Of a DNA stretch of 52,584 nucleotides, positions 1-52,584 are shown one piece after another. The position numbers were made by a program, and so were the translations under genes. Position 1 is the first letter of the stretch. The number at the start of each line of letters is the position of its first letter. The notes below the pieces were generated by a model that made no database searches, was not told where the DNA came from, and worked only from the letters and a program-made list of their open reading frames with translations. Source of the DNA: a virus; IMG/VR virus record IMGVR_UViG_3300006802_016771, positions 1 through 52,584 of that record. One strand, written 5' to 3'.

Positions 1-20
1 AGGGGCGGACCTGCGAGAGA

Positions 21-134
21 TTACCATAGGTTAAGAGATTCCTTTTCTTTTAATCGTACATATGACTCAATACCCACAGCCCGACCAATAGTATTATACC
101 ACATCCTAGTATTGTCATCATCTCTATCCCTCAT
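21..134 (-). CDS. Possible small protein, 37 aa
   Basis: A 37-codon frame opens at an ATG that overlaps the last codons of the upstream gene by 11 nt, the same coupling used by many neighbours, and ends at a TAA close to the window edge. The product is charged (it starts MRDRDDDNTRMW) and I recognise no domain. The only support is the overlap geometry and its place as the last gene of the operon. It could be chance. Confidence 0.35.
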   Translation of the reverse strand: MRDRDDDNTRMWYNTIGRAVGIESYVRLKEKESLNLW

Positions 135-351
135 TATCGAAACCAGCTTCTGATGTTCCTGTTATTATCTCCTCAATAGCTTCAAAGTAATCTAGGAATG
201 GTATCTTAAGTAATACTTTCTTACCATTCTTGATTAAGAAATACTCATCATGCGAACCATCATCATTGAAGTCATGATGGTATGTTGATTTTGTTGAGTT
301 GTTAGGATCAATCGCTTCCTTTAACATTTTCTTTTCTTTTTGACTTAGCAT
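124..351 (-). CDS. Hypothetical protein, 75 aa
   Basis: A short charged protein with no recognised domain. The N-terminus is lysine-rich (MLSQKEKKMLKEA), the middle holds the acidic DFNDDGSHDEYF, and the C-terminus is acidic. It lies 31 nt downstream of the FkbM-like gene on the same strand. A TTGACT hexamer, a variant of the TTGACA element seen before late genes, overlaps the stop of that upstream gene and lies 29 nt before the ATG. No Shine-Dalgarno is visible. Function unknown. Confidence 0.6.
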   Translation of the reverse strand: MLSQKEKKMLKEAIDPNNSTKSTYHHDFNDDGSHDEYFLIKNGKKVLLKIPFLDYFEAIEEIITGTSEAGFDNEG

Positions 352-382
352 ATTAACGAACTATGACGAAGTGGTGTTGTAG

Positions 383-1123
383 TCAACACGATACGAACGG
401 GTAATGATTTATAAGCAACTCAGGGAGTAATATTTGATTTGGCTGATCACACTCATGCGGTAACTCTTGCTGGTTTGGCTTGATTGTATCAAAATACTGT
501 TTATGTAGAAATGTTAATTCAATAATTATCGGTACTAATACACCATCTATTTCAGTGTATTTGTTAGAAACATTTGAATTAGTGTTATTACCATGAGCGT
601 GAATGAGCGCGTGTGTTTTGTTAATTTTCTCAATGATCTTACTATTCTTGTATCTGGGATGACCCAGCATATGAACTTCAACAAAAATTTGATCTAGTTT
701 GTGAATATACTCTTCGAGTAGCCAATCAAAATATTTGTATTCTCCACCTTCAATGTCCAGTTTTAATGATATTCTATCATATGAATGAAAGTATTCCTCG
801 AAATTGGTCTTAGTTGGTGCATTGTACACATCAACCATTTTCTCAAAGAAATTCAGCTTATTGTAGTGTGAGTGGTTTTTAAAACGATTATCAGCTAGGA
901 AATCCGATAGACTGCCACGATTACCGAACTGATGGTCGTAACACATCGCATCGCAATGATTATTTTCAACATAATCTAACTCAAACGAAATATCATTACC
1001 AATACCTCCAGATAGTAAAACATCTGAAGAGATTCTAACCCCAACATAACCACCGTCTCCTGCACGGCCATATCTCTTCTTTTCGAGAGGAGATTCATAC
1101 ACTATAAAATCTTCAATCTTCAA
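383..1123 (-). CDS. FkbM-like SAM methyltransferase
   Basis: 246 residues. Seen: GDGGYVGVR near residue 24, GGIGNDISFE near 40, LKLDIEGGEYKYFDWLL near 120, then FVEVHMLGH and HALIHAHGNN. This spacing of a DGGYV start, a central L-K-x-D-I-E-G-x-E-[WY] box and a following E-x-H matches FkbM-type O-methyltransferases, which commonly act on sugars. It may methylate glycans built by the phage's glycosyltransferases, but that is inferred. The start is a TTG that overlaps the end of the upstream gene by 11 nt. A GGAG lies about 14 nt upstream, so the start is not certain. Confidence 0.65.
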   Translation of the reverse strand: MKIEDFIVYESPLEKKRYGRAGDGGYVGVRISSDVLLSGGIGNDISFELDYVENNHCDAMCYDHQFGNRGSLSDFLADNRFKNHSHYNKLNFFEKMVDVYNAPTKTNFEEYFHSYDRISLKLDIEGGEYKYFDWLLEEYIHKLDQIFVEVHMLGHPRYKNSKIIEKINKTHALIHAHGNNTNSNVSNKYTEIDGVLVPIIIELTFLHKQYFDTIKPNQQELPHECDQPNQILLPELLINHYPFVSC

Positions 1124-1421
1124 GCTTATTATTCATTCTCCTTGCAGCCTCACTAACTAATGCTCCTATGCCTGCACCTACCAAGGTTCTTCTTCCAAAC
1201 ATGCGTCGGTTGGATTTTTGCCTCTCTAACTTAAGTCTTTTACTTTCGTGAATATAAGTACCGAGAGGCGTTACTGTGGTTCTATATTTTCCTGTAAGCC
1301 CACCCATTGCCGCTCCTATTGCTGCTGACGATGCATAACCCGCTTTATTATCCTTCGCTTTTCTCTTTTCAAATTCATGTAATTCAAAGGATGCTCTTCC
1401 TAGTTGTATTAATTCATTCAT
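1113..1421 (-). CDS. Small basic glycine-zipper protein
   Basis: 102 residues, basic, with two Gly/Ala-rich hydrophobic patches: SSAAIGAAMGGLTGKYR (about residues 32-48) and LVGAGIGALVSEAARR (about 80-95), each followed by basic residues. The first 20 residues hold ELHEF, a weak version of the L-x-E-F motif found in neighbouring proteins. No family recognised. The pattern matches the set of polybasic Gly-zipper proteins at 36.9-40.4 and 49.4-50.0 kb, so a virion or ejected membrane-active role is a reasonable guess. Its ATG follows the stop of the upstream gene directly. Confidence 0.6.
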   Translation of the reverse strand: MNELIQLGRASFELHEFEKRKAKDNKAGYASSAAIGAAMGGLTGKYRTTVTPLGTYIHESKRLKLERQKSNRRMFGRRTLVGAGIGALVSEAARRMNNKLED

Positions 1422-1422
1422 A

Positions 1423-1761
1423 TTAACAATTCCATGCCCGTAGGCTTTTATTTATTCGTGAGTTAGGGTCGCTTGCGGTCTTTGCGCTAGTGCGTCTCTT
1501 CTTCATGCCTTCCATGCGAGCACAGAATGATGCACGACGCTTAGCTGCCTTGCCGCCTTTCTTTAACTTAGATGGGTCTTTAGTTACCGCAGTCTTGAGC
1601 TTACTACCTGGATTCTCTCTGCGATAACTCTCTACGCCTTTTTGATTTAGTCCACCTGATGCACGCTTGCCTGCTTTGCGTGTCCATGCCGCTGAACCAA
1701 ACTCAAGCAAACTATCCAATGCACTTAGCTTTACTTTCCGTAGGTGTGGGTTATTTCGCAT
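1423..1761 (-). CDS. DUF6321-like basic protein with N-terminal LLEFG segment
   Basis: 112 residues, strongly basic. Residues about 25-112 match from memory the DUF6321-type proteins common in phages of aquatic bacteria: an AWTRK start, GGLNQKG, KRRASFCARMEGMKK, then DPNSRINKSLRAWNC at the C-terminus. Those proteins usually begin near the WTRK; here about 23 residues precede it and include SLLEFGS (17-23). The extension repeats a motif found in other basic proteins of this phage and may be a propeptide or capsid-targeting segment. Molecular function is unknown. The start overlaps the upstream gene by 11 nt. Confidence 0.7.
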   Translation of the reverse strand: MRNNPHLRKVKLSALDSLLEFGSAAWTRKAGKRASGGLNQKGVESYRRENPGSKLKTAVTKDPSKLKKGGKAAKRRASFCARMEGMKKRRTSAKTASDPNSRINKSLRAWNC

Positions 1762-2452
1762 GTGGCCCCCGTAGCTTAGCCTTTTTCTTTAATGAATAGC
1801 CCTGCTCGGTATATGAATCCACCAATTTTCTATATTTTTTAATATCTTTAGCCTTCTTCCAGCCTTGCTTTTTGGGAAATTTTTCATCAGGGACTACGCG
1901 AACCATGTCTTCATCTACACCTTTTTGCCTAGCCATTTTCAAGAATTTCTTGATCTGCTTTTTTCTACCAAACTCTAATGGCTCATCTTTTGCTTCCATT
2001 TCTCTATTAGCTTTCGCTAGGCATTTGCCTGCCTTATTACATTTATTTGCGTGTGGGCAAGTTTTGCATGGATTAAATGGTCTAGCTAACTCGATCAAGC
2101 GATCATGTGCACTCATCTCGGTCTTTTTCTTGCGTTTGCCAGCTACATATCCACTTGTAGTACCAGCTACTGCACCTGCACCTGCGATGCCTGCGACCTT
2201 GCCCACTTTACTTGCTTTAGCGCGAGCTGCCATCATTTGTTTTCTAGCTTCCGCTTTCTTAGCCATTGCACTGCTATATTTTGATGATGGACCAAGGCTG
2301 AATGGATCAAGTGTTTTTATTCGCTCTTTGATGCCCTTCTTGCCTTTTGCTTTTTCAGCTGCGGCTTTCGCTTTAGCGTAGTCTCTACCTGATGCCTTGT
2401 TGGCATAGTCTAAGATTCTACTCTTTAATTCTTTTAGTCTTTTTAAATTCAC
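1751..2452 (-). CDS. Basic protein with glycine zipper and four-cysteine motif
   Basis: 233 residues, very basic. In order: a Lys/Ala-rich N-terminal half; a Gly/Ala hydrophobic stretch VAGIAGAGAVAGTTSGYVAG (about 86-105); KRKKKT; HDRLIELARP; a cysteine motif CKTCPHANKCNKAGKC (C-x2-C-x5-C-x5-C); EPLEFGRKK; and a Lys-rich C-terminus. The cysteine spacing is identical to the one in the gene at 50.1-50.9 kb and could bind zinc. Two [LI]-E-[FL] motifs flank the cysteines. A nucleic-acid-binding virion protein is plausible but unproven. It starts at a GTG overlapping the upstream stop (GTGA). Confidence 0.65.
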   Translation of the reverse strand: MNLKRLKELKSRILDYANKASGRDYAKAKAAAEKAKGKKGIKERIKTLDPFSLGPSSKYSSAMAKKAEARKQMMAARAKASKVGKVAGIAGAGAVAGTTSGYVAGKRKKKTEMSAHDRLIELARPFNPCKTCPHANKCNKAGKCLAKANREMEAKDEPLEFGRKKQIKKFLKMARQKGVDEDMVRVVPDEKFPKKQGWKKAKDIKKYRKLVDSYTEQGYSLKKKAKLRGPHAK

Positions 2453-3054
2453 GATTCTAATACTCTTTTTGTGATTCTTTTTGAGCCTGATTGCTCAGCT
2501 TGCTTAAGCCTACCTTTAAGCCTCATGCGCTCTTTGTTTTCTTTTATGACATCCTTTACCTTAATACCATTTGGCATGGTGTGGTATGGCTTACTATCCA
2601 CCTTACGCTTTAAGGATTTAAGTGCTCTACGAAAATGTGCTGAGTGACCAAACTCAATGATGTGCTGTCGGAGGGCTGACATATAGTTATTCTTTTTCTT
2701 ACTCCTCCTGTGCCCCTCTTTACCTTTCCTCATTCTGCGCTTACGAGCTTCCGCTGGCGAGAGTGGGTCTTGCTCGCGAACTATTCTTCCATCTTTATCT
2801 ATTGGATCAGTCTTCTCCCATGGTTTCTTACCCTGATTTCTACCATGCTTCTCAAGTGCTTTTTGCCTTCTGCCTAAACGAGCTAACCCTCTAGAGCCAA
2901 ACTCAAGGAGGTCACCCAAGCTTGATAGTTGAACATTTCTTTTCTTCATTGCTTGATTTATAAGTTTTTGACGCTTATTTGGGTCTACAATATTCGCAAA
3001 TTGTCTCTTAATTGAGAGAATGCTATCTAGTCTATATCTGAGCCTATTCTGCAT
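2449..3054 (-). CDS. Polybasic protein with two L/I-E-F-G motifs
   Basis: About 201 residues, extremely Lys/Arg-rich. GDLLEFGSRG occurs near residue 55 and QHIIEFGHSA near 130, each followed by a basic stretch, so the protein looks like two similar modules. No domain is recognised. Candidate starts cluster in the overlap with the upstream acidic gene. I chose ATG CAG AAT because GAGGA lies about 8 nt before it; earlier in-frame ATGs at 3072, 3069 and 3060 are possible. The upstream neighbour is strongly acidic, so the two products could pair electrostatically. Likely a packaged or DNA-binding virion protein, by inference only. Confidence 0.6.
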   Translation of the reverse strand: MQNRLRYRLDSILSIKRQFANIVDPNKRQKLINQAMKKRNVQLSSLGDLLEFGSRGLARLGRRQKALEKHGRNQGKKPWEKTDPIDKDGRIVREQDPLSPAEARKRRMRKGKEGHRRSKKKNNYMSALRQHIIEFGHSAHFRRALKSLKRKVDSKPYHTMPNGIKVKDVIKENKERMRLKGRLKQAEQSGSKRITKRVLES

Positions 3055-3247
3055 CGTCATCTTCCTCATCATCCAATGAGAAATCTGCCTCGAAGTCTAC
3101 GACATCCTCATCAAAGTAATCATCAATAGCCGCATCAACGCATTGCAAGATGTCTACTTCCGTTAGGTCGCTCTCCTCTTCCCATCTATGGAAGAGACAC
3201 TTTAACTCATGGATGACTTGTTTTCTTGCTTCTGCTGCTTGACTCAC
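3044..3247 (-). CDS. Small acidic protein
   Basis: 67 residues. The N-terminal half is amphipathic (ARKQVIHELKCLFHRWEEE) and the C-terminus is an acidic tail rich in Asp and Glu (DEEDDDAE end). No family recognised. It starts at GTG. TTGACA lies exactly 14 nt before the GTG and there is no Shine-Dalgarno, which groups it with the other TTGACA-preceded genes. It is the first gene after an 84-nt gap and overlaps the basic gene that follows by 11 nt. A chaperone or partner for the basic protein is possible. Confidence 0.6.
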   Translation of the reverse strand: MSQAAEARKQVIHELKCLFHRWEEESDLTEVDILQCVDAAIDDYFDEDVVDFEADFSLDDEEDDDAE

Positions 3248-3261
3248 AAAATAGACCGCTG

Positions 3262-3267
3262 TGTCAA
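3262..3267 (-). promoter_or_regulatory. TTGACA element, 14 nt before GTG of acidic gene
   Basis: TTGACA on the minus strand, with 14 nt to the GTG at 3247 and no Shine-Dalgarno between. One of nine elements with the same spacing to a start codon. Confidence 0.55.
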
Positions 3268-3331
3268 CGATCGTAGAGCCAAGATACCAATATAAGAAAT
3301 GTAAATACGAGACAGAATAGAGTGATGAGGC

Positions 3332-3703
3332 TCACTTCTTAGCTCTAATGTGTGAGTGAATATATTCCCTCCAGCACATAGCAAATGTTTTAGCATCCTC
3401 CTCATTGTCCACTGTTACTGGATAATTTGGCCAAACAAAGTCGGGGTCAAACTCATAAAGAGCCTTTAATGTTAGTGGCGTGCCATCTTTTAGGAATATT
3501 TTATATTTACCTATTTCTGATGGATGAACATCCATCTTTGGCTCTACTTTTTGATAGTCAATTAATTCTCCTTTTTCTTTCATGGCATTCTGTAAATAGT
3601 TAAATGCATAGGTAGAAAGAAAATCATATTTAGCCTTTTGTGCCAGTATTTTATCGCGAACGGACCTACAGATTTTGTTACCAATCTGGTCATAAGTCTT
3701 CAT
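3332..3703 (-). CDS. Hypothetical protein, about 123 aa
   Basis: Contains KYKIFLKDGTPLTLKALYEF and a Trp/aromatic-rich C-terminus (FAMCWREYIHSHIRAKK). No family recognised. The frame is open further upstream, but the ATG at 3703 (MKTYDQIGNK) overlaps the upstream gene by 14 nt, in line with the coupling seen elsewhere. Upstream in-frame starts would lie deep inside the neighbour. It is the last gene before an 84-nt gap with no recognised feature other than the TTGACA element at its right-hand end. Confidence 0.55.
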   Translation of the reverse strand: MKTYDQIGNKICRSVRDKILAQKAKYDFLSTYAFNYLQNAMKEKGELIDYQKVEPKMDVHPSEIGKYKIFLKDGTPLTLKALYEFDPDFVWPNYPVTVDNEEDAKTFAMCWREYIHSHIRAKK

Positions 3704-3938
3704 TCTTATTAACAAATAAACATATCTTCGCGCCTTTTGGCAAGTCAGAAATATCAAATATATTTATCGTTAACTCTGGATACATATGCGATAGGTAGTT
3801 CTTTAGTGATTTCTTTCTATTATATATATTGTCTTCCTTATCAAATATCGTGACACTATGTTTCCTTGAACTAGAGAACTTTTGCAAAAGCGTCTCTAGC
3901 TCCCTATATCTTTCCAAGCTTATCGTACTCTCTAACAT
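3690..3938 (-). CDS. Hypothetical protein, 82 aa
   Basis: A short mixed-charge protein with an N-terminal helix-like segment (ISLERYRELETLLQKF) and a C-terminal half that alternates hydrophobic residues. No family recognised. Its start overlaps the 3' end of the methyltransferase gene by 35 nt, so it may be translated by coupling. Confidence 0.5.
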   Translation of the reverse strand: MLESTISLERYRELETLLQKFSSSRKHSVTIFDKEDNIYNRKKSLKNYLSHMYPELTINIFDISDLPKGAKICLFVNKNEDL

Positions 3939-5661
3939 CTTCTTGGTGTAATACTAGTAATTCACTAAATGCTTTAGCTGCAGTCAACCAAACAACACCA
4001 TTGCCAAGCATTCTTAGTCGTTCAATTCTAGTTTCGTGTAACCCGCGGGTAACAACATCAGACTCTCCACCCAATCTGGGTTCAACTTCCTCGTCTTCTC
4101 TTGATTCGCTGCTTGACCGCAGAGTGTGTTCTCCTTCTCTATCCCCCTCTTCTTCGTATTCATCATCAGATTCGATGCATCCAGAGTTCTTGGAGTCGCC
4201 CAAGATTGTCCTTGGTGCTTCCCATGGGTATTGTGGTCTCCCTGGTCTTGCTGGCCATTTGATGACTGGGTGAGTTCCTTCAATATTGATTCTGTATTCT
4301 CCGTCAACTCTTCTGCTACTCGGGAAGCCTTCATCATATATTCTGGCGAGTGCAAGGCAGTGCTCTGTTTCACCGCAATTCTCAAGGGTTTGTGTAGGTT
4401 GATGCCCTCCTTCTCCTTCCTTGCCTTCCTCTTCTCCCAAGTTTCCATAGACTCCGTTAGGTGATCCGATACTATTGGTGTTGGCCATTTCTCCATCGCA
4501 TTTACAGCTTCTCCTAGCTTCGCGCCAAATACTTCCCCCGACCTCTCTCTCTTCATACGAAATCCTCCAGGGGTAATCTCCGCCGCATTGGGGGCATCGC
4601 CCGTGTCCGACGCTCTCGTCGTTGGCCATAGCTCTGGTATCACTTCCTCCCGCAAGTTCTTGCATCCCCCCTTCTTCTTCGCTTCCTCTAGTTTCTCCAC
4701 ACTCCGAGGTGGCAAAACATCCATCGTTGAGGGGGTAGCCCATTGTTTGTCGAATGCATCCTTCAATTGTTGATTGGCTTCTTTGCTCGCCTCCTTGTAA
4801 GCTTTGACCATCTCTGGGTCTATCTGCTCCCTCAAGTTGCTCGGCTTCTGCCTGTTCTTCCTGTGACCATTCGTAGCCTGTGCCTTCATCGCCTCGTAAC
4901 TCCGACTCGGTAAGTAATCCATTGTGTTGGGTGTTGCCCAGCTCTCCCCCATCCCCTTCTCCACATCTCTCAGTTGAGTCCTGTGCGCTTCCCTCGTCGG
5001 GTCTGCCGCTCCATTCATGTCCGAGACTTGCGGGGTCGGCCAAGTATCCCGTTGTAAGGGCTCTGAACTTGAGTTCATCAATATCGATCCATCCTTGATT
5101 GCCTCGCTTGAATTGATCCCAGGGGGCACTCCGAGGGTCTGATCTAAATGAGAGCGAAAAGATTCGCTTGCGGAGATGTGGCGCACCAACCTCGAACGCA
5201 GAGTATATTCCTCCCTTAACCATGAAACCATCCTCTGCCAAGTCGCTGACAACTGTGTCGAGTCCAAGCGAGACGTGCCCGTCGACGTTTTCTCCGAAGA
5301 ATGCTCTAGCATTACATCCATTAACAACTGCCCTGGTGTATCCCCACATTTTTCCACGCTTCCCCTCCAGTCCCGCTCTATTCCCTGCACTACTAAAGTC
5401 TTGGCATGGATATCCGGCAATGACGAGGTGTACTTTGTCTCGAAAGAGGTGCGCAGGGAATTTGGTAACATCCGTGAAAATAGGGGCTTCATCCATCTCA
5501 CCCCTTTGAATTTTTTGCGCCAAGAGTTCGACTGCATAGGCTTCGATCTCCACATAAGCGACGACTCGCAGGTTTGGTATAACTCTTCGCACTCCGAGGT
5601 CGAGACCTCCGTATCCGCTGAATAAGCTAATGCACGTAACTTCTTTGTCGTAATTATCCAC
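3904..5661 (-). CDS. DNA (cytosine-5) methyltransferase, frame A of a dual-coding gene
   Basis: 585 residues from the GTG. Motifs seen: I LFSGYGGLDLG (13-23), IV GYPCQDFSSAG with catalytic Cys 86, VI FGENVDG (122-128), VIII GAPHLRKRIFSL (159-170), and LGNGVV (552-557) for the C-terminal conserved block. Between VIII and LGNGVV lie about 370 residues, rich in Gly, Glu and Asp, with repeats such as LADPASLGHE, LGNTQHNG, MGYPLNDG, MANDESVG, MANTNSIG and LGDSKNSG. This is where the target-recognition region belongs. The enzyme should methylate phage DNA, probably against host restriction. A second frame (4014-5663) is open through almost the whole gene. The GTG sits 6 nt after AAGGAGG and overlaps the frame-B ATG as ATGTG. 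The longer start at 5715 lacks a Shine-Dalgarno and runs into the upstream gene. Confidence 0.9.
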   Translation of the reverse strand: MDNYDKEVTCISLFSGYGGLDLGVRRVIPNLRVVAYVEIEAYAVELLAQKIQRGEMDEAPIFTDVTKFPAHLFRDKVHLVIAGYPCQDFSSAGNRAGLEGKRGKMWGYTRAVVNGCNARAFFGENVDGHVSLGLDTVVSDLAEDGFMVKGGIYSAFEVGAPHLRKRIFSLSFRSDPRSAPWDQFKRGNQGWIDIDELKFRALTTGYLADPASLGHEWSGRPDEGSAQDSTERCGEGDGGELGNTQHNGLLTESELRGDEGTGYEWSQEEQAEAEQLEGADRPRDGQSLQGGEQRSQSTIEGCIRQTMGYPLNDGCFATSECGETRGSEEEGGMQELAGGSDTRAMANDESVGHGRCPQCGGDYPWRISYEEREVGGSIWREARRSCKCDGEMANTNSIGSPNGVYGNLGEEEGKEGEGGHQPTQTLENCGETEHCLALARIYDEGFPSSRRVDGEYRINIEGTHPVIKWPARPGRPQYPWEAPRTILGDSKNSGCIESDDEYEEEGDREGEHTLRSSSESREDEEVEPRLGGESDVVTRGLHETRIERLRMLGNGVVWLTAAKAFSELLVLHQEDVREYDKLGKI

Positions 5662-5663
5662 AT
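4014..5663 (-). CDS. Frame B of the methyltransferase locus: W-[PA]-T-[PT] repeat protein
   Basis: A 549-codon frame, +1 relative to frame A, nested in the methyltransferase gene. Its ATG follows AAGGAGGAGAA, the best Shine-Dalgarno here. From residue 208 it shows six repeats of W-[PA]-T-[PT]-x3-D (Trp at 208, 242, 308, 346, 393, 488) and, at 527-543, LNPDWVESLMLLPAGYT. From memory, W-P-T-P-x3-D repeats followed by LNPxWVEWLMGFP are found near the C-terminus of many predicted phage cytosine methyltransferases, so this frame looks protein-coding. It stops 6 nt before the frame-A LGNGVV codons. Residues 1-200 carry no motif I recognise and may be non-functional or a different start may be used. 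Alternatives: a +1 frameshift product of frame A, or a relic of an ancestral fusion. Confidence 0.65.
   Translation of the reverse strand: MWIITTKKLRALAYSADTEVSTSECEELYQTCESSLMWRSKPMQSNSWRKKFKGVRWMKPLFSRMLPNSLRTSFETKYTSSLPDIHAKTLVVQGIERDWRGSVEKCGDTPGQLLMDVMLEHSSEKTSTGTSRLDSTQLSATWQRMVSWLREEYTLRSRLVRHISASESFRSHLDQTLGVPPGINSSEAIKDGSILMNSSSEPLQRDTWPTPQVSDMNGAADPTREAHRTQLRDVEKGMGESWATPNTMDYLPSRSYEAMKAQATNGHRKNRQKPSNLREQIDPEMVKAYKEASKEANQQLKDAFDKQWATPSTMDVLPPRSVEKLEEAKKKGGCKNLREEVIPELWPTTRASDTGDAPNAAEITPGGFRMKRERSGEVFGAKLGEAVNAMEKWPTPIVSDHLTESMETWEKRKARKEKEGINLHKPLRIAVKQSTALHSPEYMMKASRVAEELTENTESILKELTQSSNGQQDQGDHNTHGKHQGQSWATPRTLDASNLMMNTKKRGIEKENTLCGQAANQEKTRKLNPDWVESLMLLPAGYTKLELND
4037..4057. 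repeat. 21-bp dispersed repeat, copy 1 (inside methyltransferase)
   Basis: The 21 bp at 4037-4057, with core GTAACCCGCGGGTAAC, are identical to the reverse complement of 34364-34384 just after the capsid gene. The core ACCCGCGGGT is a 10-bp palindrome and is flanked by direct GTAAC repeats. Here it lies in the 3' part of the dual-coding region, near the end of frame B. Confidence 0.7.
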
Positions 5664-5971
5664 TTCTCCTCCTTGAGTTGTAGTCTAAGTTTAGAATATT
5701 GAAACCCTTCAACAAAAAACAGTAATTCTATTGCTCCATCTTTGTCAGATATTGAAGCGGATATTGATGCAGGTGTTTCCCCAAATAATATTTTATCTAT
5801 ATCCCACCCCTTAGTTCTTGCCACCATTTTACACAATTCAAACATCCATTTATGAGCCTGTGGCAAAAAATTATGCCATGCTTTCTCTTTGGCTCTAAAC
5901 GCACATATCATGGGGATTAGTAGTCTTAATTCGGGCCCAGGGGCAGTGTTGTATTCTAAATCACAAATCAT
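5654..5971 (-). CDS. Hypothetical protein, 105 aa
   Basis: No family recognised. The sequence has a hydrophobic N-terminal third (GPELRLLIPMICAF), a Trp-containing helix-like middle and a C-terminal half with an ELLFFVEGFQYSKL segment. It overlaps the upstream gene by 11 nt, and its stop (TAA, 5654-5656) lies just past the ATGTG double start of the methyltransferase locus. Terminating ribosomes could reinitiate there. Confidence 0.55.
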   Translation of the reverse strand: MICDLEYNTAPGPELRLLIPMICAFRAKEKAWHNFLPQAHKWMFELCKMVARTKGWDIDKILFGETPASISASISDKDGAIELLFFVEGFQYSKLRLQLKEEKCG

Positions 5972-6230
5972 TTTCTTTTATTTCTATTTCCTTTATATCC
6001 TTCAGGAAAATTATTCTATCATCACCATCTAAAACGCTCTTGTCAAAGATGCCATCACGGGAAATTGATAGAATATTACCCCTCAAACAATCATAAACTA
6101 CTAGCGTCTCAAAGTTTATGACTTTCTTAATCCAATCATTATTCCATTTTATTTTATCGCTATATACCCTCATAGAGTACACAGTACCATTGAGGTCTCC
6201 CATATAGTTTCCATTATTGAATAATCTCAT
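5961..6230 (-). CDS. Hypothetical protein, 89 aa
   Basis: Mixed beta-like composition (GTVYSMRVYSDKIKWNNDWI, LVVYDCLRGNILSI), no family recognised. It is the first gene after a 159-nt gap with inverted repeats and has no clear Shine-Dalgarno. It overlaps the next gene by 11 nt. Confidence 0.55.
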   Translation of the reverse strand: MRLFNNGNYMGDLNGTVYSMRVYSDKIKWNNDWIKKVINFETLVVYDCLRGNILSISRDGIFDKSVLDGDDRIIFLKDIKEIEIKENDL

Positions 6231-6315
6231 ATCAAAGGGAGGTGGAAGAGAGAGAGGTAGGAGGAACCTCCCCCTCTTTTACCCCATATGCCAGAGGGTT
6301 CCACCAAATGTTATT

Positions 6316-6347
6316 GTAGGTAGGGGGGCTTAAGCCCTCCCTACTAC
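6316..6347. terminator. 16-bp inverted repeat with TTAA centre; possible terminator or operator
   Basis: Two 16-nt arms (6316-6331 and 6332-6347) are complementary except at two positions and meet at GGGCTTAAGCCC. It sits in the 159-nt gap after the primase gene. There is no T-tract beside it, so a rho-independent terminator is uncertain. A protein-binding operator is equally possible. About 40 nt to the left, 6254-6280 holds a second GC-rich imperfect inverted repeat followed by TTTT on the plus strand. Confidence 0.4.
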
Positions 6348-6389
6348 TAACAGGTAGACCCTTATCTATTATAAGCGTTTTGACTTGGG

Positions 6390-8384
6390 TCATACCTCTA
6401 TAATAATCTTCTCAGGTTTACGAACCATTGTTCTTCTCCCTGGAGAGGATTCCTTTTCAATTCTAAGTTCTTTAACAGCCGCAGAAATCTGTCTCTTGAC
6501 TGTTGTAGCAGAGTGTCCTTGCTCAACCATCTTATTAACCAAATCCTGTTGCGGTAGCCATTCGCCTTTCTTTAGCTTTGATAGATATTCTATTGCATCA
6601 GGTATGCAATCGTCTGCCTGTGGTCTACCGCCTGGTCTTTTCAACTTCTGTGGGTCTAGCTCGTCAACTCTTTCAAACAAAGGGAATTTCATCTTCACAA
6701 CAAAAGGCTCAGGCGTTTCAAAGTTTCGCACTGTTGCATCCACGGTGAAACACCCGTGTTCTTCATGCTCGGTCATAACAAGAATAGTATCAGGTGATCT
6801 AGCGAAAACACCACTGCCTGAAATTCTATCAATTGGAGACTTGGCTGCTTGATTTCCCTTTGAGAAGTGTGTAGCGAAAACTACCGCGGCACCTGTCTCT
6901 AGAGCTAGATGCTCCATTTCATTCATAAGCGAATTGATATCACCCGCGGCATTTTCGTCACGATTACCTAATGTCTTATAGATAGGATCAAGTATAACCA
7001 TGGCAAAATTAGCATTCGCCATCACTCTAGTAAACTTTGGTCTAATGTTTTCCAAAGCTTGAGCCCGACCTCTCAAATTCCATATGTATAAATTGTCAGA
7101 TGGTATATCTATACCCTTAGCATCACATATGCTCTTAACTCTCTCCCTCATGTAATACTCAGGAATCTCAAAGTTTATGTATAAACATTTACCTTGAGTT
7201 GTATTCATGCCCCAAAATGGCACACCATTAGCAGTGGAGATAGCCATATCTAAGAGTGACCAACTTTTATAAGTTTTAGAGCTACCACCAATAACTAATG
7301 ATAACTGCCTATGCAGTAAGCCCTCAATTATCTCGGGAGGCTCAGACAAATCTTCGTTATAAAACTCCTCTTGGGTTTGTATCTCAGGGAACTTATCAGT
7401 TATATGAGACTCCCAATCTTTCCATGACTTTGAGCCAATATTCGTAGCCAAAAGAGTTTGTGCTTTCCCCGTGTCACCTCTCGTGCAACCAGGTAATCTA
7501 GATAATCTTGATGGGTCGCTATTTTGCGTATCTACATCATACTCACTAAAGTGATCAAATAATAAAGCCACCCGCTCATCATATTGCTTTTGATCCCGAG
7601 CATTAACTCTGACGATGGCATGAAGCGACTTATTTCCGCTGTAGCAAACTGCTGCACAAGGTATCTTGCTTTTCTTTATTAACTGCCATTGTTGCTTTAA
7701 TGAAATTGTATCAAATTCAACAAGAGCATGATCATAACGCTGTATATTGTGTCGCTTGCGACCTTCCTTTACTTCCCTTAGTGGATTAATGGAGAAATAT
7801 AAACCTTGGTTAATTTTCCCATTCTTATCACTTGCCGAAAATATCTCTGTTACATCACCACCCTTGGATTCTATCCTCTTTGTCCATTCCTCGCATTTGA
7901 GTATGGGCATTGCACCAACGGGAGACTCACCTCCATTTTCATTTCTCTTAGCTACAACTATTTGTATTTTATCTTCTGGCGAAAATAATGCATTAAGGAA
8001 ATTAATAGTTGGATTCTCTAAAGGCTCTGGTATTTCATCAGCTTCATCCAAAGCATATATAACAGGCTCTTTCTCCTCTATTGGTTGTTGAAACTGAAAG
8101 TTATAATCTCTTTGTACACGCATCGGTCTGTCCATTGTGCGACCATGACCTATTTCATCTCTAGGCGGTCTTGATAAAACTGACTTTATAGTAGCATTTA
8201 TCTCCGCCTCTCTTAATCCATCTAAAGCGCCACGTCTATGTAACACTTCAAACATTCTTTGTGGCTCCCACTTTGCATCACGCAACTGGCAAGCCGCATC
8301 CATTAATGCACCATTCCGTTGACCTTCGGGTGCTCCATATTTTAAATATTCCTCCGTCTTTTGGGGGATTCTTCCATAATCCAT
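6390..8384 (-). CDS. Primase-helicase (prim-pol plus RepA/RecA-like ATPase)
   Basis: 664 residues from the ATG at 8384 (MDYGRIPQ), which overlaps the resolvase stop as TAATG and follows GGAGG by about 7 nt; an upstream in-frame start at 8420 is less likely. Residues about 180-310 look like an archaeo-eukaryotic primase core (HALVEFDTISLKQQW, CYSGNKSLHAIVRVNA, DPSRLSRLPG). Residues about 360-560 are a RecA-fold helicase: Walker A VIGGSSKTYKS, Walker B FAMVILDPIY, then VVFATHFSKG. The C-terminus looks like a winged helix (SATTVKRQISAAVKEL). It should prime and unwind phage DNA. With no phage polymerase visible, it probably recruits the host replisome. Confidence 0.85.
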   Translation of the reverse strand: MDYGRIPQKTEEYLKYGAPEGQRNGALMDAACQLRDAKWEPQRMFEVLHRRGALDGLREAEINATIKSVLSRPPRDEIGHGRTMDRPMRVQRDYNFQFQQPIEEKEPVIYALDEADEIPEPLENPTINFLNALFSPEDKIQIVVAKRNENGGESPVGAMPILKCEEWTKRIESKGGDVTEIFSASDKNGKINQGLYFSINPLREVKEGRKRHNIQRYDHALVEFDTISLKQQWQLIKKSKIPCAAVCYSGNKSLHAIVRVNARDQKQYDERVALLFDHFSEYDVDTQNSDPSRLSRLPGCTRGDTGKAQTLLATNIGSKSWKDWESHITDKFPEIQTQEEFYNEDLSEPPEIIEGLLHRQLSLVIGGSSKTYKSWSLLDMAISTANGVPFWGMNTTQGKCLYINFEIPEYYMRERVKSICDAKGIDIPSDNLYIWNLRGRAQALENIRPKFTRVMANANFAMVILDPIYKTLGNRDENAAGDINSLMNEMEHLALETGAAVVFATHFSKGNQAAKSPIDRISGSGVFARSPDTILVMTEHEEHGCFTVDATVRNFETPEPFVVKMKFPLFERVDELDPQKLKRPGGRPQADDCIPDAIEYLSKLKKGEWLPQQDLVNKMVEQGHSATTVKRQISAAVKELRIEKESSPGRRTMVRKPEKIIIEV

Positions 8385-8839
8385 TATATAACCTCCTGTA
8401 TAGCATAATTTAAGATGCAAAGTGCATCCGCTTGATTATCATCCTTGATATTTTGGCATGGATAGATGCTTTTAGCTGCCTCTATCATTTCTTCCTTACT
8501 AGCATTACCTTTTCCCGTGGCATGTTTCTTAATAGTACCAACAGGCACGCCAGTATGAGGGATACCTGCCTCAGCGCAATATGATGCGACATGAGACAAG
8601 TAACCCCCATATGCATGGGCTGCATCTACACCAAGATGCCTCCTGACTTCCTCAATTACGATTACGTCAGGTGTAACAATTTCAGCTAGTTTAGTTAAGA
8701 ATTTCTTGAACTTGAGGAACTGCATACCATGCCCCTCAAACCTCGATAACTTGAAGTCATTTGTCCCAGAGTCAATAACACCACCACACCTCGTTGCCCA
8801 TCCTAGTTTAGTGCCTAAATCTAGGCAAATTAGGTTCAA
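8384..8839 (-). CDS. RuvC-like Holliday junction resolvase
   Basis: 151 residues with the RNase H-fold acidic residues of RuvC-type enzymes: Asp 7 in CLDLGTKLGWA, Glu 63/64 in VIVIEEVRRH and Asp 133/134/138 in KDDNQADALC. Length matches small phage RuvC relatives. It likely cuts branched replication or recombination DNA before packaging, which fits its place between the RecT-like, nuclease and SSB-like genes and the primase. The start overlaps the upstream gene by 4 nt (ATGA). Confidence 0.85.
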   Translation of the reverse strand: MNLICLDLGTKLGWATRCGGVIDSGTNDFKLSRFEGHGMQFLKFKKFLTKLAEIVTPDVIVIEEVRRHLGVDAAHAYGGYLSHVASYCAEAGIPHTGVPVGTIKKHATGKGNASKEEMIEAAKSIYPCQNIKDDNQADALCILNYAIQEVI

Positions 8840-9111
8840 TCTTCTAAATCAGGTGTCATTGCATAGACACGTGATTGAGGTGGCCAAAAGATGCAAGTCT
8901 CAAAATATTCCAATAAATAAAAAGCGAAAGCCATATTGAAATCCTGACCCTCAAAAGTGAATGAAGTCCTAACATCTTTTGGTAGTATTCCTTCTTTTAC
9001 CTTTTTGTCATAAGCCATTCTGAATTTACGAACGCGCTCTGGGTCCCAGTTGTCATTGTCTTTTTTCTCTGCGGTTTCGGTTTTATTATTTGGTTTCTTC
9101 CGTGTTGCCAT
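8836..9111 (-). CDS. Hypothetical protein, 91 aa
   Basis: A basic N-terminus (MATRKKPNNK), a central helix-like WDPERVRKFRMAYDKKVKEG and an aromatic-rich C-terminal half (FAFYLLEYFETCIFWPP). No family recognised. It overlaps both neighbours and belongs to the replication operon. Confidence 0.6.
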   Translation of the reverse strand: MATRKKPNNKTETAEKKDNDNWDPERVRKFRMAYDKKVKEGILPKDVRTSFTFEGQDFNMAFAFYLLEYFETCIFWPPQSRVYAMTPDLED

Positions 9112-9391
9112 TTTTATCCTCCTTTTGGGTATTTTTTTCTAGTTCTTTTTCAAGGTTAGCCAATTCTTCTCGGCTTTGCTCGATCATTTGTTCAATCCTT
9201 TCTTTTCTCTTATCTTGGCTTAATAGGTCAAGCACAGTTTTCATATCTTTAGCCTTTTTTTTCTTTTCTATTAAGCCAATTATAAGTGCGGCTATTAGCA
9301 CAAAAACAAAGAATGAAACTATACCAATGCCAATTACAAAAAAACTGACATAAAATAAGTCCAAGAAAGTACCATTAAAATGGAACATCAT
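9086..9391 (-). CDS. Small membrane protein with coiled coil
   Basis: 101 residues. One strong transmembrane segment near residues 13-38 (VSFFVIGIGIVSFFVFVLIA) is followed by KKKK and a charged helix with heptad-like pattern (RKERIEQMIEQSREEL). Start: AAGGAGG precedes a double ATG at 9391/9388; the second has the better spacing. A single-TM plus coiled-coil layout also occurs in i-spanins, but its place among replication genes does not favour lysis. It may tether replication proteins to the membrane. Function unknown. Confidence 0.6.
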   Translation of the reverse strand: MMFHFNGTFLDLFYVSFFVIGIGIVSFFVFVLIAALIIGLIEKKKKAKDMKTVLDLLSQDKRKERIEQMIEQSREELANLEKELEKNTQKEDKNGNTEETK

Positions 9392-9845
9392 CGCCTCCTT
9401 CCTCTAGAAGACTTTGTTGGCCCTTAGATGCTCCAGTAGGCGCGGAAAGTCTAGCGCTAGGAAGATAAGCACCAACGCGAGTCCTCTTTTTACCATTGTA
9501 CTCTTCCTCCCTAACTTCAACTCTTCCCTCACCACCAACGAGGTATTTCTCAACAAACTCGTTGTTGATTGTAATTCTATCGCCTTTGTTGGGAAGAGCT
9601 TGATTCTTGCTCGCAGCATAGCACTTAAGAACTGTATCAAACTTCCATTGAGCCCTCGGAGTGAAATAAACATCTTCCAACATAGAACTTTCGCAGTCAG
9701 GAAAGTATAAAGTGAGAGTGAGTTTATCAGTCCCAGATGAGGACATCCCGAACTCATAGCCCGTAATCTCCGTATCATATTCACCAGGTGGTATGGGTCT
9801 AGCGGTTGCATTATCCGAATCAGTGTATTCATATTCTATTGACAT
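9375..9845 (-). CDS. Single-stranded DNA-binding-like protein
   Basis: 156 residues with a beta-rich body (PPGEYDTEITGYEF, DKLTLTLYFPDC) and a flexible Gly/Ser/Gln linker ending in EEGGDDVPF. An acidic tail ending in D-D-x-P-F is the hallmark of bacterial SSB proteins, where it recruits partners. The body resembles phage SSB-like proteins of the DUF669 type more than a classical OB-fold SSB. AGGAG sits about 7 nt before the ATG. It lies between the Fe-S nuclease and the replication genes, so it likely coats ssDNA during RecT-mediated recombination and replication. Confidence 0.75.
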   Translation of the reverse strand: MSIEYEYTDSDNATARPIPPGEYDTEITGYEFGMSSSGTDKLTLTLYFPDCESSMLEDVYFTPRAQWKFDTVLKCYAASKNQALPNKGDRITINNEFVEKYLVGGEGRVEVREEEYNGKKRTRVGAYLPSARLSAPTGASKGQQSLLEEGGDDVPF

Positions 9846-9848
9846 ATA

Positions 9849-10874
9849 TTACTCCTTTTTTTGTGTTAGTTTTTTATAAGATTTTCCCTGCCTTATTAAG
9901 CTGGGTATTTTTTTCTCAATAAATTCCATGGCTTCATTCCTTGTTGTCATGTTGTTGGATAAACGAACAAGCTCTTGTAGTTTTGTTAATGAAATATTTG
10001 AGTTCATGATAAAGTCGCCTTCGCTTATCATAAGCTTTTGACATATATCACCAATCGGCTCAACCCATCTTTTTCCTTTTATTTCCTTCCATTCAAACCC
10101 AGGAATAGAATCATGATCCTTTGCTATTTCCTCTATGGAATTAACCCACTTTTTCATCATCCTGCTCAAGAAAATTGCCTTGGATAGTTCATCTGGGTTT
10201 TTAGTGATCTCACTAGGGTCGTATGTATCTAGTTTCCAATCATTACTTAAAGCGATAGTGTTAGCTCTATCTTTAATAGCGGGACATATTGCATTCTTTT
10301 TGCACCATCCACAAAATTCATTTGGGTAACACGGGGCATTAGGTTGGCTTGTCCTTGATATGATATCAAGAATTGCTGGTTCTGCTTGCTCCTTTGTTAT
10401 AGTAAAGGTTTGTATTTTCTTATAACGAGAAAATAGCAAATGAACATTAACAACTTTGTAACCTCGCTCACTCATTAAAGCGAGTGCATAGCCTGCCATC
10501 TGATGCCAATATGCGTGCTCCTCTCCTGTTTTTAAATCATATATATTTGGGCCATTGACTATATCACAAGTACCGAAATATAATTCATTGAATGAGCTAT
10601 CATGGTAAGATACTTGAATCTCTGACTCAATAGGCCAAGTAGAGCTGCATAAATCGTTAATTGTTTTATAAGCCCAATCAACCTCGGATATATCCGCTTC
10701 TGATAACTCAAATAAATCAAGAGGGTCTGTTACTCCTTTGCTAAATTTTTTATTTAGTTCATGATGCAAAGCTGTTCCGCGATCAGCCGAAGGAGAGCCG
10801 CCGCCCGCAGACTCAAACTGCGGACAGCGATTTTTCATAGGAAAACTAGATGGGCTATTTCGATGATGCTTCAA
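9849..10874 (-). CDS. PD-(D/E)XK nuclease with Fe-S cysteines (Cas4/AddB-like)
   Basis: 341 residues. Active site: GTCDIV (Asp 104), IYDLKTG (Asp 113, Lys 115), then a QMAGYALAL helix, as in RecB-family nucleases. Cysteines at 182, 188, 191 and 197 (C-x5-C-x2-C-x5-C), with Cys 17 in an N-terminal RNSPSS...CP segment, suggest a 4Fe-4S cluster. The start is TTG at 10874: AAGGG lies about 8 nt before it, and the conserved-looking N-terminus HHRNSPSSF is retained. The ATG at residue 13 would lose it. Paired with the RecT-like gene it probably makes the ssDNA tails used for annealing. Confidence 0.8.
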   Translation of the reverse strand: MKHHRNSPSSFPMKNRCPQFESAGGGSPSADRGTALHHELNKKFSKGVTDPLDLFELSEADISEVDWAYKTINDLCSSTWPIESEIQVSYHDSSFNELYFGTCDIVNGPNIYDLKTGEEHAYWHQMAGYALALMSERGYKVVNVHLLFSRYKKIQTFTITKEQAEPAILDIISRTSQPNAPCYPNEFCGWCKKNAICPAIKDRANTIALSNDWKLDTYDPSEITKNPDELSKAIFLSRMMKKWVNSIEEIAKDHDSIPGFEWKEIKGKRWVEPIGDICQKLMISEGDFIMNSNISLTKLQELVRLSNNMTTRNEAMEFIEKKIPSLIRQGKSYKKLTQKKE

Positions 10875-11607
10875 TTTTAAGCCCTTCTATGAATACATCC
10901 CAGTTCTCAATAACGCGAGATATGTTTTCATCACTTAGGTCAGTCATTGATTTAACTTTGAACCTTTTCAAGATTTTTGACTCCGCCTCTCTTCTGCTAT
11001 TAGGATCAAGAGATTCAAGTCTCCTTCCCAAGACCTTGATTCCATTAATTTCACCAGGACTAACCATAACAGTTGGCTGTGGTGCATCATCTAACTCATG
11101 TGGGTCATAAATACCAGCAGCGATTTCAGGCACATGCATTCTGAGGGCTTTAGTAATACAACGCGCTCTTAGCATTTCAGGAAGATGCATTTTCCAGTTT
11201 GGTTTTGATGATAGACCCTTTTGTTTCGCCTCCTCTAAGGTGAAGCTAACGGGTTTCTTTTGTGACCCCTTATATATTAATGTTAAAGTAGCCGCTTTAC
11301 CGTCTTCGCCATCATCAACCCAATCAAAATCCCCACCGTACTTGGAGCGAAACTCTGCGAGCATCACAGAAGCCTTTTTCGTGGGGCGACCATGTATAAT
11401 ATCATAAGTGCGTGAGAACTCAATAGGTGTAATTTTTTCAGCCAAGCAAGTAAACGCTACGATTACTCCTTGCTCCACCTTTTCACATCCAGCGAATCCG
11501 CTTTTAGTGATAGCTTCACCTAGGGCTTGAATTGCAGACATTTGGTTTTCTAAGTTTGTGAAAACGGGCGCTGCTGAATCCCTTATCTCTATCTGAGACT
11601 GTTCCAT
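10855..11607 (-). CDS. recT: RecT-like ssDNA-annealing protein
   Basis: 250 residues from the ATG at 11607, which follows AAGGAGG by 5 nt; the frame extends to 11712 but that part includes the promoter. Features typical of RecT relatives: a TYDIIHGRP stretch, MLAEFRSKYGG, the LSSKPNWKMHLPEML segment, and ARCITKALRMHVPEI followed by GIYDPHEL. It should anneal complementary strands and promote strand exchange, with the adjacent nuclease as partner. It is the first gene of the early operon, with a TTGACA/TTTAGT promoter about 30 nt upstream. Confidence 0.85.
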   Translation of the reverse strand: MEQSQIEIRDSAAPVFTNLENQMSAIQALGEAITKSGFAGCEKVEQGVIVAFTCLAEKITPIEFSRTYDIIHGRPTKKASVMLAEFRSKYGGDFDWVDDGEDGKAATLTLIYKGSQKKPVSFTLEEAKQKGLSSKPNWKMHLPEMLRARCITKALRMHVPEIAAGIYDPHELDDAPQPTVMVSPGEINGIKVLGRRLESLDPNSRREAESKILKRFKVKSMTDLSDENISRVIENWDVFIEGLKIEASSK

Positions 11608-11637
11608 ATATACCTCCTTGTTTAATGTTGAGGTTGT

Positions 11638-11667
11638 ACTAAAAAAGCAAGGTGAAGACCCTGTCAA
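11638..11667 (-). promoter_or_regulatory. Sigma70-type promoter of the recombination-replication operon
   Basis: Minus-strand TTGACA (11667-11662), an 18-nt spacer and TTTAGT (11643-11638), followed by AAGGAGG and the RecT-like ATG. The -10 hexamer matches 4 of 6. It lies directly after the terminator of the upstream glycan operon, which supports a new transcription unit here. Confidence 0.55.
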
Positions 11668-11676
11668 ACTTTTTTC

Positions 11677-11701
11677 AAAAAAAAAATACTTATTGGTATT
11701 T
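11677..11701 (-). terminator. Rho-independent terminator of the glycan operon
   Basis: Minus strand: a 6-bp stem AAATAC/GTATTT around the loop CAATAA, followed by a run of T (11683-11677). The stop codon TAA of the sulfotransferase gene lies in the loop. The stem is AT-rich and weak, but the T-run is long. Confidence 0.65.
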
Positions 11702-12364
11702 GTATCTCCCAAGTTTGATTATTTCACCGAATACCGCAGCTACAAAATCCTTAGTCGCATCATTGTAGTACTCTTGATACTCCCTCCTCTTGGTGCTATT
11801 TAGATGTGGCAAATCAATAGCATCCATGTCAATATGCGGGGCAATACGCCAGAAGATGAACTTTAATTCCTGCCTCATATCCTCCATCTTCCCAAGATGG
11901 TTTACTCCTAATTTATCTCCAGAAAAAACCCTATTATGCAGATATAATTGCACCCCCTCAGCATACTTGATGCACCAATCATTAAAGTCACCATCAAGGG
12001 CTTCTTTTACTTTTTGCTTTTCAATAGCAGGTAAGTTTACCCCCTTAATCATATATTGCCGATAGTACTCATAACTAGAAACCATTAAGTCCCATGGATT
12101 CCTAATGAATGCGAACTTGAAATATTCCTTATGGTCTTCTCCGTGCTTCTTTAGGTAACTACCCACTTCATCTATGCTTGCGTGTATATAAAGATCGGTG
12201 GTGACCTTAGGGTATTTACTTTTATTCAACTTATAGAAGCCATCCCAAAAACCACACAATGTATACTTGAACTCATCGTAATTGCACAGGAACTTAACGA
12301 TAGATGTCCCTCCCGTCTTTGGCACATGGATGAATATGTATTTCAACTCATTTGATATTATCAT
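11690..12364 (-). CDS. Sulfotransferase family protein
   Basis: 224 residues. The 5'-phosphosulfate-binding loop FIHVPKTGGTS (11-21) and the 3'-phosphate-binding FAFIRNPWDLMVSSYEYY (near 83-100) define a PAPS-dependent sulfotransferase of the carbohydrate type. It likely adds sulfate to a sugar, possibly on a glycan attached to a virion protein or on a host-surface mimic. It is the last gene of the glycan block; its stop lies in the terminator loop and its start overlaps the upstream gene by 17 nt. Confidence 0.8.
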   Translation of the reverse strand: MIISNELKYIFIHVPKTGGTSIVKFLCNYDEFKYTLCGFWDGFYKLNKSKYPKVTTDLYIHASIDEVGSYLKKHGEDHKEYFKFAFIRNPWDLMVSSYEYYRQYMIKGVNLPAIEKQKVKEALDGDFNDWCIKYAEGVQLYLHNRVFSGDKLGVNHLGKMEDMRQELKFIFWRIAPHIDMDAIDLPHLNSTKRREYQEYYNDATKDFVAAVFGEIIKLGRYKYQ

Positions 12365-15116
12365 GTAATTTATTCAAGTTATGGCGTTCTCGAAATTCTT
12401 TTTGGTTTGCATGTAAAGATGCAGTAATATCCTTTTCCTTGTAAAACTTTGTTCGCTCGAAATCTAAGTGAGGTATATGAAATATCGGTGCATAATTAGT
12501 TCTAAAGTTGACCATCATCCTGCTTAATCCACATTTGTCCCGCAGCCTGATGTATAAATCGCAGTCGTCCCAGCCATATCCGTGCTTATTTCCATCATAA
12601 TTACCTGCTTGCTCCAAGTGTTTCCTCTTGCATATGAGCAACCCATTAAGATACTCCAAGAACCCCATAGAGTTGTCTTTTTCTTTATGCTCCCAATTTC
12701 CTGTCACAAAAGCATTATCTAAATTGAAACTCATCCACTCGTTGATCTGGAAGTATGGGTTAATAAAATAATCCACATCAAGTTTTAATATATTATCATA
12801 TTCAGCATTCTCTAGAGCAATATTGTATGCCTTGGAGAGATTAAAGTATTCACTCTCAACCCGTATTACCTTTACTCTTTGATCTAGCTCTTTCATGTAT
12901 TTTTCGTCAAAATCATCTGAGCCATAATCAACAACAACGACCTCTTTTACCTCCTCCTGTATTAGCCAAGAATTTATTGATGACTTGAGAATATTAAATC
13001 TATTTTTCGTAACAGTTACAACCGAGTACGGTCTTTTAACTTTTGTTAATTCATGATAGCGCAAGTTTTCGTCGCTAAGTTCCACTCTATCCCTATAACC
13101 TATAATTGAAGCCACCTGGTTGAATGTGCTCCAATTAGTTCCATAGATTTTATTCGTTTTAGAGAGTAAAATCATATCAATAAGAGCTTCCGCTTGAAAC
13201 TCTTTGTTATTCGATTCCTTTAGGCCACTATCAACAAACCTCTTTTCACTGCATAGTATTTTATCTCCATATAAATCCTTGAAGTACTTTTCTTGGGTCT
13301 CGCTATCGGTGGTCAAAAATATTTTCTCATTGGAATTAATAATAGCCTCATAATGATCTAGTTTTGATTTTTTATAATTGTCCTGCCATGGACTAATTAA
13401 CGCATCGCCTGCTCTTATGTGCAATCCTACATGACCATCAATTTTATACTTATCTATTTCTAATTGTATTTTTTCTGAAGGCTTTACATGATTTCGTAAA
13501 AACTCGAATCTGTGTTTCAAATTTAAAATAGGAAACAACCAATCAATAGATACGAAAGACTCCAATGTGAAGCTTTCATTTTTTATCTTATGTAAGATAA
13601 TTTTCCTATCTACATTGAAAACGTAATTCAATTTATCGTTTTGATGAAAATACTCATCTAACTTTAAGTACCTAGACCTTGCATTAACATACTCTTCATG
13701 CGTGCATAAAGAAAACTTTGGAGATAATGAACAGAGATAAGGCCAATCAAGAAGGTCTTCAAATTTCTCATCCGAAAAGCCTTTTGTTTTGTGCCAATAA
13801 ATCTTTATAGAGGAAAATCCATGCTCCTTGGCGTGTGCATAAATTGAATCTACTTGTAATAATCTATTGCCAAGACCTTGTTGAGGCATGATATAAATTG
13901 ACTTTTCGTCATCATCATCACTCATATATAAATCATCTTCATACTTCTTATGTAGTATTAAACCTTTGGGAAACTTTTCCCTGAAGTACTCCAAACTCTT
14001 TCCCTTATCAGCATCGGAGGATGCATTTATAATGTACTCTGAATCCAAAAAGTGACCACTGGGGTCATCAGGGTTAGAGAATTTTTCCTGCCCTATCTTT
14101 GTTTGCCTTAATAGGTGCATTCCTAAATCATAGGAGATGCAAAATGAGTGCTTAAGCGACATAATGTGAATAGTTGCGTCGCTATGGAAGTGGCTCTTAT
14201 TTGTTTTGATTTTCTCGCGTATGAGGTTTTCCGTGTGCTCCATGAGAAACCCCAGGTGCTTGTTGTTAGCGAAAATACCAACGCCATTTAAGTGACCAGT
14301 CCAGTCTTGATATGTTGGATTTTCCTGATCTCCTTTATATGTACTACCAAGAATCAGAAAATCTTTCGTGTTAAATGCCTCTTGTAGCCTCGGGAACCAG
14401 TCATCTACCATTGGCTGGGTGTCGGTTTCTAGAACAAGAAAGCCATCGGCTTTTTCTTTAACGAGGTGTTTAAATGCACCAAAGAAAAGGTTGTTTGGGC
14501 CAGACGACCCCCCAAGTGGGGGGATATCCTTGAGTTTCATTGAACTCAATTCTTGCGGCGTCCTCTTGTAAATATTATCAAAATCAGATATTCCGATTAC
14601 AGTGTGTATAATATTTAGTGATTTATGTGGCTGGATAACAACATCCTTATCAGTGAATACCCTTATAGTGTATGCATTATCATCCTTAAAGTAATGATTC
14701 AAGCATCTCGCAAATTCCCCCCGCTCAACCTCGGCTTTTGTTGTAACAAAAACTATATCTAGCTTTTTTTCTACATATGGTTTTCGCAATTCTGCATTTA
14801 CCCTAGTCCAGGCTGTTTTGTCATACCTATGAGCACTATGCACATCAAAGTGGAAAGACTTAAAAGCCTCTATATAATATTGCAGAGGTTTTTTTACTTG
14901 TTTAGCCTGCCCTACCTCTCCCCTTCCTATATTGAAATTTATTAATAATTTCCCCCCAGGTTTCAAGACCCTATAAGCTTCTTCTATAATTGCAGTGTCA
15001 ATTTCATTGTGTGTAAAAAAATTATAAATTTTTATGCTATCAAGTGAGTTACTTTCTAGCTTATGAATAGAGTATGGGTCTGTATTATCAAGGTCTGTAT
15101 TATTTACTGAACTCAT
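12348..15116 (-). CDS. Multidomain glycan enzyme: partial methyltransferase, GT-A, fucosyltransferase-like, GT2-like
   Basis: 922 residues. (1) 1-110: the second half of a class I methyltransferase (EEAYRVLKPGGKLLINF) without the Gly-rich SAM loop, so probably inactive or truncated. (2) About 115-390: a GT-A-like domain with LVLETDTQPM as a candidate metal-binding site. (3) About 400-650: IMPQQGLGNRLLQ, GHVGLHIRAGDAL and KIYGTNWSTF resemble GDP-fucose transferases with the H-x-R-x-G-D motif. (4) About 665-922: a GT2 domain (SVVTVTKNR, VVVVDYGSDDFDE, LKLDVDYF) with a galactosyltransferase-like end (GYGWDDCDLYIRL). Assigned by motif only; acceptor unknown. It starts at an ATG overlapping the upstream sulfotransferase gene by 17 nt. 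Confidence 0.75.
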   Translation of the reverse strand: MSSVNNTDLDNTDPYSIHKLESNSLDSIKIYNFFTHNEIDTAIIEEAYRVLKPGGKLLINFNIGRGEVGQAKQVKKPLQYYIEAFKSFHFDVHSAHRYDKTAWTRVNAELRKPYVEKKLDIVFVTTKAEVERGEFARCLNHYFKDDNAYTIRVFTDKDVVIQPHKSLNIIHTVIGISDFDNIYKRTPQELSSMKLKDIPPLGGSSGPNNLFFGAFKHLVKEKADGFLVLETDTQPMVDDWFPRLQEAFNTKDFLILGSTYKGDQENPTYQDWTGHLNGVGIFANNKHLGFLMEHTENLIREKIKTNKSHFHSDATIHIMSLKHSFCISYDLGMHLLRQTKIGQEKFSNPDDPSGHFLDSEYIINASSDADKGKSLEYFREKFPKGLILHKKYEDDLYMSDDDDEKSIYIMPQQGLGNRLLQVDSIYAHAKEHGFSSIKIYWHKTKGFSDEKFEDLLDWPYLCSLSPKFSLCTHEEYVNARSRYLKLDEYFHQNDKLNYVFNVDRKIILHKIKNESFTLESFVSIDWLFPILNLKHRFEFLRNHVKPSEKIQLEIDKYKIDGHVGLHIRAGDALISPWQDNYKKSKLDHYEAIINSNEKIFLTTDSETQEKYFKDLYGDKILCSEKRFVDSGLKESNNKEFQAEALIDMILLSKTNKIYGTNWSTFNQVASIIGYRDRVELSDENLRYHELTKVKRPYSVVTVTKNRFNILKSSINSWLIQEEVKEVVVVDYGSDDFDEKYMKELDQRVKVIRVESEYFNLSKAYNIALENAEYDNILKLDVDYFINPYFQINEWMSFNLDNAFVTGNWEHKEKDNSMGFLEYLNGLLICKRKHLEQAGNYDGNKHGYGWDDCDLYIRLRDKCGLSRMMVNFRTNYAPIFHIPHLDFERTKFYKEKDITASLHANQKEFRERHNLNKLHDNIK

Positions 15117-15780
15117 ATTTACCGAATTTTATATCATCTTTGAATAATTCACTTATTCTATTTATCAAGATTTCATCATTTTGATAATATTTCTCGTAAT
15201 CAAACTCAGTGGTTTTATTAACCCAGGGCATTTCTTGTATATTTAATCGCGAACAGAGTTCTGGCATTTCGTCTTCTAGCTTATAAAAATCACCAACTAT
15301 TGTACCATTGACACTAAGCCATGAAATCTGTTGATCGCTCTGACTCCATGCCCGACCCGTTGAATCTGAGTATTCTATTTCCTCTGCGTGACCATCAACG
15401 AAGAAACCCCCTGGCATCCATGAGTTCCGAAAGCCTTCGTAGGATAATCTTGGGTGATCCTCTTGCGCCCAACCTTGATCACTCATTCGGTGGGCAAGTT
15501 TTAAATTATACAAATATATAGAAACACACCTAGCCCATGGATTCCTAATTATAGCAATTGGTCTTAACCCCTTCGGTATCTCATCCCTCCAGTAGTGCCA
15601 CTTATTGTGCCTAACATCAGACTTTGACTGAATCCTGGTGACATGATTTTCTTGTGGGAAGATATTACCTAAATTCGATAAAGCCTTATTTCTTCCATAA
15701 AATGATGCATTATTAACAGAACTACCCGCATTTTTGGGGATGTGTATAAAGCACCAGCCATCAAACTCATTATAAATCAT
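15100..15780 (-). CDS. Sulfotransferase family protein
   Basis: 226 residues with FIHIPKNAGSSVN (11-23) as 5'-phosphosulfate-binding loop and AIIRNPWARCVSIYLY as 3'-phosphate-binding segment. This is one of three sulfotransferases in the window; it is only loosely similar to the one at 11.7-12.4 kb, so recent duplication is unlikely. It overlaps both neighbours and is probably co-translated with the glycosyltransferases. The predicted reaction is transfer of sulfate from PAPS to a sugar hydroxyl. Confidence 0.8.
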   Translation of the reverse strand: MIYNEFDGWCFIHIPKNAGSSVNNASFYGRNKALSNLGNIFPQENHVTRIQSKSDVRHNKWHYWRDEIPKGLRPIAIIRNPWARCVSIYLYNLKLAHRMSDQGWAQEDHPRLSYEGFRNSWMPGGFFVDGHAEEIEYSDSTGRAWSQSDQQISWLSVNGTIVGDFYKLEDEMPELCSRLNIQEMPWVNKTTEFDYEKYYQNDEILINRISELFKDDIKFGKYEFSK

Positions 15781-17413
15781 TAATGAACTCCCTTAAATCA
15801 TCAGGTATATAATTTATTAAAAATGAATACAGAGCGTTATAACCTTTCTGTAAACCCTTATCTGCTTTCACATAAGATTCTTTGAAGGTATGAAAATGGA
15901 ATGATTTAGACTTAGACCATTTAGTGTAATCACTACTTAATACTAAATTTGAATCATCCCAAGTTTTACGAAACCTTGAAAACCCAACATTGTGCGTTTC
16001 ATCAAACTCACCGACGGTAAAATAGTTTTTAAACTTCTCCATCCCTTTTTGCTCATAAAATGAAGATTCATTTAAATAAATATCCTTCCATCTTTTAGGA
16101 ACATCTTTATTAGAGACCCATATATATCCCGCATTGAATTTTCCATATTGTTCATCAAGTTCTTTACCTGCTCCCATTTCATGAAAATGCGGAGACAGCA
16201 TAATGTCTTTATTTAATAAATCATCATGTAGTGTGCTAGTTATTATGATGTCTGAATCAAGGAAGAATGTCCTCCTTGCGGATTCCATTGCCCACTCTAT
16301 GCAATCCATTTTTTTGTAAATTATTTTTGGATTATGAAAATTATTATGCAGTTTTACTTTACCCGTATCTACTTCTTTTAATTTACTTTCATCCAACTCA
16401 TTCCTAAAGTGTACATCATTAAATGAAAATTTCCTCAAATATGAACTTGTCGCTTTATCTGATAAAACATAAACAGGGCATTTATAGAGTCGTCTTATTG
16501 ATTTCAACAAAACTGCTGCCTCTTTCTTGTTTTCTTTGGTAGCCACAAAACTAAATGATCCAACTTCAAGGCCCTGGTTTATATAAAAAGTATTAGTGGA
16601 TTCGCCAGCAGCGTAATCCACTATATCATTGGGTATGTTTTGCTTAACCCAATCATTAAATAAATTTTGCCTAGTTATTATTGTATTATTTCTATAACCA
16701 AAATTTATCAATCTAGCGTGAATGGAATAGATATACTTCCAGTTATAACTCGGTGGATTAAAGGTTATTCTTTGCTCTCCATTCAAATATTTCTGGGGAT
16801 AGGAACCTCTCCAAAATCCAAAATTATGACCCCGACTAAAGTGAAAAACATCAAAATATTCAGACAACCAAATCAATCCTTGTTGTTCATAGAACTCGCT
16901 TTTGTATAAAAAAATCTCTCTCCATATATCAGCAACCTCAACTTTATTCGCATAAAGGTATCCAGCATTATACACCCCATATAACCCAGATTGTAGTTGC
17001 CTATCCCACCCATAATAGTGAGGAGATAAATAGACGTCCGCACCCTTGAAAATTGCTTTATCAACCCTATCTACTATTATTACATCAGAATCTATAAATA
17101 ACGTATTGCCAGCTTCCCTTATAGCCCATGCAAGCGTGTCCATTTTTGTGGCAATAACCTCCATTCTATGATGAGATGCCACATGATTAGGGTGTTCTTT
17201 TTTTATGCTTTCGCGATAAAGTTGCAGGATTTCATTGGTTGCTAAGTTTTTAGTGAAAACATACTTGAACGGCAATTTCTTTATGTAATCCGCTGTTTGC
17301 TGATCACACCCTATGTAAATCGGTAAATCCTTATATATTCTTCGTATTGCATAAATGCATAAACCAGCCTCTTTCCGTATACCCGCAGTGCATACCAAGG
17401 AAAATGAATTCAT
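15770..17413 (-). CDS. Tandem-duplicated GT-A-like glycosyltransferase
   Basis: 547 residues made of two similar halves. Each begins SFSLVCTAG or SFSFVATKE, has a D-x-D block (LFIDSDVIIV; FFLDSDIIIT), then LSPH(Y/F), YNAGYLYAN or FNAGYIWVS, an SEFYEQQG or SSFYEQKG segment and HNFGFWR or HNVGFSR. This is the layout of nucleotide-sugar transferases with a D-x-D metal site. Both halves keep the motif, so both may be active. The chosen start is the ATG that overlaps the oxygenase stop (ATGA); a TTG two codons earlier is less likely. Confidence 0.7.
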   Translation of the reverse strand: MNSFSLVCTAGIRKEAGLCIYAIRRIYKDLPIYIGCDQQTADYIKKLPFKYVFTKNLATNEILQLYRESIKKEHPNHVASHHRMEVIATKMDTLAWAIREAGNTLFIDSDVIIVDRVDKAIFKGADVYLSPHYYGWDRQLQSGLYGVYNAGYLYANKVEVADIWREIFLYKSEFYEQQGLIWLSEYFDVFHFSRGHNFGFWRGSYPQKYLNGEQRITFNPPSYNWKYIYSIHARLINFGYRNNTIITRQNLFNDWVKQNIPNDIVDYAAGESTNTFYINQGLEVGSFSFVATKENKKEAAVLLKSIRRLYKCPVYVLSDKATSSYLRKFSFNDVHFRNELDESKLKEVDTGKVKLHNNFHNPKIIYKKMDCIEWAMESARRTFFLDSDIIITSTLHDDLLNKDIMLSPHFHEMGAGKELDEQYGKFNAGYIWVSNKDVPKRWKDIYLNESSFYEQKGMEKFKNYFTVGEFDETHNVGFSRFRKTWDDSNLVLSSDYTKWSKSKSFHFHTFKESYVKADKGLQKGYNALYSFLINYIPDDLREFINDL

Positions 17414-18027
17414 TTCCAACGAGGCCCAATGACCCAGCCTACTAATGATCTCCTGATTCCCTTGGATATAGGATTGACCCTATGACGCATTCTGCTGTCA
17501 AATATAGTAAGGTTGCCTTGACCCTTCTCCATTTCGTGTAAATTGCCTTGGTTGTCTTCAATTTCTAGCTCACCGCCCTTGTAATCGTTTGCGCCATTTA
17601 GTTGCAATGAAAATGACAATTTACGGACATGCTCGCCCATTAGCATAACCTTATCCTCGGCTGAACTGGTTTCTGATGAGGGAATAATTTTACACTCGTA
17701 AGCAGTATCTATATCCTGATCTCTATGCCATGAGTAAAATTGATCCTTTCCATAAATGGTATATTGCAAAGAGCCATCATCATAGTCCGTTATGTCATAA
17801 CGGAAGTTGTTATTATTTGCTTGCTGAATATAGTACCAAATAAACCCTCCCAACCAATTTGATGCATCTAGGAAGAAAACTTTACTATCACGAATAGTTT
17901 TATTTAAATCATCCCCATCTATTAATCCATCAACAGCTTCATTCTCGAAGGTTACTAGTTGATTAAGGGCTTCATTTATCATTATTTTAGGTAATTTAGT
18001 TTGAAACCAATATATAGTGTTTGCCAT
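17410..18027 (-). CDS. 2OG-Fe(II) oxygenase, prolyl-hydroxylase-like
   Basis: 205 residues. The iron-binding facial triad is visible: YSWHRDQD (His 101, Asp 103) and RMRHRVNP (His 182), with Arg 192 in KGIRRSLVGWVIGP as the 2-oxoglutarate anchor. The layout matches PKHD/P4H-type dioxygenases common in phages of aquatic bacteria. Substrate is unknown. The collagen-like fibre encoded upstream in the same strand block has Gly-Gly-Pro and Gly-Gly-Lys triplets, so hydroxylation of fibre Pro or Lys is an attractive inference. AGGAG lies 8 nt before the ATG and overlaps the end of the upstream gene. Confidence 0.8.
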   Translation of the reverse strand: MANTIYWFQTKLPKIMINEALNQLVTFENEAVDGLIDGDDLNKTIRDSKVFFLDASNWLGGFIWYYIQQANNNNFRYDITDYDDGSLQYTIYGKDQFYSWHRDQDIDTAYECKIIPSSETSSAEDKVMLMGEHVRKLSFSLQLNGANDYKGGELEIEDNQGNLHEMEKGQGNLTIFDSRMRHRVNPISKGIRRSLVGWVIGPRWK

Positions 18028-18030
18028 GTT

Positions 18031-18327
18031 TTACTCCTTTAATTTATACCAAGTTCTTTTTTTATACTTACCACATTTAGCAAGGTAGGAGCCATCATGG
18101 CGAATAGCTTTTCCTGAGTCAAGAAGACTTCTCATCATTTTTAGAGACTTAACTTCTCCAACGCCCCACATTTCCCTAACTTCCACCAAGGTGTACCAAC
18201 CTTCTGGGTAACCAGGTGGAACATCGCCTAGCCCTAATGCTTCAGCTAGGGCTGCCGACCATAAATCTTTATCTCGCTTGCCAGAGCCCACCCCTTTAGA
18301 CCTTTTTTTGCCTGAAATACTTCCCAT
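18031..18327 (-). CDS. Hypothetical small basic protein, possible winged helix
   Basis: 98 residues with a basic Ser/Gly-rich tail at the start (SGKKRSKGVGSGKR) and a C-terminal part that looks like a small helical DNA-binding fold (GWYTLVEVREMWGVGEVKSL). Not recognised. The frame overlaps the end of the metallophosphoesterase gene by 82 nt, unusually long for this genome, and no Shine-Dalgarno precedes the ATG. An internal start may be used instead. Confidence 0.5.
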   Translation of the reverse strand: MGSISGKKRSKGVGSGKRDKDLWSAALAEALGLGDVPPGYPEGWYTLVEVREMWGVGEVKSLKMMRSLLDSGKAIRHDGSYLAKCGKYKKRTWYKLKE

Positions 18328-18989
18328 TGTTTTGCGTCCGTATATCCATAAGCAAAACCATTGCGATGAGTCAATCTATTTGGCCAATGCTTATTGTACT
18401 GCATGTCGGTTGTAGCTAAACAACCAACTGCCATTCCTGCTGCACCCCCGACTCTTTGAGTGCCTGATTGCCCTATTGAGTGCGTATGGCCATGTAATAC
18501 CACACCCCCATTTGGGGAATATGTGTCGGCGTGTCTTTTTGTTGCGTATATTCCCGCAAAGTAGCCATGAATAAATCTAACTTTACCGATGTCATAGTAG
18601 CCACTTGAGGCATCATAGGGTATAATTTTGCAATTAATACTTTTGCATTTCTTTTCTATATCTCTCACGCCCTGTTTTGCCAAATCCATAACAAGGCCAA
18701 CACTATCATGTTCTGCTGTTTTCCATAAACGAGCATCATGATTTCCCAATAATAAAACATTTGGCTTAAATTTACTAAGGAACTCCAAACCTGCGTAAAC
18801 ATCAGCTTCCATGCTCTCGGCTCGCTCTGCAGGCCCTGCCCCTTTTCTTAGGGGTCGGAAATCGAATAGGTCGCCACCAAATACTTTTTTATCAGGCTTA
18901 AAATCTTTTATGAACTGCAGGAGAACATCCACAGATTCCGTATCTTGGTGGTCGCCATGGAGGTCACTGGCGAACACAAATTTCTTCAT
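18246..18989 (-). CDS. Calcineurin-like metallophosphoesterase
   Basis: 247 residues with the full set of metallophosphoesterase motifs: SDLHGDH (8-14), GGDLFDF (38-44), LLGNHDAR (80-87), a later FIHG (139-142) and HGHTH (166-170). These bind the two metal ions. The substrate may be a phosphodiester, phosphomonoester or nucleotide; sequence alone does not tell. It sits between the putative lysis membrane proteins and the glycan block and starts with an ATGA overlap. Confidence 0.85.
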   Translation of the reverse strand: MKKFVFASDLHGDHQDTESVDVLLQFIKDFKPDKKVFGGDLFDFRPLRKGAGPAERAESMEADVYAGLEFLSKFKPNVLLLGNHDARLWKTAEHDSVGLVMDLAKQGVRDIEKKCKSINCKIIPYDASSGYYDIGKVRFIHGYFAGIYATKRHADTYSPNGGVVLHGHTHSIGQSGTQRVGGAAGMAVGCLATTDMQYNKHWPNRLTHRNGFAYGYTDAKQWEVFQAKKGLKGWALASEIKIYGRQP

Positions 18990-19210
18990 TTTTTTGTAGA
19001 TTTCCTTTTGTAACTCTTCTTTGGCTTAGCTAGGGCTACAGGGGCTACATCCTTGATGTTCTTGTACTCCTTAATAAGTTTCTGTACCAGGATTAGTACC
19101 GTTAGCACACCTGTAAGTGTAGCCAACATGGGGTTTACATATTGGTTTAATAAAAACGTAGTGGCAGTCCCACCAGTTCCCATGAGTATAGTTGAGTTTA
19201 TATCATTCAT
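18986..19210 (-). CDS. Small membrane protein, holin-like
   Basis: 74 residues: a short N-terminus, a hydrophobic region of about 35 residues (TATTFLLNQYVNPMLATL, GVLTVLILVQKLI) enough for one or two membrane spans, and a strongly basic C-terminal tail (KPKKSYKRKSTKK). Size, hydrophobic span and charged tail fit a holin. The start is the ATG overlapping the stop of the upstream membrane protein gene (ATGA); the frame extends much further upstream but only as a shadow. No endolysin is recognised nearby, so the role is tentative. Confidence 0.6.
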   Translation of the reverse strand: MNDINSTILMGTGGTATTFLLNQYVNPMLATLTGVLTVLILVQKLIKEYKNIKDVAPVALAKPKKSYKRKSTKK

Positions 19211-19671
19211 TGTTTTCCTGATGGTCCGAAATAAAAACCTATTATTGCGGGGTAGACCACAGTGGTCGTGACGAGAGCAATGTGCCCACTTGAGATTGTG
19301 ACTTGATCTTGGCTTGCTTGCCAACTGATGAGCCCAAACAAGATTTCGTTTCTTCCTTCTCCATTGAGGTTTGTAAGGGTAACGATTTGGGCTTCTGGAT
19401 AAAGGGTACAAAGGATTGTGACCGCACTGAGGGTAGACATCCCGATAACAGCCAGCAAACGGCGAGTACCACGAACAAACTTGCCACCATCGCCTTGATT
19501 GAGCTCAGCTTGAAGTCTAAGGAAATTATCGCTCGTTCGAGCCTCTCTCGCCATTTCAAGATCGTGCTTGTGCTGACGGGCTTCAAAAATATAACCAAAC
19601 ACGCCCTTAAGAATAGCGCCCATAGCCGTAGAACCACCACCAGTGATAAACAACGTAAGTAGTTCACCCAT
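19207..19671 (-). CDS. Membrane protein, possible lysis or holin partner
   Basis: 154 residues. Hydrophobic segments lie near the N-terminus (LLTLFITGGGSTAMGAILKG), in the middle (LLAVIGMSTLSAVTILCTL) and at the C-terminus (HIALVTTTVVYPAIIGFYFG). Between the first two is a charged helix (FEARQHKHDLEMAREARTS). This pattern of an amphipathic helix between membrane spans occurs in a group of uncharacterised phage proteins near lysis genes. I placed the start at the ATG 2 nt after the upstream stop; a TTG at 19683 overlaps that stop and is possible. Confidence 0.55.
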   Translation of the reverse strand: MGELLTLFITGGGSTAMGAILKGVFGYIFEARQHKHDLEMAREARTSDNFLRLQAELNQGDGGKFVRGTRRLLAVIGMSTLSAVTILCTLYPEAQIVTLTNLNGEGRNEILFGLISWQASQDQVTISSGHIALVTTTVVYPAIIGFYFGPSGKQ

Positions 19672-19672
19672 C

Positions 19673-20038
19673 TCACTGCTCAATAAAGTCGCTATGACCT
19701 TCGACTTTATCCCTTATGCGATCCAATTCTTTTTCAAGATACTTAATTCTTTCAAATTGTTGATAATCTGATGTGATTGGCTCATCTTGCTTTGCTACTA
19801 GGCTATCCAAGTCAGCCTTTGCTTGTTCTGCAAATTTTTCGATATGCATCATGCGAGCAGATAAGTCCCCTAACATAGTCCCTTCATGCTGAACTCTTCC
19901 TAATCCATTGTCTAGTTCATTTATTTTATTCCATATAACAGAATAGCCCCATACGCATGTGCCAACAATAGCGATAACCTTCGCCATGAATGCGAGGTTT
20001 GCTTTGACTTGGACATTATCTCCTACCTCAGTAGCCAT
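19673..20038 (-). CDS. Single-TM coiled-coil protein
   Basis: 121 residues: a short N-terminus, one membrane span near residues 15-33 (FMAKVIAIVGTCVWGYSVIW) and a long charged helical C-terminal part (MMHIEKFAEQAKADLDSL, KYLEKELDRIRDKV) likely to form a coiled coil. This resembles small phage lysis-region proteins such as i-spanin-like products, but no lipoprotein partner is seen. The frame extends to 20131, but TTGACA lies exactly 14 nt before the ATG at 20038, the spacing seen in eight other genes, and no Shine-Dalgarno precedes any start. Chosen on that basis. Confidence 0.6.
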   Translation of the reverse strand: MATEVGDNVQVKANLAFMAKVIAIVGTCVWGYSVIWNKINELDNGLGRVQHEGTMLGDLSARMMHIEKFAEQAKADLDSLVAKQDEPITSDYQQFERIKYLEKELDRIRDKVEGHSDFIEQ

Positions 20039-20052
20039 GTGATAAGTGTTTT

Positions 20053-20058
20053 TGTCAA
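20053..20058 (-). promoter_or_regulatory. TTGACA element, 14 nt before ATG of coiled-coil membrane protein
   Basis: Minus-strand TTGACA with 14 nt to the ATG at 20038. It lies just past the fibre stop codon, in the gap between the two genes. Confidence 0.55.
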
Positions 20059-20060
20059 CC

Positions 20061-23000
20061 TTAAGGAACGACTTTACCTTCCTTACTTTTTGCCCCTGAT
20101 CTTGTCCCCTTGTATTCAACAATCGAGTCACCCTGAGTGCTCATAAGTTGTTTTTCCAATCGACCACCCCCCATATATACATAATCAGGATTATCAATAT
20201 CACTTAATCTCGTAATAATTACGCCAAAATCAAGTAGCCTGGAAGGACTTGAGTAGTATTTTCTCCACCTTGTGTCATCGGCAGGATGCTCGCGAGTCAT
20301 GGCTTCAATGTGGGCGGTCTTTGCATAGAATTGAAGCCTGTTAGCATAATATCTGCTATGCTTAACATAAGGGGTTCTTGTGGGCTTACCCCTAGTGCTT
20401 GCAATAGGGTTGCCATCCTTATACGCGATTTCATTGAATCTTATCGTTAATGCGTGCTCTACCGAGTCCGTTCCCTTGTGGTTCTCTGTCTCAAATTTAG
20501 AGGATGGTGAAACATCCCCATATTTCTCCCCGCCCTTGTCCTTTTTTGCACTATATGGATCACCATCTAATTCTTTCCATCCACGTTTTACAACTTCAAT
20601 GATAAAGGACTTGGATGATGAAGAGGTGAACACAGAGGGCACTTTAGCATCACATACTTCGGTATTAGCATTATTATAAATCCCCCCAGGAATCTTTGGA
20701 GCACATGGGTTGGGTGCGCAGCATGAGTTATTATTTGAGTAAGTCTTAAACCCAGGTGTGCCCTTGCCTTTGCATACAGGGTCACCTACTTTACACTGGC
20801 CATCCACTTTTGCTTCTGCTCTATATCCAATTTTACAAGGTGGATCAGAGCCTAGAACGATTTCTTTACAATCTATATCACACGTACTGTTTCTGTATTT
20901 TTTATTATAGTTTAATTGTGGATAGATATAGGGATGTCCATAATCAAAATCCCTCATATCATATTCAGCTGGTTCTCTATTCTCAACACTTGATGGAAGT
21001 CTTCCATTCCAGTTCGGGTTTGATAAAATACTACGATGGAAAACCTTACACCACCCATGTTCTTCGGGATCAACATGCGCTCCATGATATCTTAATTCAT
21101 TTAGATAATTCCCAGACTCACCTGACACATCTGTGTTAGAGAAAAGACTATCATCCCCAGTGGGTAAACCCTGAGGAACAGCGAATGTTTTTCTTACCCA
21201 CCTTATATTTCCAATGCCTCTGAAAACCTTCCATGCTCCCTTGCCCATCCACACTGATGAAATATCAAAAGGAAAATGCATACCCCAAGCTATAGAAACA
21301 TCTGCGGGCCAAGAGTTGGCTCTAACCATTCTATTAGGAAGTCTAATTTTTGGGTAGTAGTTGTTCGGGCAACTAGATACATTGGGTCTCCATAAGTGAC
21401 GAGCAGGGCATTTTACCATGACAGGGACATCCTTTTCGCAAAAAAGCATGTGCCTACACTTGGGATGATACTTAGAATCAAGCTTGAATTTTCTATATAT
21501 AAACCAATCTAATTCCTCCCACTCCTTTACTAATCGAGATTGTATTGTTTCATTGAAATTTGGCTCTCTGATCTTCTTGTAATCTATACCTATATTTGTT
21601 TCCTTTTTTTCAGAAATTACATAACCTTCGCAATTCTCGAGGAACTTTGGAACTTCAATGTAATCCCATTCTACGGGCATATTTTCATATGTTTCTAGCG
21701 AAGTTGGTACTTCATAAATTTTCCAGGTTTTTGGTATGTGAGCTTCAATAGGTTCATTGGTAAATGCATAAAATTCGCGGAGCTTCCAATCTATTATTAC
21801 CTTTTCTGACTTATATTGTGTGGGGATTGATAATCTCTCATATGTCGCAGGGAGCCTAGGCTTCTCTGTTTCTGTAACCGCTACGAAGGGTAGCAAAGTT
21901 TTTATGAATTTTTTTGTTTCAAAATTAGTTGGGATTTTTTCTGTATTAGTAGAATCAACAAGCTTAAATTCGTTAAAAGTGCTAGGATAACTTATGTCTA
22001 TTATATTTTCAGGCAAATTAACAGATGCGGTAGTAACTGGTATCTTGAAATCAGCAAACATATCTGGGTAGAAAATAGTCTCAAGTTCTTTAATGGACGT
22101 TATGTCACTAAACTCAATAGGACTTTTAATATCCTTATATTTTTTGGGGACATCTACACTTTTTGTGTAAACTTCACTCGCTGTTACTTTATTTAAGGTA
22201 TATACGGTTACATCTTCAGTACTCTTCACACCTTGCGATGCTCCATTCTTTGAAGGTGTATTAATAGCAAAAGTGTTCCAAACAGTTGGCACAGAAGAGC
22301 CATCCATAATATCAACTTTTAAGATTTGATAAGTAAATGGATCAATCGTGACTGTCCCCGAGACCTGTCCGCATGTGCCTGGGGTATAGCTAATTAAAGC
22401 GCCCTCACCGCCTTTACCTCCTTTTCCTCCCTTTCCTCCAGGACCTCCTTTGCCACCTTTACCGCCCTCACCGCCTTTGCCGCCCATGCCGCGCGTGCCG
22501 CCTTTTCCACCTTTGCCACCAGGACCTCCAGGACCTCCAGGACCACCAGGACCTCCCTTGCCACCTTGACCGCCTCGACCGCCTCGACCGCCTTTGCCGC
22601 CCTGACCACCTTTTCCACCTTGACCACCTCGACCGCCCATGCCGCCCATGCCGCCCTTGCCGCCTTTGCCGCCTTTGCCGCCTTTGCCGCCTCGACCACC
22701 AACGCCTCCAATTCCACCTTTTCCACCTCTGCCACCTTGACCGCCAGCGCCACCTCTGCCGCCTCGACCACCGCGACCGCCAGTGCCGCCTTTGCCGCCT
22801 CGACCGCCTCTACCTCCAGGACCTCCAGGACCTCCAGGACCGCCGTAACATGGGGGGCCACAACTAGAGCCACCCCCAGGGCTTCCAAGGCTTCCAGGGC
22901 TTCCAGGTTCTCCACCCGCTCCATTCCCTCCATCAACACCAAAATCACCATGAGCACCGCTCCACCCCCCTGGGCCATAGCTTCCTTCACTGCCACCACT

Positions 23001-26000
23001 ACCGCCGGCTCCTGAAGAACCTAAGCTTCCGAAGTCTCCACTAGAACCTGCTCCACCCGTAAAACCCGCTGTGCCACCTGCGCCACCTTCACCGCCGGCC
23101 CCATCAATCCCATCAATCCCATCTTCACCACCATCCCCAAGGGCTCCACGCTCACCACCTTCGCCTGTAAATCCAAAATTGCCTAGTACCCCCGAATCCC
23201 CGCTTTCCCCCTCTTTTCCATCTTTAGCACTTTTCCCATCTTTCCCGAGTTCACCATCTTCACCGTCTTCACCATCTGCTCCATCTTCTCCGTCTTCTCC
23301 ATCTATGCCATCTATGCCAGGTTCTCCATCTTTACCATCTAAGCCTTCTTCACCCTCGCCTGGAGGGCCTATATCTACAACTGGCTGCTTGCACCCCTTG
23401 AGTGTAATATCATGGCTCGCGGTAAGGTTTGCCGTTCTATCTTCCTCATCAAAGAAGTAATACTTGAGCTTCTCTTCGCCACTTATTACCGAAACATATT
23501 CTTGGAAAATTTTAATCTTATCAATGCTTTCAAGTTCTTTTATCGCTAGAATATTCTTTTGGCTTTTGATTTGTGCTACATCGACTGTATTTACGGTTGA
23601 TATAACCTTTACGGATTGTGTGCCGTCGACTCCCTGCGCGCCCTCAAACTTTGTTGCGACATTATAATATTCTGTGGACTTAACACCTTGTGAGTCAGCC
23701 CAATTTACGGGTAACCCCTCTTGCCTATATGATGTAGGTAGATCATATTTCTTTACTGCAGTAAAAGCTTTAGCGTCGCTCCAATCTACGGGTACGCCAA
23801 CAGTGGTGTATGATGCAGGTAGATTATATTCTGTATATTTTGTCGGAATTTCAATATCTTCTGTTTCCTTAATAGCCTGGCTATTCACAGATTTAAATAT
23901 GGTTGTGCGATATTCGAGACTTACCGTAAAATAATAATACTTAGGAGTTTTACCCAACAAGTATGTATCATCTTTGACGTGCTGGACCATGTCTTTAAAA
24001 TAATCAACACCTCCCTCTTCACCAACTAATGCCGTCTTCCAACTTTTTGGTAACATAGTGGTATCATATTCGTCGACACTAGTTATATCAGCATATTTAT
24101 ATGGGTAATAAGATTTACGGAGATCATTTGCCCCCCATATTCTCATTTTTTCACATAATTTAATGGGAATTTGAGCATTTTCTAGTAATTTTTGAGCTTG
24201 AAACTCATCTTCCCAGGCTTCAAATGCCGCAAATTTTTTGAGATTATGAAGTGTTTTTGGTATCCATTTCTTAGTACCATCAGGGTCTTTAATTGGAAGT
24301 TCAAACACTTTTCTCTCAATTGGTGCTTCAAGTGGACTAATTTCACTTTCAACCCATTTCTTTTGCTTTTTCTTCGTTTCAACTTCAATTCTATCAGGAA
24401 ATGGAATATCCCTCCATGTGGAAGGACAAGCATTTCCTCCAGTAAATTGTCTTGGTCCATCCAAGAAATACATTTGATCATCAGTTGTTTTACATGGATA
24501 CCATTTAGTTTTTGGCTTGTTATCTTGAAATACTAATGTAGTAGGGCATGATGGACTCATTGAGCAATATGGCGCCCCATGTGACCCATCAACATACGGG
24601 ATCGCGCCGTGTGGCTTTAGCACCCCATTATGCGGACAATATTTCGGTGACACAGTGCAACTCCCTGTTGTTTTTCCTCCCTCTCGGAAACCAAACTGGA
24701 TAGGAACGCCATAGTTATTGGCTTTAGTATTAGCTGAAAGCAAGTGATACCCAGCTTCATTTATACCATGTTTACAGTATTCACCATACGGGTAGTTTGG
24801 GTCAGGCGGAAAAGGATTCGTGGCAACATTGCGACCATATTTCTGGATATCTCGTTGTCCCTTGAAGTACCCATAACGTAGGTTTTGTGATATTTCACTT
24901 GATCTTGACCAGACAGACCTAAATTCTGTCGTTGTTGTCCCATCGGTAAAAACTGGAACCCACAGTGTTTCATATGTAATTTTCGGTATTTCCCAACAAC
25001 CTATTTTCCAATGACACATTTCAGGTATAGCTTGTATGAAACCAAATCCATTTCTCATTTGGCTCGTCACAAATTGTTTTTCGGATGCTAATGGCTGGTC
25101 AGCAGTTGTACGATAAGGGCTTGCCATCCGCAAACCTCTGAACTGGTAGTCTTTCTTTTCCTTACAGATTGAAGATTTCTTGCATCTTAAATCCCCAGCG
25201 TGCTTGTGGTTTAAATTATCAAAATCGCGCCCAGTTATGTCCGAAGTTAGTGACCGACTATCTCCCGAACCCATGCCCACTGAATTATACCAAGGGCGAA
25301 TTACAGCGTCATGATTTATGCATTGTAGGGGTGCGTTTGTGGCGTTTAATAGACGGAATGAAAAATTAACATTTGCTTGGAAGTCGCCTAAATTTCTTGT
25401 TGTAGTATTTAAGGTTTCATACATTACAGCCACAGTTCTTTCAGGAGTAGACTTATCACCTTCATCACGATAGCCCCCTACTGTCGCCCACTTCACTGTT
25501 GTCCTAGCTGGATAATTCATGGATGGCTCATCATCCTCATGTGACATGAAAGTAGATGAATCCATTTCAATTTTATAAACCCCTGGCTCTAGAAATTCGA
25601 TACACGACCTAGCGTATTTATTTGGACTATTGAAACTGTCTTCGGCTGATATATTCTTTGCTCGTTTTTTAAAGGTATCAATCCTCATCTTGGCTATTGC
25701 CCTGCCAGTTGTAGAGAGTGGTTGAAGAAAATTACATACATCCAATGGAAGTGTTTTACATTCATACCCATAACCAATAGCGTTACCCCCACTTTGATTA
25801 TCAGCTGGAATAACAGGAGCAGTGAATGGTTGACCCGGAAATGGGTTCAATGCATGTAAGCCTCCATCTGTGTATCTGTCTTCCCTGCCATCTCTCCTTG
25901 AGCGCTTTCCAGGGTCTTGCCCAATTGTGCCCACTATATCATCCCAACCATCGCTCTGAAAAGCGAAGTGTGCGGTTGATATAGGGTTGGGCTGGCGCGC

Positions 26001-26192
26001 TTGGCGATTGGAGGAAATTGATATTAATCCCTTACCCTTTTTTATTTGGGTATTTGCGCCTTGTGCTAGATTGTCCCCACCAGCAAGTGCTTTGATTGCA
26101 TCCTGTATGGCGTTTATCCTTTCCGCCGTGAGGACATCAAGCAAATCCTTGCCCGCACTAACTCTCGTTAGTTTTGATAATACATCTAACAT
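20061..26192 (-). CDS. Giant collagen-like tail fibre protein
   Basis: 2043 residues, the longest gene. Residues about 1-760 form a Cys/Trp-rich globular-looking region (cysteines in CKTLPLDVC and CKKSSIC). About 770-900 and 1300-1500 hold repeats of the form [ILV]-P-x-[TKS]-[YW] (EIPTKYTEY, NLPASYTTVG, DLPTSYRQEG, IPTQYKSEK). Between them, about 941-1266, is a collagen-like Gly-X-Y region. The C-terminal part is again Cys-rich (CKIGYRAEAK, CCAPNPCAPK). It sits after the tape measure and two distal tail proteins, where receptor-binding fibres are found. It should trimerise through the collagen region and bind the host. The start overlaps the upstream stop (TAATG). Confidence 0.8.
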   Translation of the reverse strand: MLDVLSKLTRVSAGKDLLDVLTAERINAIQDAIKALAGGDNLAQGANTQIKKGKGLISISSNRQARQPNPISTAHFAFQSDGWDDIVGTIGQDPGKRSRRDGREDRYTDGGLHALNPFPGQPFTAPVIPADNQSGGNAIGYGYECKTLPLDVCNFLQPLSTTGRAIAKMRIDTFKKRAKNISAEDSFNSPNKYARSCIEFLEPGVYKIEMDSSTFMSHEDDEPSMNYPARTTVKWATVGGYRDEGDKSTPERTVAVMYETLNTTTRNLGDFQANVNFSFRLLNATNAPLQCINHDAVIRPWYNSVGMGSGDSRSLTSDITGRDFDNLNHKHAGDLRCKKSSICKEKKDYQFRGLRMASPYRTTADQPLASEKQFVTSQMRNGFGFIQAIPEMCHWKIGCWEIPKITYETLWVPVFTDGTTTTEFRSVWSRSSEISQNLRYGYFKGQRDIQKYGRNVATNPFPPDPNYPYGEYCKHGINEAGYHLLSANTKANNYGVPIQFGFREGGKTTGSCTVSPKYCPHNGVLKPHGAIPYVDGSHGAPYCSMSPSCPTTLVFQDNKPKTKWYPCKTTDDQMYFLDGPRQFTGGNACPSTWRDIPFPDRIEVETKKKQKKWVESEISPLEAPIERKVFELPIKDPDGTKKWIPKTLHNLKKFAAFEAWEDEFQAQKLLENAQIPIKLCEKMRIWGANDLRKSYYPYKYADITSVDEYDTTMLPKSWKTALVGEEGGVDYFKDMVQHVKDDTYLLGKTPKYYYFTVSLEYRTTIFKSVNSQAIKETEDIEIPTKYTEYNLPASYTTVGVPVDWSDAKAFTAVKKYDLPTSYRQEGLPVNWADSQGVKSTEYYNVATKFEGAQGVDGTQSVKVISTVNTVDVAQIKSQKNILAIKELESIDKIKIFQEYVSVISGEEKLKYYFFDEEDRTANLTASHDITLKGCKQPVVDIGPPGEGEEGLDGKDGEPGIDGIDGEDGEDGADGEDGEDGELGKDGKSAKDGKEGESGDSGVLGNFGFTGEGGERGALGDGGEDGIDGIDGAGGEGGAGGTAGFTGGAGSSGDFGSLGSSGAGGSGGSEGSYGPGGWSGAHGDFGVDGGNGAGGEPGSPGSLGSPGGGSSCGPPCYGGPGGPGGPGGRGGRGGKGGTGGRGGRGGRGGAGGQGGRGGKGGIGGVGGRGGKGGKGGKGGKGGMGGMGGRGGQGGKGGQGGKGGRGGRGGQGGKGGPGGPGGPGGPGGKGGKGGTRGMGGKGGEGGKGGKGGPGGKGGKGGKGGEGALISYTPGTCGQVSGTVTIDPFTYQILKVDIMDGSSVPTVWNTFAINTPSKNGASQGVKSTEDVTVYTLNKVTASEVYTKSVDVPKKYKDIKSPIEFSDITSIKELETIFYPDMFADFKIPVTTASVNLPENIIDISYPSTFNEFKLVDSTNTEKIPTNFETKKFIKTLLPFVAVTETEKPRLPATYERLSIPTQYKSEKVIIDWKLREFYAFTNEPIEAHIPKTWKIYEVPTSLETYENMPVEWDYIEVPKFLENCEGYVISEKKETNIGIDYKKIREPNFNETIQSRLVKEWEELDWFIYRKFKLDSKYHPKCRHMLFCEKDVPVMVKCPARHLWRPNVSSCPNNYYPKIRLPNRMVRANSWPADVSIAWGMHFPFDISSVWMGKGAWKVFRGIGNIRWVRKTFAVPQGLPTGDDSLFSNTDVSGESGNYLNELRYHGAHVDPEEHGWCKVFHRSILSNPNWNGRLPSSVENREPAEYDMRDFDYGHPYIYPQLNYNKKYRNSTCDIDCKEIVLGSDPPCKIGYRAEAKVDGQCKVGDPVCKGKGTPGFKTYSNNNSCCAPNPCAPKIPGGIYNNANTEVCDAKVPSVFTSSSSKSFIIEVVKRGWKELDGDPYSAKKDKGGEKYGDVSPSSKFETENHKGTDSVEHALTIRFNEIAYKDGNPIASTRGKPTRTPYVKHSRYYANRLQFYAKTAHIEAMTREHPADDTRWRKYYSSPSRLLDFGVIITRLSDIDNPDYVYMGGGRLEKQLMSTQGDSIVEYKGTRSGAKSKEGKVVP
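22396..23372 (-). repeat. Collagen-like Gly-X-Y coding repeat
   Basis: About 325 residues of near-continuous glycine triplets. The N-terminal part has acidic triplets (GEDGEDGADGEDGE), the middle is Gly/Ser/Phe-rich and less regular (GFTGGAGSSGDFGSLG), and the C-terminal part has Gly-Gly-X with X mostly Lys, Arg, Pro or Gln (GGKGGKGGKGGMGG; GGPGGPGGPGG). It is coded by GC-rich, repetitive DNA in an otherwise AT-rich gene. Length variation by slippage is likely. Confidence 0.85.
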
Positions 26193-27064
26193 TATTCCCA
26201 GCTCATAGTTGAAGGCTTGCTTAAGTTAATAGTTGACCCATCTTGATAAATCAAGCGATTCCAACCACCTAAGCTAGAAAGAAATTCATATTCAAGTCTA
26301 TAAAACACACCTTGATTCGCCTTTGAGCCGAGAGTTATTGCATTTGAATTGAAACTCGTTAGCAACCAATCACTTTCATTTCCTCGAAAATCGGGTAATT
26401 CAGGAGGATCACCCCCTGAAATTGCAATGATTTTACCTACTAACCTTCCATGATTCTTCTTATTTTTAGACAATATACTATATGTGTACTTTAATTGACC
26501 TGCCCCTAAAAAGTCAGTAACCCCCATGAGCCTGCAATGCGGGCCACTATTTTTTTTTGTACATGGAGCATAGTGCCCCTGTCTGCCATCCTGCCCATCT
26601 GGTACTGGACCAAATTTTAAAAATTTACCATCTTCTAAAATCCTGCCAAATTCATTAGGGCTATCCCCTTCTCCAAACACTGGTCCCCAGGAGAACTTAG
26701 TATTCGTGTAATTAACATGAAGATCAATAGGGATAGTATTGGTGTTTTGAGAAACTCTGGATATTGGTGATTTATACCTCTGATTATCGTCGGCGAATCC
26801 TTTATATGTCTCCCTAATTTCATGCAACCCAGGAGCATCATCGCTTACCACATAATCAGTGAGATACATTTCTTGATGACCAGGCAATTTTTGACCTAAA
26901 GTAGGAAGCTTTTCCGTGATTTTAAAATCACCAGGGTTTGCTGCTCTATGTTTTACTAAAGTAAAAACATCAAAATCCGTATTACTAGTTTGGAAGCTTG
27001 AGTTGGCGCCAATAAACCATTTCTCGCACTTGAAGCCTTCTTCGCTGGAAATGATGGTCGTCAT
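26192..27064 (-). CDS. Distal tail protein, paralogue 1
   Basis: 290 residues. Shares with the next upstream gene SPNEFGRILEDGKFLKFG, then MGVTDFLGAGQLKYTYSILS, a DWLL stretch and FLSSLGGWNRLIYQ near the C-terminus, all in the same order. I take them as a tandem duplication. Its place between the tape measure and the giant fibre corresponds to the lambda M/L/J region, so it is likely a baseplate hub or fibre-attachment protein. No enzymatic motif seen. The start overlaps the upstream stop (ATGA). Confidence 0.65.
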   Translation of the reverse strand: MTTIISSEEGFKCEKWFIGANSSFQTSNTDFDVFTLVKHRAANPGDFKITEKLPTLGQKLPGHQEMYLTDYVVSDDAPGLHEIRETYKGFADDNQRYKSPISRVSQNTNTIPIDLHVNYTNTKFSWGPVFGEGDSPNEFGRILEDGKFLKFGPVPDGQDGRQGHYAPCTKKNSGPHCRLMGVTDFLGAGQLKYTYSILSKNKKNHGRLVGKIIAISGGDPPELPDFRGNESDWLLTSFNSNAITLGSKANQGVFYRLEYEFLSSLGGWNRLIYQDGSTINLSKPSTMSWE

Positions 27065-27912
27065 AATGCCCCCGAGAGATCATCTAGGTCCCACGCTGAA
27101 CCTTGTTTTTGTTTATATATCCAAGGATGCCAACCGCCTGCTCCGCTACCCAGGAATGTAACGGTCGTTTTATAAAACTTCTTATCCCCGACATAAATTA
27201 TTTCTCTTGAGTATCCATTAAATAGCCAATCTCCGTTAATTTCAGGTGGTGGTATAAGTTGAGATTTAAGCTTACCTTTCTGGCCTATTTGATCCATTAT
27301 ATCCTCAAGCCAATCCTTTGATGATAATATTGAATAATCATAGGATAATTGACCCACGGTTAAGTAAGACTCAACACCGACCATCATGCACCCCCAGGTC
27401 TTTGGGTCATCTCTCTTTTGACCACACCAGATGGTGTCGGTCTTACCAAAACGAAGAAAAGCACCATCAGCATCGGTGACCCTACCATACCTATTTGGGC
27501 TTGGTCCCGTACCGAATAGTTCCTCATCCTTTTCGGCCCAAGTATCTGGCCTATATTGATAGTTTGGGTGAGTATCTATACCTTCTTCATTCAAAAATAT
27601 ACCCCCTCCCCCCTCGGGGATTTTCTTTGAAATTATCCCCTTGAATAAAACATCAGCATATAAAGCACCCCTAGTTCTACTAATATTTACTGTGTCGCAA
27701 TAAAGGCTTGAGACGAAGGTTTGGTCTATTTGTGAACCTAAATTGTCTTCAATTGGATCGCCTGGTACATATAGCGTACTCTGCCAATTCGTACCAAGTA
27801 AAAACCTCATACTTAATTCATCAAAATTAGTACGAGACAGCTTCAGCTGCGGATTCGGTTGCGCCAAAATTCCAGCGCGACACTTAAATGCATTTAAACC
27901 TGGGTAAGCCAT
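27061..27912 (-). CDS. Distal tail protein, paralogue 2
   Basis: 283 residues, parallel to its downstream neighbour: SPNRYGRVTDADGAFLRFG, MVGVESYLTVGQLSYDYSIL, then a DWLF stretch and FLGSGAGGWHPWIYK. The N-terminal halves differ, with only the NFDELSMRFLLG versus DFDVFTLVKHRA position shared. It probably forms part of the tail tip with its paralogue, but this is from position and similarity only. It starts at an ATG overlapping the tape-measure stop (TAATG). Confidence 0.65.
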   Translation of the reverse strand: MAYPGLNAFKCRAGILAQPNPQLKLSRTNFDELSMRFLLGTNWQSTLYVPGDPIEDNLGSQIDQTFVSSLYCDTVNISRTRGALYADVLFKGIISKKIPEGGGGIFLNEEGIDTHPNYQYRPDTWAEKDEELFGTGPSPNRYGRVTDADGAFLRFGKTDTIWCGQKRDDPKTWGCMMVGVESYLTVGQLSYDYSILSSKDWLEDIMDQIGQKGKLKSQLIPPPEINGDWLFNGYSREIIYVGDKKFYKTTVTFLGSGAGGWHPWIYKQKQGSAWDLDDLSGAL

Positions 27913-30900
27913 TATCTTAATTTAAATCTACCAACATTGGCGGCTTGATCAATCATGGAATCACCAATACCCATGATTCCGTCATTTATTTTTTCGAGCA
28001 TCCTTAATCGTCTTTCCGCTAGAGCTTTCATTGGGTCACTCGAGGTCGCAAAACCTCCCGCTCCTATTCGACGTGCAGAATCAACCGTCATTTGAGTAGT
28101 ACCCATTTTGTTTAATAATGTTGCATCAGCTGCCTGCATGGCTGTTTTCTGTGCTTCATCTTTACCCATCCCAGCCTCTACTGCTTCCCTAAATACTTGC
28201 CTGAATCTTTCATTTCCTTCTATGGCCGCAAGCTCGTTTCTTGCCTTACTATCACCATCTCGTGCCTTAGCCCCAAGATCAGCAGTAACTAAATCCAAAG
28301 CTGCTCCTCGTTTGATTCCATCTTGTCTTGCCTGTCTTTCGGCATCCCTCTTTTCTCTAAATTTATCAAGTGCAGCTTCTGCATCATTTTCTGACAAACC
28401 CGCCGCTTTGGCACGCTCTAGAAACTGACGATCATCCCGAGCATCCTCCATTTCCATTGCGTCTTTGGTTTTGAACTCAAACCTTCCAAGATCATCATTC
28501 TGGAAAGCTGATTCTGCTTCTGCTCTTGTTATGCCTATCTCTAAAGACTCTTCAAGTTCTCTTTTAAATTTTTCTACTCTTTCCGCAAGTTTGCGTAAAG
28601 CGTCCTCTAGGGAAAGAATAGGATCATTTAATTTCATCAGCTCTGCATTTAGATTCGCTATCGCGTCATTTGAGATATTATATGTGTCTCTTGCCGATTT
28701 TAACTCATCATCTAGTTCTTTAACTTTTTGATTGTAGGCTATTAAATCTTCAGTGCTAAAATCTTCTGTGCTCGTTGCTTGTAGGGCATTTCTTGCCGTT
28801 TTAGCACGCTCCATTCTTTGCTCGGCATCATCCCTAGCATCTTTAGTTCTACCCAGTGACTCCAATATTGGTACTCTTTCGACATCCCTCACCTGCTCAG
28901 CTGCATTTAAATCAATTTGAAGGCTTTTTCTTTGAGCCTCAAATTCTTTATCTGGGTCAATTTTTCGTAGCGCCGCTCCCCTTTCTCTCTCAATTCGCAG
29001 GAGTTCAGTAGATCGCACTGTTGTTTCTCCACCTTCTCGGATTCTGTTTCTTATTCTACCAGTTTCTAGAAGATTAGAGTTTATGTCTTCTTTTGCGGTC
29101 TCAAGTGTTTTAATAGATTGATTGATCGTCTCTTTGTCCCTAGGGCTAAAATCATTACCTTCTACTAACTTACTTGATTTTAATGCAGTCAATAAACCAG
29201 CACTAGCACCTTTTTCTATTGCTAAGGCTGCCGCCTTTTCAAGACTTTCAGTTGTTATCTTGCCATCATCATCGCGCAAAGCTTTTATGACGTCGCCATC
29301 TATAGCTCTCCCACCTTTTAGATCCACGCTCAAATTTCGTATTGCGTCCTTAATTTGAGCCAGTATATCTTTTAGCCCATCAATATCACCCGCCTCAATA
29401 GCCTCAGCCGCTCGAGTCCTCAGATCATTAACTTCATCGAAAGCGCCGCTTATCTTTGTTGCTTGATCTGTGTTTAAATCTTTAGTTGGGAGATTATTAT
29501 CCCCTAGATTCTCCAGTGCTTGTCGAAGTTCTTCTATGCGGTTTTGTTGATCCGCCTTTGTTTCAGGTCTCGCAGACAGCCCAATTGTGTTCTCAATAAG
29601 ATCACTAAGCGATTGGCCAAATTCCGCGATTTCTTTTGCTGATTGCAAGGACTCAGTTTCGCTAGTTAATGCTACTCCTTTAGACTCATTAAGTTGAGCC
29701 TGTAGTATATTCTTTAGGGTCTCTATCTGCGTTGAGTTCAATTCCCCCAACTTTGCTATACCACTCTCCAACTCCTCGGTATCTAATCCAAATTCTCCTA
29801 AATCGAGCCCTACTCCACTACTGATGGCAGTTAATGCCTCTCCTTTTTTACTGCTTTCTTCAGCATCTAAACCAACCCTCGCCCTGCCTTCTATTTGTTG
29901 TTGTCTCTGATCTAATAATAAAATCTTTTCAGGCGCGGTTGCCTTTTCCATTTTAAATTCAAACTCTTGATCACTTAAATCTTTCGCTAATGCGACTTGT
30001 CTTTCAAGTTGAGCATTGTGGGCCTTTAATAGCTCTAAGCGCCTAGCATCAACTTGAATTACACTCATATATGTGTCCAGAAGTTGCTGGAGTGAGTTTC
30101 TAGCTTCCTCAAATTCTGCTTCCATGCCTATCTTCCCGCCCATGAGTGTATCGAACGCTGTGAGCTCGCCCATTTGCTTGGCAAATTCCTGGGTTTTTTG
30201 AGTAAGACTTTCTATTTCTGTGGTAATTTTAGAAAGGGAGGAGTCCCTATCATCCATATTTTTCATGGATTTAACCATTTCATCTATCTTATCCCTGGCT
30301 TGCTCATTTGCAGCCGCAAACTCTTTTAAGCGATTAGCTGCTTTTTCTACATTTTCCCTATATTTAGCAAAAGATGCAGCTGCAACAACTACCCAAGTTA
30401 CTGGACTTTTAGCTAATACTGCAAAAGCTGATGCAAAAGCTGCTCTCACCATACCTAAGACCATAGCGATTGCTTTGTATGCACCCACAAGACCAAATCC
30501 TACAAGGGTTTGCAACTTAACCGCAGCTGTGGTGCCAGCCATAGCCGCCGTCATTGCGCGCATTGTTGCTATTATACCCATCCCTGCAGTTTGTTGGCGA
30601 ATTTGGGCTAATGTGAGTGCCTGTGTGAGACCTGTGGTGATCCCTAGTAGCTTATTTAATCCAAACAATGACGCAATCATGCCCGCGAACTGGACACTAA
30701 GTACAGCCGTTGCAAGAGTTAGAAATACACTCGTAATATTCCCGAGAATGTTACCGAGACCTTTGAAGCTACCTAGTGCTTCCGTAGCCTTAAGGCCTAT
30801 ACTAGAAAGTGCTTTACTAACCATTGCCATGTATTCACCAACGGCACTAGCTACTGGCTCTAAAAGATTAAGAGTATTTATTAGTGCCTTAACTTGCATT

Positions 30901-31673
30901 TTCTCAGCCGCGGCAAAATCTTCCGCGAAACCTGCCGCGAATTTGGCTCTTACATCTGCCAATGTGCTTTCCAGTCCGCCTAAGGTTTGGGATAATTGCT
31001 CCATGCCACCCGAGCTGCCCTGTAATGCTTTTTCTAAAATAAACATAGTAGATGAGAAAGCCTCACCAGCGGCTGCACTTTCTTGTAGCTTCCTCCTCAC
31101 CTCCCCTGTGATTAAACCCATTTCCTGGAGTCTTGCAGTGGCTTCACCTATAGGTGCCCCACTCTTAAGGGCATCATATGTGCGACCAATCCAAAAAGCC
31201 ACAGTTTGCATACTCTGACCACTAACTGCTGCTGCATCTCCTACTAATCTTAAAGCCGCTTGTGATGAAAATGCTCCTTTTGTTAAAACCTCTAGGGTTC
31301 TTGATGCTTCAGCTATTTCCGCTAATTGAAAGGGAGTACTTGACGCGAATGTGAAGAGTTCCTCGAGTCTCTTTTTTGCTGCCTCTGCTCCACCTAGTAA
31401 TGGTTGAAATTGTGTCTGTATGAGCTCTAATTGGCGTATCTTTTCAACCCCTTTCGCAACTGCCTCGGTTCTACCTAAAAACAGCTTCATCGCGCCATTC
31501 ATCGCCATCAAGCCTCCAGTTATTAATGAAAGGGGACCAAGAATCTTAGTCGCAAGGATAGTGCCAAGTAAAGACCAAGTAGAAGCAGCCGCGCTCCCCG
31601 TCTCTGCGAAAACCATTGCAGGTTCAACAGCCATCCCCATGGCGTCTTTTAATTTATCCACTCCTGATGCCAT
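27912..31673 (-). CDS. Tape measure protein
   Basis: 1253 residues. The Ala/Gly-rich N-terminal third has hydrophobic helices (WSLLGTILATKILGPLSLIT; IIATMRAMTAAMAGTTAAV) and phage tail-tape motifs such as FASSTPFQLAEIAEASRTLE and GLITGEVRRKL. The rest is long charged helical sequence with many Glu and Arg. It sits right after the assembly-chaperone-like gene. By the usual rule of about 0.15 nm per residue the tail would be near 190 nm, consistent with a siphovirus. It sets tail length and is probably ejected with DNA. The start overlaps the upstream stop (TAATG). Confidence 0.9.
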   Translation of the reverse strand: MASGVDKLKDAMGMAVEPAMVFAETGSAAASTWSLLGTILATKILGPLSLITGGLMAMNGAMKLFLGRTEAVAKGVEKIRQLELIQTQFQPLLGGAEAAKKRLEELFTFASSTPFQLAEIAEASRTLEVLTKGAFSSQAALRLVGDAAAVSGQSMQTVAFWIGRTYDALKSGAPIGEATARLQEMGLITGEVRRKLQESAAAGEAFSSTMFILEKALQGSSGGMEQLSQTLGGLESTLADVRAKFAAGFAEDFAAAEKMQVKALINTLNLLEPVASAVGEYMAMVSKALSSIGLKATEALGSFKGLGNILGNITSVFLTLATAVLSVQFAGMIASLFGLNKLLGITTGLTQALTLAQIRQQTAGMGIIATMRAMTAAMAGTTAAVKLQTLVGFGLVGAYKAIAMVLGMVRAAFASAFAVLAKSPVTWVVVAAASFAKYRENVEKAANRLKEFAAANEQARDKIDEMVKSMKNMDDRDSSLSKITTEIESLTQKTQEFAKQMGELTAFDTLMGGKIGMEAEFEEARNSLQQLLDTYMSVIQVDARRLELLKAHNAQLERQVALAKDLSDQEFEFKMEKATAPEKILLLDQRQQQIEGRARVGLDAEESSKKGEALTAISSGVGLDLGEFGLDTEELESGIAKLGELNSTQIETLKNILQAQLNESKGVALTSETESLQSAKEIAEFGQSLSDLIENTIGLSARPETKADQQNRIEELRQALENLGDNNLPTKDLNTDQATKISGAFDEVNDLRTRAAEAIEAGDIDGLKDILAQIKDAIRNLSVDLKGGRAIDGDVIKALRDDDGKITTESLEKAAALAIEKGASAGLLTALKSSKLVEGNDFSPRDKETINQSIKTLETAKEDINSNLLETGRIRNRIREGGETTVRSTELLRIERERGAALRKIDPDKEFEAQRKSLQIDLNAAEQVRDVERVPILESLGRTKDARDDAEQRMERAKTARNALQATSTEDFSTEDLIAYNQKVKELDDELKSARDTYNISNDAIANLNAELMKLNDPILSLEDALRKLAERVEKFKRELEESLEIGITRAEAESAFQNDDLGRFEFKTKDAMEMEDARDDRQFLERAKAAGLSENDAEAALDKFREKRDAERQARQDGIKRGAALDLVTADLGAKARDGDSKARNELAAIEGNERFRQVFREAVEAGMGKDEAQKTAMQAADATLLNKMGTTQMTVDSARRIGAGGFATSSDPMKALAERRLRMLEKINDGIMGIGDSMIDQAANVGRFKLR

Positions 31674-32344
31674 TATACAGTCTTTCGGTTCATAATATGT
31701 TTAGGCATGGCACCAGATTCTATATCTTTCATTATTCTTTCTTGTGCTTTTCTTAACTCTTCTGCTGCTTCACCGCTGTCTCTTTTTGCCCTAAGCATAG
31801 CAATGATCTGGTCTTCTTTATTGCTATCAAATAATACTTTAACGCCTTGCATTTTTGCGTGAACCGTTAATAGCCAAGAACTTTTACCTACACTCATATC
31901 CCATGCCTCACTTTCCTTATAACCAAGAGACATGAGTGTCATGATTTGAACTATTGGCTCAGGGGGATCATTTGTTGTATCTGAGCCAAATGAAGCTTTG
32001 CCCTCTTCCTCTTCTATTGTAAAAGTAGGAACTGCATTATGGTCATCAAGGTAATTTTTAATTTTGTCACTTAATTGCGTTAAGTCCTTCTCAAGTTTTC
32101 GCCACACATATAGCCTTATCGTATCCCTCCATGAAATAGGGGGAGTGTTTGGAAAAGTAGTAGTGCAAATTTTGCAAAACTTATATACATCACCAATGGC
32201 AAATGAAGAGCCCTCATTCATTAAAGGGGACTCCATTGTCATAAGGAGGAATCTATGCCAATTAGAAAATGGCCTTAAAGATAGGCCAAAAACTTTGTGC
32301 TTAGAACTTAGCCACGACTCGGCGAAATTTTCTTCATTTCCCAC
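31673..32344 (-). CDS. Tail assembly chaperone-like protein
   Basis: 223 residues, located between the tail-tube genes and the tape measure, where lambda G/T-type chaperones lie. LMSLGYKESEAWDMSVG near the middle resembles the segment seen in such chaperones. The C-terminal half is charged and helical (AMLRAKRDSGEAAEEL). No second frame long enough for a programmed frameshift product is visible: the stop overlaps the tape-measure ATG. It starts at GTG without a clear Shine-Dalgarno. Confidence 0.5.
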   Translation of the reverse strand: MGNEENFAESWLSSKHKVFGLSLRPFSNWHRFLLMTMESPLMNEGSSFAIGDVYKFCKICTTTFPNTPPISWRDTIRLYVWRKLEKDLTQLSDKIKNYLDDHNAVPTFTIEEEEGKASFGSDTTNDPPEPIVQIMTLMSLGYKESEAWDMSVGKSSWLLTVHAKMQGVKVLFDSNKEDQIIAMLRAKRDSGEAAEELRKAQERIMKDIESGAMPKHIMNRKTV

Positions 32345-32358
32345 ATCGCGAAACTATT

Positions 32359-32709
32359 TTAGCAGCTTGAAGTTAATTTCTCCCAGAATCTAGCAGTTAC
32401 TTCCAGTTTTTGAAAGTCCTCACTAGATTTGATTAGTTTAACACGGTCTACCCACATAGTGCGACCATCCAAATCAAAGCTATCATTAATTTCTGGAGCC
32501 TTAATAGTCTTATTCATGTACCCAGACACACTTGCTGTGCCTGTTGATTTACCAGAAACTAATGCTACTGTTTCACCTGTATCATCCTTGGCTTGTGCTT
32601 GAAACTGTGGTTGAGACTCAAGATTGTAACTTGTTACAATCATTTCTCCCTTACCACCGAACTTTACAGTATCAGTTCCAAAAATATATCCACCGCAATT
32701 TTTAGCCAT
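32359..32709 (-). CDS. Tail tube-like protein, short paralogue
   Basis: 116 residues, beta-rich, with IFGTDTVKFGGKGEMIV at the N-terminus and a C-terminal EDFQKLEVTARFWEKL. The latter lines up with EFAQLDLTAESYFRL in the upstream gene, and both proteins carry a matching VSGYMNK or IVGYAET stretch. It is probably a second tube or tail-terminator-like subunit. AGGAGG precedes the ATG. Confidence 0.55.
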   Translation of the reverse strand: MAKNCGGYIFGTDTVKFGGKGEMIVTSYNLESQPQFQAQAKDDTGETVALVSGKSTGTASVSGYMNKTIKAPEINDSFDLDGRTMWVDRVKLIKSSEDFQKLEVTARFWEKLTSSC

Positions 32710-32724
32710 TTTATTTCCTCCTGT

Positions 32725-33198
32725 TTACTTGCAACTTGGGGCACAAACTTGACCACCACTTCTTAGCCTGAAGTAAGACTCTGCAGTCAAATCAAGTTGG
32801 GCAAATTCATTATTCTGACGAATTACTTTCCAGCTAGTTACATTACATTGCAATGTAGTTCCATTGAGGAGATGAGACTCTATCTCTAATGACCAAGTCT
32901 TATCATTCTTACAATCAAGATATGTATTTAAGGCTGCACCAGTTTCAGCATACCCCACGATGTTCATGGTTATCTTTACTGGCCCCCGACGAACAGCACC
33001 CACGTTTCCGTCACTATCTAGTGCGGTAGCCTCAAATTCAGGGGTGTGCTCTTCTGTGAAGCTCTGAACTGTTAATTTAGTTACATCAGGTGTATAGCTT
33101 CTACCATTTCCATCATCAAATGCCCAAAGATAAGCATCGCATCCGCGTACGGAAGAGCTCCCCTGTTTTACATCATCTCCTGTAATTGTTTTACTCAT
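32725..33198 (-). CDS. Major tail tube-like protein
   Basis: 157 residues, beta-rich, no membrane segment. The C-terminal EFAQLDLTAESYFRL resembles tail-tube folds that end with a strand pair. Located downstream of head-tail joining genes and upstream of the chaperone and tape measure, as expected for a V-type tube protein. TTGACA lies 14 nt before its ATG and no Shine-Dalgarno is seen. Cysteines near the C-terminus (VCAPSC) are unusual for a tube protein. Confidence 0.6.
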   Translation of the reverse strand: MSKTITGDDVKQGSSSVRGCDAYLWAFDDGNGRSYTPDVTKLTVQSFTEEHTPEFEATALDSDGNVGAVRRGPVKITMNIVGYAETGAALNTYLDCKNDKTWSLEIESHLLNGTTLQCNVTSWKVIRQNNEFAQLDLTAESYFRLRSGGQVCAPSCK

Positions 33199-33212
33199 AC
33201 TATTGACATTGT

Positions 33213-33218
33213 TGTCAA
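33213..33218 (-). promoter_or_regulatory. TTGACA element, 14 nt before tube-protein ATG
   Basis: Minus-strand TTGACA with 14 nt to the ATG at 33198. It overlaps the TGA stop of the upstream gene. The plus strand has a matching TTGACA 8 nt away, so the site is an inverted repeat. Confidence 0.55.
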
Positions 33219-33976
33219 CCGCAGTATTCTTGTGCGCCGACAGTTAGTGAAAATATATCAGTAAATGCCTGTTGGTCAGAGTGCGTACTAACTTCCTCAA
33301 GGTAGCACCCATTTAATATTATCCTTGGTCTTTTCTTAATATATCTATCTTTTGACTCTTCCTGTATGGAAGCAATTACAACATTATTTTCCACATCTGG
33401 CTCAAATTCATAATAGTTTCCAATTTTCAAAAACTGCGAATAGTCCTCTTTCCAAGATGGGTCTCCCCCTAAATTATTAACGGAGTACAAAGCTTGCCTT
33501 ATGCCTCTCGCGAAAGCAACTGGATCATCAGTATGTATTCGGAAGTTTGCCATAGTTTTTGATAATGTCCTAAGCTCATCATAGTAATCTAGAATAGATT
33601 TCTCACTCAATTCATAACCATATAGCTCGTCAAGCGGGAGCATACTAACTTCTGGATCATTTTTAGGAAAATCAACAATTGTATCTTGTATAATAGATAT
33701 ATTTGCCCCATGTTCTTGAGCATCAACCTCATCTATATGGGTTATGTACATAACTTTTACATTGCATAAGTATGCTTTGGGCATCTTTAGGCTACCACCT
33801 GATATTCCACCATTTAGCAACTTGGCGGTTTCACATACGACCGCGCCAAAAGGCGGCTCTAATTCAACGTCTCCCTTATTTGGATAAAACTCAATTCCTG
33901 TTTCTTGCTTCAAGAGGTAGCAGAAAATCATTTCTAGCTCACGCTTTGGATCATGATAATACTCTTTATATCTCAT
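33215..33976 (-). CDS. Head-tail joining or tail terminator protein
   Basis: 253 residues from the ATG at 33976, which overlaps the stop of the upstream gene (ATGA); the frame opens 10 codons earlier without a better start. The protein is acidic and includes EDYSQFLKIGNYYEFEPDV and a C-terminal FTDIFSLTVGAQEYCG with beta-like character. I recognise no family. Position between the small FII-like gene and the tube proteins points to tail terminator or connector function. Its stop codon lies in the TTGACA element of the next gene. Confidence 0.5.
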   Translation of the reverse strand: MRYKEYYHDPKRELEMIFCYLLKQETGIEFYPNKGDVELEPPFGAVVCETAKLLNGGISGGSLKMPKAYLCNVKVMYITHIDEVDAQEHGANISIIQDTIVDFPKNDPEVSMLPLDELYGYELSEKSILDYYDELRTLSKTMANFRIHTDDPVAFARGIRQALYSVNNLGGDPSWKEDYSQFLKIGNYYEFEPDVENNVVIASIQEESKDRYIKKRPRIILNGCYLEEVSTHSDQQAFTDIFSLTVGAQEYCG

Positions 33977-34296
33977 GGAATAATGCCCTTCATTGGCCCT
34001 GAGCAATTAAGTGTAAACATATCTGATCCATCACGCTCAATGCTTTCAACGCGTAATGTTGCGTGGAGTGTGTATATTTTTGTACCCTTTTTAATACCAG
34101 CTAATTTAAATACATCTTTTGTGACATATAAAATCGCATCAGCTAGTTGCATCTTCCCCCCAGGTATTCTTTTATTAGAAACCTCAATAGGGTCATATAT
34201 GGCTATGTACTCTTCTCCATTTACCTCTATAGGTTCACCCATTTGATCCATCGCTGGTTTTATGGATAGATTCATACCCTCACTAAAAGTGCTCAT
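33973..34296 (-). CDS. Small head-tail joining protein (gpFII-like position)
   Basis: 107 residues, beta-rich: EYIAIYDPIEVSNKRIPG, ADAILYVTKDVFKLAGIKKG and TLHATLRVESIERDG. It is the first gene after the capsid terminator, where lambda FII-type joiners lie, and its size fits. No definite motif. TTGACA lies 13 nt before the ATG; a weak AGG lies between. Confidence 0.5.
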   Translation of the reverse strand: MSTFSEGMNLSIKPAMDQMGEPIEVNGEEYIAIYDPIEVSNKRIPGGKMQLADAILYVTKDVFKLAGIKKGTKIYTLHATLRVESIERDGSDMFTLNCSGPMKGIIP

Positions 34297-34309
34297 ACTA
34301 TATTTGCCT

Positions 34310-34315
34310 TGTCAA
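34310..34315 (-). promoter_or_regulatory. TTGACA element, 13 nt before FII-like ATG
   Basis: Minus-strand TTGACA with 13 nt to the ATG at 34296. It lies just downstream of the capsid terminator, so it would be transcribed only by read-through or from its own promoter. Confidence 0.55.
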
Positions 34316-34325
34316 TGTAACCAAT

Positions 34326-34352
34326 AAAAAAGCCCCCGAATACTCAGAGGCT
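34326..34352 (-). terminator. Rho-independent terminator after the major capsid gene
   Basis: Minus strand: a 9-bp stem, AGCCTCTGA paired with TCGGGGGCT (two G-T pairs), around the loop GTAT, then TTTTT. It lies 31 nt after the capsid stop. A terminator here would give capsid mRNA in excess over downstream tail genes. Confidence 0.85.
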
Positions 34353-34363
34353 TCTTTACGATT

Positions 34364-34384
34364 GTTGTTACCCGCGGGTTACAT
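34364..34384. repeat. 21-bp dispersed repeat, copy 2 (capsid 3' end)
   Basis: The reverse complement of these 21 bp is identical to 4037-4057 in the methyltransferase gene. The copy lies between the capsid stop and the terminator, with the ACCCGCGGGT palindrome in the centre. Confidence 0.7.
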
Positions 34385-35400
34385 TATCCCCAAGTGATAC
34401 TATTATTACCACCTGCGAACTTGATACGAATGCCCGCGTTTTTGTTGATAACTTTTTCGGCAGTATGGTGACGAACACGAACCATGTCTCCACGGCGTGG
34501 TTCAGAGCGATAGGTTTCGGTCGTATAAAGGCCTGTGCCATCTTTAGACCAAACAAAAGTGCGACCAGCTCCACCAGAAGAAACTTCACCGCCGGTTACA
34601 TCCCCGATCCAAATTTGGTCATTATCCCAAAGAGGATTAAGGTCCGCAGTTCCATTTCTTTTGGAAGAATCAATGTGTGCAGCTGCGATATAAACATTCT
34701 TCAGCATGAAGTGTTTAGCAATATCTTGCTCATTAACCAGCTTGTAACCTACACCTTGACCCAAGGAGCCATAAAGGAAAGTATTAAGCTTAGTTGAGCG
34801 ACGGATGTGATCCCAGCAGTTTTGACCAAATACGATGGTATTAGGAGTTTCACCACGCTTGGTGAGCTCTTTAATAGCATCCATGATTACTAAAACATAA
34901 TCAGCATTAGCAAGAGCGGCTGCGTCGCCATAATTACCAGTAACACCATATTTGGTTTTATTTCCTGCTGTACTTGCGTCTAGATCATGAAAGTTACCAC
35001 TAGCTACAAGGGTATCATAGACACGTGACTCATAATCAAGCTTCATTGTGCGCATGATGAGCTTGGAGGTAAGTACTTCTACGTCAAAGAATTTAGCGTA
35101 GTCACGAACAACGACATCGTCGATGCGTTCTTCCATACCACGATCCAAGCACTCATAGGTGTCAGTTACAAACTTACGAGTGGTTTCATTGTAAGTACCA
35201 GTAGGTCCACGGAGTGTTGAGTCCTTTTTAAGGAGTTCACCTCCGTCGCCAATGTTGATCCTTGGATAAATACCAGCGCGGGAGTCTACGGGGAGAACAG
35301 GCATTAACTTATCTGCGAAGAGGAGTTTGTCAGCGTTGGCTGCTTCTTCCACAAAGGCAGTTAAGTCATGCCGAATAATTGCGTGTGAATTCTTGTACAT
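34384..35400 (-). CDS. Major capsid protein (lambda gpE type)
   Basis: 338 residues, the usual size for this family. Recognisable features: an N-terminal helix (LTAFVEEAANADKLL), DKLMPVLPVDSRAG, GGELLKKDSTLRG, a central NTIVFGQNCWDHIRRS, and a C-terminal NDQIWIGDVTGG followed by GAGRTFVWSKDG. It assembles the procapsid shell. The order protease/scaffold, decoration protein, then this gene matches lambda C-D-E. No Shine-Dalgarno or TTGACA precedes the ATG, odd for so abundant a protein. A strong terminator follows. Confidence 0.9.
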   Translation of the reverse strand: MYKNSHAIIRHDLTAFVEEAANADKLLFADKLMPVLPVDSRAGIYPRINIGDGGELLKKDSTLRGPTGTYNETTRKFVTDTYECLDRGMEERIDDVVVRDYAKFFDVEVLTSKLIMRTMKLDYESRVYDTLVASGNFHDLDASTAGNKTKYGVTGNYGDAAALANADYVLVIMDAIKELTKRGETPNTIVFGQNCWDHIRRSTKLNTFLYGSLGQGVGYKLVNEQDIAKHFMLKNVYIAAAHIDSSKRNGTADLNPLWDNDQIWIGDVTGGEVSSGGAGRTFVWSKDGTGLYTTETYRSEPRRGDMVRVRHHTAEKVINKNAGIRIKFAGGNNSITWG

Positions 35401-35412
35401 GATAAATTAAGG

Positions 35413-35766
35413 TTATGCGACTACTACGCGAATAATATCTCCGTCAGCTGTAGCTTCTTCTAAGGCGTAGCCAATTGATAAAGCTCCACCAGCGGTTACT
35501 TTAGTAGCGGTGGCTCCATACCCTACGGCTGCTCCAATTGTGATGGCTCCACCAGCGGTTGCTAAAATGATTCCTCCTCCACTAAAAAGATGCACATCAA
35601 CAGGGCGTGCAGATTCTGTGGCATCAACATCATGGAGTACAACTCCAATTTGATTACTTGCTGCAGGTGTGTCTGCTTGACCAGATGAATTTACACCAAT
35701 TGCTTGACCAGCCACATACGTAGATGCTCCATCAGTGGGAAGGGCGATTACTCCATTGTGATTCAT
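35413..35766 (-). CDS. Capsid decoration protein (gpD-like)
   Basis: 117 residues, Gly/Ala-rich, with short beta-like repeats (GGGIILATAGGAITIGAAVG, KVTAGGALSIGYAL). This is typical of small proteins that bind the outside of the capsid, and the position between protease/scaffold and major capsid gene is that of lambda D. AAGGAAG lies 7 nt before the ATG and overlaps the end of the upstream gene. It probably stabilises the expanded head. Confidence 0.75.
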   Translation of the reverse strand: MNHNGVIALPTDGASTYVAGQAIGVNSSGQADTPAASNQIGVVLHDVDATESARPVDVHLFSGGGIILATAGGAITIGAAVGYGATATKVTAGGALSIGYALEEATADGDIIRVVVA

Positions 35767-35778
35767 AATAATTCTTCC

Positions 35779-36393
35779 TTAGTTTTCAAGAACGCCCTGG
35801 CGAATAAGCCAATCGCGATGCCCTTGTGGATTAGAGGATACGGCTGCGCGAATAGCATCAAGTGGGCTCTCATTATTATTTGAGCTTTGTTGTACGCTAA
35901 ACTCAAAAGAGCCTTCGCCCTCGTTGTTAAAGAAAAGATTTTCAATAGCGGAGGAAGGAAGAGGCTCAACTGCACTAAGCTCGATTTGCTCTTTTAGTTC
36001 CTCGTTCTCAAGCAAGAGCTCCTCGTTTCTTTTAGTGAGTTCTTCAAACTTCATCTCAAGATCACGGACGAGTTTTTCGTCTTGCAAATCTTGCTCAGCT
36101 TTAAGAGCTCCCTCGGCTTTAGCTTCTAAGTAGGTGAGAGCGTCATCAATGGAAGAATACTCAACTGGCTCAGCCACTTCAGCTTCTTCTTCATCGTAGC
36201 TATCTTCATAATCATAATCTTCTTCAGAATCTTCATAATCAGCTTCATCGGAGGCTTCATAATCATCGTCAGAAAATTGATCAGCGATAGCTTCCTCAAG
36301 ATCACCCCGAAAGCCTTCAAGACCTTCAAGACGCTCATTGATACTTTGGAGCAACTCCTCCACCTTGTTTTCAGATACTTCTGGATCGTTCAT
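35779..36393 (-). CDS. Nested scaffold protein from an internal start
   Basis: 204 residues in frame with the protease, starting at ATG 36393 (MNDPEVSENKVEELL). It is acidic, then coiled-coil-like (RDLEMKFEELTKRNEELLLE), with a small C-terminal domain (GHRDWLIRQGVLEN). Lambda encodes its Nu3 scaffold this way, inside the protease gene. TTGACA lies exactly 14 nt before this ATG, as at eight other gene starts, which argues for real internal initiation. The scaffold would shape the procapsid and be removed or degraded by the protease. Prediction only. Confidence 0.65.
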   Translation of the reverse strand: MNDPEVSENKVEELLQSINERLEGLEGFRGDLEEAIADQFSDDDYEASDEADYEDSEEDYDYEDSYDEEEAEVAEPVEYSSIDDALTYLEAKAEGALKAEQDLQDEKLVRDLEMKFEELTKRNEELLLENEELKEQIELSAVEPLPSSAIENLFFNNEGEGSFEFSVQQSSNNNESPLDAIRAAVSSNPQGHRDWLIRQGVLEN

Positions 36394-36888
36394 ATTATGA
36401 TTGTTGTTGTCAACTTTTGTTTCAAACATTCCATCGGGATTAGCCGCTGGGTCAGCGACCAAATCAACAGAAATTATGCGCTTACAGCGCGCGTAAATTT
36501 TTCCACCCTCACCTGCTTCTTTGTCTCCCTGGAATGCAACAGAGAGTCCAATTTGACCAGGCATGGTAGATATTTGCTCCATAGTTTGATTGTAGTCCCT
36601 ATGATGCTTAAGAAGATTTAAATCACCCTTTAGCTTATTACCTTGTATGGAGAAGTTATTAATATAACCAAAAACAGCTTCCACACCAGAGCGGTGATTA
36701 AGTTTAGCCTTAATACCAGGATTAGGAGTTCCATCTAAAGATTCTTTCAATTGCTCCAATGTTTTTTGGTCAACGATCAACCCATGACCTCTAGCATCAC
36801 CCATAGTGATAAGTGATACTCCTCGGATTACACCTGACTCTTCATCAATCCTGCCATCTATGGCTTCAAATAAACTTAGGTCTTCCAT
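35779..36888 (-). CDS. Prohead protease with fused scaffold domain
   Basis: 369 residues. The N-terminal 160 form the protease: GHGLIVDQKTLEQL, KLNHRSGVEAVFGYI with a His suited to a serine/histidine site, GQIGLSVAFQGD with a candidate Ser, and CKRIISVDLVADPAANPDG, the last typical of prohead proteases. Residues about 165-369 are acidic and coiled coil, the scaffold part. Roles: process head proteins and scaffold during maturation, as in lambda C/Nu3. TTGACA lies 14 nt before the ATG. The many L-E-F-G motifs in the phage's basic proteins are candidate substrates. Confidence 0.8.
   Translation of the reverse strand: MEDLSLFEAIDGRIDEESGVIRGVSLITMGDARGHGLIVDQKTLEQLKESLDGTPNPGIKAKLNHRSGVEAVFGYINNFSIQGNKLKGDLNLLKHHRDYNQTMEQISTMPGQIGLSVAFQGDKEAGEGGKIYARCKRIISVDLVADPAANPDGMFETKVDNNNHNMNDPEVSENKVEELLQSINERLEGLEGFRGDLEEAIADQFSDDDYEASDEADYEDSEEDYDYEDSYDEEEAEVAEPVEYSSIDDALTYLEAKAEGALKAEQDLQDEKLVRDLEMKFEELTKRNEELLLENEELKEQIELSAVEPLPSSAIENLFFNNEGEGSFEFSVQQSSNNNESPLDAIRAAVSSNPQGHRDWLIRQGVLEN
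36408..36413 (-). promoter_or_regulatory. TTGACA element inside the protease gene, 14 nt before the scaffold ATG
   Basis: Minus-strand TTGACA within codons for V-D-N-N-N, 14 nt before the in-frame ATG at 36393. There is no Shine-Dalgarno. It matches the spacing at true gene starts. Confidence 0.6.
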
Positions 36889-36902
36889 TGATTAGTTTCC
36901 CT

Positions 36903-36908
36903 TGTCAA
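36903..36908 (-). promoter_or_regulatory. TTGACA element, 14 nt before the protease ATG
   Basis: Minus-strand TTGACA, then AGGG and 14 nt in all to the ATG at 36888. The AGGG gives a weak Shine-Dalgarno at about 10 nt. Confidence 0.55.
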
Positions 36909-36910
36909 CC

Positions 36911-37345
36911 CTACTTAAACTTAGGGAGCTTATATAGTATAGACCTCGGGAGTTTCGCCCTATTGAAACCAGGAATACCTCGTGTTAGTATGGCGCTTAA
37001 CGCACTTGGTTTGAAGTTACCCTTTTTTAATTTACCCCTAACTGCGCGTAAATCTTTTCCTTTGGTAGTCTTGCCTGGGAAAACACCATGCTTCTTAGCC
37101 TGCTTGGTTTCCCATTTATCCATCTTGCGCTTCCTCCGAGAAGCTGCGGTAATTTTAACACCAGTATTTGGATCAATATGATCACCCTGGATTTTCTTAT
37201 GTAAATTAGTTCGCTTCCTTCTACGAGCCGCCATGTAGTCCCTGGCGATCTCATTGTCACGAGCTGCCTTATAATATCCCGCAGTTAATACGGCACCCCC
37301 TGCGCCTCCTGCTATGGTTGATAATCTATCCTTATCTTCTGCCAT
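36911..37345 (-). CDS. Polybasic protein with N-terminal glycine zipper
   Basis: 144 residues. After a short acidic start comes a Gly/Ala-rich hydrophobic stretch (STIAGGAGGAVLTAGYYKAA), then strongly basic sequence (MAARRRKRTNLHKK, AASRRKRKMDKWE). The C-terminus is also basic (RSILYKLPKFK). No family recognised. AGGAGA precedes the ATG. Located in the block between portal and protease, so a virion or ejected DNA-associated protein is likely. Confidence 0.6.
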   Translation of the reverse strand: MAEDKDRLSTIAGGAGGAVLTAGYYKAARDNEIARDYMAARRRKRTNLHKKIQGDHIDPNTGVKITAASRRKRKMDKWETKQAKKHGVFPGKTTKGKDLRAVRGKLKKGNFKPSALSAILTRGIPGFNRAKLPRSILYKLPKFK

Positions 37346-37589
37346 TTAATCTCCTATGACCCCACCTAAAAAGCAATGCACCTAAAACGATTTGACCAAG
37401 CGAACCTGTTACACTACCTGAGCTTTTATATTCTCTAGCATCTGATTTAGCCGCACGGATGTCTCTCCTTACTTTAGATAAAGAGTTTGCGCGAACTATT
37501 ACATTTGATTGATATAGCTCAGATAGCTCAGGACTGAGAACCCAACCAGGTGGCGGCTCCCTCCTTGGCGGCCATCGCCTTATTTCCAT
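37332..37589 (-). CDS. Small basic protein with C-terminal hydrophobic segment
   Basis: 85 residues: Arg/Pro-rich N-terminus (RRWPPRREPPPGW), a helix (LSKVRRDIRAAKSDAREYK) and a C-terminal hydrophobic stretch GQIVLGALLFRWG ending in Arg. It is likely a tail-anchored membrane or virion protein. The ATG directly follows the stop of the small Gln-rich gene upstream (TAAATG). No family recognised. Confidence 0.55.
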   Translation of the reverse strand: MEIRRWPPRREPPPGWVLSPELSELYQSNVIVRANSLSKVRRDIRAAKSDAREYKSSGSVTGSLGQIVLGALLFRWGHRRLNGRR

Positions 37590-37724
37590 TTAACCGCGTC
37601 CGCGCCCGCGCCTTCTAATGATTTGAGGCTGGGCTTGCTTTGGTTGCTGCTGTTGAGCTTCTTTAGCTTGCTGCTGGCTTTGTGGTTGTGCTTGTGCTTG
37701 TTGTTGTTTTTGTTGTTCACTCAT
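37590..37724 (-). CDS. 44-aa Gln-rich protein with Arg-Gly tail
   Basis: A complete 44-codon frame. The sequence is almost entirely Gln, Ala and Lys (MSEQQKQQQAQAQPQSQQQ) and ends in an RG-rich tail (IIRRRGRGRG). It fits exactly between the neighbours: its ATG lies 2 nt after the TAA of the upstream gene and its TAA immediately precedes the next ATG. RG-rich tails often bind nucleic acid; the Gln-rich part may be disordered. No Shine-Dalgarno visible. Confidence 0.55.
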   Translation of the reverse strand: MSEQQKQQQAQAQPQSQQQAKEAQQQQPKQAQPQIIRRRGRGRG

Positions 37725-37726
37725 AA

Positions 37727-38887
37727 TTAATTATTTTGATATCTTGGTGGTTTAGTCCTGCCATCAGGTTTCCTTACGACATGAATACCCTTGGGCTTAC
37801 CCTTAATTCTATTGTAAGCTTTTTTGTAAGCATCTCTATTTTGAGTTATTCGCTTTAATCTCCTGCCAAGAAGGGCAGATAACCCAGCAGTGCCAACGGC
37901 TCCCATAATTGCAGTCCCAAGGAATTTATCGCGTGATGATTTTCTTTCATGCCAATGCTTTTTCCTGCGATTTCTTCTATCTCCTTTGTGATGAACTCGC
38001 ACGGATTGGCTAGTAGGACGAGACATACGCCAGCCTTTACGCTTGGCTTCATCTGTTAAAATTTGAGGCCCTTCCATGAGTTCAATCATTTTATCTTCCT
38101 CAATGTGCCCTTCTGAAAATAATCTTTTAATTAATGCGCGACCCCTCTTGGAGTTAGCTAAAGCTGCTATACCTAAACCACCGCCAGCGATTGCTGCTGA
38201 AGTTGCATTATCTTTAAATGCCTGTTTTTCATAGAAGCGCTTCCTTCTTTTATTACGCCTCTCTCCTTTTATCATATCCTGAATGTCACGAATTGCGTCA
38301 ACTCCCTTTCTCGCTGTGCGAACTTGACGCTTCACCTTATTATGGCTCTGCCTCATAGCTCTTAGCTTTTCCGCACTGGAGTCGTCAAGCTCGGGCCTAG
38401 ATATAGCAAATGCTATTGTTTTAGCTTTATTTTTTTCAAATATTCTTTGCTGAATAGAGTTTTCAAATATGAAACGCTTTCCACCAGGCAATTTATTTAA
38501 AGTTTTTCTCCACTTAGACCATTTACTTGATCGTTTTTTATTTAAATACTCTTTAGCCCTTTTTACTCGCTTTGCTTTATTTTTACGAACTGCTTTTGCA
38601 CGAGAAGACCTATTTAGGGGGGATTCATTAATAGCCGCCTGGGCATCCCTCGCCGTCTTTGTGGCTTGATTTGCCGCACGTGTCGTGGCTTTAGTTGCTT
38701 TAACAACTTGCTCAGTGGGTCTTTGTCTAAGCATCCTTGTTGCCGTAAGCAAACCCGCAGCAGTACCTACACCTGCTAAAGCAGTGTTAATTCTACGATG
38801 CTGCTCAGCTGGCTTATTAGTCAATACCGTATCAACGGGATGCTTAATAGCGTGCTCAATCTTTCCTTCTTTTTTTATCGATGCCAT
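37727..38887 (-). CDS. Large polybasic protein with three glycine-zipper segments
   Basis: 386 residues, very basic. Three Gly/Ala-rich hydrophobic segments (about 34-50 ALAGVGTAAGLLTATRM; about 230-245 AAIAGGGLGIAALANS; about 330-350 GTAIMGAVGTAGLSALLG) alternate with Lys/Arg-rich stretches such as RNKAKRVKRAKEYLNKK. KMIELMEGPQ near residue 265 resembles the [LI]-E-[FL] motif, and a conserved-looking RPTSQSVRVHHKGDRRNRRK follows. GGAGG lies 8 nt before the ATG. It may be an ejected or internal head protein that crosses membranes and carries DNA-binding segments. Not recognised. Confidence 0.6.
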   Translation of the reverse strand: MASIKKEGKIEHAIKHPVDTVLTNKPAEQHRRINTALAGVGTAAGLLTATRMLRQRPTEQVVKATKATTRAANQATKTARDAQAAINESPLNRSSRAKAVRKNKAKRVKRAKEYLNKKRSSKWSKWRKTLNKLPGGKRFIFENSIQQRIFEKNKAKTIAFAISRPELDDSSAEKLRAMRQSHNKVKRQVRTARKGVDAIRDIQDMIKGERRNKRRKRFYEKQAFKDNATSAAIAGGGLGIAALANSKRGRALIKRLFSEGHIEEDKMIELMEGPQILTDEAKRKGWRMSRPTSQSVRVHHKGDRRNRRKKHWHERKSSRDKFLGTAIMGAVGTAGLSALLGRRLKRITQNRDAYKKAYNRIKGKPKGIHVVRKPDGRTKPPRYQNN

Positions 38888-40370
38888 ATCCTATACCTCC
38901 ACCTATTGCTAGTGGTGTCAAAAGTTTCATCAATGCTCTACTACCTACGTGTCTCCTAAAACCTTTCGGTGCCTTATCGGAATACAATGGGGCTTTACCA
39001 CTTCTCCATGATTTTTTTGTACCCCTAAGTTTAGCTCTTTTTAGTTGCTTATGCCTTAACTTAACATCCCTCAGGTAGTTACCCGCGAGTAACCCACCAG
39101 CTGCTGCACCCGTTGCGCTTCCTATAACTGTAGCCTTCTTTTTCTCCTCTAAGTTTATCCTAGGGTAACCATCATCAGGCTTTCTAACCTTATTCATTAT
39201 ATCTTTAAATACTTTCAAATCAGGGTACTGGCCTTCTGGCAACTCATCATCTTTGGGTAAAAGTTTTTTTGCTCTCTTTATAGCACCCCTCTTTGCTGCT
39301 TGACCTGCTATTGTTGCCTCTTCTTTACCAGTCCCTCTTGCCCTACTTTGTACATTCTTAACCTTACCTTGGCTATCAAGCACTTTTTTCGTGTTACGCC
39401 TCTTGGCCCCAGGATCAAATTTATGGCCTCCGGTCCTTTTCCCGGCCTTCAATCTGGCTGATCCCTGGTCAGGTATCTTGTTTCTGCGATTAATAGAGAC
39501 CTGAGTGTCTCCTGTTTCGCCAATAGGTCTGGTTTTCCCAGGAGCCTTGACCTGGTTAGCCTGGTTGGCCGCGGCTTTTTTCTGGTCTATTTTTCGCACA
39601 GCTTGCGATCTAGCATTAGCCCTGGATATGCCCTGGTTCTTTTTCTTGGATAAAACTTTCTCTGTTTTCTTATTTATCTCAGCTTCTTTTACATTACGGG
39701 ATCGCGTTTTCTTTCTTTGCCGCTCAGATGTGGATGCTCTTTTATGTGCCTGCTGGGGACTCTCCCCAGGCTTAGCCAATCTTTTCATCTTCCTTTTCTC
39801 GCTCCCTGTTAAGGCGCCCCAATTCTTTTTTTCCCAGTCTGCTGACTTCTTGCCTTCTACGAAATCTTTTAGCTCCTTCTGTACCCCAGGGTTTGTCTTT
39901 GCTATTCTTTTACGCTCCTTGTTGATCCTCTTTTGACGCAATTCGGTTTCTTTCTTTAACTCTTGATTTACATAGTCAGCATCTCTTTCTTTGCCTAGCT
40001 TAGCCAAATCCTTAGATTCAGATTCATAGCGATTGGCTAATTTCTTCATGCCTTTATTGGAAGCCCTTGGATGATTTAAGTCATCCTTGAGCCTACTGGG
40101 TGCTTGATTACTCCTCACTAAAGAATTTACTCTTCTTCTGGTTTCTGGAGTTGGTTTCTTGGCGTCACCATAACCCACACCTGCTGCTGCTCCTGCTGCA
40201 CCTCCAGCTCCCGCGGCTTTAGTCATGGATACTTTCGTTTTCTTGCCATAAAACTTATCAGTATCAAAAGAACCCAAGCGATTCTTTGAACCACCTTTTT
40301 GGAATTTCTTACGACCCGCCTGCCTATATTTAACTGCGGCTCGTTTTAAAAATCTACTTATTGCCCGCAT
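38856..40370 (-). CDS. Very large polybasic protein next to portal
   Basis: 504 residues, among the most basic in the window. N-terminus: AISRFLKRAAVKYRQAGRKK, then a Gly/Ala hydrophobic segment (KAAGAGGAAGAAAGVGYG). A long middle is Lys/Arg-rich and probably disordered. Near the C-terminus come two more Gly-rich segments (GSATGAAAGGLLAGNYL; LAIGGGIGYGIDKKRR). It overlaps the end of the portal gene by 17 nt and starts the basic block. No enzymatic motif. Role inferred: DNA-condensing or ejected protein packaged with the portal. Confidence 0.6.
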   Translation of the reverse strand: MRAISRFLKRAAVKYRQAGRKKFQKGGSKNRLGSFDTDKFYGKKTKVSMTKAAGAGGAAGAAAGVGYGDAKKPTPETRRRVNSLVRSNQAPSRLKDDLNHPRASNKGMKKLANRYESESKDLAKLGKERDADYVNQELKKETELRQKRINKERKRIAKTNPGVQKELKDFVEGKKSADWEKKNWGALTGSEKRKMKRLAKPGESPQQAHKRASTSERQRKKTRSRNVKEAEINKKTEKVLSKKKNQGISRANARSQAVRKIDQKKAAANQANQVKAPGKTRPIGETGDTQVSINRRNKIPDQGSARLKAGKRTGGHKFDPGAKRRNTKKVLDSQGKVKNVQSRARGTGKEEATIAGQAAKRGAIKRAKKLLPKDDELPEGQYPDLKVFKDIMNKVRKPDDGYPRINLEEKKKATVIGSATGAAAGGLLAGNYLRDVKLRHKQLKRAKLRGTKKSWRSGKAPLYSDKAPKGFRRHVGSRALMKLLTPLAIGGGIGYGIDKKRRKD

Positions 40371-41886
40371 TTGAATTGGGTTCTATAGGCGCACCAGCAT
40401 TGGGGTTTTTGAGACTATGCTTATATGCGTCAATCATTTCATGCGCAGACTGCAACCTTTTTGTTATTAAGCTCATAGGTATCTCATACTTTTCAGCTAA
40501 TGCCTGTAAATGTTGTAACTCTCTAGCTATTTTTTCAGACTCTTCTTCAAAATCTAAGCCCATTTCGCCATATGCCGCATCATGGGTCTTGAGGCCCGCG
40601 TCAAGCATACCAATAGTAGCCTGCACTTCATGACCTAAATCTGCTGTGATTTGCGAATTGAATTGCCACTTGCCCTTTTTGTAGTTCGGGCTCGCGGGTA
40701 AATTACCTAATGCTATCGCTCTTGATATTACTATATTTTTTATTGGGTCAAGAACCTGCTCTGATAATAAATCTTGATGCCGCTTAAATGCTCTCTGTGC
40801 TTGCTGTACCTCAAGCCTAGCGGTCGCCCCTCCAAAAGCTGACATATCCCAAACGAATGCGAAAGGCAGATTAAGCCCATTTGCCATTTCGCGAATCAAA
40901 GTGGTCACAAACCCATTGAATGTTGGGCTTGGTCTTGATTGAGTTTGGAACATTCTAATGTCATCCCCTGGTTGCAAGCGAACAATCTTCCCTGGGTCAA
41001 TCTTTTCCATTTTCCTGTCATCCATAACGCCAGGGATTTTGGACGACCATTTATCAGGCCCATGATCGTTTTTGGTAATTACGCCCGCGTGTGACGACCC
41101 CCATTTTACGGCCATCTTTTCCATCTTATACAACTCATAAACATCTTTTGCATGAGGAATTGCAGTCTCGAAAGCTGTTATGCCGCGATACTGATCAACC
41201 CTCATTGGGTCTATGTAGTGTATGAAATTTGAAGCTGGAATATCGCGAGGGTCTTTATATTGACCATGTAAAGTTCTTTTAAATACTTTGTATGATAATG
41301 GTTGCCCATAGTCATTTATAGTAATTCCCCCTATGTAGTTTTCTTCTTTTACTGGACGATTAAACTCACTAGGGTTGCCAATCCTATCTGCCTCTATGGC
41401 TTGTAATCTAACATCTGCCCCTTGTGTGACTAACACAAACGCAGCGTCCCCGTCTCTTCTCATACCCATGTGGGCTAATTGAACTAGATGCCTAAATGGA
41501 TAGCGACGAGTTATATCACACCGCTTTTCCCAGTCCCTCCAGTACTCTTCATATGCCTGGTTAATTGCTGGGTCGCCTGTTTGTGCTTGGTATCGCATTG
41601 AGCCGCACACATACATGGCCTCTTTCAATAGTATGGATTTAAAGAAAGAATAGTTCTGAACCAAGTTGCGAGCTTCCCACATCATCTTGATTCTATCCCT
41701 TTGGTTCTGGAAAGACTCAGATGCCGCTGTTGCGTGTGATGTTGCTATAGTTTTATGGGCAGGTATATCTCGCGCTGCATCGTAAGAAAATTCAAGCCTC
41801 TCCTTGTAATACCTTCTTTGTAGGCCCCACTCAGGGCTAACGAAACTTATTACTTTATCTAGGATTCCTGGTGTATCTTTTTTCAT
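40354..41886 (-). CDS. Portal protein (lambda gpB family)
   Basis: 510 residues, the normal portal length. Features of the lambda-type family: an N-terminal domain with NLVQNYSFFKSILLKEAMYV, EADRIGNPSEFNRP, HYIDPMRVDQYRGITAF, KIVRLQPGDDIRMF, a helical stem (TTLIREMANGLNLPFAFVWD), then SAFGGATARLEVQQAQRAF. It forms the ring at the head vertex through which DNA is packaged and ejected. It follows the gpW-like gene with an ATGA overlap, and the downstream block encodes basic proteins instead of the protease directly. Confidence 0.9.
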   Translation of the reverse strand: MKKDTPGILDKVISFVSPEWGLQRRYYKERLEFSYDAARDIPAHKTIATSHATAASESFQNQRDRIKMMWEARNLVQNYSFFKSILLKEAMYVCGSMRYQAQTGDPAINQAYEEYWRDWEKRCDITRRYPFRHLVQLAHMGMRRDGDAAFVLVTQGADVRLQAIEADRIGNPSEFNRPVKEENYIGGITINDYGQPLSYKVFKRTLHGQYKDPRDIPASNFIHYIDPMRVDQYRGITAFETAIPHAKDVYELYKMEKMAVKWGSSHAGVITKNDHGPDKWSSKIPGVMDDRKMEKIDPGKIVRLQPGDDIRMFQTQSRPSPTFNGFVTTLIREMANGLNLPFAFVWDMSAFGGATARLEVQQAQRAFKRHQDLLSEQVLDPIKNIVISRAIALGNLPASPNYKKGKWQFNSQITADLGHEVQATIGMLDAGLKTHDAAYGEMGLDFEEESEKIARELQHLQALAEKYEIPMSLITKRLQSAHEMIDAYKHSLKNPNAGAPIEPNSNAGNK

Positions 41887-42164
41887 CCTTCCATATTGCG
41901 ATTGAAGGTTTCTCCGTCAAGACCATAGCCACCAAAATCTGCGTAAGTGTCCTCATTGTAAGATTTACCAGACTTCTCTCTTTTTATCTCTGCTATAGCT
42001 CTAAGCCTCTCTTCAACTGAAGTAATGCTTCGCTGATAACTTTTGCCCCCAACAGATTGCGCTAAATATAGATTGCTCGCCTCTTTTTTTAGGCTATCAC
42101 TCTCCATTTTAAGTTCTTGACTGTTGTAGTCGCGATAAATAATTTTCCAATTAGCTACGCTCAT
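41883..42164 (-). CDS. Head-tail joining protein (gpW-like)
   Basis: 93 residues from ATG 42164 (MSVANWKIIY). The middle, KEASNLYLAQSVGGKSYQRS followed by TSVEERLRAIAEIK, has the helix, G-x-x-Y and second-helix layout of gpW, and the place directly upstream of the portal is that of lambda W. The frame is open to 42245, but TTGACA lies 15 nt before the ATG chosen and the upstream part would overlap the divergent plus-strand gene. It should close the head after packaging. Confidence 0.65.
   Translation of the reverse strand: MSVANWKIIYRDYNSQELKMESDSLKKEASNLYLAQSVGGKSYQRSITSVEERLRAIAEIKREKSGKSYNEDTYADFGGYGLDGETFNRNMEG
42117..42145 (+). promoter_or_regulatory. Candidate promoter for the plus-strand pair
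   Basis: TTGACT (42117-42122), a 17-nt spacer and TAATTT (42140-42145), ending about 33 nt before the plus-strand ATG. The -10 hexamer is a poor match, so this is only a candidate. It lies inside the start of the divergent gpW-like gene. Confidence 0.3.
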
Positions 42165-42178
42165 ATAGCAAAGAAACC

Positions 42179-42592
42179 ATGTCAACAATAAGAGAAGCAT
42201 TCGTAGACTTTGATTATGACTCCATAGACTTTGGAGACAAGCCACCTAGTGATGAAATCATTGATGATATGCCTGAATTACTTCGGCAATATGTTGATGA
42301 AAGGGTTAGAGCAGAAGTCCAAGATGCACTCACCCGTGTAATTGCCCTTATTTATGACTCCAACAACTACAGACTAAAACTAGCGACCATAGTTTGCGCT
42401 TTTGGGTTGCCTTTGTTTTTAGGTAAGTCCATGAAAGATATAGCCGCAATACATGGGGTTACAAGACAAGCTCTTTCTAAATCAGTAAAACTATTTCAAA
42501 AAAACTTTAACCTACCTCCCGTGAGGGGTCAAAAATCATTAAAGGCTTGCGAAAAATATAGAGAAATACAGATAAAACGTAATAAAAAATAA
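42179..42592 (+). CDS. Helix-turn-helix regulator, plus strand
   Basis: 137 residues, one of few genes on the plus strand. The C-terminal third has a helix-turn-helix of sigma-region-4 type: SMKDIAAIHGVTRQALSKSV. The N-terminal part is acidic. It likely binds DNA and could control the late genes on either side. Its ATG overlaps the TTGACA element of the divergent gpW-like gene, so expression of the two may exclude each other. No Shine-Dalgarno seen. Confidence 0.65.
   Translation: MSTIREAFVDFDYDSIDFGDKPPSDEIIDDMPELLRQYVDERVRAEVQDALTRVIALIYDSNNYRLKLATIVCAFGLPLFLGKSMKDIAAIHGVTRQALSKSVKLFQKNFNLPPVRGQKSLKACEKYREIQIKRNKK
42180..42185 (-). promoter_or_regulatory. TTGACA element, 15 nt before gpW-like ATG
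   Basis: Minus-strand TTGACA with 15 nt to the ATG at 42164. The same bases form codons 1-3 of the divergent plus-strand regulator. Confidence 0.55.
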
Positions 42593-42593
42593 A

Positions 42594-43085
42594 ATGGAAT
42601 TAGAAGTAACATTAGCACCTGATCAAACAGCAGAACGAATTTTAGAATGCCATAAGCAAGGATTAAACCAAATGGTTGGATCGCTAGTGCATTTCGCCGA
42701 AGCGGGGTTGCATTTGAAAAGAATACGTTCGCAGGTTGATGACTTTGGTAAATGGATTAGTGAGAATTTAGTATTTAGCAAAAAAACCGCATATCAATAT
42801 ATTAAGCTAAATGAAAAAGTTGAGGCTGGTCTTGACCTAGAGAGTGGCAAGTACACATCTATTAGGCAATGCTTAGGAATTGACCATGATGGAGAAAAGT
42901 CAACTTACAGAGAAACTGCTGATAAACGATTTGAGAGCATCCCTGGTCTTTCATCAAAAATTCAACACACATATAAAGGTGCTGTTAGGGCAAAGCCTTT
43001 GCATAATTGGAGTGCTGATGAGAAAAGGGCACTAGCTACTAGCTTGCTGCCAATTCTTGATATCTACAATGAGTTAAACGACTAA
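42594..43085 (+). CDS. DUF3102-like regulator, plus strand
   Basis: 163 residues. The segment GKWISENLVFSKKTAYQYIK is typical of DUF3102-type proteins, which have a helix-turn-helix-like region and are common in phages and plasmids. It begins 1 nt after the stop of the upstream plus-strand gene, so the two are co-translated. Role is probably DNA or protein binding in regulation. A large inverted repeat follows the stop. Confidence 0.6.
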   Translation: MELEVTLAPDQTAERILECHKQGLNQMVGSLVHFAEAGLHLKRIRSQVDDFGKWISENLVFSKKTAYQYIKLNEKVEAGLDLESGKYTSIRQCLGIDHDGEKSTYRETADKRFESIPGLSSKIQHTYKGAVRAKPLHNWSADEKRALATSLLPILDIYNELND

Positions 43086-43152
43086 CCCCCACACCCTTCC
43101 ATATTAGTAGTGTGTGCTTTAGCCCACTACTATTATAAGGGTTTTGGGTTAG
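43082..43152. terminator. Nested inverted repeats; bidirectional terminator
   Basis: Three nested arm pairs: CTAACCC with GGGTTAG (43082-43088, 43146-43152), ACCCTT with AAGGGT (43093-43098, 43137-43142) and TAGTAGTG with CACTACTA (43105-43112, 43125-43132). It lies between convergent genes and includes the minus-strand stop. There is no long T-run, so termination is inferred from position and structure. Confidence 0.6.
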
Positions 43153-44129
43153 GTGAATATTCTACTAGAATAAAAAGCGTTAGACCTCTCAAAGTATTCC
43201 CTAACTACTTCGCCTTCTATATATTGTTCCTCCTCTTCATTGGAGAACTGATTCATGTAAGATTTAGCGTTTTGAGTGATCTCTTCACATTTCTCATTAT
43301 TATCTTTACACCAATCTATTATTTCACCTAAATCCGACCAATCGTCTTTGACTTGTATGTAGTGAACTCGATCTTCTAATTTATCCTCCATTAACCAAGT
43401 GCAGGCCTCAGGTTTCGCCATTATCACGACACTGTTTGACATTAGTTTCCAATGAAGACCGCTTTCGTTTATGTTGCCTGGTGAAGATATAATATATTTA
43501 AAATTACTAAATTCTTCATCACTTAAATATGGTGATTGATTAAAGGGCGCCCCTCTGGCACAATTCGTTGCCTTTGAAAAACCTACATCAATGTCTGGTC
43601 TTTTGTTGTGCCAATCGGTAGCTAACTTAAATCGGTTACCTGCACCTACATGAAACCCTGATGTTGCCCCCCGCCAAACTGCACTGCGGTTAGTTTTATC
43701 CTTGAATGGCTTGTATTGTGTCTTTGCATAAAATGACTTCCACCATCTCTCGCGATGAAACTTTAAGCAAATACCTGCATCATTATTTATCTTCCTTGGT
43801 CTCCATCTTTTAGTTGCAGATGAATATGGCGAGAAACATGGGTAATTACTCCTTGTGTGCTGATCTCCAGATACAGCAAAAAATCTACCCTCTTTAATTC
43901 CAACGCTAGAGCAAATTTCTCTTACTCTATGCATTAGCCTTCCCTGAGCTGGGGTGTACCCATTGGGCGGTATTAAGTCACGGGTTGCCCTTTTAGTATT
44001 TGGTTCCCAGTCAAATAAATCTTTGACAGTCATACTAAACTCAAAATCGTTCACTTGATCGCTAGAACTGGGCCATTCAAGGCTATTTATATTACCCAAG
44101 TAATACTTTATTCTATCTTCTGTATTCAT
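43149..44129 (-). CDS. GT90-like glycosyltransferase (CAP10/POGLUT type)
   Basis: 326 residues. Segments typical of GT90: SAVWRGATSGFHVGAGNRFK, DIDVGFSKATNC, SDEEFSNFKYIISSPGN, GLHWKLMSNSVVIMA, then RVHYIQVKDDWSDLGEIIDW and EITQNAKSYMNQF. GT90 enzymes add xylose or glucose to proteins or glycans. It overlaps the GT32-like gene by 17 nt and ends in the inverted-repeat terminator, so it closes the second glycan operon. Acceptor unknown; a virion protein is possible. Confidence 0.75.
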   Translation of the reverse strand: MNTEDRIKYYLGNINSLEWPSSSDQVNDFEFSMTVKDLFDWEPNTKRATRDLIPPNGYTPAQGRLMHRVREICSSVGIKEGRFFAVSGDQHTRSNYPCFSPYSSATKRWRPRKINNDAGICLKFHRERWWKSFYAKTQYKPFKDKTNRSAVWRGATSGFHVGAGNRFKLATDWHNKRPDIDVGFSKATNCARGAPFNQSPYLSDEEFSNFKYIISSPGNINESGLHWKLMSNSVVIMAKPEACTWLMEDKLEDRVHYIQVKDDWSDLGEIIDWCKDNNEKCEEITQNAKSYMNQFSNEEEEQYIEGEVVREYFERSNAFYSSRIFT

Positions 44130-44733
44130 TTAACTCCTCTTTCATCGTCTTTGGTTCATCCCATAAATCAATCTGCCCTTTCCATGAAGTTTCGCTAGAA
44201 GTTTGCCAGTTTTTACCTGGTGAGCAAAGCTCTTTTCCTGGCATAGCTATATAGCGATGTTTAAACTCTATAGCATTTATGCATCTACGTAAGGGAATTA
44301 TACCTATCGCGCGAGCGTCCCCGACCCCTCTTTGATCTATAAAATCCCTAGCCTGCTTAATAACACAATCCGATACTTCTTCTGGTATGCGTAATATTGC
44401 ATTTACAATAAAACCCTTACCTTTTCGTAGTCTTGATATGAAATACTCATTTTTATGCGAACTATTGAAATGCATCCAGTCGTCCATATCAATGTATATT
44501 CCATTATTTCTCTTCAATACATGATATCTAGTAAAATCGCACCTTGCTATATTATTTTTTATTGCATCAAATCTCACCCTATCATCTTTTTCTAGGATTC
44601 TATAAATGCTGCTTTTTTCCCAAAATTTATACTTAAACCCAGCGGCAAATGCTTTACTTTCATTTCTCCTAGCTCGATTTAAAACTAATGGTGGTGTAGG
44701 TGTGTCACTAATCCATATTTGATTAATTATCAT
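44113..44733 (-). CDS. GT32-like glycosyltransferase
   Basis: 206 residues. INQIWISDTPTPP at the N-terminus, then CDFTRYHVLKRNNGIYIDMD with the D-x-D metal site, as in OCH1/GT32-type enzymes. Probably transfers a hexose. It overlaps both neighbours (4 and 17 nt), so it is co-translated with the sulfotransferase and GT90-like gene. The C-terminal half has no strong motif. Confidence 0.7.
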   Translation of the reverse strand: MIINQIWISDTPTPPLVLNRARRNESKAFAAGFKYKFWEKSSIYRILEKDDRVRFDAIKNNIARCDFTRYHVLKRNNGIYIDMDDWMHFNSSHKNEYFISRLRKGKGFIVNAILRIPEEVSDCVIKQARDFIDQRGVGDARAIGIIPLRRCINAIEFKHRYIAMPGKELCSPGKNWQTSSETSWKGQIDLWDEPKTMKEELNEYRR

Positions 44734-45152
44734 CGCAGTGGGTAGTTTAAGCGATTCATGTACTTTTTGTTTATAAATTTATTAACTAAGTTTATATCAT
44801 CTCGATTTTCATTAAACTCAATTATATCAATCTCGCCTCCAACCCAAAGTATTTTTTTATTATACTCCCTTATCTTGATGGAGTACTTACTAGCTAAATG
44901 AAAAATTAAATCACTTTGACCTTCCATCAAATATAAATCCTCCAATTTATAACAAAATTCATGAGAAGCGAGGCGATTCCATTGATCGCATGTTTTTTCT
45001 ATTTCATGGTCGCAAGCTTTTACTAAGTCGTAAGGATTTGCTAGTATTGCAAAATCTCCATTATTCCAATTTCTCTCAACACTTGAAAGATTCCTTATTA
45101 ATATTCTCTCTATTTGAACGAAAGGTTTTATGGGTATAATTTGTATTTTCAT
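44730..45152 (-). CDS. Hypothetical protein in glycan operon
   Basis: 140 residues, mixed. No glycosyltransferase motif, no membrane segment. It starts KIQIIPIKPFVQIERIL and has a segment LYLMEGQSDLIFHLA. Its ATGA overlaps on both sides tie it to the glycan operon. Confidence 0.5.
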   Translation of the reverse strand: MKIQIIPIKPFVQIERILIRNLSSVERNWNNGDFAILANPYDLVKACDHEIEKTCDQWNRLASHEFCYKLEDLYLMEGQSDLIFHLASKYSIKIREYNKKILWVGGEIDIIEFNENRDDINLVNKFINKKYMNRLNYPLR

Positions 45153-45793
45153 TGAAGGTATCCCCCTATATCGAAATCTTTTCTGTAATAATTATAAACT
45201 AAGTTTTTCATGTCTCTACTATAGTAGTCTTGCCAACTTATTTTAGTGCTCATGTTGTGATGAGGGAGTGGGCTATAGTCCCAACTCCTTTTGCGGCATA
45301 GTAATTCAAACTCTAAGTGTAAACTTTCTACTTTAACTAAATTAGGTATCACTTTTTCTGTACTAGAGAGCACTGAATTACAGTTAATATGCAGAAATGA
45401 ATACTGGGTGGTTTCTTTTAGATGTAAATTAACTTGATAATCTTTTCTGATTGCTTGCACAAAAGTTTCAAATGTTGGATAATCATCAACAACCCTTTTA
45501 CCAAACTTTGTGTGGTTATCATTTTTTACATCTTCACTAGGGTTAATTCCTATTTTTTTTAAATACTCATACTGCGAAACAAGTCTTGAATATGGATTTC
45601 TAACAAAAGCTAACCAATTTTTGAATGGATGGCTACTTTCCGTGACTATATTTCTATATGCTTCTCCCCTAATATGTCTCCTTAAGAAGTTATTTAACTT
45701 ACGATTGGCTAAATTTTTCTCAAAAGCCCATTCACGAAATGAAGTTGTTGCGCACTTTGGGGTCTCTATAAATATGAAATCCTTGCCTATCAT
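45149..45793 (-). CDS. Sulfotransferase family protein
   Basis: 214 residues from the ATG at 45793, which overlaps the upstream stop (ATGA). The 5'-phosphosulfate loop FIETPKCATTSFRE (8-21) and the 3'-phosphate segment AFVRNPYSRLVSQYEY are present. P-K-C-A-T-T in the first loop differs from P-K-T-G-G-T and P-K-N-A-G-S of the other two, so acceptors may differ. It is co-translated with GT-like genes on both sides. Confidence 0.8.
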   Translation of the reverse strand: MIGKDFIFIETPKCATTSFREWAFEKNLANRKLNNFLRRHIRGEAYRNIVTESSHPFKNWLAFVRNPYSRLVSQYEYLKKIGINPSEDVKNDNHTKFGKRVVDDYPTFETFVQAIRKDYQVNLHLKETTQYSFLHINCNSVLSSTEKVIPNLVKVESLHLEFELLCRKRSWDYSPLPHHNMSTKISWQDYYSRDMKNLVYNYYRKDFDIGGYLQ

Positions 45794-47463
45794 TTCTTCC
45801 AATATACCCTTATGCGCGGATCAATTACAACTTTCCCATGGGCGCGCACCATGTCGCAAAAATGAATGTGCTCACTTACTGAGAAATTCCCTGATCCATC
45901 TAGGTCACTTTCCCAATGGCACACCTCAAGAACTTTTGTCCTTATACAAACAAATCCTGCAAAAGCGCTACGGACTTCAAAAGGTTCGGTATGATGACCT
46001 GGTGGTCTAATTTCATCACCCTCTAGCGGTCTAAATGCAAATGTGTCATAGTACCCATTAGTCCAAACAGGAGTTCCGAAAGGTGTTACCATCGCAATGT
46101 CCTCGTTATCCTCAAGGACAGAAATCATATTACTCATAATTTCTAGATCAAAAATTACCTCACTATCAATAATGAAAGAGTAGTCTGATTGAGTCCAATC
46201 TTTGCATAGGTTTTTCATTTTATTCCTATACATAGATAAGTCTTTTATTCTCCTTGGGTCATTAGTGGATGGCCAGTGTGTATTCCCTAGCTTTTCGCAA
46301 GAGAATTTACCATTAGAGTGCTTAAAAAAATCTTCTAACAAATTAGGAGTGGTATCGCTACTATCATTCTCGAAAAAATAGTAATTAACTGGACCTTTAT
46401 ACTTATGCTCCATCACCTTTAATCCACCCAATGTTTGACCAATAGACTCCTCGTTGTTTCGGAAACAGCCAAATACATTCACCCTAGAACCGCTCGTAAC
46501 TTTCGAGTGAACGGATAAACCAGAAACACCGATAGATTTTAATAAGTTCCTCATCCTGTCTGCGGTTGATATTTCCCTTATCTCCTCTAAGCCCGCTACG
46601 ATTTTACTCTGCACATGACTAGAGCAAATATTCGCCATGCCTAAATCCATTCTAGCTTGGCTATTTTGATTGGCAGTAATTATAGCACCAAAATTCTCTC
46701 TTATATCTTGAGCAAAAGGTGTAGGGTGAGCAATGCAAGGAATGCCAGCTCGTATTGCCTGCACTATTGTGCTTTCGCTCCTAAACATGGGAGCTATAAC
46801 TAAATCTAGCTCACTAACCTCAAATGGCGTAAATGTTATATACTTATGGTATTCCTCATCTATTTTTTCTAAGATATCAGACACAGTTAATGTATTGACG
46901 TGCTGCCTATAGTTCGTGGCATTTATAAATAACTCAAACTTAGGTAAATGCTTAACTAGTGATTTTATTATTATTTCATATCTTATTTTAAAAAAAGTGC
47001 CCCAAGGTATCCCGACCCTGCAACTATTTTTATATAACACCCAATTAGGCACTTTTAAATTATGGTTATCCTCAACTTCCCCAAGTACCCTATTTTTACT
47101 ATATGGAGGTCCAACTCTACGAATGGTTATTGGTTTCTTCCCCCTTCCTAGTAGTAAATTTTTAGTAAAACTATCTGCAGCGATATAGTTGCAGTCTGGT
47201 AAATCCTCAATTCCAGAAATACTATTATCGCACCACAGGAACCAATCTTTTGTAGCAAATTCCTCTACACCTTTTATCGCGGGTGACCACTGAACTATAA
47301 TATCACCCTTAAGTCCCTTAATTGTCTTTCTTGTCCAATCAATAGTTTCAGGATCAGTTGTATCATAAATGCTAATGGGTTTTATGAAATTATAATCCAA
47401 TACATTCTGGGCAATTAATTTTTGATCAGGATTTGTATCGCAGTAAATGTAGTTGAGCTTCAT
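45790..47463 (-). CDS. Two-domain glycosyltransferase (GT-B plus GT62/ANP1-like)
   Basis: 557 residues. N-terminal 310: GT-B-like (DLVIAPMFRSESTIVQAIRA, then IPCIAHPTPFAQDI as in GT4 C-terminal domains). C-terminal 240: a GT-A-like domain resembling ANP1/GT62 (YYFFENDSSDTTPNLLEDFF, FIIDSEVIFD, MVTPFGTPVWTNG). It probably adds two sugars in turn. It overlaps the large terminase stop (ATGA), so the glycan operon is translationally coupled to terminase. Confidence 0.7.
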   Translation of the reverse strand: MKLNYIYCDTNPDQKLIAQNVLDYNFIKPISIYDTTDPETIDWTRKTIKGLKGDIIVQWSPAIKGVEEFATKDWFLWCDNSISGIEDLPDCNYIAADSFTKNLLLGRGKKPITIRRVGPPYSKNRVLGEVEDNHNLKVPNWVLYKNSCRVGIPWGTFFKIRYEIIIKSLVKHLPKFELFINATNYRQHVNTLTVSDILEKIDEEYHKYITFTPFEVSELDLVIAPMFRSESTIVQAIRAGIPCIAHPTPFAQDIRENFGAIITANQNSQARMDLGMANICSSHVQSKIVAGLEEIREISTADRMRNLLKSIGVSGLSVHSKVTSGSRVNVFGCFRNNEESIGQTLGGLKVMEHKYKGPVNYYFFENDSSDTTPNLLEDFFKHSNGKFSCEKLGNTHWPSTNDPRRIKDLSMYRNKMKNLCKDWTQSDYSFIIDSEVIFDLEIMSNMISVLEDNEDIAMVTPFGTPVWTNGYYDTFAFRPLEGDEIRPPGHHTEPFEVRSAFAGFVCIRTKVLEVCHWESDLDGSGNFSVSEHIHFCDMVRAHGKVVIDPRIRVYWKK

Positions 47464-49187
47464 CGTACACCAATCATTTCAGTTACTAGAGCTGCCACTA
47501 ATATCATGCATTCACAATCCCAAAAGTGATTATCTTTGCGAGGTTTATTTACCCACTTATATGTAATCTTTCCGTAATTATCTATAATTTCCTCCCTATG
47601 CTCCGCTGACATTTGATTGATATAATCTCTTGTTATGTTTTCTGGCAACTGCCAACTAGGGCCTATACCTTTTTTATACTCAGCCAAAAGGTCTTTTATC
47701 GCTGGGTTGGAATACACGAAAAGTCTTACGGGTCTAACTTGACCTTGACTTACAGTTCCCATTGCTGGGTCTACTAATGTATCTTTCCATGGTTGCCGTA
47801 TTCCATCAACCATGAAGTATTGGAAATCATCACCCTTCATTGGCTTCCATGCATAACCAGATTTAGTAACCTCATTATAGACCGTTGTGGCTAAATAACC
47901 ACTATCTATAACAACATCATCAGAATCTACGCCAAGTTCGTGTATCTTCTCTCGTAGGGAAGAAAAATCAGACACTTTGCCATAATCATACAACCTAGAG
48001 GCTCCTGCTTTACCAAATTGCCTACAAACATAATACAAGCAATCTTTCTGCACATCTGCAGCTAAGAATTTTCGCTCCCCCTCGGGCCAACTATCTAGAA
48101 GCTTATAACTCCCCTTGCGATCCTCAGACCATGAAGAAACATCACCATACTTTAACCTATCTTCCCATGGTTGCCCTAAGCTTTCCGTTATAAATGTTTT
48201 TAATGGCATAGGATCGCCCCAAGAAAGAGCTTTTTTAGCATTTATAAATTCCTCAACCAACTCCCTCCATCGCACCCATTGTGGGAGTAATGCATTCCAG
48301 GTAAAACTTCGTCTTGATGTGGGGGCACTTGGGTTCTTCGCGATCCATTTGCCCGTATTCGTAAGTCTTCTTCTTTCCGCGGGAGTGTCTCTTGTTTCAT
48401 ATCCGCAGTGCGGACATTCAACTCTTATTGTGTCTGCTAGGGCATCAAAATTGTACAAGTCAGGCTTAGTAATCTCATTTGTATCCCACTTCATGTAGTC
48501 CCATATCAGTTCATGATATTCATTGCATTTAGGGCAATTAATATGCCATGATCTCTGATCTCCACGCAGGAACTCTTGATGGACAGTGTCATGCTCTAAA
48601 TCTGGGGTTGAAATAATAACCTGCCTAGCATTCCAAAATGTTCGTGTTCTTTTTAAAACTGTAGGCAAAGCGCCTGGGGGCCAGTTTCTAACCTCATCCA
48701 ATAATAACCACCGCCTAGGTTTTGATTGTAATTTTGAAGGTGCATTAGACCCAACGATCTCTAGCGTCATGTGAGGAAAAAACACTTCCTTACTCTTCAG
48801 TAATTCACGACTACTCGGGAGTAAGCTTCGGACCAATGGACAAGACTTGAGGGAAGGCATCATACGCTCTTTAGCGAATTTTAGTGCCTCCTCTTCGTTT
48901 GATGTCACCCACATACATGGTCCTGGGTCTTCTGCTATTAGCCAACATAGACAAGCCATCATCGTCTCTGTCTTAGCACTCTGCGCAGAGCACATGATGG
49001 ATAGAGTTCTTACTCTATTATCGGCAAAAACTTCCATGAACTCGCGAACCCATGGAGAGTTTGCCGACTTCCATTTACCAGGAAATGGCGAGACTGAAAC
49101 AATAAAATTATCTTCAGCCCACTGCCATGGTGGTCTATTATCGGCAGGCTTCCAAGATTCTTGAGCTACCCGCTCAACTAAATTCAC
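47460..49187 (-). CDS. Terminase large subunit (lambda gpA/GpA family)
   Basis: 575 residues. ATPase domain: a variant Walker A SAQSAKTE (67-74), Walker B WLLLDEVRNWP (160-170) and the typical PFPGKWKSANSPWVREF N-terminal segment. Nuclease domain: FLAADVQKDCLYYV, DDVVIDSGYLATTVYN and the C-terminal HFWDCECMIL. It cuts concatemers and drives packaging. It starts at a GTG overlapping the upstream stop (GTGA). In lambda, gpW follows directly; here 5.3 kb of glycan and regulator genes intervene. Confidence 0.9.
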   Translation of the reverse strand: MNLVERVAQESWKPADNRPPWQWAEDNFIVSVSPFPGKWKSANSPWVREFMEVFADNRVRTLSIMCSAQSAKTETMMACLCWLIAEDPGPCMWVTSNEEEALKFAKERMMPSLKSCPLVRSLLPSSRELLKSKEVFFPHMTLEIVGSNAPSKLQSKPRRWLLLDEVRNWPPGALPTVLKRTRTFWNARQVIISTPDLEHDTVHQEFLRGDQRSWHINCPKCNEYHELIWDYMKWDTNEITKPDLYNFDALADTIRVECPHCGYETRDTPAERRRLTNTGKWIAKNPSAPTSRRSFTWNALLPQWVRWRELVEEFINAKKALSWGDPMPLKTFITESLGQPWEDRLKYGDVSSWSEDRKGSYKLLDSWPEGERKFLAADVQKDCLYYVCRQFGKAGASRLYDYGKVSDFSSLREKIHELGVDSDDVVIDSGYLATTVYNEVTKSGYAWKPMKGDDFQYFMVDGIRQPWKDTLVDPAMGTVSQGQVRPVRLFVYSNPAIKDLLAEYKKGIGPSWQLPENITRDYINQMSAEHREEIIDNYGKITYKWVNKPRKDNHFWDCECMILVAALVTEMIGVR

Positions 49188-49393
49188 TTAATAGCAGACT
49201 TGAAAGCCTTTTTTGACTCACAAACGGTTTGCCTATAGTGTTGGATCATTTCTATAAATCCCGCGAAAGAGTCTTTAGCTGGATCAAATGTATTCAAGGA
49301 GTGACCAGTTTCTTCGTTAAACTTTTCTATCTCCTCGTTTATTATAGTGAGATCAAATATTACTTTATTTCCGTCTAGATTTATTCCATTCAT
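49184..49393 (-). CDS. Small acidic hypothetical protein
   Basis: 69 residues, acidic N-terminal two thirds and basic C-terminus (CESKKAFKSAIK). No family recognised. TTGACT, a variant of the late-gene element, lies 28 nt before the ATG rather than 14. It overlaps the terminase GTG. Confidence 0.5.
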   Translation of the reverse strand: MNGINLDGNKVIFDLTIINEEIEKFNEETGHSLNTFDPAKDSFAGFIEMIQHYRQTVCESKKAFKSAIK

Positions 49394-49423
49394 AGATAGA
49401 AATTAGTAAAATCATTAATAAAG

Positions 49424-50047
49424 TCAACCCTTCCTGCGTGCGAGAATGGCTAATATTTTCTTCTTAGCCAACTGCATATTCGCTTTGGCTTTTCTTTTAG
49501 TTCTAGCGGAAGTTGTGTTTTTCGCGTCTTTCTGCTGTTTCCTAGCTATGTCTCCATAGCCTTTTCCGTCAGAAGCATACATAAATTCCATCAAGTCCTC
49601 TACACTAGGCTCTTCATATTTGAAGATTTTCTTACGAAGGTTTTTTAGCATTCTACCGGTCCGACGTGCTTGACCTTTTACATAAGGATTTACTTTACCC
49701 TTAATTTCAGAAGCTTTCTTTTTAATTTTTTGAGCACTTCCAGGAACTACGGCATTCGCTGCGCCTGAGGCTACTCCTCCGCCTACCCTTCTTGTCGCAT
49801 TGTACCTATTCTTGGCACCCTGGGCATACTTGCTTATCTTGTCGCGATTTTGATAGGCAACAGCACCAGCACCTAGCCCTGCTAAAACGCCTGTTCCGCG
49901 ACCAACAGTCTCTCTAACAGACCCTAATACTCCGCCAACATTTTTATGATCTTCCTCTTCGGCGCGAAATTCAATGTTTTCACCCCTAAGTCTAATAACT
50001 TGGTCTAGTTTTTCATCTAAAGCGATAATGCGTTTTGCGTCATTCAT
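49424..50047 (-). CDS. Basic glycine-zipper protein with L/I-E-F motifs
   Basis: 207 residues. In order: ENIEFRAEEEDHK near residue 25, a Gly/Ala-rich segment GTGVLAGLGAGAVAYQN, a basic part with GGGVASGAANAVVPGSA, VEDLMEFMYASDGKG near residue 155, then a Lys/Arg-rich C-terminus (RTKRKAKANMQLAKKK). Same pattern as the basic proteins at 1-3 and 37-40 kb. TTGACA lies 14 nt before the ATG; no Shine-Dalgarno. Likely a packaged virion protein; the motifs may be cleavage sites. Confidence 0.6.
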   Translation of the reverse strand: MNDAKRIIALDEKLDQVIRLRGENIEFRAEEEDHKNVGGVLGSVRETVGRGTGVLAGLGAGAVAYQNRDKISKYAQGAKNRYNATRRVGGGVASGAANAVVPGSAQKIKKKASEIKGKVNPYVKGQARRTGRMLKNLRKKIFKYEEPSVEDLMEFMYASDGKGYGDIARKQQKDAKNTTSARTKRKAKANMQLAKKKILAILARRKG

Positions 50048-50061
50048 ACTATTTATTGCGT

Positions 50062-50067
50062 TGTCAA
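50062..50067 (-). promoter_or_regulatory. TTGACA element, 14 nt before ATG at 50047
   Basis: Minus-strand TTGACA with 14 nt to the ATG. It includes the TGA stop of the upstream gene. Confidence 0.55.
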
Positions 50068-50870
50068 CTAAATCTCTTTCTTGTGAAAGCCGCTAATAAA
50101 CTCTTGCGGAGTAAACTTTTAGCACCACGCCTATTAACACCATGGTTTTTCATGGCCGTTTTTATTGCTTTTTCTTTCTGATTTACATCCAAATCATCAT
50201 ATTTTGCCTTTCTAGCGCGTGTTTTTTGGTTACTAGAAATATTTTTTGCCTCCTTAGCTTTAGCGTTTTGGCGCTGCTTTTGAGTAAAATCACCTCTCTC
50301 GTACTTACCCTTCGTGGGTCTTTGATACTTTTTAGGGTCATCTACCTGGGCGGTTACAATTCCTTGCTTCTTGGCGAAATTACCAGAAGTCTTTATGCTC
50401 ATTTTAGCATTATTCCTCAAGTTTTTGCCGCGCACTTTTGCAGACTCTGCTTCCTGTTGAGTAAGCATTGCAATTTTTGCATTCTCTTTATCAATGCTCT
50501 TGCGAATTGCCGATTTCTTTTTCGTTAACTTATCAGGTAGTACATTAATCTTTTCTAGAGTACCACTTTTTGTTTTTCTATAAATACCATCTTTAATAAC
50601 ACCTATCTTTTTACCCGCGGGTGACTTGGGCGTATTATTACCCTTACCTAAATTACTTGGCAAGGTTTTGGCTCGCCTTCTTCTATCAAACCTAGATCGC
50701 TCTTCATCCTTGAGGGCAAATAGCATCAAAAGTTTCTCATTTCTTTCCGCAAACTCTTTTATTTCTTTCTTAAGCAAGCACTTGCCTGCTTTTGAACAAG
50801 CAACCTTAGACTTACAGGCACTACAAAGTGAGAATGTTGGATTATTGCCGAACGGTTTTATGTCTTTCAC
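50064..50870 (-). CDS. Basic protein with four-cysteine motif
   Basis: About 268 residues from the GTG at 50870. Near the N-terminus CSACKSKVACSKAGKCL has cysteine spacing C-x2-C-x5-C-x5-C, identical to the protein at 1.8-2.5 kb, then KKEIKEFAERN. The rest is Lys/Arg-rich, low-complexity. TTGACA lies 15 nt before the GTG. An alternative start, ATG at 50894, overlaps the small-terminase stop as TAATG and would add eight residues; both are possible. Likely zinc-binding and DNA-associated. Confidence 0.6.
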   Translation of the reverse strand: MKDIKPFGNNPTFSLCSACKSKVACSKAGKCLLKKEIKEFAERNEKLLMLFALKDEERSRFDRRRRAKTLPSNLGKGNNTPKSPAGKKIGVIKDGIYRKTKSGTLEKINVLPDKLTKKKSAIRKSIDKENAKIAMLTQQEAESAKVRGKNLRNNAKMSIKTSGNFAKKQGIVTAQVDDPKKYQRPTKGKYERGDFTQKQRQNAKAKEAKNISSNQKTRARKAKYDDLDVNQKEKAIKTAMKNHGVNRRGAKSLLRKSLLAAFTRKRFS

Positions 50871-50885
50871 ATAAAAGCACGACCT

Positions 50886-50891
50886 TGTCAA
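50886..50891 (-). promoter_or_regulatory. TTGACA element, 15 nt before GTG at 50870
   Basis: Minus-strand TTGACA with 15 nt to the GTG. It lies just after the small-terminase stop. Confidence 0.5.
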
Positions 50892-50893
50892 CA

Positions 50894-51454
50894 TTATGAA
50901 CTTAAATGCCCTAGTGCTTCATTAATCGCGTCTTTTAGGAAAGCTTCAGCCTCAGCGGGTTCCATGCCTATAACTTGGGGCGCAGCTTTCGCTGGTATGC
51001 CCAGGAGCACAGTTTTTGACTCTTGTATCATACTAGCCACCCACCTCTTTACGTCATCATTTAATGTATAGTCGCCTCTTTTTACGGAAATTTCATGCTC
51101 CAGCTTTTCGCAAATGAGCTTTAGTTGTCGGATTTTTAAGTCATGTAGATCCTCAGTTTCATCTGGATCGCTTCTTTGGTTAGCTTTAATCCAAGCACGA
51201 ATAGCGAATACATCCCACTTCCCATTCGATAATGGCTCGGGAAAACCAGGCTCTTTTCTCCACCTCTGAATCGTTTTACGATCTACCTTAAATAACTTGG
51301 CCAACTCAGTCTGGTTTTTTGCATAGTGAGGCAAGGTTTCTTTCTCTACCTCGCGTATTAAGATAGCACTCGCTTTATGTAGGTCTTCCTCTGGCACGCT
51401 TTTACCAGCATCGACCTTATCCATTACGTTTTTAGCCCAATCTATATCTGTCAT
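50894..51454 (-). CDS. Terminase small subunit-like DNA-binding protein (Nu1-like)
   Basis: 186 residues. A helix-turn-helix NQTELAKLFKVDRKTIQRW (about 43-61) is followed by a winged segment (PGFPEPLSNGKWDVFAIRAW), as in Nu1-type small terminases. Next comes a coiled coil (LKIRQLKLICEKLEHEI) and a C-terminal part that may contact the large subunit. It lies upstream of terL, with two basic genes and one small gene in between. It recognises the packaging site. The start overlaps the upstream stop (ATGA). Confidence 0.8.
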   Translation of the reverse strand: MTDIDWAKNVMDKVDAGKSVPEEDLHKASAILIREVEKETLPHYAKNQTELAKLFKVDRKTIQRWRKEPGFPEPLSNGKWDVFAIRAWIKANQRSDPDETEDLHDLKIRQLKLICEKLEHEISVKRGDYTLNDDVKRWVASMIQESKTVLLGIPAKAAPQVIGMEPAEAEAFLKDAINEALGHLSS

Positions 51455-52035
51455 GATTTGTCATGATTTATTCTCCATACATGACTTACGCCACCGACTT
51501 TAGGTGCTGGGGTTTCCCTTACAATAGTGCCATTATATGGCTCAAATTTTGCCTTATAAAAAGATTGGTCATGCAATACATGAGGATATTCCATCCAAGG
51601 CTGACTCTCCCTGTTTGCAGTAGAATAAGTGGATATATATGCGTAACCCGATAGGTGTGCCAAAAGGAGTTTTAAATTTTCGTCAAAAATATCATCAGCT
51701 ATATGTATGAAAACCTGAAATGCCCAAATCACATCAAATTTCTTATAGTTAGGTATTTGATCACTTAAGTATATTTTTTTATTTATACCACTTTTTTCAT
51801 ATATAGATTTACCCACATCAAGTCTCTTCTTTGATATATCATAACCATGGTACTTTCCATCATCTAGGTAATTAATTATATTTATTCCACCCCTCAAAAT
51901 ACCACAACCGAAGTCTAGTAGATCATGGTCTTCCTTTAGTCCAAATCGTATAAGTAATTTCAACTGAGAATCGCGATTTTCCCAGTTATGTTTTGACCCT
52001 ACGAGCTTATAAGCATCATCCATATTGCAGTCCAT
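51451..52035 (-). CDS. Class I SAM-dependent methyltransferase
   Basis: About 194 residues. Motif I LLDFGCGILRGG, then YHGYDISKKRLDVG and DVIWAFQVFIHI, give a Rossmann-type methyltransferase, probably on a small molecule or sugar. Start is uncertain: two ATGs 12 nt apart lie in a direct repeat of TGCAATATGGA (52035, 52023), neither with a Shine-Dalgarno, and the frame stays open to 52287 through GC-rich sequence unlike a gene. The stop overlaps the small-terminase start. Confidence 0.7.
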   Translation of the reverse strand: MDCNMDDAYKLVGSKHNWENRDSQLKLLIRFGLKEDHDLLDFGCGILRGGINIINYLDDGKYHGYDISKKRLDVGKSIYEKSGINKKIYLSDQIPNYKKFDVIWAFQVFIHIADDIFDENLKLLLAHLSGYAYISTYSTANRESQPWMEYPHVLHDQSFYKAKFEPYNGTIVRETPAPKVGGVSHVWRINHDKS

Positions 52036-52448
52036 ATTGCAATTTATACATAAATAGAGGGGGGCTTCAATACCGTTTTTTCGACAAGCGGAACTTAAAA
52101 ATATAGTAAACTTATTATGCTTAACTTTACTTAAAGCATTGAATATCAACAACTTACAACAAAATTTGACAAGCATGGTATAATGAAGTTGGCTGAAATT
52201 ATGCCAATCCCCCCCACAGCCTGCGCAAGCGGGAGCGCATACATGTAAGGATGCCACACACTCATGTATGCGGGGGCGCACGTACACACGGGAGAGTACG
52301 TATCAAGGCATTGTCCACCCACGCACAGTCGCATGGATGCGTTCATGCGCGCGTTTCTAAGGGTGGGCATGACTTTCTTCATTACGCATAAGCGTCCGCG
52401 CGTACGCTAGTGCGTACACATAACACACGCGCACAGGAGACACCAAAA
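52036..52448. other. 413-nt non-coding region with composition shift and inverted repeats
   Basis: The left part is AT-rich and typical of the phage. From about 52195 the sequence becomes GC-rich with alternating purine-pyrimidine runs (GCGCACGTACACAC, CGCGCGTACGC). Inverted repeats: CGCATACATG with CATGTATGCG, ACGTAC with GTACGT, GTACGC with GCGTAC. These could form hairpins or left-handed DNA, or be an origin, a recombination site or a control region between divergent genes. I see no minus-strand gene here except unsupported ORF extensions. Confidence 0.5.
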
Positions 52449-52584
52449 TGTCATACATAAATAACCTATGGAGTGCGCTCGTAAGCGCACCTGCAACCGT
52501 AACCCCAACCAAAACCAAAAAAGCCAAGGCTAAGCGCGTCCGCAAGTCACGCACGTACACGCTCACGGGCTACACCGCGAGCGC
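52449..52584 (+). CDS. N-terminus of a plus-strand gene, cut by the window
   Basis: ATG preceded by AGGAGA at 9 nt. The visible 45 residues begin MSYINNLWSALVSAPATVTP and continue with a very basic stretch (KTKKAKAKRVRKSRTYTL). Codon use is GC-rich, unlike the rest of the window. No family recognised. It runs off the right edge. Confidence 0.55.

Follow-up and report, generated by a model that had tools for sequence, protein, structure and literature searches.

Two completely overlapping phage genes that probably encode the two subunits of a split C5-cytosine DNA methyltransferase

In a 52,584-nt stretch of viral DNA (IMG/VR record IMGVR_UViG_3300006802_016771, positions 1 to 52,584; hereafter the window), we found two completely overlapping genes on the minus strand whose products are likely to be two chains, alpha and beta, of one split C5-cytosine DNA methyltransferase. 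Frame A, the proposed alpha subunit, occupies 3904..5661 (585 aa, stop included), with a GTG start inferred from 114 loci. Frame B, the proposed beta subunit, occupies 4014..5663 (549 aa, ATG start, stop included) in the +1 frame relative to A, and is assigned on the basis of its open frame, its homologues, and shuffle and selection tests. The two overlap by 1648 nt, with the gene for the small subunit lying within that for the large subunit. A preliminary description made from the sequence alone had noted the 549 open codons of frame B, from the ATG at 5663 to the stop at 4014, and these are indeed present. It had also limited the overlap to the variable region of the methyltransferase, and here it needs correcting, since the whole of B lies inside the overlap from the start codons on, so that motifs I-VIII of A are covered by B as well.

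Judged by its start region, this single stretch would be read in two frames from starts two bases apart, behind one ribosome site of the form (A/G)TGTGG. The upstream sequence is AAGGAGG AGAA ATGTGGATAATTACG, in which the Shine-Dalgarno AAGGAGG (5668..5674, minus strand) would serve both codons of the staggered double start ATGTG (5659..5663, minus strand): B begins at the ATG, and A at the GTG two bases further downstream. A Shine-Dalgarno-like motif was seen upstream in 21 of 28 representatives. We found (A/G)TGTGG at the expected place in 114 distinct loci; in 65 of these, no possible A start lies between a stop and the GTG, and in 60 of the 65 the 19 codons that follow hold no further start. 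For B, the RTG is the earliest possible start in 84 loci. When the loci found through A were thinned to below 70% A identity, leaving 33 representatives, TGTGG was invariant among the 28 that carry it. We believe that A most likely starts at GTG 5661 and not at TTG 5715, the position given in the ORF listing.

A and the next gene (82 aa, ATG at 3938) share 35 nt, the 3' end of A running into the start of its neighbor (window 3904-3938), and the same holds for the homologue in the relative L002. A primase/helicase-like gene (6390-8420, minus strand; phrog_2597, 4e-108) lies close upstream of the A/B pair, and a helicase also adjoins the nested pair in phages K1ind2 and Diva. GC content at 4001-6000 is 48%, against about 40% across most of the window, a difference that double coding or horizontal transfer may have left behind. 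Elsewhere, a 332-codon open frame (30220-31218, plus strand) runs antisense to a 1253-aa tape-measure-like gene (27912-31673), and the portal and tape-measure matches mark the record as one from a tailed phage.

The reading of frame A as a C5-cytosine methyltransferase, already made in the preliminary description, is borne out by a match to PF00145 (E=1.8e-29), by motif columns that are invariant in the alignment and by a fold match to HhaI/HaeIII; the A family profile matches HhaI at 9e-24. In addition to a Rossmann-like catalytic domain, the chain contains motif I (SLFSGYGG, 5605..5628), motif IV with the catalytic PCQ (GYPCQDF, 5395..5415) and motif VI (FGENV, 5284..5298), the last two invariant in the alignment, as well as motif VIII with its RxR (GAPHLRKRIF, 5158..5187) and motif X (LGNGVV, 3991..4008), which starts 5 nt past the stop codon of B and is supported by alignment, model and sequence (all minus strand). 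An AlphaFold2 model of A, built with 51 sequences, gave pLDDT values mostly of 84-94 over residues 1-175 (with dips to 44 around residues 80-100), mostly of 30-50 over residues 176-550 (with 470-489 reaching 59-79), and of 74-95 in the C-terminal motif X helix from about residue 552. Because the match of this model to HhaI/HaeIII extends over no more than about 170-180 of some 325 residues, and residues 176-550 are predicted to be disordered, A appears to consist of catalysis plus motif X, without a visible recognition domain. Residues 176-550 (4012..5136, minus strand) are predicted to form a disordered tether from motif VIII to motif X; this part is near-neutral (omegaA about 1) and free of stops, and motif IX was found in A in 0 loci versus 43 in B.

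Frame B begins with an N-terminal half (residues 1-165; 5169..5663, minus strand) that overlaps A motifs I-VIII, carries the conserved MWILPK...SLMWRSKP and is supported by stop, start and selection tests. Downstream we located the six W-[PA]-T-[PT]-x3-D repeats and the segment LNPDWVESLMLLPAGYT that had been reported from the sequence, all of them as claimed: WPTPQVSD (5019..5042), WATPNTMD (4917..4940), WATPSTMD (4719..4742), WPTTRASD (4605..4628), WPTPIVSD (4464..4487) and WATPRTLD (4179..4202), followed by the motif IX-like segment itself (4035..4085; all minus strand). Repeats of the WATPNTMD type in B and of the GNTQHNGL type in A are the same DNA, as at the second repeat. Among the relatives, the motif IX-like pattern LNPxWVExLM was seen only in frame B (43 loci, versus 0 in A; it matched neither frame in 35 loci), and in an hhalign comparison of the B profile with E. 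coli Dcm the segment fell on motif IX, RRLTPRECARLMGF, without reaching significance. A PDB search with the B IX-X segment gave no match. Pattern and position thus point to a putative motif IX in B, and the WxTP modules may form the target-recognition region. AlphaFold2 modeled B alone poorly (pLDDT 55, pTM 0.25), which may reflect a dependence of this subunit on its partner; the model had no fold match in the PDB, and PDB and Pfam profile searches with B returned chance matches only. The profile phrog_1008, labeled ‘DNA methyltransferase’, matches 59 of 60 B proteins, with a best value of 6e-31. The phrog_1008 profile differs from B in also spanning motif X, which in most loci here is in A, and frame A matches it weakly at profile positions 293-324.

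The open state of frame B had been put at a chance of about 3 in 10^12. That it exceeds chance proved correct; the random-sequence null behind the figure was wrong, since the protein and codon usage of A must be kept. We therefore shuffled synonymous codons 2000 times under those constraints. Over motifs I-VIII, the window has no stop in B versus 3.9 expected (zero in 2 of 2000 shuffles), and after these motifs none versus 5.7 expected (0 of 2000). With B fixed and A shuffled, the C-terminal part of A has no stop versus 15.6 expected (0 of 2000). Across the 31 of the 33 representatives testable for stops, all diverged, frame B has no stop versus 82.6 expected, whereas the third frame of the same sequences has 255 versus 247.5 expected; the relatives are not independent, and it is this contrast with the third frame that we consider decisive. 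The N-half shuffle counts of L001 and L005 were left out, as they would include stops upstream of the B start. Homologues in which B is broken while A stays intact were also sought: among the matches listed, all 78 distinct loci found via A alone are free of B stops over motifs I-VIII, leaving no such case (0 of 78).

Substitutions show which frame is constrained where. Between the window and its 69% relative L002, changes in the first 540 nt concentrate at the third codon position of A (24/18/44 at A positions 1/2/3), and those at nt 900-1620 concentrate at the third position of B (48/43/94). For the wider test we used 25 independent pairs, 21 of which gave data on the N-half and 20 on the C-half. 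As control we took pseudo-frames in 60 genes that flank the locus in these pairs. Codon structure alone biases ratios of the NN/NS type, so that +1 pseudo-frames already give 0.78 (0.70-0.84), with +2 at 1.37, and the value to compare with is 0.78 and not 1. We relied on NN/NS and the synonymous rate because the SN/SS form draws on some 70 SS sites that are close to saturation. In the N-half, NN/NS for B is 0.51 (0.44-0.59), clearly below the control, and A is strongly constrained (NN/SN 0.24), with a synonymous rate of 0.26 versus 0.56 in control genes. By 120-nt windows, NN/NS for B runs 0.37, 0.47, 0.76 and 0.47, with 0.52 in the last 80 nt; the first 120 nt are its most constrained stretch, and the third window (nt 240-360) is indistinguishable from control. 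In the C-half, B is constrained (omegaB 0.27-0.38) and A near-neutral (omegaA 0.93-1.3), the value of 0.93 (0.84-1.04) for A lying somewhat under its control, which suggests weak constraint at most. Selection is thus partitioned, acting on A over motifs I-VIII and on B over the WxTP repeats, motif IX and most of the N-terminal half. This per-frame comparison across homologues had been proposed in the preliminary description, and the functional second product suggested there agrees with both the stop and the substitution tests, by which B is conserved among homologues and subject to purifying selection.

Alignments were needed to find relatives, as viral scans with a single sequence as query yielded no locus for A and just one for B. 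We found at least 486 IMG/VR stretches with a B relative using the B alignment (486 of 544 candidates) and at least 583 related stretches in a scan driven by A only (583 of 600 candidates). A host-genome scan gave six loci, all on metagenome-assembled bacterial contigs. In INPHARED, window B has one relative, Phage C75C1 (28% over the whole of B), where the annotation has A only. Matches to the B family profile include two annotated nested genes, those of K1ind2 (98.3% probability) and Diva (99.6%), and an unannotated one in ABMM1 (99.5%). With the K1ind2 B as query, 220 INPHARED records match, including epsilon15, Bas71 and Bas73, where only A is annotated. The methyltransferase genes of Salmonella phage epsilon15 (L098 867-2036) and E. 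coli phages Bas71 (L099 1113-1910) and Bas73 (L101 1113-1907) contain unannotated nested +1 frames of 220-348 codons; in Bas71 and Bas73 the start of B is internal. Uncultured phage KT997847 (L088 1033-1869) has a short CDS followed by the B-frame product, annotated as ‘putative cytosine-specific methyltransferase’, and most of its A is unannotated.

Six relatives (L007, L009, L011, L044, L051 and L061) have motif X in frame B behind motif IX, and in these A stops right after motif VIII. Motif X can thus change frame, with A then closing, which would make these loci a natural experiment on what keeps the overlap open; they fit the idea that the neutral middle of A stays open only so as to reach motif X. 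At L033 (3001-4239), not counted with these variants, A closes after motif VIII, yet motif X (GTG GAT CGA ... LGNGVV) lies past the B stop; the motif may belong to a third chain, or the sequence may contain an error or the gene be in decay. Mycobacterium phage Babsiella (L089 1489-3336) and Gordonia phage Baddon (L090 1501-2571) have motifs IX and X in the frame of I-VIII, and also an open +1 frame whose repeats are WxTP-like or LPTP; in Babsiella this frame is annotated as gp55. These two loci may be remnants or intermediates of the nested arrangement.

We considered whether frame B could be a by-product of base composition and the conserved A protein, and no gene. The A region is unusually GC-rich for the window, and a conserved A sequence forces some similarity in B. 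Synonymous shuffles preserve both the composition and the A protein yet yield stops, so B is not such a by-product, and C-half conservation is in B and not in A. The stop and substitution tests together refute this reading, to which we give next to no weight. A frame B under no constraint whatever is likewise ruled out by the shuffles and substitution patterns. There is a slim chance that B is real but translated from an internal start, with the 5' part of the frame incidental: the B genes annotated in K1ind2 and Diva have their starts 88 and 184 nt into A, and the window too has candidate internal starts with Shine-Dalgarno-like sequence. However, the 5' part of B has zero stops in every relative, the (A/G)TGTGG start is in place, and the lowest NN/NS falls precisely there.

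Two further readings accept both frames as functional. A programmed frameshift fusion, raised in the preliminary description, would start in A and shift +1 into B after motif VIII, giving one chain with I-VIII, TRD and IX. The switch of constraint from A to B at about motif VIII would agree with it, and where A stops after VIII and X is in B, a single +1 shift gives a complete enzyme; in mycobacteriophages such as Babsiella, a single frame does carry IX and X along with I-VIII. In most loci, however, motif X is in A beyond the B stop, so that a second shift back would be needed, and A remains open through its neutral middle. A frameshift gene needs its second frame only downstream of a conserved shift site, whereas B, from its own conserved start codon on, is already open and under constraint ahead of any shift point, and a short pattern search of the window found no slippery site. 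The fusion thus fared poorly, and we think it very unlikely. B might instead be a functional protein unrelated to methylation (e.g. an anti-restriction factor), overprinted on a complete methyltransferase; taken alone it has no significant fold or Pfam match, and long overprinted genes of viruses often encode accessory proteins (PMC8227390). Against this, A is predicted to lack a folded recognition domain and is devoid of motif IX, the IX-like segment is in B, as is motif X itself in some loci, and nearly all B members match the phrog_1008 methyltransferase profile, making an unrelated role very improbable in our view.

Under the preferred reading of two subunits of one methyltransferase, both chains would be translated from one ribosome-binding site at start codons two bases apart, and the common start would hold A and B near equimolar. 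Alpha would contribute the catalytic Rossmann domain with I-VIII, a long low-constraint tether and the C-terminal motif X helix; beta would contribute an N-terminal helical region, the WxTP modules, taken as the target-recognition region, and motif IX. We infer that the two chains assemble into one active enzyme, with which the phage probably methylates its own DNA against host restriction. A bolder extension, which we hold only tentatively and would rate somewhat short of evenly balanced, is that ATGTG is a stoichiometry device: one ribosome-binding site would load either frame, setting the subunit ratio per mRNA and letting the chains assemble while being made. Phages would then share a widespread gene architecture that uses almost all nucleotides of a 1.65 kb gene twice, once for each chain of a single enzyme, and that leaves the recognition part in beta free to diversify under the neutral tether of A.

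If the split-enzyme reading is true, frame A cloned alone, or recoded, would give an inactive protein. Relatives are present in phages of E. coli K-12, which makes the idea directly testable. Standard annotation retains just one of the two frames (e.g. in Bas71, Bas73, epsilon15 and C75C1), and many phage methyltransferases have therefore probably been entered as half of an enzyme; a few phages (K1ind2, Diva) have their nested beta gene annotated, but in many others it has been missed. To our knowledge, few same-strand overlaps of greater length are known from dsDNA phages for which purifying selection has been demonstrated in each frame. The preliminary description had suggested a new arrangement, which holds in part: a nested second subunit is already known from the bacterial enzyme M.EcoHK31I, and nested genes are annotated in K1ind2 and Diva, and what is new is the full-length overlap of B (1648 nt) with its staggered common start. 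Also new are the region-by-region selection map of both frames with matched controls, the placing of the recognition region in beta and not alpha that constraint and predicted disorder suggest, the mobility of motif X between frames with A closing when X moves, and the recurrence of the arrangement in hundreds of uncultured-virus stretches, usually half-annotated. We found no paper on a nested phage methyltransferase gene in the open-access literature searched.

Closely spaced staggered starts are also a feature of the p69 and replicase genes of turnip yellow mosaic virus. There, p69 (626 aa) overlaps the replicase over a comparable length (PMC8227390), but in an RNA plant virus and with unrelated proteins that are not two halves of one enzyme. 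Closer to the window are the K1ind2 ‘Mte8-like protein’ and the Diva ‘g49 internal gene’, each a nested +1 gene inside a C5-cytosine methyltransferase; they differ in their internal starts and their length (265 and 234 aa) and are annotated without function. The split C5-methyltransferase M.AquI divides its motifs as I-VIII and IX-X (PMC3404938). The six variant loci share this division, with I-VIII in A and IX-X in B, whereas in the window motif X is in A; the B frame of the variant loci also runs through the whole of A. We know of no such overlap for M.AquI. In M.EcoHK31I, the beta subunit is short, has an internal start and is reportedly nested in alpha in another frame. The window beta instead spans all alpha motifs I-VIII and starts 2 nt upstream of alpha. 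M.EcoHK31I is a two-polypeptide C5-methyltransferase (YGGCCR) with I-VIII and X in its larger subunit, IX in its smaller one, and a recognition domain predicted in alpha (PMC3404938); constraint and predicted disorder would put that of the window in beta. The window likewise has I-VIII and X in the large chain and, by pattern and position, IX in the small one, and from this motif division and layout, its pair very probably works like the M.EcoHK31I kind and is a member of it.
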